Below are positions 1 through 64,000 of a stretch of 64,000 nt of DNA, in pieces. This stretch comes from Triglochin maritima (Eukaryota > Streptophyta > Magnoliopsida > Alismatales > Juncaginaceae). Location: positions 21,009,501 through 21,073,500 of the forward strand of contig OY821786.1 in NCBI GenBank assembly GCA_963682175.1, in the 5' to 3' direction. The translations under genes were made by a program, and so were the position numbers. The notes beneath the pieces were generated by a model. It was not told the DNA's origin and did not search any database. It worked only from the letters and a program-made list of their open reading frames with translations. Within the stretch, counting starts at the first letter, position 1. Each line of letters starts with the position of its first letter.

Positions 1-767
1 CTGGTGGCAATTTTTTGGAGATAATGGTGAGCTCAACATGGTTTCCTAGTTCCTTGTTGTGGTTAAGATGTACTATGTGACTATTTTATTTTATGGTCAT
101 CTGACTAGAGATTTCACTTTGTTTGGACAGTTGGTGATACAATTGAGATTGGCAACTTTGATCCTAAAATTGCTACGTTTTGGGTGGCTCCAGGTATCAT
201 GATCTGCAATAATTTCTATCTGATCGTCTTTATCTTTGGAAACACATTGTTATATTTGGGTTTATTTACATTTCCAGATCGAAGGTTGAAAGGAGTTTTC
301 CTGGAAAGTGGGAATGCAGAGGTGCTTTCTTGATTTCTTTTTTGAGTAAAATTTGGTTTTAGCAGTTGGTATTATAGAGCTTGAGAGTAAGATTTCGGGA
401 AGTCAACAACTCATCAGATTTTTTTCCCTGTATAAAAAGTTAAAAACTTAGTCCTGGATAATATCATAGCCCGAGAAGATAGTTCTAGCATAAACCTTTG
501 TTGTGTAATATTATTTCCTGCAAAATACCTTAAGCACCAGATTTTATGCACATAACACGGATGTGTTGTGAAGTAGTATCTTGTCACTCTCAAGCAGTAG
601 AAATGTGGTAATTGCTTCTTGAATTTTCTTTTCAGGAATTTCAGCTCCTTCCGAAACTTGCACGAGCGCAGCCGGTGGTTGATGTAGCTAAGCTTCAGTC
701 GGCATCATCAGTTGAAGCTGCCCTGGAAATCACCGCAAATTCATTGAAGCTGGCTTCCAAAGTATGA
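1..767 (+). CDS. 3' end (last four exons) of an unidentified plant protein gene
   Basis: I do not recognise the product. Four exon pieces join in one phase: 1-26, 131-193, 278-321 and 636-767, each bounded by GT donors and AG acceptors, with stop TGA at 765-767. The reading includes WWQFFGDN, then GDTIEIGNFDPKIATFW, and a C-terminus rich in alanine, leucine and valine that ends LKLASKV. Three consecutive phase-compatible junctions with no internal stop make this a real gene end rather than chance. The 5' part lies outside the window. No signal peptide, membrane segment or catalytic motif is visible in this C-terminal piece. A protein search with the 80 or so residues should identify the family. 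Confidence 0.6.
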
Positions 768-1825
768 ATTTGGAAATACTGATGGCCCGATACTCATAAT
801 CTCGCATCTTACTCGGTTGGGTATTTTGTCCATAAATAAACAACTAATAAATGCCATGTATTTCCATTTTACTGGCCATTGGAGGTTACTTGTGTGTGTG
901 TGGTTAGTTTTGCCCAGGGTTTTGTAATATGCTCAGGTTGCTTTTCGTTGAGTCTGAAACCCCTTTTTTGTTGAAAGAAATAAGTAAATGCAGAATTGAG
1001 CCTTGTCTAGTTGTCTTACTACGGTTTTGAATCAGGATGCGTGCAGTCTCTGGAACTTTGGTTGCTCAATTTTTTAGTTTGTCTCATGATGGATCAGCTA
1101 TTTTTCGTTATCTAACGGAAGTGTATTTCTGCCTACAAATTAAATATTTGGTTTAAACAAGTAGCTCAATTGTTTCTAGTACTTCAATTTTAGAAAAAGA
1201 TTATTGGTTGTTACTCACAAATTGGTGTGGGTTTTTTTTCCAAAAAAAAAAAAGATTTCGGCCCGAAGGTTCCTAAGAAGCCTATTGTAGATTGCAGCAG
1301 ATAATCGGTTACTGCTGATTGGTAGATTTCTTGAAGGTTCGTTTGATCTGAGTCTTTGAGCCATGATTTTGTGCAATATGTTTATACCTCAAACGCCTTA
1401 GTTACGTCTGATTCATTAATTCATAGTGCATTCGTTAATTCATAGTTCACTATAACTTCTTTAATCAAAACTCAAGAAACTATGAAATTATAACTTTATT
1501 TGAGTCTTAGATCCATCTACAACCCACCTCCTTGGTAGGTTGAGAAATCGGATATATAGGTTGGCCGATCACCTTATAATAAATTCATTATCATTATCCT
1601 ATACAAATAAAAAATAAAACCTCAAAAACATGAATTCTTAACAAACAAAAAAATGATTGGTAGGTATGTCTGTAAACATAAATAGTAATCATTAATTGTT
1701 GAATTATATGAAGCACAACAAGATTAGATTATCAAGTTCAAGACTCGACCAACAGTGATGATGAAGACTTGGCTTCGTTTAAGTCAGAGTAATTGGGTAG
1801 TTCTTTTTGTAACCGGGACAAACCA
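768..1825. other. Intergenic AT-rich sequence, no gene seen
   Basis: This is the 3' flank of the upstream gene. It holds poly-A and poly-T runs and a short direct repeat of 'ttaattcatagt' near 1425-1450. I see no coding potential, RNA gene or mobile element. Confidence 0.5.
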
Positions 1826-1828
1826 TTA

Positions 1829-2227
1829 GGTCATCACTAACCAAGACTTGGACGATCTGATCACGAGTTTTCTCTCTTTTCCAAATCAGCTTTCTTTCTT
1901 TTCCACATCAACTTTCTCTTTTCTCAATCCACTTTCTTATCTTTTCTACACTATTTACCTCTTAACCAGAACCCAACACAACCAATCTCTCTCCTCCATA
2001 TCATTTTGGGGTTGATTTTGGAAAAGAAATCTAAAACAATTCTGAAAAAAGTCTACAACTCAAAAAAAATTAGAAAACGTATTTAAAAAAAAGAGAAGAA
2101 GATTAAAACTAATTTTAAAAAAAACAAAAACAAAAAAAAACGAAAAATAAAACGCTTTAACGGGGGAGATGCCCCGGTTATCCCGGGTCGGGGGGTGGGG
2201 GGCGCACGACTCCCGTTAGTGATGCTC
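1829..2227. mobile_element. Harbinger-like MITE (non-autonomous, about 399 bp)
   Basis: The left end reads GGTCATCACTAAC and the right end, reverse-complemented, reads GAGCATCACTAAC. These are near-identical terminal inverted repeats. TTA flanks both sides (1826-1828 and 2228-2230), the usual 3-bp target duplication of PIF/Harbinger elements. The inside is AT-rich with no coding sequence, apart from a GC-rich block just inside the right end. Assignment to Harbinger rests on TTA and the 'GAGCATC' style of terminus; another TIR superfamily is possible. Confidence 0.55.
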
Positions 2228-2446
2228 TTAGACATGTTATTGGGTCATTACCTAGATAATCAATTAGCTTCTCTCAAGACACCATCTATACATAGATGGG
2301 CCCCATATGTAATTAACTAATCGATTCCATTCAATGAAACAACTAACCCAACTTCCAATTCTCGACCTCCTCGCTTCTGTTCTTTCCCAATTGTGAAACC
2401 CTAATTTTGATTCCTCAATCTTGCGCTCGAATCACGGATTTCTTCA

Positions 2447-2724
2447 TGATAGCAGAGCAAGAGAGATCCATTTCGACTTCCGCAAGATCCAATCACGACT
2501 CCGGAGCTCAAAGGAGCCGAAACCAACTAGAGAACCAAGTAGGGTGTTTGTAGAGCAACTTCAAGATTGACAATGACAGATGAAGCTGAAAAAAGCATAT
2601 CCTAGTTCTCCAAATCCCTACCAACTACATCCTTCAAATTATTCAGGTATGATTCTTGTACCAAAGTTTTTTACCGGTGATAACTACCCATTATGGCGTA
2701 GGGCTATGTGTAGATCATGGTTGT
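2447..2724 (+). pseudogene. Ty1/copia gag N-terminal remnant
   Basis: From 2607 the frame reads SPNPYQLHPSNYSG, then MILVPKFFTGDNYPLWRRAM. This is the copia-like retrotransposon N-terminal gag domain found in many plant proteins (pattern NPYxLHxSDxPG...LxGxNYxxWxRAM). A small ORF starting at 2447 lies upstream and could be leader or unrelated. The match stops near 2724, so the rest of gag is missing. It may belong with the copia integrase remnant at 14475-15018, on the other side of the gypsy element. Confidence 0.6.
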
Positions 2725-2841
2725 TAATTGTGCTGTATACAATCATATATATATAGGTCATATATTGCAATTCATATCCGACCCATTTTATAAATGTATT
2801 GTTGGACTCAAACCATATCCAATCCATTTATTATCGTGTAA

Positions 2842-2890
2842 ACACGACCTGACCCGTTTATACATGATTAATTAATGGGTCGTGTCGTGT
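2842..2890. repeat. Short inverted repeat (hairpin)
   Basis: The left arm ACACGACCTGACCCGTT pairs imperfectly with the right arm AATGGGTCGTGTCGTGT around an AT-rich loop. Similar 'gggtcgtgtcgtgt' hairpins occur in plant repeats. No coding sequence surrounds it (2725-2955). Confidence 0.45.
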
Positions 2891-2955
2891 AGACTTTAGG
2901 ACACGTTCAACCTAAAACAATACACGTTTAGTATATTTATTTCATGATTTGCTTA

Positions 2956-5041
2956 TGTGAAACCCCTTACCCATTCTCTTTCCTCTCCATCATCTCCTTC
3001 TACCAAATCCCTAAACCCCTCACCCTCACCTTCCTCCCTCTTTCTTCTCCATCCGACCTAAACCTTTAATCCCCAATCTCCACCTAACCCGACCTCCTCC
3101 ACAACTCTGACGACGGCTCCAGCGGCGGTGACGACTAGGACTCCGACGAGCATCTTCAGTGGGGTCATCCGCACGTAGGTGTGGATGGGAGGGTGTCCCC
3201 TTCTCCGGTCTTTCTTCCTTCTGTCGATCCGGGATTGAGGTACGCCACCACAAATGAAGATTTAGATCCGATAATTTGGTTTGGGTTTTTTCGGATGTTG
3301 CTTAGTTCGGATGGTTTTGGATGGTTTGATGAGCGGAGGATGGGCTGAGTGTTGGTCAGATGAGTGGCGAATTGATTGGTGCCCACCACATGTTCGATGA
3401 AATGTCCCTTAGAGCTTAAATGTTAGAGTATCTTTTGCTTTCCTTCCAATGCATGTTAATGGCTATGTTTTGTTGATTTAATATTCGAACTAAGTCATAC
3501 TTGATCCATATGTTGATGCCATCGTGGTGGTGGACCAAGGAGTTCATGTTGTGGTTACTTACTAATTGTTGGTCGATCATGTTTCATGCATATCTTTAGT
3601 TTCACTTATGTCATGATTAGGGATGATACGAATTTGGTTAATAGAGTATGAGGCTGATACTCGATTTCGATATTTGGATGCACGTGAGGTGTTTGTTAAT
3701 ATGCCTTGGTATGTTGTTAATATTATGGATTAATAAATGATACATTTGTGTTGCCATGATATCGATGTGGACAATATAATGAATTATTGGAATATTTGTG
3801 GGAAAAACCCTGAGCGTATTATAAAATGTGGGAATTAGTTTAATTTGGGGAAAACTGCTTTTTTCCCTGGACTTTCTATATATTTGTAGTTAATTACATT
3901 AGTCAGTTAATTACTGTTTACCCCCCTTGAGTTTTGTATATTGCTCTAAGATTTGTTATTGCCTTGGTAAGGTTTATGATATGAATTATTAGGGTCGCAT
4001 GACCCATACTTTTGGGGTTAATTGTGTTTATCGCTTGCATTATGAGAGGGGTTCGTGGAACGGGTTGTCCACCCACGTTGTGACGATTTGGGAGCGTTGC
4101 TCATGGGCTCAGGCGTGTGGTCAGGTGGTGAGGATGGCATGTGAGGCATATATGACTAGATGTTAGGATGTTTCCCGGTTGGGGCGGTACGGAGGGTTTA
4201 CCAGCGTTGTGACGAGTGACCGCCGGAGTTGGGCTCGCGGGCTCGGGCATTGTGGTTGGATTCTCGGAGCCGTGTTTTTCCCCGTGTGTTGTTGTGGTTC
4301 GGAAGGGTCAATCCACGTTGTTGCGAGTGGCCGTTAGAGAGCGTTACACACGGGCTCGGGCGTGTGGTCGGCTTCCGAAGCTGGATGTGGAACTGGTCAG
4401 CTCACCAGCGTTGTGAGGGGTGACCGTTAGGGAGTGTTGCTCACGGGCTCGGGCGCGTGATTGGAGTAGGGCGTTGCCTTGTGGGCCGGATGTGTGGTCT
4501 TGTCGAGGGTGCACGCTCGGCCTGACTGGGCGCGTAGTTGCCTTGGGATGCATGACAGTTCTGTCGTGCGAGCGGGTTGAATGTTGCCTTGTGGATCAGA
4601 TGCGTGGTGGGGTCGAGGTGTACGCTCGACTTTGCTGGACGCGTGGTTGTCTTGGGACACAAGACTAGTGTGAGCAGTCATCGACGGTTAGACCTTGTGT
4701 GGTGTCGGGTTGGGGTGGTGTACTGGGTCTTGATTTAAGAGTCAAGCGTGCCTATTCGTGTGCAGGTGGGACGTGGTAGGTGATCAGAGGAGACTTGGGC
4801 TTGGGACGCGTGGACTGGATCTGTTGAGCTCAGTTGTCACGTATTTTTCCTACTCCTCTCAGTAGACATGTAGTAGGATTCATAGTTCTTGTTTTTCCCT
4901 TCCGCATTGTACTTTGACTTTAACCTGATTATATATTGTAATTGGGGTCTCGAGTTGGTTATTTCAGTTAATGTCCCTTTTTCGCTTCCTTTTTATGTTG
5001 TGATTATTGCTGTGTCCCAAGTGCGGATTACAGGCGTTACA
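2956..5041 (+). repeat. Ty3/gypsy 5' LTR (about 2.09 kb)
   Basis: It begins TGTGAAACCCC and ends GGCGTTACA. It is repeated with scattered substitutions and indels at 12378-14448, and is followed directly by a primer-binding site. Between about 4066 and 4450 there are four diverged tandem copies of a GC-rich segment containing 'gttgtgacgagtgaccg' and 'cgggctcgggcgtgtgg'. Open frames in this stretch reflect GC content and are not genes. Confidence 0.85.
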
Positions 5042-5044
5042 GTT

Positions 5045-5056
5045 TGGTATCAGAGC
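5045..5056 (+). other. Primer-binding site (tRNA-iMet type) of the gypsy element
   Basis: TGGTATCAGAGC lies three bases after the LTR end. This is the usual initiator-methionine tRNA primer site of plant LTR retrotransposons. Confidence 0.85.
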
Positions 5057-5149
5057 TCAGGTCAGTCCATTCGCGTACAATCCAAGTTAGTACCTTTTAG
5101 CACAGTTCTGTTAGTTTTGTGTGTTTTGAGTTCTAGTTTCGTGGGGAAG

Positions 5150-7149
5150 ATGCCACCCCGTGGAAGTGCCAGATCGAGGCGTGTAGACTCATCCACACCC
5201 TGTTCCCAGGATGGGGACCGACGAGTGATGCGTGGCCAGTAAGAATGCTTAGGTGCGAAAGACTTTGTTGGAGGGAAAGACTTAGAGGCATCAGAGGATT
5301 GGATTTTCATAATTCAGCAGATTTTGAGGTAATCGTTTGTCCGCCTGAGCGTCAAGTAGGGGTTGGCCACGTGCATTTTAAGTGGATCAACGATTAGTTG
5401 GTGGAGGTCTACTACCGTGGTGGTCATTAATGGCGGGACCACGATTACTTGAAACGACTTTCGGGGGGAGTTCAGGAAGAAGTATTTGTTTCCGTAGCAC
5501 GTTCATCATCTTATGAGGTGCGAGTTCCTGGCAATTCAACGGGGAGATTTGAGTTTAGATTAGTATATCTACAAGTTTAGCTCCCTTGAGAGATACTATA
5601 CGAAGATCTTTAGTATGCCCGAGCAGAGGGCGATGGAGTTCATTGAGAGGCTTGGCAGTCGCTCCAGTGAGCAGTACTTACCAGTATGCCTCGGACATGG
5701 GAAGACACACATTGTAGTGTGATGACTTTGGATGCTGAGTACCCAAGTCGCACCCAGGAGAGTAGACGTTTTGGCGGCAGTCCAGTTCAGTAGGATTGGA
5801 GGCGGTAATCCCCGTGGCAGGAGTCACCTAGGGGCAGTTTAGGTGGTCGGCTTGAGGAGAAGCAGAGGTCAGCTCAGAGGAGTGCCAGTGATGTTTGTGG
5901 ACATTATCGTTGTTCACACCCCGGACGAGAGTGTGGTCTGGCGATTGGTGGATGCTTTGACTGTGGACAGTTGTGTCGCAGGGCACTTGTGTGCCCTAGG
6001 CACAGAGGAGCAAACAATGGCAGTGGCAGTAATAGCGTTGGTAGTGGCGGAACAGCGAGGTCCTGCTTCACCTGCGGGAAGTTGGGGCTACCAAGTCTAT
6101 AATTTGGTCACCGAGTACCGCTGGACGTGCTTTTGTTTCACAGTTTGAGGATTCTGTAGGTACGTCAGCTGACATTGTGGAAGGTACGCTCGTTGTTGCT
6201 GGTCATGTTGCTAGGATATTATTTGATAGCGTTGGATACATTCCTTCATTGTTGAGAGATTTATGAGCGTAGTGGACCTTAGCCTTGAGTGTGACCTCCT
6301 GCCTCGAAGAAAGCGGATTGTATTTGGGAAGTTCTAGTTGGCATGCCGATTGTGTCGGGCGACGAGAGCTTCCCGGTTGACCTGGTGTTGCCGATGGTGG
6401 ACTTTGACGTAGAAGTTCATTGCCGAGAGCAGAAGATTTTTATTCCGAGAGTAGTTGGTTAGTGTGTAATGATCCATGGTATGCACGGCAGAGAGGGTCG
6501 CATCTTCTTTTCTGCACGGAAGACGCAAAAGCTTTTGAGTAAGGGGTGTTGACCGAGAGTTAGAGACCCAACCTAGAGGAGGTGGAGACGGTCCGAGATT
6601 TTGCCGATGTGTTTTCAGAGGACCTGACAGGATTGTCTTCGCATCGAGAGATTGAGTTGCTATCAACCTGCTTTCTGGTACTACACCTCAGTGTAAGGCG
6701 TCGTATCGGAGGACCCCTACAATGTTGTCCTAGCTGAAGACTCAGTTGTGGGAGTTGTTGGACAAGGGGTTCATTTGGCTGAGTGTGTCAGCGTGGAGAT
6801 CCCATGTTCTGTTCGTGAAGAATAAGGATTGCTCCATAAGAATGTGTGTCAACTGCCGGATGTTGAATAAGGTGATCGTCAGGAACCGTTATTCGTCGTC
6901 GAGGACTGATGACATCTTTGATTGGTTGAAGGCCTTGTCAAAGATTGACTTGAGATCCAGGTACTATCAGTTGAGGATTAAAGATGATGACGTGCCGAAG
7001 AAAACTTTTCGCACAGGGAGCATTGCGGATCGTACTAGAGGTGCAGAGGGAACAACGGTTGTATGCCAAGTGCTCAAGGTAAGAGTTTTGGCTTGTTAGC
7101 AATGTCATTCCTTGAGCACATCGTGTCAAATGGATGGGATCTCGGTGGA
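5150..7149 (+). pseudogene. Ty3/gypsy gag-protease-RT remnant (decayed, multiple frames)
   Basis: This is the first half of the internal region of the element with LTRs 2956-5041 and 12378-14448. A start at 5150 reads MPPRGSARSR. The gag core follows in shifting frames (FRGEFRKKY, MRCEFLAIQRGDLSL). Near 5890-6090 are Cys-rich pieces (CFDCGQLC, CFTCGKLG). A protease-like ADIVEGTLVVAGHVARILFD lies near 6170-6230; the expected active-site Asp-Ser/Thr-Gly is degenerate here (FDSVG). RT pieces follow at 6746-7099, including [10 protein letters not shown] and [11 protein letters not shown]. After 7099 the frame shifts to FLEHIVSNGWISVDEG, where a solo LTR interrupts it. Stops and frameshifts make the region non-functional. 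Confidence 0.8.
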
Positions 7150-8586
7150 TGAAGGGAATGTGTTCTAAAAGTTTTACTTTTAAATGTCAATTATTATGAA
7201 TTGAATGAGAAATCATTTTGTTCCTTGTTTATGTTATTCGTCTTTTAGAAGGGTTAAGGAAGAGGCTCTTGGTCCTTAACCGTAGAGCTCTAAAAGATAA
7301 TGGTTTACATAAAGCAAAAGATATTCGCAATCATGGTAATTAACATGGGACATTAATTACCGAGTTAAGATTGTCGTGTTGGTCATAGATCATTGTAGCT
7401 CTACAAGTGAGTGACAACACGGGTACACAAAAGAGGAAAATATTACTTTTGTAAACTGAATGGACCTAATAAGTAAAATATTATACAAATGTGTTTCTGT
7501 GTCATTAATATTTTACTGTGTCCTTGGTCCTTTGAAATGAGACCTATATCCGATCACTTAAGGAGTGCTTAATTAGACTAGTGTCTTAAGCTATCAATGA
7601 GTGTAGTGCAAAGGCATTAGTTGGTTAAGTATGACTTTTGTTGGAGAAGATAGTTAGTCAAAAGATTATCATTGCCCCTCTTAATTGAGTGATGATATTA
7701 GTGGGCCCCTTGATAAAGCAAAGTTATGATGTGCACAATGTGATTTGAGTTAAGTCACATATTTATAACTAGCTTAAAGAGATCAGGAAATGAATACTAA
7801 TACAAAGATGACACAATACACCTTTGTGTGTATTCTTAATATCATGAGGCAAGGGACAGACACAAGTGGTGCACTCCATCACTAAATGGATCGGATTTTG
7901 GTTCGAGTGGAATTAAGACATCTAACTAATTGGGAGCTATAATGTGTAGCTAGATACCGCTTATAGCTTGTGATATTAAACTCTTAAAATCACTGCCAAC
8001 TTAGTCTAAATCCTCCCATAGGTCACACCGCAAAAACCGGGAAACAAGAAGCTTGATTTTTGGTTCATATGATGTGTCGGGTTTCTAATAGAAAATATGA
8101 CACATGTGGTGAACAAGTAAAATCAATTATGTTATGATATATAATATAATTAGAATCATGATAAATTCATATGAGATGCATAAATTATGGGGTGCAATAA
8201 TGTAATATCCTAACCTTGCTTATGGTGCTAATGGTGTTTAGGAGAGGATTAGTGGTGGATGAGATCGGCGGCTGAGATCGTTTCGGGAGAAGGTATATAA
8301 GGTTTGGATCTCTCCCTCTCTCTCACTCTTCACTCTCTCCCTCTCTCACGATCTCTCTCTTTCTCACGCGTCTCTCTCTCCCTTGTGCTTCGTCGGTGTT
8401 GGCAGAGGCGAGGATCGGAGTGTTGGAGTCGCCAGAATCGTCGTAGAGTTCGGGATCGGAGGTTCGCCGGAGTTCGAGCTTTTTCGCGAGGAGGCGCTCA
8501 CCGTGGTTTCTTCCAAGGCTTCTTCAAGCCTTAAGGTATGTCAAACTTGCTTTCAAGCTCACCTATCTTTAGTGTGGGAGTGGGAG

Positions 8587-9160
8587 CGGTCGACGGTAGG
8601 CCGTTTTGGCTCGTCGGACCTGCATAGCGGTTTCTGCACTAAAATCATTCGACCGGTGTATGGGTTCGGTCGACCGGTCGTAGTGTATTTTTGGGCGATT
8701 CCCTTGCACCGGTCGAACGATGCCCCTTGGGCGGTCGACCGGTTGTGCAATTTTAACAAGAGGAAGACGTCCTGGTGCTTTTCGGTCGACCGGGACCCCT
8801 TTGCCGGTTGACCGCAAGTACTGTTGTAGGTCGGTTGGGGGCGTTGACCATCTAAACGGTCGACCGCTCGTTGACTTCGTCCGACCGACATTTAAGTTAA
8901 CTTATTGTCCGGTCGACTGGTAGTGTTGTTTCGGTCGACCGTGAAGATCGTTTGTTTGGAGGTTTGTACTGGTGGTTTTCGGTCGACCGTGAGTGTCGGG
9001 TCGGTCGACCGTTGGTGTTTGGTTTGCGAAAACGTTTTCTTACTGGGGCTTTTTGGTCGACCGGGCCCCCTTTGCCAGTCGACCGATTGGCGGGTTTTTC
9101 GGTTGGGCCAGTTCTGTAGGTGAGGATCGGTCGACCGTTAAACAGTTTTCGTTCGACCGT
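8587..9160. repeat. Cluster of CGGTCGACCG palindromes
   Basis: More than a dozen exact or one-to-two-mismatch copies of the 10-bp palindrome CGGTCGACCG lie in about 570 bp of otherwise unique sequence. Some come in pairs about 20 bp apart, for example near 8978-9010. Confidence 0.8.
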
Positions 9161-9805
9161 TTCTGCTGTTTTTGGCGGATTCGTGGTTTTATGAGTACAC
9201 TTGACGGCGCCTCGTCTCTCCGGCCTCACGGGGGGCAACGGCACGGACTGGCGCCCGATGGTTGGGTGCTCGTACGCTTGAAAGCGGCTCGTCTCTCCGG
9301 CCTTTTGGGCAACGGCACGGGCTGTCGCCCGATGGTGGTGCGAGTGTTGTGGGGTTGGGGTGAGAGGACCCTTGAGACCCGGTTGTGTGGCCATGACTGT
9401 ACCGGCGGTGCCGTGTGTGCACGTGTGTGTTGTGGGGTTGGGGTGAGAGGACCCTTGAGACCCGTGGCCGATGATTTTCCGGCGGTGCCGTGTGTGCACG
9501 TGTGTTGGTGGGTTGGGGTGAGAGGACCCCTGTGACCGGATCGTGCCTATTGTGCTATTCATTATTCATTACATATTTCATTCTTGTTCATATATGTGTT
9601 AGGGTTTGGCATACTGGGTTTCCTTCTGAAAACTCAGGCATTTATTGTCTGCTTTCAAGCCGTGAGCAGCGTTAGGGGGGTGGTGACTGCGGAGGAGAGC
9701 TTCTGGGACAGATCCTGCTTCCCCCTCCTTTTGAGGTCGTTGTGATTACGTTGTACTTATTATCTTATAGCTTTTGATGTAATCACCTCTTGTTGTAAAC
9801 TCAGA

Positions 9806-9810
<5 letters not shown>

Positions 9811-9883
<73 letters not shown>
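9811..9883. repeat. (AT)n microsatellite
   Basis: An uninterrupted AT dinucleotide run of about 36 units lies inside the nested solo LTR. Confidence 0.95.
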
Positions 9884-9884
<1 letters not shown>

Positions 9885-11042
9885 GTTGGTGCACCTAGTG
9901 TATTTCTTGGTAATGTCCTCCGTTGTTTGTATGTTTTAAATTTAAAATTTTCCGTTGTTCGAGGACGTTACAAATAATTTATTGTTTCATAGGATAATAT
10001 ATTGCATAAGTTGTGAATTTGCTAAAACCCTTAAAGTTCAAATTTTGTTGGAAATAAATCCAAAATTTGAAAAAGGCAAAATCGGGTAAAAGTTCAGTAA
10101 TCCGTTTATTGTTCGGTCGACTGAAGGTTCTGTGGATCGGTCAACCGAACGTGGAACGGAAGGTCAAAGTTGATTGACCGAACTTGACCAAAGTGCCTGG
10201 AACTCTGGTTCGGTATACTGAACCAGAAACGGTCGACCGAACAATGTCCAGTTCCGATATTTTCGGTTAACCGAATGACACTCGGTCTTAGACGAGAATT
10301 CGTCTGATCGGTTAGGGAGATTTTTTCTCCTTAAGAATCAGTCATCCGTCTAGTGCACGGTAATACGAACGTGACATATTCGGTTAACCGAACCGCGATC
10401 GATTTTCTGCCTTTGATAATTAAGAGATTAATTTGATCGATGGTTGGATTATCTCCAAACTTGGTCTAACGTTTTGTGGATGCATGTAATGCATTATTGA
10501 ATTAGTTTGTGAGAGAAAATGTCAAGAGAACATGGCTTAAGAATAGGCATGATTGGGAGTAAGATTGGAGCCTATAAATAGGTCCTTATTCTCCTTAATT
10601 ATGTTAGATGTTTTGTTAATTCTATTCTCTCTTAATTCACCACAAAAGCCACGAAAATTCTCTTAAATTTCTAAGTCTTTGGAAGGAGAAATCTCAGAGA
10701 TTAAGGAAGGGGTTTGTAGCTAGATTCTAAGCTAGTTTGGAGATTGATTGACTAGCTCCTTTCTCTCTAACCTTGTTTAGGGATTGGTGAACACTCGGAG
10801 GCATCCAACGCAACGGGAAGCGACGAGCATCCTCAACGTCTCTGGATCTTCAAGAAGTTTTAGAGAACTTCTAGGTATGAATTTCGGAGCCCAATGTTTG
10901 TTTTGATGTGTTTTAAGCAATCATTAAAACAAACCGATGCATGCATGAAAAACAAATCGTAGAAAATATATGAATGATCCTTATTGTACATAAAAAATTC
11001 GAAAATATATATGTACAATTAAACATGAAATCCTACAGTGGA

Positions 11043-12311
11043 TTCAACGAAAAGTGAGGTAGTGATGTAGTGGCAACTACATGATCTTTAGTGGTACGTC
11101 TGATACAAGTTTGGGGTGCGTGCTGAGGCAACATGTAAAAATGGTTGCATATTTGTCGAGATAGTTGAAGGTTCACGAGCAGAGTTATCCCACTCATGAT
11201 TCGGAGTTGGCAGCAGTGGTGTATGCAATGAAAAATTGCGAGGCACTACCAGTATGGTGAGCAGTTCTAGGTGTTCACTATCACCAGAGTCTGAAGTACT
11301 TTTTCTCGCAGAAGGAACAAAACGTGAGGCAACTACGCTAGTTTAAGTTCATGAAGGTTTATGACATCACGAATCACCTACCATCTGGGGAAGGCAAACA
11401 CAGTAGCCGACACTCTGAGTAGAAAATGGGGGAGTTCAGTGGCGAGTCTATTCGTAGAGACTATTGAGGAACCTGGTTCAGTTGAGGTTGTTTGCAACAG
11501 CAAACAACGAAGCTATGCTTTCCAGTTTACGGGTCGAACCGGGCATAGTGGATTGCATTGTCTGCGTACATGCAGAGGATTCAGAGGGCGCTGGGGACGA
11601 AGCTGAAGTTTAGTACGACATTTCACCCTCAAACGGATGGTCAGTCAGAGAGGATCATACAGAGGCTCGAGGGCATGTTGAGAGTGTGTTCCTTGGAGTG
11701 GGCAAGCAGTTTGGATGAGCATCTACCACTGATTAAGTTTGTGTACAACAACTTCCATGCCAATATAGGGATGACACCCTATGAGGCCTTGTACGGACGA
11801 CCGTGTAGATCACCCTCGTGTTGGGGTGAGGTGGGCGAGAGACAACTAGTCGGACCATAGACCGTCCAATAGTGTGCAAAGAAAGTGGATGTCATCCGGC
11901 AGAGATTGACCACAACGCAGAGTAGGCAGAAGAGTTATGCAGACCAGAGCCGACGAGAGTTGGCTTTTGCAGTGGGGGATCACGTCTTCCCGAGGATCTT
12001 CCCCGTTTAAGGAGTGATACAGTTTGGTTACAAGGAAAAGTTGAGTTCGAGATATGTGGGGTTGTTTGAGGCTTTAGACAAAGTTGATGCCGTGGTGTAT
12101 CAGATCGCATTGTCTACCCTTCGTATATGTTTGAGGTAGATATGCCTGGAGTGCGACCCGATTTGTCATTCAAAGAGCGATCAGTGGTGTTAGTTGATCG
12201 GATGGAGTATCAATTCCATAAGAGGATTATCCCGATGGTTACGATCTGGTGGCAATACCACACCTTGCGAGAGGATACGTGGGAGATCGAGGCAGATGTG
12301 CGGGAGAGGTA
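11043..12311 (+). pseudogene. Ty3/gypsy RNase H-integrase remnant
   Basis: This is the continuation of the element interrupted at 7150. RNase H pieces read PTHDSELAAVVYAMK near 11190 and 'hhlgkantvadtlsrk' near 11380. Integrase resumes near 11558 with FHPQTDGQSERIIQ and MTPYEALYGRPCRSP. A C-terminal piece follows at 12127-12309 (MFEVDMPGVRPDLSF, then WWQYHTLREDTWEIE). This C-terminal module resembles the chromatin-targeting tail of Tekay/Del-type gypsy integrases, but the lineage was not tested. The expected integrase zinc finger and first catalytic segment between RNase H and FHPQTDG are missing, so there is an internal deletion near 11440-11556. Confidence 0.8.
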
Positions 12312-12377
12312 ACTAGATTTTTTCAGTGCATCACTTGGTTTTATTTCGCGGACGAAATTCCTTTTTGGTGAGGTGAT

Positions 12378-14448
12378 TGTGAAACCCCTTACCCATTCTC
12401 CTTCCTGTCCATCATCTCCTTCACCCAAATCCCTAAACCCCTCACCCTCACCTTCCTCCCTCTTTCTTCTCCATCCGGCCTAAACCTTTAATCCCCAATC
12501 TACACCAAACCCGACATCCTCCACAACTCCGACGACGGCTCCAGCGGCGGTGAGCACTACGACTCCGACGAGCATCTTCAGTGGGGTCATCTGCACGTAA
12601 GTGCAGAGGGGAGGGCGTCCCCTTCTCTGGTCTTTCTTCCTCCCGTCGATTCGGGATTGAGGTATGCCACCACAAATGAAGATTTAGATCCGATAATTTG
12701 GTTTGGGTTTTTTTGGATGTTGCTTAGTTCGGATGGTTTTGGATGGTTTGATGAACGGAGGTTGGGCTGAGTGTTGGTCAAATGAGGGGCGAATTGATTG
12801 GTGCCCACCACATGTTCGATGAAATGTCCCTTAGAGCTTAAATGTTAGAGTATCTTTTGCTTTCCTTCCAATGCATGTTAATGACTATGTTTTGTTGATT
12901 TAGTATTCAAACTAAGTCATACTTGATCCATATGTTGATGCCATCGTGGTGGTGGACCAAGGAGTTCATGTCGTGGTTGCTTATTAATTGTTGGTTGATC
13001 ATGTTTCATGTATATCTTTAGTTGCACTTATGTCATGCTTAGGGATGGTACGAATTTGGTTAATAGAGTATGAGGTTGATATTCGATTTCGATATTTGGA
13101 TGCACGTGAGGTGTTTGTTAATATGCCTTGGTATGTTGTTAATATTATGGATTAATAAATGATACATTTGTGTTGCCATGATATCGATGTGGACAATATA
13201 ATGAATTATTGGAATATTTGTGGGAAAAACCCTGAGCGTATTATAAAATGTGGGAATTAGTTTAATTTTGGGAAAACTACTTTTTTCCCTGGACTTTCTA
13301 TAGATTTGTAGTTAATTACATTAGTCGGGTAAATTACTGTTTCCCCCCCTTGAGTTTTGTATATTGCTCTAAGATTTGTTATTGCCTTGGTAAGGTTTAT
13401 GATATGAATTATTAGGGTCACATGACCCGTACTTTTGGGGTTAATTGTGTTTACCCCTTGCCTTATGAGAGGGGTTTGTGGAACCGGTTGTCCACCCACG
13501 TTGTGGCGAGTGACCGTTTAGGGGCGTTGCTTATGGGCTCGGGCGTGTGGTGGTGAGGATGGCATGTGAGGCACATATGAGTAGATGTTAGGGTGTTTCC
13601 CGGTTGGGGCGGTCCGGAGGCTTTACCAGCGTTGTGACAAGTGACCGCCGGAGTTGGGCTCGCGGGCTCGGGCGTTGTGGTTGGATTCTTGGAGCCGTGT
13701 TTTGTTGCGGTTCGGAAGGGTCAACCCACGTTGTTGCGAGTGGCCGTTAGGGAGTGTTGCTCACGGGCTCGGGCGTGTGGTCGGCTTCCGAAGCTGGATG
13801 CGGAACTGGTCAGCTCACCAGCGTTGTGAGGGGTGACCGTTAGGGAGCGTTGCTCACGGGCTCGGGCGCGTGGTTGGAGTAGGGCATTGCCTTGTGGGCT
13901 GAATGCGTGGTCTTGTCGAGGGTGCACGCTCGGCCTGACTGGGCACGTGGTTGCCTTGGGACGCGTGACAGTTCTGTCCTGAGAGAGAGTTGAATGTTTC
14001 CTTATGGATCGGATGTGTGGTGGGGTCGAGGTGCACGCTCGACTTCGTTGGACGAGTGGTTGTCTTGAGACACGAGACCTGTGTGAGCAGTCATGGACGA
14101 CTAGACCTTGTGTGGTGTCTGGTTGGGGTGGTGTACTGAGTCTTGATTTAAGACTCAGGTGTGCCTATTCGTGTGCAGGTGGGACGCGGTAGGTGATCGG
14201 AGGCGACTTGGGCTTGGGACGCGTGGACTGTATATGTTGAGCTCAGTTGTCATGTATTGTTCCTACTCCTCTCAGTAGATATGTAGTAGGATTCAGAGTT
14301 CTTGTTTTTCCCTTCCGCATTGTACTTTGACCTTATTATATATTTTAATTGGGGTCTCGAGTTGGTTATTTCTGTTAATGTCTCTTTTTCACTTCCTTTT
14401 TATGTTCTGATTATTGCTATGGCCCGAGTGCGGATTAGGGGCGTTACA
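12378..14448 (+). repeat. Ty3/gypsy second LTR (about 2.07 kb)
   Basis: It begins TGTGAAACCCC and ends GCGTTACA, and is collinear with 2956-5041, including the GC-rich internal repeats (about 13487-13880). It is followed by another primer-binding site (14452-14463) and about 10 further bases that match the sequence after the first LTR. It therefore does not end at host DNA as a normal 3' LTR should. Confidence 0.85.
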
Positions 14449-14451
14449 GCT

Positions 14452-14463
14452 TGGTATCAGAGC
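14452..14463 (+). other. Second primer-binding site after the second gypsy LTR
   Basis: TGGTATCAGAGC is followed by 'tcaggtca', as it is after the first LTR. The match breaks off at about 14472, where copia sequence starts. Confidence 0.8.
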
Positions 14464-14474
14464 TCAGGTCATAC

Positions 14475-15018
14475 GAGTACTTCTATCACTAGCAATGTTT
14501 TTGATTTACTTCGTGTTGACATTTGGGGTAAGTATTCTGTGCCCACTCATAATGGATGCCAATATTACTTTATTCTTGTTGATGATTATAGGTATACTTG
14601 GATTTTCCTTATGAAGCATAAATCTGAAAGTTATAACATACATACCAATTTTATTGCTATGCATGATTGATACTCAATTCAAAACCAAAGTTAAAACTGT
14701 AAGAACAGACAATGGTCTTGAATTCTTGTTAAATGAAATGGAGAAATACTTGGATCACATGGCATATCCATAAGAAAACTTGTCCACGTACACCCCAACA
14801 AAATGGAGTAGTGGAAAGAAAGCATAAGCACATTCTTAATGTTGCCAGAGCTCTTAGATTTCTCTCAAACATGCCTATGGTATTTTGGGGTGAGTGTATC
14901 CTCGTAGCTACATATCATTAATAGAATGCCTACCAAGATCCTAAACCATAAAAAAACTCATGAAATTCTGTTCAAAACTGAACTGAGTAATGGACACTTA
15001 AAAGTTTTTGGTTGTTTA
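14475..15018 (+). pseudogene. Ty1/copia integrase remnant
   Basis: Frames read FDLLRVDIWGKYSVPTHNG and YYFILVDDYRYTWIFLMKHK. After a shift come [33 protein letters not shown] and NGHLKVFGCLS. These hold the D, D and E catalytic segments of the copia integrase core (VDIW, RTDNG, GVVERK). Frameshifts near 14660 and 14740 and several stops make it a pseudogene. It breaks off near 15018, where a different terminus-like sequence begins. Confidence 0.8.
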
Positions 15019-15180
15019 AGTAACTGAACTGTTATTCATCGCCGTAAAACTACTTAAATCGCTCGTACAGATTACCATTTTGCCCTTCTACCCTTTCTAT
15101 TTATATAACTCTTCATTTCACTCTCCTAACACCACTCTCTCTTCATATTATTCTTCTATTTACCAGATACAATGTCTCGG
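15009..15180 (+). other. Putative terminus of a PMD-carrying MULE
   Basis: The segment 'acttaaatcgctcgtacag' followed by 'attaccattttgccc' resembles 24312-24345 ('atgtaaatcgcccgtgac', 'aattactattttatc'). The two places may be related transposon ends. No target duplication could be shown, so the boundary is approximate. Confidence 0.35.
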
Positions 15181-15240
15181 ATTACTCAAATCTAGTAAAT
15201 TGCCTTGTTTATTTAAAAACAAAATTAATTTTTTTTAGGT

Positions 15241-15366
15241 GGGGCGTCCGCGGGAGACGCCCGAACATAGGGTCAGGCGTCTGCGGGAGCCGCCTCCCCC
15301 ATGGGGGAGGCAGATCCGGCAGACGCCTCCCCGAACGTTGGGGCGTCTCCAGTAGACGCCCCCATT
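15241..15366. repeat. GC-rich inverted repeats with GGCGTCT/AGACGCC
   Basis: At least five copies of the 7-mer GGCGTCT, or its complement AGACGCC, occur within about 125 bp. They include a perfect-centre hairpin around AACGTT (about 15321-15348). The flanks are strongly AT-rich, so this is a sharp compositional island. The rest of 15367-15700 is AT-rich with no gene. Confidence 0.6.
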
Positions 15367-16074
15367 TTTTGTTTTTTTTAAATTGATTATTATGTTAATA
15401 ATGAATTAAATTAGTTTAGTAAATCCTTTATTGATTATAAATTGAGATAATTACTAAAGAAATCGACTATTAAGTTAATAATTAGTTTAATTATTTTAGT
15501 AAGGAATTATTGATTAAAAGTTGTGATAATAGCTAAATAAATTGATTATTAAGTTAATAATTAGTTGTGTTCGATTTTTGTAAAGGATTATAGATTAATT
15601 GTGATAATTGCAAAATAAATTGATTATTAAGTTAATGATTAGTTTACTTATTCTAGTAAATCCATTAATAAAATTTTATTTTTAAAATTGAATTAATAGT
15701 CATCGGGTTACCGTGGAGGAAAATGGAACTCAATTCTCTTACGCGCGGTATGTAGTGTAGCAGATGAGTCAGGTCCACGTCATCCACGTAGACGGGGTAT
15801 TTTTGCTTCAGTTAGGAGAGAGAAAGATCTTTTATGTCGTCGTCAGACACATGGGGATTCTTTCGACGACGAGGATGATTCAAATGAGTTGAGGAGTCAC
15901 GACGAGAGTGACGATGGGGGCCGGTATGGCTTGGAGCCATAGGAGAAGGCGATATAGCAGAACGGTCGAGGACGGGGGCGACATTGTAGTCCTTCGGCTG
16001 AATGAGTCGTTTGGAAGGGTCGAGGTGGCCGGTTTGTGACCGGTGATTCGAGTTCGTGCACTGCAGACGCCCTA

Positions 16075-19000
16075 GCTCAGAAGAAGAAGAAGAGGGGTGA
16101 GGATGAGTCTTGGATCGTCACAGATATGATGCCCGGTGTTCCTCTAGATGGCAGCGTCATTCCGAGTTTCGGAGGCCACATCGCCAGACGCATCTAGGAT
16201 GGAGAGGATCAGAAGGTTTTCAAGTTCCATAATCTGCACAGAGCCTGTTACGACATTGCAGGCTTGGTGTGTTGGCTTTTTGGCCTTAATCTATATTAAT
16301 TTTGATGATTAATTAAACTAATCTGAATCAATGAACCTAATCATTCAAAGCGAGCAAACACGATTACATGCATTGCATATATATTTGTTTACTTGCAATC
16401 ATCTTAATAGGTTGATCAGACAATCAAGGAAATGATCATTGAGACAAGGACATCAAGACTCAAGACTTGTAATCAAAGCTTTGGATCAAGACATGTAACT
16501 TTATATTTATTGAGTCCATAAGGTTTTATGTAAACTTGAGCACTAGGATTCTGTCCCGTCATTCCTCGGTAAACGGAACCTATTTCGGTTAACCGAATCA
16601 TACCCAGTTCGGTCCACCGAACACCTATTGGATAGCCGAATTCTTCCCACCAGTAAAACTTAGGTGTTCTCTGGAATTGCCCCAACGGAAGACCGAACTA
16701 CCTTCGGTCGACCGAATAGCCCTGGACCGGTTTTGGACTTTGCTCCAACGGTCACATTCAATCGAGTCCCTAGAGCCCAATTAACTTGACCCACTTCAGA
16801 TGACCGCACACACTTCGGTCTACCGAATCCTTATTGGCTTTAGGAGCCCAACGACTATTTTACACGTGGCACTTAACCGTTATCGATAAACCAATTTCCC
16901 ATACAATGTCAGCGCAATACGCGCTACTTAGGTCTACCAAAGTATACATGGTCAACCGAACTTGACATAATCAGAGCCCAATCAATTCTACTGTCCACCT
17001 TGGAACGGTGAATCGAATGTACTTCAGTGAACCGAATTTAATTAGGGCTAAATAGATAAAAGCTACTGGAGGTTAGTGAACGGTGATCAGATACATAATC
17101 GGTAAACCGAGTTCTTAGTTCAGACCAATTCTTCGGACTACCGTTTGGATAACGGTCGCTCGATTCTGTCTCGATTTCTGCCCGAGCCTAAGTCACATCT
17201 TGCATTCTGATTGGTCCATTCCCCACCAACTCCCAAACGGCTATATGAGCTTGAAGTCTTATAAATAGGACCTCATTTGGTTGCTTTGGACATCTTGAAC
17301 ACTTCCTATCTATCCAATACTCAAAGCCAAATCCTCTCCATCTTCAAGCTCTCAATCCACAACACTCAAGCCTAAACTTCACCACTTGCATATTCAATTT
17401 AATATCATATCCAAGTGTGCTCAAGTATAGAGTGTTAGTTAGATTGTGATTCAACTTTCATATTCAAGAATCAAAGAGTTGTAAAGCTTCGAGGAAGCTC
17501 CCTCTTGGGTTGTGAGAGGAGACACGAGCAAGGCGAGGGTGTTCGCGAGGCTCGGTGTTGTAAACGGTATTGATCTCGGCCCGGAACGGAGATCGATTAG
17601 TGGAACCGTAATTGAGGCTCGGGGGATCGAGCGAGGCTTGCGAGGAGGACTAGGACCCGGGTGTGGGTGTCGAACCTCTCTAAACTCCGGCGTCGTCATT
17701 TTTGTGGTTTGCAATTGTCTCTTCCTTAATCCTTCGATTATTATTTTTAATTCCGCATTTATCCATCGATTAGAGGGCCATAGATCCTAACATGCAGTTC
17801 AGTGATGACTGATGATATGACGACGACCGTTACTGACCGTCACTTGCCGTACAACATGTTTTCCTGCATTGACATGCCGTTGATTTCGGCTTTCGTGGAG
17901 CGGTGGCAGCCTGACACCAACACTTTCCACTTGTCGTTCGGAGAGATGACGATCATGTTGCATGACGTCTTTCAAAATCTGCACATTCCTGTTGAGGACC
18001 CTATGGTCAGTGCGCAGGCGCCGACGTCTGAGTTGAAGTTATTTGTATTAGAGTTGCTGGGTGTCAGCCTCGAGGGTCTTGGGCGGGATAACTCATTTTG
18101 GAGTGGCGGTGGTGTTAGTATCGATGCTGTGGACGAGTGTTGCAGATGAGAGCGACCACCACGGACTGAGGATATGTAAATGACTGCTTACCTCTTCTTA
18201 TTGCTAGGTTACGTCTTGTTTGTCGACAGGAGCGATTGCAGAGTCAGACTACGCGACCTATTGGAGGCGAGGGAGCCAGATACCATTGGTCAGTACTCTT
18301 GGGGGTCAACGACGTTGACATATATGTATCACCAACTGGGTATATCGAGTCGTGCTGATTGTTCTGGGATTACAAGTTGTCTTACACTGCTGCAGGCTTG
18401 GATATATGAGTATTTTCCTGCTTTCCTCCCGCATCGGGAACGGAAGATTATTGAGCGTGGGCATCCTTGTTCGTGTATGTGGGCTGTCCGGGCCGAGGAT
18501 AAGAACGAGGGTCGACTTCTTTCTATTCGTAGACGACTACATTAGATGATTGCATCGTAAGTATATAATGTATATATCATTCACGTTTATTTAAATTTCA
18601 ACTTTATTATTATTAACGTATAAACGTTTAGGTTAACTGGTTTCCGTATGGTCCTGAGCCTGATGTAGTTGTGCCGAGGACTACATTTGTGGGCGTTATT
18701 CGTTATAGGGATATCACAGAGCCTTATTTACCTGATCGCGTGTTACGTCAGTTAGGTTACGTTCAGGTGATCTCGGTTGACATCCCGACGCCCTAACATG
18801 CAGTACAGTCTGTGATTGCGACGGCGTATGACGTCAGGCATAGCGTTTCGTTCGCGGAATCGGTTTGGAGGACATTTCCAAGAGTAGGACGACTTCACCT
18901 GGAAGATCGGAGTCGTAGCCGCTACCCCTCCACTTGTGATGCAGATTATTTGTAGTGGTTCGGTAGGTGCTCACATCCACTTATCGTACGCGGTATCATT

Positions 19001-19289
19001 CCGAGACCGGAGAGACCACTGGATAGGACATGTGCCAATGCGGTAAGTTTATCTAATTTTATTTGTAATTGTAATGTATATTTTGTTATTATTGTTAATG
19101 TACGCTAATTTTTATGTTACATACAGTTGATGAGTAGGGCGATACGGTGTACGCAGCCGTTCTTGCGACAGAGGGACAGGATGCCGACTCAGGATACGAG
19201 ACTTGCATGTACAGATTGGGATCGCCTCATCGAGGATTGGAACAACCAGTTGGGCATTTCGGACCATGATTCAGATGTTGAGTTGTAGT
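16075..19289 (+). pseudogene. Plant mobile domain (PMD, aminotransferase-like) pseudogene
   Basis: The first part (16081-16269) reads MMPGVPLDGSVIPSFGGHIA and then HNLHRACYDIAG, with a stop in between. After a 1.5-kb solo LTR the frame continues with DRHLPYNMFSCIDMPLISAF and VERWQPDTNTFHLSFGEMT. This is the PMD signature of plant MAIL1-like and transposon-borne proteins (PF10536). A likely intron with donor near 18557 and acceptor near 18632 leads into VNWFPYGPEPDVVV and YLPDRVLRQLGYVQ. Another intron (about 19042-19128) precedes a C-terminal exon ending at 19289. Several stops (for example near 18178, 18796 and 18953) show decay. PMD proteins are commonly carried by MULEs; no transposase is seen here. 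Confidence 0.7.
16270..17792 (+). mobile_element. Solo LTR (copia-like, TGTTGG family) inside the PMD pseudogene
   Basis: It begins TGTTGGCTTTTTGGCC and ends ATAGATCCTAACA. It has the same layout as the other LTRs of this family: palindrome-rich upstream part, 'tataaatagg' box near 17260, and a conserved 'gaggactaggacccggg' block near 17642. PMD coding sequence lies on both sides. A clean target duplication is not visible: TGGTG precedes it and TGCAG follows, although TGCAG also occurs 13 bp upstream at 16257-16261. Confidence 0.75.
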
Positions 19290-19499
19290 TCACTTGCTCT
19301 TACTATCGTTTTATTATATGTTGCACTATTACTACATTTGCTGGTATTTGCATATGCTTATCTGTGTACTCTTATTATTTATTTCTTACGAACATATCTT
19401 CTACTTATTTCTTTGACTATCGTATTTTTAATATTTATTTTTCACGAACATATTTTTTTGAGGACTAAGAAAATTTGAGTTGCTCAAAGAATTGATGGT

Positions 19500-20965
19500 T
19501 GATTCATGAATTGACTAAGAAAATGAAATGCATGGGTGATGTCAGGTCTTTGACGGTTGGGTATAGTAATCTGCCAATGAGCCTCCAGAAGATGGTGGGA
19601 TAATGTAAAACTTCTCTTGTTTCAGCAGCTAATTTATGATTAACTTCCATTTGTGTTGTTTTTGGTTTGGTGCCCTCAAGTCTTGTATCACTGAGGATGT
19701 CAAGTGCATATTTACGTTGGTTCAAGCTGATTCCTTGCTTTGATCTTGCTACCTCTATGCTAAGAAAGTACTTTGTGGTCCTAGGTCTTTAATGTTGAAC
19801 TTCTCCCTTAGGTTATGCTTTAGTTGCTCAATCACATTCATGTTGTCACCTGCAACAAGTCATCAACATAAATTAGTAACACAATAAATGAGTTACTGGT
19901 TTTGGAGGTGAAGAGTGAATACTCAGATTTAGCTTAAGTATAACCAGAAGTCATCAAAACTTTGGTTAGTTTTTCAAACCAACATCTAGAAGATTGTTTT
20001 AAACCATAAATTGATTTGTTAAGTTTACAAATCAAATTATGTTTTTCCTCTCCAAAACCAAGTGGTGGTATGATATACATTTCTTCGTATAGATCACCAT
20101 GAAGAAATGCATTGTTCACATCAAGTTGATGTGTATACCAGTTTTTAATTGCAGAAATTCTAAGGACAATCCTTATAGTTACCATTTTAGTAACAAGGAA
20201 AAAAGTCTCATGAAAATCAAGTCCTTCAACTTGATTAAATCGTTTTGCAACTAATTTGGCCTTATACCTCTCTAATTCACCATTAGCCTTGTATTTTACT
20301 TTGTAAACTCATTTTGAACCTATAGATTTCTTATGAGGAGGAAGTGGCACCATATCCCAAGTGTGGTTGCTCTTCCATGTTGCAATTTCATGTTTCATGG
20401 CTTCACACCAATTCTGGTCCTTACATGCCTCATTATATGTTCTGGGGTCCTTTGTAGTATCGAGTTATTTTACAAAGCATGCATGTTTGTCAGATAAAAG
20501 CTTGTAAGTGACATAAAAATTTAGATGATATTGAGTACCTTTGTTTGAATATTTCAGTGTAGCTTGTTTTACGTGTGCATTGTTTCCTCTCATGGTGGGA
20601 CAATGGAAAATTTTAAGTCTGGTAGGTATAGTGGATTGTCTTGTTGACCTTCTGAGTTGTTCTCCTTTAAGTGCTTGTGGATATGCCTCAGTTACTTCAT
20701 CTGTATTCTCAAGCTTCTGCACTTCTTCATTTTGATTTCCATGGCCATCATGTGTTGTTGGGTGATTCCTCTTCTGCTTGTTGCTGAGGACTTTGCTCAC
20801 TGTCTGGGTCATGGTCCTCCACATATGTATAGTAGTCCATTGTGCTTATCATGTGATTTTGGTGATTATTGTGCTCCTCTTTTTTGATTGGAAACATGTT
20901 CTCAGAGAAAATAACATCTCTACTAATAATGATTTTTTTTGTTTTCAGATCATATATTTTATATC
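19500..20965 (-). pseudogene. Ty1/copia reverse transcriptase region remnant
   Basis: Reading on the minus strand from 20965: DLKTKKIIISRDVIFSEN closes the integrase C-terminal region. A linker follows (20824-20465, including RRSTRQSTIP). RT pieces come next (20185-19934: HQLDVNNAFLHGDLYEEMY, then SIYGLKQSSRCWFEK). Last is the RT-RNase H connection (19725-19504: NQRKYALDIL, WRLIGRLLYPT). These are hallmarks of copia RVT_2, but frames shift and stops intervene. It is opposite in strand to the copia integrase remnant at 14475-15018. Confidence 0.8.
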
Positions 20966-21747
20966 CCTTTGTTTTCAGCTAAATCCTCAAGAAAAGTCCA
21001 GGCATCATTTTCATTTTTCGACATAAAGTTCCCTTGGCTTACGGATTCTACCATAACCCTAGATGTGGGTGTCAATCCCTCATAAATAATTTGGCATAAT
21101 TGCCATCTTGGAATTCCATGATGAGGGCATTGGGTCAGTACACTCTTAAATCTTTCTAGATAGGAATAGAATGGCTCGCTCTCAGACTGAACGAATGCAA
21201 CAATTTCATTCCTAATCCTCATAGTCTTATGGTTGGGGAAATATTTTTTCAGGAATACTTGAACAAACTCAGCCCAACTCCTAATAGATCTTTCGGCTAG
21301 ACTATATAGCCATTTCTTAGCGTCGTCCTTCAGTGCTAGAGGCACGAATTTCAGACGCACTGCCTCCTCAGGGATATGCTGGTATTGCATAAGAGAGCAG
21401 ATTTCCTCAAATTCTCTAAGGAAGAGATATGGGTCTTCCCTAGAGGTGAACTTAGGCAACATACTCATGTATTGTGCCTTAAGTTCGAAATCGCGACCCG
21501 GTATGGTGGGCATACCGATGCACGATGGCGGAGCAGCCATCGCTGGATAGCATCGATCCCTCAGAGTTATAGGTTGTGCAACAGGTGGGTCCACTACGTT
21601 CTCACCCATTGGATCCGGGTGAGGTGGTGCAGCAGATGGATTGGGGCTAAGTTCCAGACTAGAATCTAGATGAACTCGTGAGAGTCGATTACTCAAGTCC
21701 CGAATCCAAATCTGAGTGCACCGGGTTGAATCAATTTTTGAATTCAA
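20959..21747 (-). pseudogene. Athila/Tat-like Ty3/gypsy gag (truncated)
   Basis: A 262-residue open frame contains the retrotransposon gag domain: FTSREDPYLFLREFEEICSL, then KWLYSLAERSIRSWAEFVQV and FLKKYFPNHKTMRIRNEIVA. The frame is intact, but it stops at LAENKGI exactly where the copia fragment begins. The rest of gag and all of pol are therefore missing. Upstream on the minus strand lie a leader (21748-23035), a primer site and an LTR, so this is the 5' third of a gypsy element cut off at about 20960. The N-terminal boundary at 21747 is the first Met in frame and may not be the true start. Confidence 0.8.
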
Positions 21748-23035
21748 ATTCGAAATTTAAATTCCAAATTTAATTTCAAGAATTAATTACAATTTTTTTA
21801 TTTTCGTTTTTATTTATTTATTTTTTTTAATGTTTTTTTTCAAAAGGGAAACAAACAATAGAATGGGGAAAGATGAGAAAGGAATCCTAATCTAGAGAAT
21901 TGAGGTGAGAAGAGAAAGAAGACTCAGATGAGAAGGGAAACTTAACTCTAAAGATAGAAAGAGGGTTGGTCTGAAAATTCCTAAGAAAGCACGGTTCAAA
22001 CAATCCTAGACCTAGTGTCGCTTAGATCTAGACGACTCCTAACTGGTTGAGTCGAATTGATTCACTTGATTCACCTCCCTCACTAATCAAACCAACTTGG
22101 CCAGGCCATGTATAGCTAGTGGGGGCGCTTCCGACAGAGTCGGTGCCAATTAGACAACCACTTTGCTTGGAAGACTTACGTCAACACAAAAACACTTTCT
22201 AGACACCAAATTAAATTCAATCGGCTTCAGGTCATAGCAAGTCAAACCAATCTTCTCCTTAATTGAGTCTGAGTCCTTAGGGGCCAATGTCTAATTGATT
22301 TTAATTAAGGCTTGGGTGACACTTCGGGATTGTTATTTGTGGGCCACGGGAGGGTGATGAAATCCCCACCGTATCTTTGCCTACGGAGTTGCCCTTAAGA
22401 TAGTTTAACTTAGATCTAGCAAAGATAGTCAAACAATGGTCTTTAGAGGGGGGGCAATTGCAAGGTTGTATGCAAACTAGATTATATGCTTAAATGCAAT
22501 CGATGAAAACCACGATACGTACCTTGACTCCAGCACTTTTCAACAGAAATTGATTTGCAAGAATTTAGCAAGAATAATGCATACAAAACACTAGATGATG
22601 CATGCACTAAGGCCTTTCTAATTTTGCCAATTTTAGGTCAGAGTTGAATTATTACCAATTATGGAATTTTTGCCCTAACACATGCAGTTCTATGAAAAGG
22701 AAATTTTCCGAAACTAGAAATTACGAGAAAAAAGGCAACAAAGGTTACCGCCGGGTTCGCCGCCCGCTCTCGAAATTTCAGTAGCTCCACGCGTCCACCC
22801 AAAGATGGTGCTAACCTCAGAAAAATTTGAAGCCCAGATGCTTCAATTGTGCGGCGATTCCGCCGCAGGTTCCTCTTGATGTGCGGCGATTCCGCCGCCC
22901 TTGTTGCTCAGACTGCGTTTAGATTTCGCCGCGCGCTCTGTTGTCTCCTGAAACACAAATCCAAATACTTAGATCGCGCACAAGATAAACAGAATAGAAT
23001 CGAAATCAACAAAAAAAAACAAAATCTGCGTCGCC
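21748..23035 (-). other. Untranslated leader of the Athila-like element
   Basis: About 1.3 kb lies between the primer site and gag. It is low in coding potential and includes a near-repeat 'gtgcggcgattccgccgc' twice at 22850-22898. Long leaders are usual in Athila/Tat elements. Confidence 0.55.
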
Positions 23036-23053
23036 TCCCCGGCAACGGCGCCA
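23036..23053 (-). other. Primer-binding site, tRNA-Asp type
   Basis: On the minus strand it reads TGGCGCCGTTGCCGGGGA, the tRNA-Asp primer site used by many Athila/Tat-type plant gypsy elements. It lies a few bases from the LTR edge. Confidence 0.85.
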
Positions 23054-23059
23054 AAAACT

Positions 23060-24230
23060 TGATGAGAATTAAATTTATACCGCAAGTGCACGGCGTCAAT
23101 GAAGACGTGGCAAATACGGGTTGAACACAAGGAGGGAGAGATTTGTTATTAGTGTGATTTCGATTGGGGGAAAGAAGGAGAGAAGAATAAATTGGGTTTT
23201 GAGATTTTTGGGTTTTAATTATCTAAAGCAAGAAACAAGAACAATTAAAACTAAAACAAGAACAAAGAAGTGAATTCCGTTGGATGGAGGTTTAGATTTA
23301 AGGTTTAGATTAGAGAATTCAGAAACTTATAATAAATCATGTTAGTTACGAAGCATTACATGATAAATGATTTAACACAAATTCAAGTAATCAAAATATA
23401 CTAATCACGAAATTAAAATAATAACATTTATTCTCTTCTCTTCACCCTAAATCCGTCACCTCCACCCTTTGGAAATAGTTAGAAACTCATGGAGGGAGGA
23501 AGAAGGGGTCCTAGAGGCATTACAAAAGAAAACTAAAAACAAGAAATAAAACAACAGAAATTTATTAAACTAAGGAATAAAAACTAGAACATAAGCTAAG
23601 GGCTCTCACAACATCGTTTCAGGGCTATTTATAGCCGATACAAGGGACTTAGGTATAAAATAGGAAAGTACACGCGTCAACACGCAACCGGTAAAAATTT
23701 TAGAGCATGAATCTAATTTGGTGCGGCGGATTTGCCACCTTTTTAGCTCCGATTTAATCCGGATTTTTCCTGTGTGTTTATGGTATGATTTGATCCTCCT
23801 TTGCGCGTCTGGATTGATTCTTTCCATTCTTTTGAGCTTCGGATTAATTCCTTCATATATTTGGAGATCCACATTGATTTTTCTTTAGATTTTCTCCAAG
23901 ATAATATTTTGGTGCTTTAATTGCAATTAGGTCCTTGTCCTTTTGCAATTAAGTCCCCGGCTACTTTTGTGCTTAAGTCCTTGTTCTTTTTGTAATTAGG
24001 TCGTGAATGCTTTTATGCTTGGATACATTTCCATTTGAAACCCGATAATCTTGAGCTTGGTCTTTATGATAGAAATGAGTCTTTTGCACGCGTTTATGCT
24101 CGGGATATGGGTAATTTGCATTCAGGTCCCTGTATTCTGTAAATAAGACTAAACACATACCTTAGTAGCATTTATTGATATAAAATTAATCTAAATGAAA
24201 GACATATGATGCAATGTATGCAATGCATCA
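23060..24230 (-). repeat. LTR of the Athila-like element (about 1.17 kb)
   Basis: The plus strand begins TGATGAGAATT and ends GCAATGCATCA, so the ends are inverted repeats of TGATG. The segment near 23082-23115 (CCGCAAGTGCACGGCGTC) is shared with the solo LTRs at 24980 and 49155 and with the right end of the solo LTR at 57776-60690. This groups them as relatives. The partner LTR is outside the preserved part. Confidence 0.75.
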
Positions 24231-24979
24231 TGGGCATATGTCCCTTCTTATTTCTGAAAAATTAGAAAAAACATGGTTTATCTACTGGGTTGCTAAATGT
24301 TGCCCGCGAATTATGTAAATCGCCCGTGACAATTACTATTTTATCATTCTCTCATTTTTACTTATTTCTGCTCTCAATAAGATCTTCTCTTTTCATACTA
24401 CAACAAAAAAATAACCATGAAAAAATATCGGAGTAGGAATACGAGGGTGGCTTGGGGCGGCAGCCCCTGCAGGGGAAGCGAGCAGAGAAAGCGTGCTTTG
24501 CCGACGTCTTTTGTTTCAACACCCTATTATTGTACTCCGGATATTGATTCGTTTATCTGTTTACCCCATCCCCATCAAAATACTCAGAGGTCCCTCCTTC
24601 CCAAGCCACTACTGCTCTTCTCCAAAAACCTCCTCTTCACCGTCCTGCAGTGCTGCTAAGGAAGATCAGGCTCTTCCCAAGTCTCCTCCTTTTGTTGGTG
24701 CAAGTTTTAACATAAGGATCAAGTTTTGCTTATTTTGTTCTTATGTGCCATATTTTTCACCTCCTTGGCACACTATTCGTGTTGTTGTTTCCTTGTGGAG
24801 GAAGACTTGCTCACTGTCATACTACATCTAATGCTCACCAAAGTCACTTGCGAAAACGATGTTGTTCTCGAGGCGCTACACAACCTTCAATTGAGTTTGG
24901 GAAATTGTTAGAAGTGTTTATTTGCATTATTTCACAATATGTAGTGTTTGTATTTATATTGATTTGTTGGTTGGATCAT
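24231..24979. other. Unidentified sequence with a possible MULE-type terminus
   Basis: The region 24290-24345 resembles 15009-15090. Downstream open frames (24417-24911) resemble no family I know. A poly-pyrimidine stretch and a donor-like site occur, but no gene can be supported. Confidence 0.35.
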
Positions 24980-26523
24980 TGATTGATTCGTTTTATATTA
25001 ACCGCAAGTGCATGGCAACGTTGAAGCGGTGGAAAATACGGGTCTATTCACATGGATGTGTGTCGACTTTTGGTTTGTGCGAAGGCGAGTGGGAAAGAAA
25101 GGAGAGAAATGTTGGTTACACTAAACTATACTACAATGAAAAAAGGAAATGGAATATAAGCAATAAAACTAAACCCCATAGGGGTAGAGAAATAATGTGA
25201 ATATAAAGATGTGTGTGTGTGTGTTCAATTATGCTCCTCACAACATGTAGTGCATGAAATAATAAAACTAAATCCAACTTTGCCTCAACATGAAATAAGA
25301 TACTACTATATCGTTAAAACATACAAGACAATAATTGGAATGAAGCTAAATGAACTCATGTATAAAGACTAGACCCTACTATGCCTCTACGTGAAATAAG
25401 ATAACCCAATATCATTAAAACATACAAGGCATTAACCAAGGTAAAGGCAACAAGAGTACATACACTACAAATTGTGTTTCCAATATTAATTCCATCCATA
25501 TCCTCACCTTATCATTCCCCATAAAATAGGTCCACTAATCTAAGCATAAGCTAAGCTTCATTTAAGAGCATTAGCATATCAAAGACAAGAGTGAAACCAG
25601 TTAGATCGTTATGGAAATCATATAAGGCTCAAGGGATTAAGATAACACACACTTAATACACTACATGATTATATCACATATTTCTCCACCCCCAGATGGG
25701 GATGAAACTACTCACTAATCATTACACTACAACCTACATTAACAAGAAACATTCTACTGAAATGAGATTAAACTAACAAGCAAGAATTATTAAAGACTAA
25801 AATGACATAAAACAAAACAAGCAAGCATGCATATGAAAGGAAATTAAACTAAGAGAGAAACAACACAATTAAAGGAAAACATCTATTATTAACTCACTCA
25901 ATTACAAGTAGCCCTTCCTCCACCAGGGATTTTCTTCAAGGCTTCACTCTTAGTAGGGAAGATGGCCACCAAAGAGAGATATGGGGTACATGAGAGGAGG
26001 GAGAGTTCTATTTATAGCCATAGAAAAAGGTAATCTGGGACAATCCCCCGATGTGGTACTAAACAAATACCAAAAATAGCCTAAACAAACACTAATACAT
26101 ACGCTCCAAAAATCTCAGCGGATCCGGGAAGATCCGGACCGCCAATTGGCGGTCTACAGGATCCAGATAGAGCTAAATTTTGTTGTGGGCTTTCCTTGAC
26201 ATATTTGTTGGTCTTGGATGCATCTACTTCGCTTGTTGGAGCTCCGACCCAAATCGAATTGCCAAAATACTCCCCATGATGGTGTGGAGTTTTCAGTTTT
26301 GCTCTTAGGTCCTTCGGTCTTATGTTCAGGTCCTTCTCCCTTGCATATTAGTCCCTAGGTCTCACAATTAAGTCCTTTTTCCCTGCTTTTGGGTCCTTTC
26401 ATGCCTCTTCTCTTCAAACCTATTTATTTCTGAAATTCAAACATAAAACTCGTCATGTAGCATTGCTTAGGTGTAAGATAATGGATATAAGATACAAATA
26501 TAAGCATGAAATGATGTCAGTCA
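24980..26523 (-). mobile_element. Solo LTR (TGATTGA family, gypsy-like)
   Basis: It begins TGATTGATTCG and ends GATGTCAGTCA. Perfect ATCAT duplications flank it (24975-24979 and 26524-26528). It is the reverse complement of the family member at 57776-60690, including the block 'cggatccgggaagatccgg' near 26118. No coding region. Confidence 0.85.
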
Positions 26524-26698
26524 ATCATTTTTTTGGTTTGTTGATTTTACAAATTTTTAAATTGCAGACATGCAAATAGTGTAACCTAACTTAAATTAAT
26601 AACTTGTAACATCTTCGATGCATTGTGACAATAACCAATGAAATTACTAACGAGTTGTTACCATAACCACTGAAATTATTTATATTTTAGAACAACTA

Positions 26699-26968
26699 AT
26701 GGTTCATATATTAAACTTCTGGGACGTTTGTGAATTTCAATATTCGTACTTTTTCACAGGAAGTTCACTTGAGGAGGATAACCCCACTCTAGTACTGCAC
26801 ATCAATAGTGACAACAACCCATCTGGTTACTCTCTGGGTCGATCCCTTTCTACTGGTGACAGAGATGTCGACTCTGGACCATCGCCTTTCAACTTGTCAC
26901 GCGAGTTTGATAGGTTGTTGAACCTACACGAGTACGACCGTAGTGATGACAGTGAGATCAATTCATGA
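26699..26968 (+). pseudogene. Possible terminal exon of a PMD-type transposon gene
   Basis: The frame follows an acceptor-like 'tttttcacag' (ending 26760) and ends FDRLLNLHEYDRSDDSEINS before TGA at 26966-26968. The acidic tail and its place next to a putative MULE end loosely resemble the last exon of the PMD pseudogene (ending ISDHDSDVEL at 19289). No domain is recognisable, so this is a weak call. Sequence on to 27584 shows nothing further. Confidence 0.3.
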
Positions 26969-29010
26969 ATTAGTGGAATCAAATTATGAATGTAATGCGC
27001 TTTGTAATATCGATTGGTAGACTTTGAGCATTTGTGTTGAATCTAAAGTTAACCGACTAAAGTTAAGAAGAATATCAGATGGTTGTATTGAAAACCTATT
27101 ATTCTAAAGTTTTATCTGCAATGTATATACTGATTAGTTTGATTTTCATGATTTGGTTTGTGAATGGTTCTCAATCTACAAACTTTGGTTGAGCTTCATG
27201 AATTGCCTCAGTTAAGGGTTCTGACGTATGCTGGAATCATAAGATGCTCTAGGGGTTCATGATGCCTTTGTTAAGTGTTGTGAATATTTGTTGCAGGAAT
27301 TAGGAATTGAACTTTCAAGGTTTTGGAGATTCACAGGCCATTTCAAGGTAACCATTGTTGAGTACATATGTTCTGGCAGAGAAGTGAATTAAGAACTCCC
27401 ACTAGATCTGGTAATTCAAAAGGGAGGTTGAGATTCCTCCTAGTTTTTCTTGTTTGGAGACGGCCACGATTCAATAATGGATGTACACAACTCTAAACCA
27501 AATGAGCCAATATATCTGTTTCATTTTGATTAAGATAAGATTGTAGTTATTAACTAATTGTGCCAACTTGGTTGTAACCCCAGCTCAACAGTCTTCCATG
27601 CACTTTATGAACCCAATACGTTTTTAATTTGTGAATATGTTAAATATGAAAGTTTTGCGTCTCAAAATCTTCTTTGTAACGAGTCTTGAATCGTCTTATT
27701 TGGATATTAAAACAGAGAGTTATGCAAATAATATTGATGATATATCGATTTTCTAGTTTCCAAATACGGTCTGTCTTGACACATGCTTTTCACCCTCGTT
27801 TCATCAGAATTTGGAAGTCATAAAGAGATTAATATGTGATCCTTTCAATTATATTTCCAACGAATCTAGAATCAACAAATTCTATATTTGGATGTGGATT
27901 TTCTTTGTAAAACAAGTGATGCATGACGCGCGGGACGAGTATGTCCTAAGCAGTACTGGTGCGTTCCGAGTGGGACTAGTGTGTCTTCCATGCCATTTTT
28001 GAGCTCATTACGTTCCGACTTTGGAAATATGTTAAATGCCAAAGTTTTGCGTCTCAAAATCCTCTTTGTAACGAGTCTTGAATCACCTTATTTGGATATC
28101 GGAGGAGACAAGTTATGCACAAATTCTTGATGATCTGCCAATTATTCAGTTTCCAAATTCAGTCTATCTTGACACACTTTTTCACCCTAGTTTCATCCGA
28201 ATTTGGAAGTCGTAATGAGATTAATATGTGATCCTTTCAATTATCTTTCCAACGGATCTAGAATCTTCAAATTCTATATTTGGATGTGGATGTTCTGAGT
28301 AAAACAAGTGATGCGTAATGCGTGGGACGAGTGCGTCCCGTGCAGGACTGGTGCGTCCCGAGTGAGACTAGTGCATCTTCCCCGCCATTTTTGAACCCAT
28401 TAGGTTCCTAATTTGGAACTATATTAAATACAAAAGTTTTTTTGTCTCAAAATTGTCTTTGTAATGAGTCTTTAATCGTCTTATTTGGATATTGGAGGAG
28501 TGAGTTATGCACAAATTGTTCATGATCTGTCGATTTTTCAGTTTCCAAATACGGTTTGTCTTGACACATGCTTTTCACCCCCTTGTCATCAGAATTTGGC
28601 AAGTCGTGAGAGAGACTAATATGTGATCTTTTAAATTACAATTTAAAGAGATCTAGAATCATCAAATTCTATATTTGCATGTTGATGTTTTGAGTAAAAC
28701 AAGTGATACGTAATGCACGGGACGATTGCGTCCCATGCAGGACTGGTGCGTCCCGAGTGGGACTAGTGTGTCTTCCACGCTATTTTTGAGCTCATTAGGT
28801 TCCTAATTTGGCACTATATTAAATACAAACGTTGTTTTCTTAAAATTGTCTTTGTAATGAGTCTTGAATCGTCTTATTTGGACATTGGAGGAGAGAGTTA
28901 TGCACAAATTATTGATGATCTGTCGATTTTTCAGTTTCCAAATCCGGTATGTCTTGATACACGTTTTTCACACCCATATATAAGAATTTGGCAAGTAGTA
29001 AGATAGACTA

Positions 29011-30409
29011 ACAGGTGATCAAGATTCAAGGAAGAAATGATTTAAGTCAGGACATGTAATCAATCTCATTTGAAGACATGTAATTTGCATTTGTTTTGAG
29101 TCTTAGGAATTTTGTGTAATTGAGTATACTTTAGTTACAATCAACTAAAACACACACTAGGTCCCTATAGAAGTCACACACAAAATTTCACAACATTTGG
29201 ACTTCCATAGATCACCCAAACTACAACCGGAAAATACTTAAACCTTACTTGAGCTGCCAGGACCAAATCGGTCGACCGGAACGAGTTCTTCGTTCAACCG
29301 ATTGTGTCGATTATTATGTTACCGGATTTAATGTTAAAACCGATCAACCGTTTAGAGCCTTTTTGTTCGACCGTCTACACGTGTCTCATGACCGTTAGGC
29401 TTGTTGTATTCTACAAAGGTTGGATTTCCCAAACCCTCAATTTTACCAAACTTCCGGTCGACCGAAACATACCTAGCGGTCAACCGATCAAATAAAACTT
29501 GGTCGCCCTGAACACTCTGGAAGTTTCGGTCGAACGTTTCCTATACAGTGGTCGACCGAAACTCAATTTCTTCCCAAACCCAGAAGTGTTTGGAAGTTTC
29601 CAGACGAACCAACCATTTGCCTTGTTCGACTTATCCTATTTTCTCATAGCAAAAACCCCAGAACGGTCGACCAATCCCCTTTACTAGTTCGACCGTTCAC
29701 TTAAGTGAACTTAAGTTGTAGCCAAAATTGACCAACCGGGTCGACCGGCGTGCCCGATTTGGTCGACCATTTTTGCTCTGAAATGTGACCTGCACTTCAC
29801 TGTTTTGTGTTTCTTACACAAACTCTTACCAAACTTATCCCAACGGCTATAAGTCACTTAGAGCTTATAAATAGAGTTGCAAAACATATTTTCACACAAC
29901 TCTCCTACACATACTTGCCTCCTACATTAGAGAGATCATTCCAAACACTCCAAGCTTCATTTTCCACACTTAAGATCAATTCCTTATCTTTCTCAAGTGT
30001 GCTCAATTTTAAAGAGTGATTGTCCCACTCAAGTTTGCTGTCAAAGTCAAGTAAAAGTTTTGGTGAATGCCCGAAGCGTCTCTCTCAGATTGTGATAGGA
30101 GGAGCCAAGCTCGACGAGGGTTGTTCGTGAGTTTGAAGATTGTAAAGGTGTTCTCTCCCGGCCCGGAACGAGGAGTTGTTAGTGAAGTCGTGAGCAGAGC
30201 TCGGTGATCCGAGCGGAGCTTGCAAGAGAGGACTAGGACCGAGGTGGGGTGCCGAACCTCTATAAAAATCCTTGTCTTCCTTGTGGTTTGCTTATTTCAT
30301 TTCTCTACTTGCATTTGTGTTTAATTCTGCTGCATCTTTGATTATTAGCCAAGTAGAGTTTGTTTTAGCTTAAAAGTGATTAGAACTAAGCCAGATTCAC
30401 GACCCAACA
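29011..30409 (+). mobile_element. 5'-truncated LTR (TGTTGG family) within the tandem array
   Basis: It aligns from 'acaggtgatcaag' with the solo LTR at 58862-60368 and ends GACCCAACA. It lacks the first 110 or so bases, and no target duplication is present. The left junction shares 'gtgatc' with the satellite unit, which suggests a microhomology-mediated deletion. It contains palindromes CGGTCGACCG, a 'tataaatagag' box near 29868 and the conserved 'gaggactagga' block near 30226. Confidence 0.75.
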
Positions 30410-31410
30410 CGTCCCGTGTGAGACTACTATGTCGGAGCTCGTTTGAGGGTGAAAACGACCCAGCTAGTTTGGTGTAAACGACGTAGGTCGTTCAGTTCGT
30501 TTGTTGAAAATAAATCAACTTGTTTGATAGAATGACCCAACTTGTTTGGTAATTTTTACAACTCGTTTATCTTGATTAAATGAGTTCATGTAACAAGCTG
30601 GTTTGTCTCGTCTCAATGTTCGTGTTCGTACAAGTTAATTTGTAACAAGTTGATTTGTGATATTTTCAATTTGTTTGTCTTGATTCATTTTGAATCTAAC
30701 AACGATGCCATGAAGTTTTTCAAAACATATGATTTTTCTAACATAAATAATTCGGAAATTGAACATGACAAGTTTACTTACGAAATTAAATTGTGCACAT
30801 ATTAATGTTCTAATACTCAAAACTGACCATCCGTAATTGTATATGTTGTTAATTAAGTTGTGTCATATAGAACAAATTGTTTCATGTTTTAAATAGAAGT
30901 TTTGTTTTTTAATGAGTCAGGTTGTTAATTAAGTTGCAACGACCAAGCTAGTTTCGACCAAACGACTCAACTTGTTTGTTGAAAGCAAATCAGCTCGTTT
31001 GATAGAACAACTTAGCTTGTTTAGTGATTTTTACAACTCGTTTCTCTTGATTCAATATCTTCATGAACAAGTTGGTTTGTCCCTCCTCAATGTTTCTGTC
31101 CGTACAAGTTAACTTGTAACAAATTAGTTTGTGATGTTTTCAGCTCGTTTGGTCCAATATGGACTCAGGACACACTCTCGACACAAATGGACACATTCTA
31201 GACACAATATGGACTTATTTGGATAGATCTGAGCACAATACTAACACATTCTTGACACAATATTACCACATTCTGGACAAAAATGAAAACATTCTGGACA
31301 AAATATTAGCACATTCTGGACACAATATGGACACAAATGGACATAAATAGACAAATCTGGACACAATTTGGGTACAATATGGACACATTCTTGACACATT
31401 GGGATTGATG
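30410..31410. repeat. Low-complexity duplicated block and minisatellite
   Basis: A segment rich in 'cttgtttg' and 'aacgacccagct' (about 30450-30690) recurs diverged at about 30945-31150, and part of it again at 34887-35003. From about 31155 to 31400 a short-period minisatellite repeats 'gacacattctggacacaat' variants. No coding sequence. Confidence 0.65.
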
Positions 31411-31489
31411 CGTCTTCCACGCCATTTTTGAGCCCATTAGATTCCGAATTTGAAAATATGTTAAATACAAAAAGCTTTGCGTCTCGAAA

Positions 31490-31740
31490 TAGGGGTGAGC
31501 ATCGATCCAGACCCGGACCGAACCCAGACCATCTCCGGGGTCCAGACCGAACCCGGACCGATCGGTCTGATCCAAAAACCTAGATCGAACTGGGTTTTTT
31601 ATATTAAATTTTGGAAAATAGACCGAGTTCAGACCAGACCAGACCTAACCGAAACCCGATCCGTCTCCAAGGTCCGGACCGGAACCCGAACCAAACCCGG
31701 ACCGATCGGTCTAGTCCGAACCAATTTCTGCACAACCCTA
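31490..31740. mobile_element. hAT-like MITE (251 bp) inserted in a satellite unit
   Basis: The termini TAGGGGTGAGCA and, reverse-complemented, TAGGGTTGTGCA form inverted repeats. The flanking 8-mers TCTCGAAA (31482-31489) and TCTCAAAA (31741-31748) match at seven of eight bases and fit the uninterrupted satellite unit, which has 'gcgtctcaaaatc' here. The inside is rich in 'gaacccggaccg'. An 8-bp duplication is typical of hAT elements. No coding sequence. Confidence 0.75.
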
Positions 31741-32828
31741 TCTCAAAATCTTCTTTGTCAAGAATCTTGAATCACCTTATTTGCATATAGGATGAGAGCA
31801 TTATGCACTAATTATTGATGATCTGTCGATTTTCCCGTTTCCAAATAAAGTCTATCTTGACACACATTTTTGACCCTCGTATCATAGGAATTTGGTAAGT
31901 CGTGAGAGAGACGGATGTGTGCTTCTTTAAATTATCTTTCTAACGGATCTAGAATTATAAAATATATATTTGGATATGGATATTATGAGTTAAACAAGTG
32001 ATGTATGACGTGCGAGACTAGTGCGCCCCGAGCAGGACTGGTGCGTCCCGAGTGGGACTAGTGCGTCTTCCACCCCATTTGTGAGCCCATTAAGTTCATA
32101 ATTTGAAACTATGTTAAATACAAAAGTTTTACGTCTCACAATAGTCTTTGTAATGAGTCTTGAATCGTCTTACTTGGATATTAGAGGAGAGAGTTATGCA
32201 CAAATTATGATGATGTCCTAATAAGGTCTGTCTTGAAACACGTTTTGCACCCCTGTATCATCGAAATTTGGCACGTTGTAAGAGTAATTAATATGTGCTC
32301 TTTTGAATTATCTTACCATGGAATCTGAAATCATCAAATTCAATGTTTGGATATGGATGTTATGAGTAAAACAAGATGCATGACGCACGGGACGAGTGTG
32401 TCCCGAGTTGTACTAGTGTGTCTTTCATGCCATTTTTGAGCCCATTAGGTTCCAAATTTGGAAATATGTTAAATACAAAAGTTTTGCATCTCAAAGTTTG
32501 TTTGTAACGAGTCTTGAATTTCCTTATTTGGATATCGGAGGAGAGAGTTATACAAAAATTATTGATGATCTTTCGATTTTCTAGTTTCCAAATAGTTTGT
32601 TTTTACACATGTTTTTCACCCTCGTATCATCGGATTTGGTCAGTCTTAAGATATACTAATATGTGGTCATTTCAATTATCTTTGTAAAGGATCTGGAGTC
32701 ATCAAATTCTATGTTTGGATGGTATGTTATTAGTTAAACAAGTGATGCCTGACGCACGGGGCGAGTGCGCCCAGAGCAGGAATGATGCGTCTGCAATGCC
32801 ACTTATGAGCCCTTTAGGTTCATAATTT

Positions 32829-34335
32829 TGTAGGATCGTGTGGGTTATGGGTCCACTAATCACTATTAATCTAATCCCTAACTAATCAAACAATAAACGC
32901 AGCGGAAACAATTTAAAAACTAGTAGGGAAATAACATGCAAACCACAAAGAGACTCGACATTTTTATAGAGGTTCAGCACCCCACCCGGGTCCTAGTCCT
33001 CTCTTGTAAGCTCCGCTCGACTCCGCGAGCTCCGCCTACGTCTTCACTAACCACTCCCCGTTCCGGGCCGGGAGAGAACGCCTTTTACACCACAAGCAAC
33101 GCCAACAACCCTCGCTTGCTTGAATTCTTCCTCTCACAATCCGAGAGGGACACTTCGGGCTTTCACCGAAGTCCTTGCTTCTTTGACAACTCTTGTAACC
33201 GAGTGGGATTCACTCTCTAATTGAGCACAACAATTGCTAGTATGATGATTGATGAAGGATGTGGAAATTAGGTTTTGGATGACTAATTTGGAGCTTGGAG
33301 GTTGTGGAAAATCTCACTATAGGTTTGACACTTTGGAGTTGTGAAATCTTATGGAAAACTAAGTGTGAACCTCTATTTATAAGCTCCTAAAGATTTCTAG
33401 CCGTTTGGACAAGATTTGATTGGGGTTTGTGCAAAGCACACAAAACAGAAAATTGGATTCAGAAATCTGTCCAGAAACGGTCGACCGAAAGGTATATCGG
33501 TCGACCGAACCCTTGAGTAAGTTAATGGATCGGTTGACCGAACAAAGGTACTGGTCGACCTAACACTTAAGTTCTATAAGTCAACGGTCGACCGAACAGG
33601 TACCGGTCGACCGAACTACAAGGTTAGGTAGAGGGAAAACTCGATCGGTTGAATTAAACTTGTGTCGACCGATAGCAGGTAGATTTCCCCTAATGGAACG
33701 GTCGACCGAACAAGGTATTTTCTTCGACCGGTTCAAAAGTATTTGGGGGTGTATTAAGAGAAAAATGTGTATACGACCGTTGTATAATACGACAAATATA
33801 ACGGTCGTATTTTTACCAGAAATAGCAAACTAAACGGTCGACCGAAGGTATACTGGTCGACCGAACAGGTCTGGGTAAACGGTTAACCGAAGTGTGATCG
33901 GTTGAACTGATTGGTCTGGTATAACAAATATTGTGTATAACCGGTCGACCGAAAGGTGAACGGTCGACCGAACTCAGGCAGACTGGCGACCAATGTTTTA
34001 GGTGTTTGGGTGATCTAATGGAGTCCAAATGTTATGATATTTTGTGTGTGACTCCTACAAGGAACCTAGTGTGTGAATGCATGCATATTAGCTTAAGTTA
34101 TGCTCAATTCACATAAGTTCCTAATACTCAAAGAAAGGTAAAATTACATGTCTTCAATCCTAGCTTGATTACATGTCTTGACTTGATTTTTCTTCTTTCT
34201 TGAGTCTTGATCACCTGTAGAGGTTAGCACAAAGCAATATATATGCAATGCAATATGTGTGCTACTCTACATGATCATAATTAAGATTAGGTTAATTAAA
34301 TCATCAAAACATAGATTAAAGCCAAAAAGCCAACA
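32829..34335 (-). mobile_element. Solo LTR (TGTTGG family, reverse), 1507 bp
   Basis: The plus strand begins TGTAGGATCGTGTGGG and ends AAAAGCCAACA. AATTT duplications flank it exactly (32824-32828 and 34336-34340). It has the same length as the solo LTR at 58862-60368 and is its reverse complement in layout. It sits in the satellite array, which continues on both sides. Confidence 0.9.
33479..33970. repeat. Cluster of CGGTCGACCG palindromes (paired)
   Basis: Pairs are visible near 33479/33499, 33584/33603, 33837/33856 and 33942/33961, each about 19-20 bp start to start. Some members carry one mismatch. Confidence 0.8.
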
Positions 34336-34885
34336 AATTTGAATATATGTAAAATATCAATGTTTTTTGTATCGCAATTTTCTTTGTAATGAGTATTGTG
34401 TCATATTATTTGGATATCAGAAGAGAGAGCTATGCACAAATTATTGATGATCTATCGATTGTCAAGTTAACAAATATGGTCTGCCTGACATACCTTTTTG
34501 CCATCGTATCATCTGAATTTGGCAAGTTGTAAGATATGTGAAAAAGTTCTCCTTTCAATTTTCTTTCTAACGGATCTAAAATCATCAAATTTTGTATTTG
34601 GATGTGGATGTTATGAATAAAATGACTCCGACTCGTTTGGAAACAAACGATCAAACTTGCTTTCTGTTATCTCAAATCAGCAGTCCTTCACGCCCATTAT
34701 GAGCTCATTGGGTTCCTAATATGAAAATATGTAACATATCGAAGTTTTGCTTCTCGACATCTGTTATGTAATGAATCTTGAATCGTCTTATTTGGATATC
34801 GGAGGAGAGAGTTATGCACAAATTAATGAAGATCTGTTGATTGTCCACTTTCCAAATACGATCTGTCTTAACACAAGTTTTTCAA

Positions 34886-35408
34886 TTTCGTTCGGTGAAA
34901 ACGACCCAGCTCCTTCGGCGAAAACGACGCAGCTCGTTGGGTCAACAACGACCCAGGTCATTCTGCTTGTTTGTTGAAAACAAGCCAGCTCGTTTGATCT
35001 ATTTTGTGTTAAAACCAAAAAAAAGATATCAAAATAAAGCTTACATAATGGAAATCGATGTTAATACTCTGGTGTATTATGTATGATATTTGAAGTGAGG
35101 TTATAGGATTTAAGAGAGAAATATGTTGGAAGAGAGAGTTGTGAGAAATATGGATGTTAGGATGAAGAAGAATATGATTTGTAATTATGACAAAAATAAC
35201 AAAAATAAATGTGATATTTGGTATTCTTTTATGGTTAGAAAAAATCAATAACCCTCAAATAAATAGACCACAGTCAATGACCTTATAATAAATTTTTGGT
35301 TGAAAATTAGTTTTTTTCCTTACCAAATTGGTGTTTGGATGCAAGATTTGGTAAAAACTGTTTCCTTCGTAAACTCCCGTTGGATCCAAAATGTTAAATT
35401 AAATAGAA
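34886..35408. other. Upstream region of the tRNA 2'-phosphotransferase gene
   Basis: It starts with a 120-bp piece of the 'aacgacccagct' repeat, then AT-rich sequence. The promoter and 5' UTR must lie here or in the first bases before 35409, but I could not place a TATA box or transcription start with confidence. Confidence 0.4.
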
Positions 35409-38400
35409 ATGTGGTGTTTACGGCCTGCCTGCCTTCGTGGTTTTCTTCCGGTCCTAGCTTCGTCCTCTTCTATTACTTCCCGTCTCCTCTCTCCCACCCA
35501 AACCCTAATCTCATCCACCAACACCTGCCGCAAACGCAACCTCGACGCCATGATCGGGTCCAACGCCAAACTCCACTCCTCCTCCCATCCTTCTGCCACA
35601 AGGTCGGATTTCGAATAATCAACTTTCCGGAAACAAATTTCAGTCCAAAACTCAAAACTCGAATTTGGTTAGATTGTTATTCTGGGTGTTTTGTTTTGGG
35701 GTTTGAATGTTGGAATGGGAGACGAAAGTGTGGTTTGGGAAGTAGGGGTTTGGGTGTTTTTGTGGAGAGTTTTGTTGGATTATGATTTTGAGTATTTCAG
35801 TTTGTAGAACTCTGCAGTAAGAGGTGTTTACCCCAAATTTGTTAGATTCTGATTTTGAGTTTTTTTTTTGAGTATGAAAGTTGGGATGGAAGGTCAAAGT
35901 GTGGATTAGAAAATTAGGGCGAAAGTATGGATTAGAAAAGGATTTAGGGGTTTATGTTTTGGGTTTTTATTTTGATGTAAATAATAGAAGCATGTCTATC
36001 TGTGTGGAGTAATTTGGAAACTTTTTACCCAAAATTTCTTGTTTTAGAAATTCGGGAACCAATGTCAGTTTACAGAACCATGTGGTAACTGGTAAGACGT
36101 GTTTAACCTTCTTTTTTTTATAGTACTTTTGAATATTTTATTTTTGGGTTAGAAAATTAAAGTTGGAAATGGAAGGTAGGCGTATTGATTAGAATGTTAA
36201 AAGTTTTCTTTTCTGAAATATAAAAACACATGTATGTGTATTTATTAGACAATTCAGGATAATTTTTAATCCAATGTGTACTGAAAAAAATAGTCTGCAC
36301 ATGTCAAAACTATTAAAAGTGGATTTAGGCGCTAATTGGAGCTCATTGTAAAGCTGGTTGTATATCTTATACTTTTAATTTCTTCTTCAGAGGCAGCCGT
36401 GATGGCACCAGAGATGATAGGCGGGGAAGGGGTGGGAGAGGTGGCAATTCAAATGATAGGGTTGATGCCCTAGGAAGACTACTGTATGTCCATGGCCGAT
36501 TAAATATTCTGTGTTTATGATTATGTTAAAAAGATTCTTTTACTGTTTTTGTTCTTTGGTATTGTTGCCTATGTTTCTTAAAAGAGTAGTTATATACGGA
36601 CGCGAGCGTCCGTGACGCGTCCTACGTGGAATAACACGTCAGCTGCCAGGTGTGCGTCCAGTCAACCAAAACCTCTGCGCGGGGAAATGTATACGAATTG
36701 TTGGGTGCGACGGTTCATTTCCCTAAATCACGATTTGTTGGGTGCGACGGTTCATTTCCGTGCGACGGTTCATTTCCCTAAATCACGATTAGACGGTTCG
36801 ACTTCACGTACATCAGTAGCGGCGGTACAGCATTCGAGTAACTTTCCCCATTTCACCCGGAGTTCCTTTCCATACGCTCATCCAAAACCTTCATTGCTCC
36901 AAAACCTTTCCATTCCAGTAACGAAAACCAAGACAAGGCGAAAATGGATCCTTCTCTACCTGAAACCTCCATTGCTCCTGAAATTGTAGCCGCGCAGGTG
37001 TTTTGTCAACCATGTTCTTTCTGGTTCATTTTAAGGTTCATTATTGGCCTCTAACAATTTTTTTGTGTGGTTTAAGGGAAGCACGTACTACTTCCGCGAA
37101 ACCAAGTGCGGTTTCGCGGCCCTTCACAAGCAGTTCGACCGGATGAAGGAGGAGGAGAAAAATGTCTTCCAACGGACGCCTTTCGGTCACTTCCTCAGCT
37201 TTCCTCACGTCACAACTGACAACGAGATACTGGGTTGGTTCGTCGAACACTTCGACGCCAATGAAGTCGGTCTGAGAATAGCCACTGGGGTGGTCCCATT
37301 TACGGTAGAAGACGTCGCCCTTCTACTTGGACTAAGAGTACATGGGCAGAGAGTGGATATGGATGCCATGTACGTAGCGAAACGTGACGGGGTTAACCTC
37401 GACAACACCCAGCTACTGGGTCATCTTACCGCCACGAGCAAGATGGGCGAGGAGGAGGAGCACGTCCGACTCCTTATTTCTATGATTTTCAATCATTTTT
37501 TGTTCTTCGATGGATCACTGCGAACTAAAGCGTGGTACACGAAACACCTTAAGAACCTCAAGCGCCTCAAGAGATATGCGTGGGCAAATGCGGTTCACAC
37601 TTTCTTGGTTGAAGGCCTGGAGGAAGCCCAACGGGACCTCTCGAGGAGGAGATCGTCAGCGAACTTCTCTATGAAGCAGGGCTACGTGTCTGGTTGCGTT
37701 GCCGTATTACAAGTAAGCATCTTGGTCCGGAATGAGTGTTGTGTCAGTCCGGAATAGTGTCGGTTTATGTCCGGAATAAGTGTGTTGCCTGTCCGGAATA
37801 GTCCTGTATGTGTCCGAAATGACTGTCTTGCTTGTCCGGAATACGTCTTGTGTCTGTCCGGAATACGTCTTCTGTCTGTCCTGAATAGTGTTGTCTCTGT
37901 CCGGAAAAAGTGTCTTGAGGTTTTCCGGAATAAGTGTCTTGTGGTAGTCCGGAATGAGTGTTGTGTCAGTCCGGAGTAGTGTTGGTTTATGTCCGGAATA
38001 AGTGTGTTGCCTGTCCGGAATAGTCCTGTATGTGTCTGGAATGATTGTCTTGTCTGTCCGGAATACGTCTTGTGTCTGTCCGGGATAAGTCTTGTGTCTG
38101 TCCTGAATAGTGTTGTCTCTGTCCGGAATAAGTCTTGTGTCTGTCCGGGATAAGTTTTGTGTCTGTCCTCAATAGTGTTGTCTCTGTCCGGAATAAGTGT
38201 GTTGCCTGTCCGGAATAAGTGTGTTGCCAGTCCGGAATAGTCCTGTATGTGTCCGGAATACGTCTTGTGTCTGTCCGGAATAAGTAATTTGTATGTCCGG
38301 AATACGTCTTTGTCTGTCCGGAATAAGAGTTGTGTCTGTCCGGAATAAGAGTTGTGTCTGTCCGGAATAAGAGTTGTGTCTGTCCGGAATTAGTGATTAA

Positions 38401-41400
38401 CGTTATGAGACTGTCCTGGGGATGTTATGTTTCTGTTTTTTAACTTATTCCTGTTTTCAGGTGTGGCTTTGCGAGAAGTTCAAATTGGGGGATCCCCGGT
38501 CAGCATTTCCACGGTTCAAGTGTTGGACCGAAATGTTTAGCAGACGCCAAATCCTTAGAAAATGGGAAGATCGAGGCATCAACTTGTCCCGGATATACTC
38601 GGGCCAATTTGAGTTGAAGGGCACCCCAAAACTCAGTGCACGGGAGCATTCACTGTTGTCAGAGGATCAATTTCCTCCTGCAGCAGCAACTCCCGCAGCG
38701 AAGGAAACACCTTCAACTCCTGCAGAAGCAACGGTCGCCTCGAAGGAAACACCTTCAACATCCACTCTACCAAGGATACAACTCAGTGAATGCAGCATTC
38801 CATGTGACCCACTGCTACAAGAGTTGGAACTTAGTGAGGTGAAGACGAAATGGCTGCGAGCCGAAGCAGCACTTAGGGAGGCGACCGTTAAAATTAACAA
38901 CCTGGAGGAAGAACTGCGGATCTCTCAAGAAGAGTGTCGTGAGCTGAGAGTCCGTGGGGAGGAGGAAGAGAGGGAAAAGAGGGAGGAGGAAGAGAGAAAT
39001 AAGAGGGAGGCGGAGGAGAGGGAAGAGAGGGAAGAGAGGGAGGAGGAAGAGAGAAATAAGAGGGAGGCGGAGGAGGAAGAGAGAAATAAGAGGGAGGCGG
39101 TGGAGAGGGAAGAGAGGGAAAAGAGGGAGGAGGAAGAGAGAAATAAGAGGGAGGCGGTGGAGAGGGAAGAGAGGGAAAAGAGGGAGGAGGAAGAGAGAAA
39201 TAAGAGGGAGGAGGAGGAGAGGGAAGAAAGGGAAAAGAGGGAGGAGGAAGAGAGAAATAAGAGGGAGGAGGAGGAGAGGGAAGAGAGGGAAAAGAGGGAG
39301 GAGGAAGAGAGAAATAAGAGGGAGGAGGAGGAAGAAAAGGAGGAAGTTATGAGGAGACAGGAGGAAAGAAAGAGGAAGGCTGGGGTTGCGCTTCCGCTTT
39401 TGCACCCCAAAAAAATGCGGACCTTTAAACCACGCTTGCGCACAGAACACATACACGAAGCGCAAAGCAAATCTGGCCAAGATGAGGCACAGAAGATTGC
39501 CGCAGAAAAACAAGAACAAATAAAGGAGGCCGAAGAAGCCACCACAAAAACAAAAGGGCCCGAAGAAGCCAGTGAAGAAAAAGCGAAAGATGAACTGGCC
39601 GCCCTTGTTTCGTCCACGAGGCCAGATGTGGATGATACCGCCTTGAGAACGCTGACCAATGATGAGGTACATCGTTTATTGAATGCAACGGCCCCCGAGC
39701 GAGAAGCAAAAGATATTATCTGGAGGGGGGTTCTCAGCATTATCAGCAGGGGTGATCTCAAGGAAATAATTTCGCGAGGCACAGAAATCACCAACGAAAC
39801 GCTTGACGGCCTAATTGAGGTACTCGTCAGAAGAGGAGGGCAACAAAAGGTGGTCTGCTTATCATCCTTCGAATCGGAAATGATTGTGGAGGGACAGGGA
39901 GAAGATATAAAGAGAGATTATTTACTCCCAAAAATGGAAGGACTTAATGTGGAGGAAGTCGTCATCGCACAGCCATGCTGTTTGTCCGGCCACTGGACTC
40001 TGTTCGTTGCCCACGGACCTCGATCGGAGTTCATTCAGTACAACAGCCTCTCCCGCACGCTTAAAAGAGGTGAAAATCCTAACCTTTTAGTCGGAACTCA
40101 TGAATGCACCGCGTCTAAGATAGCGGGATTCTGGCGAGGGTTTTTGGCGGTCGAATGGCCACTGAGAGTTGACAGGAAGGGTAGCCAACGACAGCTAGCG
40201 GGGAGTAACGACTGCGGGCCATACGTTTTGTACTGGATCAAGCGTTTGATGGAGAATGCTGATCCGACTCAGCCGAAGCAGAGCAAGGTTATTCACCGTT
40301 TTAGAGGCGATTTGGCCAATTTCTTACTCGAAGACTCTGGGATGTGCGATCAACAATAAACGACTCTGGATGTTTTAATTTTTTTTACAAAGTTATACAT
40401 GTATACATGTTAAAATTACATAGACTATTTGAATGATTTATCAATACAATGACATTTGGTGTTGGGTTAAATTATCAATACAAGGACATGTATAAATAAT
40501 CAATACTCTTAAACCGGACAACAAATACACCTATTCCGGACAGCAAATACACTAATTCCGGACAACAAATACACTTATTCCGGACAGCAAATACACTTAT
40601 TCCGGAAAAACTTAATGTTCCGTTTCTGGACAAAATTTATTCTTAAACCGGACAACAAATACACTTACTCCGAAAAACAAATACACTTATTCCGGACAGC
40701 AAATACACTTATTCCGAACAACAAATACACATATTCCGGACAACAAATACACATATTCCGGACAACAAATACACTTATTCCGGACAGCAAATACACTTAT
40801 TCCGGACAAAAAATACACTTATTCTGGGCAGCAAATACACTTATTCCGGACAAACTTTTTGTTCCGTTTCGGGACACACTTTATTCTTATTCCGGACAGC
40901 AAATACACTTATTCGGGACAGCAAGTACACTTATTCCGGACAGCAAATACACTTATTCCGGACACACTTTATTCATAAACCGGACAACAAATACATTTAT
41001 TCCGGACAACAAATACGCTTATTCCGGACAACAAATACACTTATTCCGGACAGCAAATACACTTATTCCGGACAAACTTTTTGTTCCGTTTCGGGACACA
41101 CTTTATTCTTATTCCGGACAGCAAATACACTTATTCCGGACAGCAAGTACACTTATTCCGGACAACAAATACACTTATTCCGGACACACTTTATTCTTAA
41201 ACCGGACAACAAATACATTTATTCCGGACAACAAATACGCTTATTCCGGACAACAAATACACTTATTCCGGACAGCAAATACACTTATTCCGGTCAAACT
41301 TTTTGTTCCGTTTCGGGACACACTTTATTCTTATTCCGGACAGCAAATACACTTATTCCGGACAGCAAGTACACTTATTCCGGACAGCAAATACACTTAT

Positions 41401-44400
41401 TCCGGACACACTTTATTCTTAAACCGGACAACAAATACATTTATTCCGGACAACAAATACGCTTATTCCGGACAACAAATACACTTGTTCCGGACAGCAA
41501 ATACACTTATTCCGGACACACTTTTTGTTCCGTTTCGGGACATACTTTATTCTTATTCCGGACAGCAAATACACTTATTCCGGACAGCAAAAACACTTAT
41601 TCCAGACACACTTTATTCTTAAACCGGACAACAAATACATTTATTCCCGACAACAAATACGCTTATTCCGGACAACAAATACACTTATTCCGGACAGCAA
41701 ATACACTTATTCCGGACAAACTTTTTGTTCCGTTTCGGGACATTGATGTAACGTAATCCGGACATATTGGTAACGTAATCCGGACATACTGGTAACTTAT
41801 TCCGGACAGAAATTAACGTAATCCGGACAGACAAACAATGTAATCCGGACTGCCTAATTACGTATTCCGGACATACTGGTCACTTAATCCGGACTTTGAT
41901 GTTACGTAATCCGGACATACTGTTAACTTAATCCGGACATACTGTTAACTTAATCCGGACAGACATACAACGGTACAAAATTACTTAATATATTTGTCGC
42001 CATGAGAAATTAATTCACAAACGATCAAGCAAAGAAAGGGTTGAATCTTATGCAATAATACAATGACTTTCAACAAAATTACATACAATGACTTTCAACA
42101 AAATTACATACAATGACATTCAACAAAATTACAATGACTTTCAACAAAATTACATAGGAATAATTCCAACCAAGGACAAATACAATAATCAAGGAGGAAC
42201 TCCCTCGTAATGCAAATTCATGTCCCAGTCATCGAAATCGTGATCCCCCGGTTTGGGTGCTGCAGGGTGTAACGGGGGTAGAGCCTTCTTCCTGTTGATT
42301 TTCTTAACGTTACTTTTAATTATTTTCTCAGACAAAGAAATCCGTCGTTTGCTCGGCGGTCTGCCTTTCCGTATTGTCTTATCCGGATTGAGAACGGATG
42401 TACCAGCGAACACAGGATCAGGTCGTTGCATACGTTCCTTAAGCAACTCAAGTGCCTCTACCGCCTGAAGATATCTGTCGTTTGAGTCGAAAGCGGCCTC
42501 GGCGATCCAAAGCGCACGACCCATTATGTCGTCGTGGCGACGAAGCGCATCGTTCCCCGTTATGCCGCTTTGAAGAGGAAACTTGACTCCATAGCTCCTT
42601 CGGATATCCTTCCTCCATCGGTGGACGATGTAAAACTCGGGGAGCAACGCGTTTGGACGTATTCGGGCAATAACAACATAAACGTGACAACATAGGATAC
42701 CGACGTGATCAAACATTCTGCAATCGCATACCCACTTCTCATCTCTAATTTGCACTGTGAACCGTTTCGACAATGGGAGGATATGTGTCAATACATGTTC
42801 GGTCACGTTGAAGTGCAATGTGTCGTCCTCGTTGAACTCATCCTTGATGTCGCAGTACATCATCTTCCCAATTTCTAACTGCACCTTCTTGAAGACACCC
42901 ACCGTATACAACTCGCTCAATTGCCTCTCGAATGGATATTTCGAAATCAATTGCGGAGCCTTATGCTGACAATCGAAATCAGACTGAGCTTCCTTCTCAT
43001 ACTTGTGGCGTAGTGCGAGTTCGTATTGTTGAACGAACTGCTTAAGTGTCGTCCTTGATGTGAGGTACTTATCGAAGAAGGCGTTCATACCCTCACTTCT
43101 CTGGGTTGATGCCATTCCGGCGGAAAAACAATCCCTCGAAAATGCAGGTACCCAGTGCTCTCGAATTGCATAAATGGATCGGAGCCAATTATTGTCGTGC
43201 AACTCGAAATCATCTAGAAATCCCTGCCAATTCCGCTCGAATTCTGCCGGAGTCTTGGAATCGAATACACAGTTGTTGAGGTCAAACAACGTATGCTCCC
43301 GGTACTTCTTGGGCAGCTTCACAGGGGCCTTATTCATTATGTGCCATATACAAAATCTGTGCCGCGCTTCAGGGAACACAGTCCTCACAGCCGAAGCTAT
43401 GGCGCCACATTGGTCTGTTATGATCGCCGGGGGGCTTGTATCTGCACACAAAGCGATCAAGATAAAAACATATGTTAATCCGGACAGAAATAACGTAAAC
43501 CGGACAGACGTCAAGGGTAAACCGGACGAGCAAAAGACGTAAACCGGACAGACGTAAAGGATAAACCGGACGAGCAAAAGACGTAAACCGGACAGGCGTC
43601 AAGGGTAAACCGGACAGACGTAAGGGATAAACCGGACGCGCAAAAAACGTAAACCGGACTTACGTAAGGGATAAACCGGACGAGCAAAATACGTAAACCG
43701 GACAGACGTAAGGGATAAAACGGACGAGCAAAATACGTAAACCGGACAGACGTAAGGGGTAAACAGGACGAGCAAAAGACGTAAACAGGACAGACGTAAG
43801 GGATAAACCGGACGAGCAAAATACGTAAAACGGACAGACGTAAGGGAGTAACCGGACAGGCACACAACGTAAAATGGACAAAGCCGGACAAAATAAAACA
43901 CGTACCGTTCATGCACGTCAACCATGTTTGGAACAACCAAATGTAATTTTGTGTCGTCTCGGAAGAGAGGAGTGCGCAACCGAGTAGGACGGACTGGTAG
44001 TGGTGATTTACCCCCACAAATGGGGCAAAAGGCATGTCATACTTGTTTGTTATGTATGTTGTGTCGAAACATATTGCATCTCCAAAGTAAGAGTAAGCAG
44101 CTCGAGACCGACTGTCGGCCCAGAACACATTTCGTAGTCTGCCTTCGTCGTCCATATCCATTACGTAAAAGAAGCGGGAATCATTCTTCTGCATCCTGAT
44201 GAAATAATCTTGGATAGCTTGCGCATCTCCTGGTCCCATTTTGAGGTTTCTAACCTCGTTCACAACATTCCTGCGAAACATAATTTTTATGACAAAGCTA
44301 AATGCGTAACTTCAACCAGGTTAAGTGGAGAATAAATAACCTTAGGTCCCGCTCGTTGAAAGACAATTTATCGTGACCTCCAGCTTCGACCACAAAAGAT

Positions 44401-47400
44401 TGCATGGTCTTGGCGGCAGATATACCGGCAGCATCATTGCACGAAATGCGTGCTCTGGCGGACTCCGGGACGGATCGTTTTTGACGGAGGAAGCGCATCT
44501 GGTCTTCCGACAGCATGGCGTGATTATGTTCGAGATCTACGTAGTTAATTACGTAGCCTCTGGATGGATTACCGGAGACCCTAATCCGCGCAGTGCATTC
44601 GACCCTACCGGATAACCTATGTTTCGGTCTACCTTCACCTTGGTTTCCGGGAGCATTACCTTCCTTTGAGCAAGTAAGAGTGGCCCGTATAACAACACCA
44701 CGATCGTAATGAGATTGCCTTATCTTCACACCAAAACCACAGGAATCGGCGTATGAAACGTAAAATGCTTTGGCTTCTTCGAAGGAAGGAAAATTCATCA
44801 TCACTTGAGGGACGTTGGAGGCAGGAGCCGGCTGTGAGGACACATTTACGAGTGCCATTACAGTACAACAAAAATGGAGGAAGGAGAGAAGAAGGAATGG
44901 TTCGTAGGATCGGAATAACCTAGACACTCATATTTGTATCTCCGTGACGCGCCAAACAATAAGAAAGAAGACGGAGGACGTGCTGATTTGAAAAGCATTA
45001 AATGCGATGGTGGACGCATCGGGAAAATAAAACAACAGCAACAAAAAATCAGGAGTAAGTAGTTCGTTTGTCCGGAATAAGTGTTCCGTCTGTCCGGAAT
45101 AAGTATTCCAACTGTCCGGAATAAATAGTAACTGTGTCCGGAATAAGTTACGTGCTTGTCCAGAAACTAAAGAAAATGAATGACGTGTGTGTCCGGAAAA
45201 AAATGAATTTAATAAAGAGAAGGGAAGAAATAGGAGGACGAATGTTGAGTGTAGGAGCGCCAACATGATGAAAGAATGGAGTGATTTGAGACGCATTAAT
45301 GAGGGATGGCGAGGGATGGCGAAATTTGTACGAAACGAGGAATAAACTAAACAAAGAAATTGTTTCTGGGGAGAGAGCGAACTCAGCCGCGTCTGCTGAC
45401 TGGGTTGCCCACATCAGCCATTCTGCTGACTGGGTTTGCAGCGTCCGTGACGCGAAGCGTTCAACAAACATTTCCCTTCTTAAAATTGTGTATTGTTGCT
45501 GAACAGCTCTAATAATGAGTGTTCAGGAATTTTTGACACGCTGTTGCAGAGTTTTCTATGAATTGATATGTTCAAATTTGTGTTTGTCTGCAGTACAAGA
45601 ATATTGCGGCATATGGCAGCTGAGCTGAAGTTACAGATAAGAAGTGACGGTTACATCAGAGTAAGCGATCTTTTGCAGTTGGATATTACAACATTAGCAA
45701 AAATACCACTAAAGGCGCACACAATAGATGATGTTAAGGAGGTAACTTTTTTTTAATTTACAACTACTTGAGATTGTTACCTATGTGAAGTATTTCCTCT
45801 TTTTCTAAAGTCCTTGTCTTTCTAAGTTATGCTTTGACTTTCGTGGAAACTTAAACTATCTGTTTTATCCTTCTTTAGGTTGGCATTTTATTGAGCTTGA
45901 TTTAGTTTTACTATGTTTTTGCACAATCAGATTTATACTTTGTGTGATCCAATATACACAGGCCGTCAGAAGGGATAATAAGCAGCGGTTTCGTCTTTTA
46001 GAAGACAATGGAGAGCTCATGATTCGTGCAAATCAAGGGCACACAATCAAGGTTCATTACACCATTAGATTTTTTATTCGAGTGACTGAAAGTTTGATCC
46101 CTTTACTCTTTTGTCTAATCATGAGCTAAAAGTCAATTTAGTACTCCATGTAAGATAAGTTGAGCTGCATTATATGCATTTATGCACTTCATTAAACTAG
46201 TAATTAAGGAAAATGTCAATTTGATGAATTTTTTTGTATGAATTAACTAACTATGAAGATGGGAATGCAAATCTGATATTTCTGCATCTCATTTTTTTCG
46301 CTAACAATTTTGTAGAGTTTATCTTGCAAGTGCCTGTTTGTATCTATTTCAAAATGGATACACAATGAAGGTTGACCTTTTATGCTTTTGTTACTATTGT
46401 CGAACTTAACATGCAACAATCCAGTCTGGGCATCTTAGATTCAGAAGCTCTGAAGATATACCTTTTTTATCAGAAAGTCGTGGGAATTGTACACCAGTAT
46501 TGTTCCGGTTTCATGATCTTCTCTTCTTTGAGATGGATTTTTCTAATCACCTCTTCCATTGTTTTTCTGGTAGACGATAAGCTCGGAGAGTTTGCTGCAA
46601 CCTATTCTCTCTGCTGATAATTATCCTGGTACGAATGCTGGTGAATGCAAAAAATGATCTCCTTGGTGGCTTGACTTAGATTTTATTGCTTTCATTGGCT
46701 GCTTGATGATTGATCTCTTACATTGTGCTGCAGTTTGCGTGCATGGAACCTACCGAAGAAATTTGGAATCAATTCTGCAGTCTGGTCTCAAGAGAATGCA
46801 AAGGATGCATGTCCACTTTGCTCACGGCTTGCCTACTGATGGGAAAGTGATTAGTGGTATGCTTCTTTGATGAAGTCTTGTTAACGGTTAACCTCTTGTA
46901 GGGGGGCTCTATTACATACTCAATTTTTAGGTTTTAATAAGCAATTTGAAGTTCCATTCTTCTCTAAGCAAATTCATTAAAAAAATCATTATTTTCTGTA
47001 TTATTTTTTGTTTCTCCACTGCACAATTGCAATGATGTCAATTGCTTGCAGTCCTAATGAGATTTGTCAATAACTCATTGTCACAGAAAAATTCACATTT
47101 GGTGGTAATATCAAAGTTTTCCTGATTTCTCATTTCTTTTTGAAACAGGTATGCGGCAGAGTGTTAACATATTGATTTTCTTGGACGTGAGGAAAGCCTT
47201 AGAAGGTAGACAAGTTGAAAAATTAAACGTGCATCTTAATTTGGCTGTCTTGCGATCTAAATTTGTTGGTGTATTTGCATTTCAGATGGCATGAAGCTTT
47301 ATATTTCAGACAACAACGTCATTCTGACCGAAGGATTTGATGGTGTCGTTCCCCTGAAGTACTTTGAGAAGATAGAGACATGGCCTGGGAGACAACCCAT

Positions 47401-47422
47401 ACCTTTCCAAAAGTCTGATTGA
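35409..47422 (+). CDS. TPT1: tRNA 2'-phosphotransferase (Tpt1/KptA family), eight exons
   Basis: The enzyme removes the 2'-phosphate left at the splice junction after tRNA ligation, transferring it to NAD+. Exons: 35409-35602, 36391-36483, 45594-45741, 45962-46051, 46574-46628, 46734-46856, 47149-47205, 47286-47422. All junctions are GT-AG and in phase, giving 298 residues. Family features: ILRHMA (Arg101-His102, matching the catalytic Arg-His), RRDNKQRF, ANQGHTIK, VCVHGTYRRNLESIL, HVHFAHGLPTDGKVISGM and a C-terminal KIETWPGRQPIPF. A glycine- and arginine-rich linker (RRGRGGRGG) precedes the domain. The first 47 residues, before the second in-frame Met (35550), are Ser/Arg-rich with few acids, so they may be an organelle-targeting extension or simply 5' UTR. 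Intron 2 is 9.1 kb because a MULE is inserted there; the others are below 1 kb. No stop or frameshift is seen. Confidence 0.93.
36944..40359 (+). CDS. MULE-borne PMD/DUF1985-like protein with C-terminal Ulp1 (C48) protease domain
   Basis: Exons 36944-36997, 37077-37712 and 38461-40359 join in phase 0 to give 862 residues. The N-terminal region (about 19-290) includes FGHFLSFPHVTTDNEI, IATGVVPFTVEDVALLLGLR and, after intron 2, VWLCEKFKLGDPRSAFPRF. This is the style of plant mobile or DUF1985 domains. Residues about 349-527 are a highly charged coiled coil made of tandem REEREKREEEERNKREE units. The C-terminal third is Ulp1-like: His741 in SGHWTLFV, then QYNSL with Asn758 where Asp is usual, then Cys815 in NDCGPYVLYWIKRL. 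C48 proteases remove SUMO-like modifiers. Transposon-borne ULP1-like proteins are common in plant MULEs; the related DUF1985-containing VANC proteins counter silencing of their own element. Whether this one does so is inference. Intron 2 holds a 22-bp tandem array. Confidence 0.8.
37713..38400 (+). repeat. 22-bp tandem array, TGTCCGGAATAAG type (in PMD-Ulp1 intron 2)
   Basis: About 30 units of 22 bp, such as TGTCCGGAATAAGTGTGTTG plus two bases. The first half is nearly constant (TGTCCGGAATA) and the second half varies (agtgtgttgc, cgtcttgtgt, agagttgtgt). It lies in the intron, sense orientation to the gene. Confidence 0.95.
40500..41740. repeat. 22-bp tandem array, TTATTCCGGACA type (between the two MULE genes)
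   Basis: More than 50 units, mostly AAATACACTTATTCCGGACA with two or more linker bases. They are grouped in higher-order blocks punctuated by 'ctttttgttccgtttcggg' and 'cactttattcttaaaccgg'. The core TCCGGA is the same as in the intron array but in reverse orientation. The 335-codon open frame across this array is a by-product of the repeat. Confidence 0.95.
41741..41965. repeat. 22-bp tandem array, GTAATCCGGACATACTGG type
   Basis: About ten units with core AATCCGGACA and linker 'tactggtaacgt' variants. The period is again 22 bp, with linker sequence unlike the adjoining array. Sequence to 42188 holds a short 'caatgactttcaacaaaatt' repeat at 42060-42150. Confidence 0.9.
42189..44858 (-). CDS. 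FAR1/FHY3-type MULE transposase, three exons
   Basis: Exons on the minus strand: 44858-44341, 44270-43906 and 43441-42189. GT-AG junctions keep phase and give 711 residues with no stop. The start at 44858 (MALVNVSS) is chosen because it leads straight into the domain; an upstream in-frame Met exists at 44927. Residues about 23-113 are the FAR1 DNA-binding zinc domain (Cys40, Cys63, Cys88, His111-x-His113). The catalytic triad is likely Asp242 (GDAICFDTTYI), Asp304 (AIITDQCGAI) and Glu411 (STQRSEGMNAFFDK). A SWIM zinc finger follows (VCDCRMFDHVGILCCHVY). A basic tail (KGRPPSKRR) may be a nuclear signal. Intron 2 (43442-43905) is filled by a 22-bp tandem array. The intact frame suggests recent or current activity. 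Confidence 0.88.
43475..43880 (-). repeat. 22-bp tandem array, CCGGACAGACGTAAGGG type (in transposase intron 2)
   Basis: About 18 units alternate ACCGGACGAGCAAAAGACG and ACCGGACAGACGTAAGGG, each 22 bp with linker. The TGTCCGG core is in sense orientation to the transposase on the minus strand. Confidence 0.95.
45060..45200 (+). repeat. 22-bp tandem array near the right end of the MULE
   Basis: Five to six units of TGTCCGGAATAAGT type, the same as the PMD-Ulp1 intron array, upstream of the transposase gene. The remaining 45201-45476 is subterminal sequence with no gene. Confidence 0.9.
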
Positions 47423-49149
47423 ATCTTTTTCCCCTGGTTGGTGAACTTGCTCATCCTGATTTTTTTTCTTCTGTTGCAATTGACTGGACTGTATTATATT
47501 CAGAAATATGTAGATTATATCTCTCAGTAAGAAATATAAGCTTTGGAAGTATTTTTTAGGATTTGTTTTTCAAAATAATTATAAAAAAAGAAATTAGAAG
47601 AATATAAGGTTGTTGAACTTATTTGGCAAAATATGAGGCAGATAAACGACACCTGTGATACCGTTTTCATGATACAGAAAACAACATCCGAGATGTCGTT
47701 TTCACCTAAGGCATGATACCGTTTTCACGTTTCCCCGTCTTCTTCCCCGTAACCGTCGATCCCCTTTTGCTGCTCCCTCTCTCCGGTGATTTATGACATC
47801 CTGGTGCCGTTTTTACATGTTTGCATTTCCTTTATTTGTTGTTAGCATTTTGCTTGATTGGTTTGGATAATGGATTAGTTTATTTGTTTTTGGAAATTGA
47901 CTTGTGGTGATTGAGAATGGTTTGGATGTGTTGTTTTGGTTTGTATTTGATTTGGATTAGTTTGAATGAGTCGAGAATTATTTCGATTATTTGTTTGAGT
48001 TATTTGAGAATGATTTAGATTAATTTCAAATTGATTCGTTATGGATTCAAATTTGGTTATTTGAGAATGTGGTATTTATTAGTTTTCTAGCTTGACATGA
48101 AATTATAGAATATTATTATGTATTTGTAACTTTTTTTGTTATAAACTAGACCAAATAGGATTGTAACCAACACTTCTTATTTGGTTTGGGATTCCAAACG
48201 AAGTACTAAAGCTAGCTTACCCAAGTTAGGATCTCACTGGTTTCAGTTTTGAAACTAGCTGTATTTTTGTTTTTGATACAAGAGTTGTAGTCTAGAAAAG
48301 TAAAATTCAAGTATTATGGAAGTTATTTAGAATATTTATTCCTATGATTAACTCACTGAATGACTGAATTGTAATTGCAATATATGACCAAGTTGAACTG
48401 CAACATAAACAACAAACGTGCACCAGGACATACAAAGCTTAGAAAGTAAAAATGAGGTTGCATTCTCTATTTTTTGGAATCAAATTTTGCTTGTTTTCGT
48501 TATGATTAATGAAGAATTCCATAAGAACAAAAATAGAATAGAAGTGGAAGTTATGTATGTCTACGAAATAACAATGCTAGACAAATATCTAGAAATTTTC
48601 ATATTTCGGGAACAGTTCCATCTGCCACAAACTTCTAAATATATATATGTCGGGTAAGCCCATTGTATAGTTATAACTATATAATTTTCTTAAATAAAAC
48701 AGTTGGGAGTAGAGAGTATAGACATTTTCTTTTGATACGGTCCCGAGGAAACAAATACATTTTCTTAAACAAACCAGTTGTTAAAAGTTCAATACAAAAT
48801 CCCGATTTAAATACAAATCTGTTGTTTTGCATTACTTCATTCTCTGATTCTCATGAATTTACATCTATTTTCACAAATTGTTGATTTTAACTGTAGATTT
48901 TTTTTGTACACTATTCGATTATTGATTTGGTCTATTTTTTTATATAGTCGCAAAATGTTTGCTTCACGTTACTCTCGGTTTTGTGGATCGTTTAGTGCTA
49001 GTATTATAGAAGAATCATGTCATTTTTTATTCATGAAATGTAAGTGTTTTAATTAGCAAATTAAACTTATGTGTATTTTTTTATTAGACCTTAACTAATT
49101 ATTATTTTTTATCAGGAACAATTGTCTGATATTAAGTGTATCGAGTACG
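47423..49149. other. Intergenic sequence downstream of TPT1
   Basis: AT-rich, with a short run of 'gataccgttttca' repeats at 47656-47735. Small open frames at 48418-49056 show no domain or codon regularity. Nothing else supported. Confidence 0.45.
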
Positions 49150-49154
49150 GTATT

Positions 49155-50488
49155 TGATTGATTGTTTTAATAACTGCAAGTGCACGACGTCGGTGAAGAC
49201 GTGACAAATACGGGTCAAACTTAAAAAAGTTGTGAGTGTTGTTCCAACCATACTCAAAGTGGGAAAGAAGAGGAGAATTAGTGAATTATGCTAACTAACT
49301 ACACTAAAGTACGAGTCAATTAACAATTAAACTAAACTAAGCAACTAACAAGTCAAGATGAAATTTAATGAAGAAAATCCTTAAGGGGTGGAATGTGTGT
49401 TCACATGCAATAAGATTATGAAAAATGCATTCAATATGGTAGAAGCATAGATTGTGTTTAAATGTATAGGAAGTGTAATGGTTGTGGTAAAACCTATCAT
49501 TCTAATTATTAATCTAGTTGATTAACATAAACATAAATAACTTGGTTATTAAGAACCTAAACAAACATGAGAAATGTCTAAAAGTTCTGGTAAAATCTAT
49601 CAAGTTAAGTATTCTCATTTAAACAAACAAGCATACATTCACATTCATCACATATTGCATAAGATAGCATTCATTCGCATTGTTTATTACATGTATAAAC
49701 ATCATCTCTACCTCAAACAGGGATGAAACTACTAACTACTCATTAAGCTAACGAATTATGCTAAGATTTAAGGAAACAAAACATGCAAGACTAAAAGAAA
49801 CAATATCTAACTAAAAAGAAAATATTTTATTTACATGACTCATATTACAAAGTAGCATCCTCTCTACATTGATTTTTGCTTCAAAAGTTTACTCCAAGTA
49901 GAGAGAATGACCACCAAGTAATGAGTATGCGACAAAGAAAGAAGAAGAGATTTATTTATAGACATGAAAAATACAACTGCGACAATCCGTCGGTATAAGA
50001 CTAATGAAATATACTTAAAATGGATATATACTACATAACGCACAACCAAATGAAATTGGGTCGGATCCTGACCTAAATGGACCTCTAATTGGCAGTCACA
50101 ATTGGTCAGATACGACCAAATTTCGCGTGTCTACTTAAGTTCTTCAAATCTTCACGTAGGGTGTGTCATGGTCAGTCATTTGAGTCTACATCCGAATCTA
50201 ATTGTCAAAATATTTCTCATGATGGTGTGAAGTTTCTCGGTTTGCTATTTGGTTCATCCTAGCTTACGTCTAGGTTTTTCCATCTTCCTGACGAGTCATT
50301 GTGTATGATAGACAAGTCAATTTTGCATCATTTAAGTCATTTCTTCTTACGTTTCAGTCTTTTTATCTTTAATTCTTTTCTTTATTACCTAATACCTAAA
50401 TATAACAATAAACACTCGAGTAACAAAAAAATAGAGGTGAAATAAAGGATATATAACATGAGTACTATGTATGATATGCTACTAATTA
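49155..50488 (-). mobile_element. Probable solo LTR (relative of the TGATTGA family)
   Basis: It begins TGATTGATTG, followed by 'aactgcaagtgcacgacgtc', as in the LTRs at 23060 and 24980. GTATT precedes it (49150-49154) and recurs at 50489-50493, a possible 5-bp duplication. The right end reads CTAATTA instead of the expected CA, so the exact right boundary is uncertain. Confidence 0.55.
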
Positions 50489-50493
50489 GTATT

Positions 50494-50723
50494 CAGTTCA
50501 ACACATGGACTGTACAGGTTGATAAGGTCTTGGGGCTGCTGGAGGTTGATAGATTTGATACAGTTTCTTGTCTGTTCCAATTGCAACTTAATTGGAATTT
50601 GACATGGGTTGTGTTTGAGAGGCGAATATAAGAAACATGGGGAGATAATGATCACACTGCAAGAAATTAGTATTCTTGTTGGGTGTTAACAAAGAGGAGA
50701 CGACGATTGTAGTGAGTAGGGGA
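50494..50723 (+). other. Short unidentified coding-like stretch
   Basis: A frame from about 50498 reads TWTVQVDKVLGLLEVDRF and stops near 50631. It might be an exon scrap interrupted by the solo LTR, but no family is recognised. Confidence 0.2.
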
Positions 50724-51931
50724 TGTTAGAATCGATGACCCTTTAATCACTAAACTAATTGCGGAATTAAAAAAATATTGAGAGATTAAGGGAGAAGGCA
50801 ACTGCAAACCGCAAAATCGTCGACATCGGAGTTTAGAGAGGTTCGGCACCGCACCTCGGTCCTAGTCCTCCTCGCTATCCTCGCTCGATCCCCTCGAGTA
50901 TCGCTTATGGTTCCACTAACCGATCTCCGTTCCGGGCCGAGATCAACGTTCTTTACAACACCGAGCCTCGCGAACAATTCTCGCATCGTTCGTGTCTCCT
51001 CTCCCAACCCGAGAGGGAGCTTCCTCGAAGCTTTTACAACTTTTTGGTGATTCTTGAATATGGAGATGAAATCACAATCTAACACTCTATACTTGAGCAC
51101 ACTTGGATATTGATATAGAATGGATATGCATGTGGTGAAGTTTTGGCTTGAGTGTGGAAGAATGAGAGCTTGAAGATGTAGAAGATTTGACTTTGAGTAT
51201 GAGATCAACAGGGAGTGTTAAGAGTTCTAAAACCAACAAATAAAATCATATTTATAACACTGGAAGCTCTACTAGATGTTTGGGAGTTGGTGGGATATGG
51301 ACCAATGAGAAACAAGGATTTGCTTAAAGCTTGGGTAGAATTTAGACCAGGTTCGGTCAACCATTTATGTAACGGTAGTCCGAGACACTGCAAATTGATT
51401 GGTCATATATAAGCACTCGGTTGACCGAATATCCTTCGAATCACTGTTCACCAACTTCCAGTTACTATTTTCAATTTTGCCGTATTTAATTTTGGTGAAC
51501 CGAATTCCATTCGGTTCACCATTCCAAGGTGGACAATATGATTGTTTGAGCTCTGATTACTCAAGTTCGGTTGACCATGTATACTTTGGCAGACCAAAGT
51601 TAGTGTGAGTTTTGTGCTGAGAGTTAATGCTCAAATAGTCGTTGAGTACAACGGTCAAGTGCCACGTTTTAATAGCCGTTGAACGCCTAAAGCCAAGAAA
51701 GACTTGGTTGACCGAAAAACATTCAGTCGTCCGAATTAGGACAAATCAATTGGGCTCTATAGGCTCGATTCAAATGCAACCGTTGGAGCAAAGTCCAAAA
51801 ATGGTCCAAGGCTATCGGTCGTCCGAAGATGTTTCGGTTGTCCGTCATGACAATTCCAGAGAGCATCCTATCGTCTACTAATGGGTATGATTCAGTTATT
51901 CGATAGGTGTTCGTTGGATTGAACTGGGAAG
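50724..51931 (-). mobile_element. Truncated LTR (TGTTGG family, subtype of 16270-17792)
   Basis: It starts TGTTAGAATCGATG, the reverse complement of the end of the LTR at 16270-17792. It runs through the 'gaggttcggcaccgc' block and the 'ggttgaccga' region. It breaks off at about 51931, roughly 300 bp short of its expected end, directly against the next LTR. Confidence 0.7.
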
Positions 51932-53400
51932 GTTTTGGTTTGTGGGACCGTAATGGTCCATAATATCTAATCAAATTACTCTAAATTCCCACTTGATTAA
52001 CAAGATATGCAGCAGAAACAAATTTAAAACAAGTAGGGAAGAAACAATGCAAACTACAAGATGCAAGATGACTTTTATAGAGGTTCGGCCTCCTGCATAC
52101 TTCCTCTCTTGCAAGCTCCGCTTGATTCCACGAGCTCCGCTCACGACTTCATTATCCACTCCCCGTTCCGGGCCGGGAGAGAATGCTTTTACACTTCAAG
52201 CCTTGCGACACCCTCGCAAGCTTGGATTCATGTTCTCACAATCCGAGAAGGATGCTTCGGGCTTTCACTGGAGCCTTTACTCTTTTGAAAAAATAAATAA
52301 CTTGAATGGAACAACACTCTCTAGCTTGAGCACACTTTGAGTATGATATAGAAGTGATCAAAGATGTGGAATTTAGACTCTTGAGTGTAGGATTGAAAGT
52401 TTTAGGAGTTGAGGATTTCTCTCCAATGTATGAGACAATTGGAAGTGTGAGAGTTTTCTAAACAATGTGTTTGGACTTTTATTTATAAGCCGTTGGGAAA
52501 GAATTGTGTGTGAGATACACAATTCCGAAAAGAAGTTCTGTAATTCTGTCCCTCAACGGTCGACCGAACGGGCTAAACAGTCGACCGTTCTTTAAGGATA
52601 AAGAAACGTTCGAACGAAATAGTGAATGATCAAACCAATTGGGTTATGACTTAAGTCATCGGTCGAACCAAGACTGGGGTCGGTCGACCGCTTTAAGGGT
52701 TTTGTCTAGGGTAAATAGTAATCGGTCGAACAAACGGTGGTATACATGTTTCGACCGAAAACAAGAAGTTTTGGGCACAAGAAAAGTGTTCATCCGGTCG
52801 ACCGATACAAGGTCAACGTTCAATCGGTAGCCAATTGTATTCTAGGGGTTGGTTGAATTTATACGAATACGATCGTTAAGAAAATACGACAAGTATAACG
52901 GTCATCCGAAAATACTTGATCGGTCAACCGAAAGGTCAACGACGGTCAACCGGTTGAGGTAGGCAAATTCACTTGAGACTTTGCTAAAATTGGTCGAACA
53001 AATAGCTTCTTCCGGTCGACCGATTGGCACATGAAGTTTAGGTTTTGGTTTAGTGATTTTTCGGCTAAGGTTTGGGTGATCTATTGAAGTCCAATTGATG
53101 TGAAATTATGTGTGTGACTTCTACAAGGAACCTAGTGTGCATGTGAGTAACGTTTAACTCTTGTATGCTCAAGATTACACAAGTTCTTAAGACTCAAAAT
53201 AAAGTAAAGTTACATGTCCTCAAAAGCTTGATTACATGTCTTGACTTCAATTCCATTCTTCCTTGAGTCTTGATTACCTGTAGATGTTAACACAATACAA
53301 TATATCTTCCATGCTTACGTGTGCTACACTACAATTTGATTGTGATTAAGATTAGGTTGATTAAATCATCAAAACACGGATTAAGGCCAAAAAGCCAACA
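51932..53400 (-). mobile_element. LTR (TGTTGG family, subtype of 58862-60368), reverse
   Basis: The left edge is diverged (about TTTGGTTTGTGGGACC). The right end is AAAAGCCAACA, followed by GGGGT. GGGGA precedes the abutting LTR at 50724. It contains CGGTCGACCG palindromes at 52557-53025 and a 'tataagccgttggg' element near 52481 on the minus-strand layout. 53401-53676 holds nothing recognisable apart from a few 'cggtccaccgaa' half-motifs. Confidence 0.65.
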
Positions 53401-53676
53401 GGGGTTGCCTGGTCGGGTAGGGATGATCGGTCGGGGCTGCTCGATCTGAACGGGTGACTTAGCTCATTAGGTTTGTGTGTTTGATTTTGTGTTAATATTA
53501 AATATGAGGGCACATTACAATTTTCTAAAAAAAATTAGATATCACCGTGGCGGTAACCAACAAAATGACGTGGTTAATCCTTATACGGATGTAACATGCT
53601 AACCGAACAACCGATCACAATTTGGTCCACCAAAACATACTACTTGGATGACAGAAGACAATTCGGTCCACCGAAT

Positions 53677-55454
53677 TGTTGGCTTTTTGGCTAATAATCG
53701 TTAATCCGTTTTGATGATTAATCAACACATCAATAAAAACATGTATCAATTGAAATATCATTGCTTGCATATATGTATGTTATCTAACGTTTCAGTAATC
53801 AAGGTTGAGTTAAATTAAAGATGAAGATTGAAGAGTAGCTAGGTTCAAATTCCATGTATTTAGGCCACAAATGTAACTTGGCACTTGAAATCCATGATTC
53901 ATTGCATTACACATCACTTAGGATACCTATAGAAGTCTCACACTATTTTCCAAATATCCTATACTTCAATAGGAAATCATCTAAACTCATTAGAGTCGGA
54001 GAACAGGGAAACTACACTAAAACGGTCGACCGGTAGAACCATTTGGTTCGACCGATTTTCACCAGACCATCCCAGGCAAGAAAATCTATCCAACACGGTA
54101 GACTTATATTCCTCACCCGTTCGACCGTGCATTCTATCTGGTTTGCCTGTCTTAAATCGGTCGACCGACATATACATTTTGTTCGACTGTTTCCTCAAAT
54201 CCTGTTTTACTATTAGATATCGGTCGACCGAAACACTTGTTCTGTTCGACCGTCTCACCTTGTCGAGTGATAGAAATTAGTTTACCCTGTACAAATCTTT
54301 CAGCCTATCATTTGTCGACGCGTGTCAAGTTAATGACACTTTTCGTCGACCGAAACTTCATATCTGTTCGACCGATTGTTTTCTGTATTTGTATTAATTA
54401 TGACCGTTATACTTGTCGTATACTCCAACGGTCGTATACACATTTTCCTAACTAACCTTATTTTGGATTTAGTCTTCCGGTCGACCGAATTCCCTTTAAC
54501 GGTCGACCACATCTTGATTCTTCCCTGTCCCATTCTTACTGGGCATTTTCGGTCGAACTACGAACTCACCTCGTTCGACCGATTATACTTGTTGTTATCG
54601 TGTCTCAAATCAAACATGTCAACTGGTCGACCGAATCTCTACTTACGGTCGACCGATACTTATGTCTTTTCCAGACCCTGTCATTCTGTCCATTTTCGGT
54701 CGAACTAGTATATCAAACCGTTCGACCGATCACTTAAGTTCTAGCCAAATTGGATCGACCGTTAGCGTCTTCGCTCGACTGAATCGAGCACTGCCTATTT
54801 CCGGTCGACCGTGGTACACGATCCGGTCGACCGTTCATCGCCAGAAACGTGTCCTGTCACTTCTGAATTGTGTTTTCATGCACATCTTTTCATCACTTCA
54901 ATCCCAACAGCTGGAACTTGTTTAGAGCTTATAAATGGAGCTTAGAACACTCTTACAAAGTCACCAATCTTTATCTAAGCTCAACATCTCATTACTACTC
55001 TCAAATTTCTCTAAACCCTTGTGCTCTTATCTTCTCACTTGAAATCACCATTACTAGATTGAATCATTCATTTCAAGTGCCCAAGAATAGTTGCTGAAGT
55101 ATTAGTCTTTAAGAGTTGTACAAGCTTCCGGAGTGAAGCTCTTCTCGGATTATGAGAAGGTGGTCTAAGCTAGGCGAGGGTGTTCGCAAAGCTTGTGGTG
55201 TAAAGGCGTGATCTCGGCCCATAACGGAGATCGGATTAGTGGAGGACGCGAAGTTGCTCGAGTAAGAGCAATTCGTAAGAGAGGACTAGGATCCGGTGGT
55301 TGGATCCAAACCTCTATACATCCGGAGTAGTGGTTTGTTTGTTCTCTCTTTAATATTATTGTCTTATCTTTTAATTTGGCATAGTATCTTAAAAACCGTA
55401 TTTAGTCTATTCACCCCCCCTTTAGACTAAGTTTAGGGGCTAGTAGATCCTACA
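53677..55454 (+). repeat. 5' LTR of a SIRE-like Ty1/copia element (1778 bp)
   Basis: It begins TGTTGGCTTTTTGGC and ends TAGATCCTACA, immediately followed by a tRNA-Met primer site. It contains a palindrome cluster (54021-54840), a 'ttataaatggag' box near 54929 and the 'gaggactaggatccgg' block near 55278, as in its solo relatives. The partner LTR is beyond the window. Confidence 0.85.
54021..54840. repeat. Cluster of CGGTCGACCG palindromes in the copia 5' LTR
   Basis: About 25 full or half (TTCGACCG) copies. Pairs are near 54479/54501, 54625/54647 and 54801/54823, each 22 bp start to start. Confidence 0.8.
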
Positions 55455-55456
55455 TT

Positions 55457-55469
55457 TGGTATCAGAGCC
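55457..55469 (+). other. Primer-binding site of the copia element (tRNA-iMet)
   Basis: TGGTATCAGAGCC, two bases after the LTR end. Confidence 0.85.
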
Positions 55470-55746
55470 TTGTTAATTGTATTTAGACAAATTCACATTT
55501 GTAACAATGGCCCAACAAAGAGAGGAATTTCACACCGGAAGACCTCCTTTGTTTGATGGAACAAACTATGCCTATTGGAAGAAACATATGACCACGTTCA
55601 TACAATCTTATTATGTTAAATTATGGGTGTTCTTTCAAATACCATATACTCAAAACAAACCATTAGAACTATGGATGATGATGAGTTAGTCATGATTCAA
55701 ATGAATGCTAAACTCATGAACATAATTATGTGTGGTTTGACCGAAG

Positions 55747-57765
55747 TGAAGGGAATGTGTTCTAAAAGTTTTACTTTTAAATGTCAATTATTATGAATTG
55801 AATGAGAAATCATTTTGTTCCTTGTTTATGTTATTCGTCTTTTAGAAGTGTTAAGGAAGAGGCTCTTGGTCCTTAACCGTAGAGCTCTAAAAGATAATGG
55901 TTTACATAAAGCAAAAGATATTCACAATCATGGTAATTAACATGGGACATTAATTACCGAGTTAAGATTGTCGTGTTGGTCATAGATCATTGTAGCTCTA
56001 CAAGTGAGTGACAACACGGGTACACAAAAGAGGAAAATATTACTTTTGTATACTGAATGTACCTAATAAGTAAAATATTATAGAAATGTGTTTCTGTGTC
56101 ATTAATATTTTACTGTGTCCTTTGTCCTTTGATATGAGACTTATATCCGATCACTTAAGAAATGCTTGATTAGACTAGCGTCTTGAGCTATCGATAAGTG
56201 TAGTGTAAAGGCATTAGTTGGTTAAGTATGACTTTTGTTGGAGAAGATAGTTAGTCAAAAGATTATAATTGTCCCTCTTAATTGAGTGATGATATTAGTG
56301 GGCCCCTTGATAAAGCAAAGTTATAATGTGCACAATGTGATTTGAGTTAAGTCACATATTTATAACTAGCTTAAAGAGATCAAGAAATGAATACTAATAC
56401 AAATATGACACAATACTACTTTGTGTGTATTCTTAATATAATGAGGCAAGGGACGGACACAAGTGGTGCACTCTATCACTAAGTGGATCGGGTTTTGGTT
56501 CGAGTGGAATTAAGACATCTAACTAATTGGGAGCTATAATGTGTAGCTAGATACTGCTTATAGTTTGTGATATTAAGCTCCTAATATCACTGTCAACTTA
56601 GTTTAGATCCTCTCACAGGTCACACCACAAAACTGGGAAACAAGAAATGGGAATTTTGAGTTCATAAGATGTGTCGGGTTTCATGTAGAAAAATATTACA
56701 CATGGGGTGAACAAGCAAAATCAAAATTATGTTATGATTAATAACATAATTAGAATCTAAATTAAATTCATATGTGATATAAATATTATGGGGTGTAATG
56801 ATTTATCGTTACATAGGATAATATGTTACATAAGTTGTGAATTTACTACTAATCCCGAAATGCCAAATTTTGTAGGGGTTAAACCGAAATTTGACAAGTC
56901 TGCAGTACTGTGCAAAAACGGTCGACCGGTTAACAGTAAAAGGTCGACCGATCGGTGCACGGTCGACCGGACACGTCTCGACCGATAACAGGGAATTTTC
57001 GTCTGTTCGGAACGGTCGACCGAATCTATCGGTCGGTCGACCGAACATTGCGATGAAATAATTTATTGTTGCGGACGGTCGATCGAATGTCGAACGGTCG
57101 ACCGAAACTTGGTTCGAACGGTCGTCCGGTGCAGACGGTTTCTGCAGAATTAATTTAAGAATGCATGGAATTGGTCCATAATTGATTTAATTCGTGGCTG
57201 AGATTATTTGTTTGGAAATAATGGATGGTTAGATGGAAGTTTACATTAAATCATGGGCAAGAGGTTGCACATGAATAGGTAATTTGGAGAGAACTTATAA
57301 ATACAAGTGTATCTCATTACCTCATCAATTAATTCATTATCTTCTTATGCAAACTTCTCTCTCCATAATTCTCCACGAATTTCACCTTAATTCTTGAGTT
57401 TAGTTTTAGTTTTCAAAGATCTTCTTCTCAAGGGAACTAAAGATGGGTTAGTAATTAGATTCTAAACCCTATTGGAGATTGAGAGACTAGCTCTTCTCTC
57501 TCCAATCTTGTTTAGAGTTTGGTGAATACTCGGAGGCATTCGGCGCAACGACAAGCATCCTCAACGTCTCCGGATCTTCAAGAAGTTTTAGAGAACTTCT
57601 AGGTATGAATTTCGGAGCCCATGTTTGTTTTAATAGAGTTTTAAAACTAGTTATTGAAACAAACCGATGCATGCATGAAACAAATCATAGAAAAATTGTA
57701 ATTGATCCTTATTGTGCATAAAAATTTCGAAAATAAATATGTACATTTAAACTAGAAATCCTACA
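55747..57765 (+). mobile_element. Solo LTR family A, second copy (2019 bp)
   Basis: It begins TGAAGGGAATGTG and ends GAAATCCTACA. Perfect CGAAG duplications flank it (55742-55746 and 57766-57770). It is the clean counterpart of 7150-11037 and shows the empty site of the LTR nested there. It carries a palindrome cluster at 56918-57140. Confidence 0.92.
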
Positions 57766-58861
57766 CGAAGAACAATGATTGACATCATTTCATGCTTATA
57801 TTTGTATCTTATACCCATTATCTTACACCGAAGCAATGCTACGTGATGAGTTTTTTGTTTGAATTTCAGAAATAAAGAGGTTTGAAGAGAAGAGCCATGA
57901 AAGGACCCAAAAGCAGGAAAAAAGACTTAATTGTGAGACCTGAGGACTAAGATGCAAGGGAGAAGGACCTGAACGTAAGACCGAAGGATTTAAGAGCAAA
58001 ACAGAAAACTCCACACCATCATGGGGAGTATTTTGGCAATTCGATTCGGGTCGGAGCTCCAACAAGCAAAGTAGATGCATCCAAGACCAAACAAATATAT
58101 CCAGCAAAGCCCAACACAAGATTCAACTCGATCCGGATCTTGTAGACCGCCAATTGGCGGTCCGGATCTTCCCGGATCCGCTGAAACCTCTAAAGCGCGT
58201 GTATTAGAGGATGTTTAGGCTATTTTTGGTATCTATTTAGTTCCACATCGGGGGATTGTCCTGGATTACCTTTTTCTATGGCTATAAATAGAACTCTCCC
58301 TCCTCTCATGTATCCCATCTCTCTCTTTGTGGTCATCTTCCCTACTAAGAGTGAAGCCTTGAAGCAAAACTCTGGTGGAGGAAGGGGATCTTGTAATTGA
58401 GTGAGTTAATGATAGATGTTTTAATTAGCATGTTATTTCTTGCTTAGTTAATTTCCTTTAATGTGCTTGCTTTGATGCTTGTTTTGTTTTATGTCATTTC
58501 AGCTTCTGTAATATTTCTTGCTTGATTAGTGTAGTTTCATTTCAGTATAATGCTTCATTTTGTTAAAGTAGTTAGCTTAAATATGTGTGAGTAGTTCCAT
58601 CCCCTTTGGGGGGTGGAGTAGATGTGTGTACATGTTATGTAGATGGTATGAATGCTAGATATAATTGTTTATGAGAAATATTAGTATGCTTGCTTGAATT
58701 AATAAGAACTTTACTTGATGGTTTTTGCCATAGTTAGGTACTTCCCATGCTTGTATGTTCTTAATAACAACCTTGCATTGCTCATATTAATCACCTAAGT
58801 TAGTGTTGTAAATGATAGGTTTTGCCATTAGGTACCTCTTATGCATTAACAAACACTAACT

Positions 58862-60368
58862 TGTTGGCTTTTTGGCGTTAATCTATGTTTTGATGATTTA
58901 ATTAACCTAATCTTAATTATAATCTTGTAGAGTAGCACACATGTTGCCTTGCATATATATTGCCTTATGCTAACCTCTACAGGTGATCAAGACTCAAGGA
59001 AGAAAGGAAATCAAGTCAAGACATGTAATCAAGCTCTTTTGAAGACATGTATTTTGTATTTCTTTGAGTCTTTAAGAACTTGTGTATTTTGAGCATACTT
59101 GAGCTAAAATCAACTTAAACACACACTAGGTTCCTTATAGAAGTCACACAAAATTTCACAAAATTTGGACTTCGATAGATCACCCAAACTTAGACCGGAA
59201 AACACTAAACCTGAACCCTAACTGTCTGCCCACATTCGGTCGACCGGATGATCAAGTATTCTGTTTTGTGTTTCCATGTCTAGTTTCGGTCGACCGCACC
59301 TTCTCTTTCGGTCAACCATTTGAACTTAATTTCCCGACCGTTATTTTTGTCGTATATACCCAACGGTCGTATTCGTATTAAACCAAATATACCCCAAATA
59401 CATTTCATGTATCGGTCGACCGAGGACCAAGATCGGTCGACCGTTTGTCCATCTCTTGACAAACCCTTAAGTGCCTGTTGAAAATCGGTCGATCGCTAGA
59501 CCTGTTTTTCGGTCGACCGAATATCTAATTGTTTGTCAACCCCAAAGTGTCTAGACGAAATCGGTCGACCGAACCCTTTTCTTGTGTTCGACCGATGACT
59601 TAAGTGTACCTAAGTCGTAGCGTTGGGCGGTCGACCGTTGCCTAACCGGTCGACCGAACTTAGTTCAAAACTGCCAAACGGTCGACCGTTCATCCCGATC
59701 CGGTCGACCGAATTCATCCCGATCCGGTCGACCGAATTCATCCAGAATTGGGTCCTGCAGTTTCTGTTTTGTGTAATCACATATCAACTCATACCCAATC
59801 AATCCCAACGACTCTATTATCTCTAATGCCTATATAAGGAGTTGTAAAACACATTTTAATACAACTCTCCCACTACAAACTTGTCTCCAACCTTAGAGAG
59901 AATCCCAAACACTCAAAGCCTCAAATCTCCACACTTAGTGATCAATTCTTTATTTCTACTCAAGTGTGCTCAAGTTTAGAGAGTGTTGTTCCACTCAACC
60001 TTTGTTCAAGAAGCAAGGACTTTGGTGAAAGCCCGAAGTGTTCCTCTCGGATTGTGAGAGAAGAAAGTCAAGCTCGTGAGGTTGTTCGCGGAGTTTGTTT
60101 TGTAAAAGGCGTTCTCTCCCAGCCCGGAACGAGAAGTGGTTAGTGAAGTCGTGAGCGGAGCTCGGTGATCCGAGCGGAGCTTGCAAGAGAGGACTAGGAC
60201 CCGGGTGGGGTGCCGAACCTCTATAAAAATCCCCCGTCGCATTGTGGTTTGCATATTCTTTCTCTTTCTTTACTTGTTTGTTTATTCCGCTGCGCATTTG
60301 ATTGCTTAATCAAGTAGAGAATTAGGATTAGCCTTAATTGTGGACCCATAGACCCACACGATCCAACA
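58862..60368 (+). mobile_element. Solo LTR (TGTTGG family) nested in the previous one, 1507 bp
   Basis: It begins TGTTGGCTTTTTGGCG and ends CACACGATCCAACA. TAACT duplications flank it (58857-58861 and 60369-60373). It has the same length as its reverse relative at 32829-34335, a 'tataaggag' box near 59833 and the 'gaggactaggacccggg' block near 60190. Confidence 0.92.
59236..59735. repeat. Cluster of CGGTCGACCG palindromes
   Basis: About 14 copies in 500 bp. Close pairs lie near 59412/59433 and 59628/59647, and a run near 59678, 59700 and 59725 is spaced 22-25 bp. Confidence 0.8.
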
Positions 60369-61937
60369 TAACTAACTTGAGCTTCTTACATGCATTCACC
60401 ACCAAACTTATTTCTTGTGCACACACACACTCCACCCCTTGGGGGTTTTCATTCCTGAGTTTTTATCTTCCTCATTAGTTGTTTAGCTTAGTTTGTTTAG
60501 TGATTTCATTTCAGCTTTGCTAGTTTACTAGTTTAGATTAGTGTAGTGTAGTGTAATCCATCTTTCTTCCCTTTCTTTCCCACTCGCCTTCGCACAAACC
60601 AAACGTCGATACACCTCCCTGTGGACGACCCGTATTTGCCACCGCTTCAACGCGGCCGTGCACTTGCGGTTTAAATAAAACGATCAATCAAACAATATAG
60701 TAGAATTAATGCATGTCATTCCGCATTTGAAGCTTGTCATATGTTAGAAAGTCACTTTGAAGGTCGATCATCCGTTAAGGAAACTAGAATAGATTCATTT
60801 ATGCAAAAGTATGAAATGTTTGCTATGAAACCGAATGAATCCATTAGCGAGATGCATACTCGCTTTACTCTTATTACTAACTCTTTGAAGAACCTTGGTA
60901 AGGTTGTGGTTGAAGGTGATAGGGTACGAAAGTTTCTTAGGTCCTTCACTTTGGATTAGGAGAAAAAGACTACGGCTATTGAAGAAGCCAAAGATCTCTC
61001 AAAGTTGAAGATGGAGGATCTCATTGGAAGCCTCATGGCGTATGAGATCCAAATGGAAGAAAGAAGAGAGAAGGAGAAGGAACGGGAAGGATATAAACGG
61101 AAAGAAAAACAAATTGCTTTAAAAGCAACCTCGGATTCGGACGCAATCGAAGACGAGAACACCGATGAAGATGTTGCTTTCTTAACCTGCAACTTCAAGA
61201 AGTTCCTCTCCAAGAGAAAATTTGCAAAAGGAAGAGGAGAATCCTCTCGGACATTCACTTGCTATGAGTGCAACAAAACCGGTCACATGAAGAAGGATTG
61301 CCCATTGCTTAGGCCGAGGGATTGTGAACGAAGAGAAGAAAGGAAATATCCTCCTAGAAGAGAAAGGGATGTGAGACCAAGAAGAGATAGAGATGAAAGG
61401 CCACCCCGAAAAGTAAAGGAAGAGAGGCCTAAAAGACGTGAGATTACAAGAGAAGGGATCGTCGCGAAGAGGATGGGAAAAAGGCTCTCAAAACCACTTG
61501 AGATGACTCAAGTTCATCAAAGGACTTCGACTCCGAGTACTCCCAAGAAGAAGAAGCACACATGTGTTTCATGGCTTCTAATGTTGATTCCGACTCGAGC
61601 CCTCCTCCATCACTAAAGACGAATGATCAACGTCACGTGGTGGAGATCGACGACGATGAGGTATCCCTAAACGAAACACCTCCTTATGATGATTTGTTAG
61701 ATGCGTTTCTTGAACTTGCCGAGCGTTATGAAATGATTTGTCATAAAAACAAATTAGCTAGAAAAGTGAATCTAGATCAATCTATCAAATGTGATATTCT
61801 AACCAAAGAAATTGAGACTCTAAATGATGAGATCACAATTCTGAAATCTACAAAAGATAATCATCTAAATGAAGATCTAATTGCCAAGAATATTCAACTC
61901 ACGAAAGACTTAGAGAAATTCACCTTTAGGTAGAAAG

Positions 61938-62600
61938 ATGCTTGCCATGCTTCTTGGAACACAAACTCAATCTCTAACAAAACATGGTCTAGGCTATAAG
62001 GGAGGTAAACAAAAGAAACCCACTTCCTACTTTGTTAAAATGAATAACTCTCTTGTTAAGAAAACCAATTATTCAAATGGTTGGGTACCTAAGACTACTC
62101 AAGTTTGGGTACCAAAAGCTAAACCTCAAGGACCCAAACAAATTTGGGTACCAAAGTCTTCACTTGTTTCTTTGCTTGTAGATAAAAGCAAGGAGAAAGG
62201 GGAAGTGGATTCTCGATAGCGGGTGCTCGAGGCATATGACAGGAGACTCCCAAGTTCTATCAAACTTAAAGCCTAAGAAGGGAGCAACCGTCACATTTGG
62301 AGATAATGCTAAAGGACACATTGTCGGCATCGACAATGTTGGTAATTCTACTACTCCTAACATTGAAAAAGTTTTATTAGTAGATGGGTTAAAACATAGC
62401 TTGCTTAATGTTAGTCAATTAACCGATAAGAATTTTCTAGTTGTATTTGATAAACACACTTGCCATATCATCTCTAAAAATGACATGAAAATTGTTTTTA
62501 ATGGATATAGATCAAATAACATCTACATTGTGCATGTTGATATTCTTAGAATCCTAAGTGTTGAAACATGCTTAGTTGCCTCACATGACGAAGCTTGGTT
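61938..62600 (+). pseudogene. Copia linker and aspartic protease remnant
   Basis: A linker with three repeats of QVWVPKA type (62040-62160), characteristic of SIRE-like elements, leads to the protease: WILDSGCSRHMTGD near 62206-62247, with the active-site Asp-Ser-Gly. FGDNAKGHIVGIDNVGN and LLVDGLKHSLLNVSQL follow. A frame change between the linker and the protease near 62215 and a TGA at 62601 break the polyprotein. The protease would process the Gag-Pol polyprotein. Confidence 0.8.
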
Positions 62601-62601
62601 A

Positions 62602-63650
62602 TGACACAACCGCTTGGGACATATTAGTATGTCACAATTGCACAAATTATCAAAACTTGAATTGGTTAGAGGACTACCAAAAATTGATTTCAAAAAGGAC
62701 AAACTTTGTGATGCATGCCAATTTGGAAAACAATTCAAATCTTCTTTTAAATCTCTAAATGTGGTGTCAACTTAAAAACCCCTCGAGCTTTTACACTTAG
62801 ATCTTTTTTGACCCTCAAGGACCGTAAGTTTAGGAGGGAAAAGATATGCATTTGTGATTGTTGACGACTTTTCGAGATTCACTTGGGTTTTGTTTTTAGC
62901 TAACAAGTATGACGCCTTTGAAAGATTTAAAAGTTTTTGCAAACGTGTTCAAAGAGAAAAAGACTAACATAATCACTATTCATAGTGATCATGGAGGAGA
63001 ATTTGAAAATGAATCCTTTCAAAAGTTTTGTGAAAAATATGGAATTGAGCATAACTTCTCGTTTCCTGGCACTCCTCAACAAAATGGGGTAGTTGAGAGG
63101 AAAAATAGAACTCTTCAAGAAATGGCAAGAAAACTGCTTGTGGAAAAAGGACTTCCAAAATATTTTTGGTGCGAAGCCGTTAATACTTCTTTCTATGTGT
63201 TGAATCGTGTTCTCATTAGACCTATTTTAAATAAAACTCCGTTTGAACTTTGGCATGACCGGACTCCTAAAATCTCATATTTTAAAACTTTTGGCTCAAA
63301 ATGTTTTGTCCTCAATACTAAAGACAACTTGGATAAATTTGATGCAAAATCTGATGAGGCAATCTTTTTAGGGTATTATGATAGGAGTAAAGCATTTAGA
63401 ATCTACAATAAATGAACAAGTTGTGTTGAGGAATCTCTACACGTTAACTTTGATGAGTTAGCTTGTGTAGATAACTCCTCTCTTGATGATGATTGCATGG
63501 ATATAATTAGACATGTATCATCACAAGATGTTCCTATTGAGTCTCATCAAGAGCCTCCAAGTTCTCCACAAGAGGACGTGGAGGATCTTCCTAAGGATTG
63601 GACCTATAGAAAGGATCATCCGAAGGGCTTTGTGATTGGAGATGTTTCTC
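62602..63650 (+). pseudogene. Copia integrase (nearly intact core)
   Basis: The HHCC zinc domain starts HNRLGHISMSQLHKL and includes CDACQFGKQF. The catalytic core follows: LDLF (first Asp, then a stop), VIVDDFSRFTW, TIHSDHGGEFENE (second Asp) and [20 protein letters not shown] (Glu). A frameshift near 62900 splits the core. The stretch 62909-63415 is an open 168-residue frame ending at TGA (63413-63415). Beyond it the same frame continues into the integrase-RT linker. Confidence 0.85.
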
Positions 63651-64000
63651 AAGGTGTGACGACACGATCTAAAGCACATGTAGTTTTTGATTCTTATTCA
63701 TTTATCTCTACATTAGAACCTAAGAAAGTAGAACAAGCATGTAATGACGAATTTTGGCTAATGACTATGCATGAAGAGCTAAATCAAATTGTTCGAAATA
63801 ATGTATGGGAACTTGTTGAAAAACCTTCTAACCAAACCGTTATTGGAACTAAATGGATCTTTCGAAACAAACTTGACGAAGATGGGAATGTAAGTAGAAA
63901 CAAAGCTAGACTCGTTGCTCAAGACTATCGCCAAGAGGAGGGTATAGACTTTGATGAAACTTATGCCCCCGTCGCTCGAATGGAAGTCATTCGCATGTTA
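63651..64000 (+). pseudogene. Copia reverse transcriptase, start (runs off the window)
   Basis: The frame reads [40 protein letters not shown] and [20 protein letters not shown], ending [14 protein letters not shown] at the edge. This is the RVT_2 opening; the wording is closest to the SIRE/Maximus group of copia elements. The catalytic YVDD segment and RNase H lie beyond the window. Confidence 0.85.

Follow-up and report, generated by a model that had tools for sequence, protein, structure and literature searches.

Five tandem arrays inside one MULE of Triglochin maritima are on balance probably helically phased, directional binding sites whose reader is a product of the element's own genes, with PMD-Ulp1 as the best candidate. 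The putative binding sites recur every 22 bp, phased on the helix and facing one way; their putative reader would tag members of its own family, gene-bearing and gene-less alike, the tagged copies would be relieved of silencing, and the Ulp1-like part may act in SUMO removal. The features of the element, with positions in the window (the whole 64-kb stretch of DNA that was analysed), are as follows.

36584..45476, no strand assigned: non-TIR MULE, whole element, 8,893 bp, ends set against the copies L039, L044 and L046
36575..36583, + strand: left TSD copy TTCTTAAAA, 9 bp, from end comparison
45477..45485, + strand: right TSD copy TTCTTAAAA, 9 bp, from end comparison
36944..40359, + strand: PMD-Ulp1 gene, predicted exons 36944-36997, 37077-37712 and 38461-40359, 862 aa
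42189..44858, - strand: transposase gene, predicted exons 44858-44341, 44270-43906 and 43441-42189, 711 aa
37713..38460, + strand: array A, 31 units, filling intron 2 of the PMD gene, sense
40500..41745, - strand: array B, 56 units, in the spacer separating the two convergent genes
41746..41970, - strand: array C, 10 units, in the same spacer
43470..43890, - strand: array D, 17 units, sense, within the second intron of the transposase gene; core GTCCGGTTTA
45060..45200, + strand: array E, 6 units, lying upstream of where the transposase starts

These limits bear out the preliminary description, which had placed the arrays in one MULE and two of them, in sense, in introns of the element's genes. 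The two end regions show no inverted match of 14/16 to each other. A rival TSD, the 10-bp repeat GTATTGTTGC (36559/45490), was rejected, as it lies outside the ends common to L039 and L044. The family has at least 100 near-identical copies in the genome, and three gene-less elements (L039, L043, L047) retain arrays together with the family ends and perfect 9-bp TSDs.

The two genes converge and are both predicted to be intact, on exon models with splice sites picked by eye and both frames open. In the transposase, FAR1, MULE and SWIM domains all score above cut-off and fall on separate exons, and by this domain content the element is of the FAR1/Jittery type. The other protein had been called PMD/DUF1985-like, of which only the first half stands: a search with the N-terminal 400 aa of the spliced protein matched the Pfam PMD profile (7.9e-14; 52 bits against a cut-off of 34.9; positions 37-212 of 347) and returned no DUF1985 match at E<=10. 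Its Ulp1-like tail matches Peptidase_C48 at 5.9e-4, with 20.2 bits just below the cut-off of 20.7; at what we take to be the Ulp1-like site, His and Cys are visible by eye and Asn occupies the expected Asp position. Folded from a single sequence, PMD exon 2 reached a mean pLDDT of 49.9. A PDB sequence search gave no match at E<=1, and the protein database gave one JGI protein (P0001; 94% identity across 15% of the query). Values of dN/dS (0.38-0.90) are uninformative because they rest on few changes, and strong constraint is not seen.

The 22-bp period proposed for every array holds. Tandem Repeats Finder, run blind to the core, reported it at 37725-38395 (A), 40502-41719 (B), 41749-41961 (C), 43495-43859 (D) and 45052-45148 (E), with an additional period of 44 in D at 43605-43880. 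The autocorrelation maximum of A, B and C falls at lag 22 and that of D and E at lag 44, with 22 next; in every array the peaks exceed the 99% threshold obtained from 200 shuffles. Neighbouring units in A, B and C are spaced by 21, 22 or 24 only, so that choosing units by their core lost no slot there; the exceptions are one spacing of 32 and two of 44 in D, and one of 33 in E. The directional 14-mer TGTCCGGAATAAGT makes up most of the unit, and roughly 8 bases that vary freely come after it; the core of array D deviates as TGTCCGGTTTAC. Aligned cyclically, the five Tandem Repeats Finder consensuses share T-GTCCGGA.TAAGT-(8 variable); their best matches to A are 17/22 (B), 15/22 (C), 14/22 (D) and 14/22 (E), equalled in 0/2000, 3/2000, 2/2000 and 14/2000 shuffles, respectively, while the contiguity of the agreeing columns (1132/20000 permutations) is only suggestive. 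When two units are drawn at random from two arrays, their agreement is 0.78-0.95 over the 8 core columns and 0.21-0.45 over the last 8, confirming that linkers diverge while the core is kept. The string TGTCCGGAAT has 58 copies inside the MULE and none elsewhere in the 64 kb, and control loci chosen by TCCGGAAATCCGGA (L001-L008) contain in total 1 GTCCGG and 0 CCGGAC.

Two further details of the preliminary description had to be given up. It took the core to be a palindrome, TCCGGA, common to all arrays; the conserved unit is asymmetric, with TGTCCGG on the + strand only in A and E and on the - strand only in B, C and D, and array D has a single TCCGGA among 15 CCGG. The same directionality is seen across the genome, where 27,329 phased motif pairs are in the same orientation versus 3 convergent. 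In the window and L039-L047, 448/456 neighbour distances deviate by no more than 2 bp from a multiple of 22.

Could such arrays be neutral minisatellites, spread by slippage and conversion? Tandem duplication alone would preserve orientation, and the arrays do turn over quickly: array B diverges by 3.0-5.8% between copies whose exon 3 diverges by 0.04%. However, one 14-mer has been kept in five arrays despite unrelated linkers, and it is also kept in orthologous arrays of diverged copies, making a neutral origin highly unlikely. In these orthologous arrays, the comparison of motif with linker that the preliminary description had called for, core agreement is 0.89-0.92 and linker agreement falls to 0.22-0.59. 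Speaking against the binding-site reading, positions 4 and 5 of the core vary among near-identical copies at the pace of some linker positions. Each core contains one CpG, and in the 560 units that have no more than one core mismatch G5>A occurs in 55 and C4>T in 6; these counts allow no simple deamination reading, and CpG decay was dropped as a sign of methylation.

Related elements elsewhere in the genome (identity to the window's MULE 65% in the PMD exon and 60-88% in the transposase exons) carry 22-bp arrays at like positions with the core TGTTCGG instead of TGTCCGG. This switch is the strongest result: 4 arrays of the related elements hold 90 T and 0 C strings, against 472 C, 4 T and 7 A in 16 arrays of the window's own family; in L041, 31/31 units are T. 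The T-type element L054 has arrays in the transposase intron, in sense, and between the genes; GTCCGG is absent from its locus, and the locus has no match to the Ulp1 exon. The C/T contrast between L039-L047 and L054 is partly one of choice, since the former were picked by the C-type pattern and the latter by the T-type pattern; the check on this bias was the genome-wide count of mixed pairs, which found 352 (TC order), alongside 3,723 T-type phased pairs. Three pieces on one side of a FAR1-exon remnant (L051-L053) lack GTCCGG; they were withdrawn as a counter-example, as they are covered on that side only and the T-type array of L041 sits across the remnant. The sense orientation of arrays A and D, shared by the intron array of L054, would suit enhancers of splicing or transcription read as RNA. 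Such a reading is hardly credible overall: none of B, C and E falls within a predicted gene, B and C run antisense to the PMD gene, and gene-less copies retain arrays.

A switch of one base in separate arrays fits a single trans-acting reader, and its recurrence, one letter in each array examined, in related elements makes the element's own protein the likely reader of the tag. Since the two arrays of L054 resemble each other in their linkers, the switch may have passed from one to the other by conversion. A single reader could also be a host protein, an activator or silencer that the switch would escape or capture, and VANDAL non-coding regions are described as RdDM targets in the portion of PMC10398659 that treats them. 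A host reader is decidedly unlikely: with C-type and T-type elements in one genome, one host factor would meet two codes, and the PMD gene belongs to the element. Within the element, the transposase exons differ from those of L054, as does the PMD exon, so the reader could be the transposase, with the arrays drawing it to gene-bearing and gene-less copies alike, be it for transposition or for autoregulation. Its FAR1 DNA-binding domain, the arrays of gene-less copies and the differing transposases of C-type and T-type elements speak for this. It is nevertheless the less probable role: arrays A-D, mostly in introns or between genes, lie at least 1.1 kb from either end of the MULE, the left end is array-free for 1.1 kb, and the ends themselves carry GACGCG, one base different from part of CACGCGC, given as a FAR1-binding site in the relevant part of PMC8599713. 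Self-recognition, originally proposed with an anti-silencing protein or the transposase as reader, keeps the core/linker contrast, the layout, the gene-less arrays and the switch on its side, and has lost the palindrome, the shared TCCGGA and DUF1985.

The closest parallel is with the Arabidopsis pairs VANDAL21/VANC21 and VANDAL6/VANC6, MULEs whose motif arrays, as far as PMC5735166 sets them out, lie in one orientation in introns, ahead of the transposase and in further non-coding stretches, change rapidly through tandem repeats, differ between related families and accompany a protein with a variable, repeat-rich part. The same source has a DUF1985 protein where the present element has PMD and an Ulp1-like part, and gives motifs (YAGTATTAY, AGTTGTCC) without CpG, in contrast to the one per core here. 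VANDALs are also non-TIR MULEs with a 9-bp duplication, both features present in the window's MULE, for which a strict 22-bp phase was measured. Helical periodicity in VANDAL has reportedly been noted by Sasaki et al. 2022. By analogy, PMD-Ulp1 would take the place of DUF1985 in an anti-silencing module of the VANC kind. KAONASHI (KI) MULEs and Ulp1-bearing VANC genes, KIU, in the passages devoted to them (PMC2528002, PMC13317346), are likewise non-TIR and have an Ulp1 gene reverse to the transposase gene, which is the orientation of the Ulp1-like part here; that part, however, is joined to PMD, and its neighbouring transposase belongs to the FAR1 type. In grapevine and melon, Jittery-like MULEs that bear ULP have their Ulp1 sequence next to a transposase from outside the MuDR group, a likeness to the present element in domain content; the passages on them in PMC2528002 mention neither PMD nor motif arrays. 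PMD is MULE-borne in grasses and Amborella as well, where the authors, in the relevant section of PMC5418596, speculate on an anti-silencing use; that section describes a PMD-transposase fusion, whereas the window has a separate, convergent PMD-Ulp1-like gene and arrays.

Sequence-specific anti-silencing has been worked out for the VANC proteins of Arabidopsis VANDALs. If PMD-Ulp1 acts likewise, this solution would have been reached by a second protein family and PMD would have acquired a DNA-reading role; for the host PMD proteins MAIN and MAIL1, the pertinent part of PMC9899485 gives a role in silencing, with the contact to chromatin not known. A fuller version, offered tentatively from the motifs and predicted domains, would make the PMD-SUMO-protease fusion a sequence-specific anti-silencer, in which PMD reads TGT(C/T)CGGAATAAGT on one helix face at intervals of two turns and recruits a deSUMOylase to chromatin that is silent, and in which sister families within one genome have split the code by one base and would no longer lift each other's silencing. 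The genome holds both C-type and T-type elements, separated by a single motif base, which makes such protein-DNA co-evolution testable with two proteins and two probes. A second PMD family (L048-L050) was set aside as a separate system, with repeats that are palindromic and 36 bp long.

The window's MULE is inserted in a host gene, within an intron. The gene, with parts at about 36393-36485 and 45594-46052, encodes a Tpt1/KptA RNA 2'-phosphotransferase (PF01885 match at 9.3e-22 in Pfam for the host peptide joined across the insertion). Comparison with three other loci of the genome, L039, L044 and L046, shows termini of GAGTAGTTATA... on one side and ...AACAAACATTTCCC on the other, flanked by a 9-bp duplication, TTCTTAAAA; the two ends bear no inverted-repeat relation to each other. 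Two convergent genes and five arrays, A to E, were delineated:

36584-45476, 8,893 bp: MULE, ends set against L039, L044 and L046
plus strand: PMD-Ulp1 gene, 862 aa, predicted frame open, splice sites by eye
minus strand: transposase gene, 711 aa, predicted frame open, splice sites by eye
array A: 22-bp units (TRF) in intron 2 of the PMD gene
arrays B and C: 22-bp units (TRF) between the 3' ends of both genes
array D: 22-bp units (TRF) in intron 2 of the transposase gene
array E: 22-bp units (TRF) upstream of the transposase start

In Pfam, the spliced N-terminal 400 aa of PMD-Ulp1 match PMD at 7.9e-14, its C48 protease match falls slightly below the cut-off, and the transposase exons match FAR1, MULE and SWIM. 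The PMD, FAR1 and MULE families, with the introns, evidently mark the host as a plant. Coding repeats of 57 bp (38957-39343) give PMD-Ulp1 a long Glu/Arg-rich stretch.

The 22-bp period of the preliminary description was recovered by TRF at five places although the core was not supplied, and the two intron arrays which it mentions are A and D. Read in the motif direction, the consensus is TGTCCGGAATAAGT followed by eight free bases, from which array D departs (TGTCCGGTTTAC). Each array keeps a single orientation, with no mixing inside any of them. Across the window and nine motif clusters, L039-L047 (among the matches listed for the phased pattern, all on contig C1), 448 of 456 neighbour distances of up to 70 bp departed from a multiple of 22 by at most 2 bp, and pairs within 60 bp comprised 677 in the same orientation (1354 from both ends) versus 8 opposite. 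The pattern search of the 1.06-Gb genome found 27,329 phased same-orientation pairs and 3 opposite sites, the latter counted for the convergent arrangement alone. Polarity is no proof of function, because tandem duplication alone preserves one orientation within an array; the stronger point is the asymmetric core common to arrays with unrelated linkers. Outside the MULE, an 11/22-bp repeat, GGACACAATAT... (31168-31398; best matches to the 14-mer core 10/14), is possibly a decayed relative.

Agreement between the window's arrays is 0.78-0.95 in the core and 0.21-0.45 in the linker. The comparison of motif with linker in other MULE copies, which the preliminary description had proposed, gave the same picture: in the diverged coding copies L044 and L046 the core is kept (0.89-0.92) while linkers diverge (0.22-0.59). 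Where the window has mostly array B, L046 has linkers of the array C type. In a near-identical set (30 exon-3 loci, six identical ones dropped, 24 left including the window's own copy, L025), exon 3 differs from the window at 13 of 30,072 bases. Differences in core, middle and linker are 0/1872, 0/1398 and 12/1772 in array C, 3/3216, 3/2448 and 24/3138 in array D, and 256/8616, 348/6335 and 486/8400 in array B, where alignments are rough and cross rearrangements; in these rough alignments array B core positions 4 and 5, at 2.7% and 4.2%, match some linker positions in their rate of change.

The element belongs to a successful, recent family. The best 100 of 6709 candidates for transposase exon 3 are all 99-100% identical, and the genome holds 191 exact copies of a coding 21-mer and 701 of the right end. 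On contig C1 that 21-mer lies about 2.1 kb from the right end in 8 of 32 right ends, and therefore many copies are gene-less or diverged. Arrays are retained by gene-less copies: coding matches are present in L044, L045 and L046, searches for them in L039, L040, L042, L043 and L047 found none, and the coding remnant in L041 is part of a neighbouring element. L039, L043 and L047 (about 2.4, 1.6 and 2.9 kb) have both ends and perfect 9-bp duplications; in L040, L041 and L042 the right end alone was recognised.

L041 comprises two neighbouring elements, one with the window's TGTCCGG core (C-type). In the second, 31 units with core TGTTCGGAATAAGT repeat at 22 bp, and its FAR1-exon remnant, which shares 58% identity with that of the window over 53 aa, is present in at least 150 copies (best 150 of 2897 candidates 100% identical over 51 aa). 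A further 22-bp array of this TGTTCGG (T-type) element, at 3021-3139 of L041, has units such as TTGTCCAGTTTATG, resembling those of array D. Genome-wide, the phased pattern of the T-type was counted 3,723 times. Locus L054, selected by that pattern, encodes transposase pieces whose identity to the window's is 74% for exon 1, 88% for exon 2 and 60-74% for exon 3, while its PMD exon 2 shares 65% identity across 184 residues; a search for the Ulp1 exon there gave no match at E<=1e-3. Its arrays occupy the transposase intron and the space between genes, matching D and B/C of the window, and carry T in 35/35 and 30/30 units; there are 60 GTTCGG strings, of which three fall in linkers, and GTCCGG occurs 0 times in the locus. 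Adding 30 strings from L041, no common family being assumed, brings the T-type count to 90 T against 0 C over 4 arrays; over 16 C-type arrays the position reads C in 472 strings, T in 4 and A in 7. Because most loci were picked by motif, the genome-wide check of mixed pairs matters: T-then-C pairs number 352, versus about 3,550 if totals were mixed at random (C-then-T taken as equal). B-type linkers recur in many mixed pairs among the matches listed, as expected of point changes within C-type arrays. So separate arrays of an element have changed at one base, in a nearly invariant position, and conversion may have helped, because L054's two arrays have similar linkers.

A single trans-acting reader with shifted specificity would account for the motif switch, as well as for array retention in gene-less copies for the two-helical-turn phase and for the contrast of core and linker. 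The PMD-Ulp1 protein is preferred as the putative reader over the transposase, because the MULE ends have GACGCG, close to the FAR1-binding site given as CACGCGC in PMC8599713, and because arrays A to D lie at least 1.1 kb from either end. The Ulp1-like part of the predicted PMD-Ulp1 protein points to SUMO removal as a candidate activity.

Anti-silencing arrays are already known for VANCs, and Sasaki et al. 2022 (EMBO J) reportedly deals with the density of motifs, their helical periodicity and non-autonomous copies. The array layout of the window's MULE is like that of Arabidopsis VANDAL21, whose motifs, according to PMC5735166, occupy VANC21 and VANB21 introns as well as the region upstream of VANA21, share one orientation and change via tandem repeats; VANC6 has another motif, AGTTGTCC. 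The same paper describes a repeat-rich middle that varies in VANC, as in PMD-Ulp1, where the JGI protein P0001 (94% identical over 15% of the query) has, by eye, another repeat make-up. Other papers describe KIU, the Ulp1-bearing VANC genes (PMC13317346), speculate on anti-silencing use of PMDs captured in MULEs (PMC5418596) and mention unpublished VANC-DNA structures (PMC12859917). PMD-Ulp1 elements with phased arrays were not recognised in searches of open-licence papers, and we infer that the element is VANC-like in its working, though not a VANC by sequence.

A second, abundant PMD family is represented by L048, L049 and L050. L049 is a MuDR-type MULE (TIRs 276-477/6719-6920, 92.6%) with frames for a 950-aa MURA-like protein and a separate 436-aa PMD, and has 36-bp repeats with the palindromic core CGGCATCACCAGTGCCG near both ends; L048 has a similar core with different arms.
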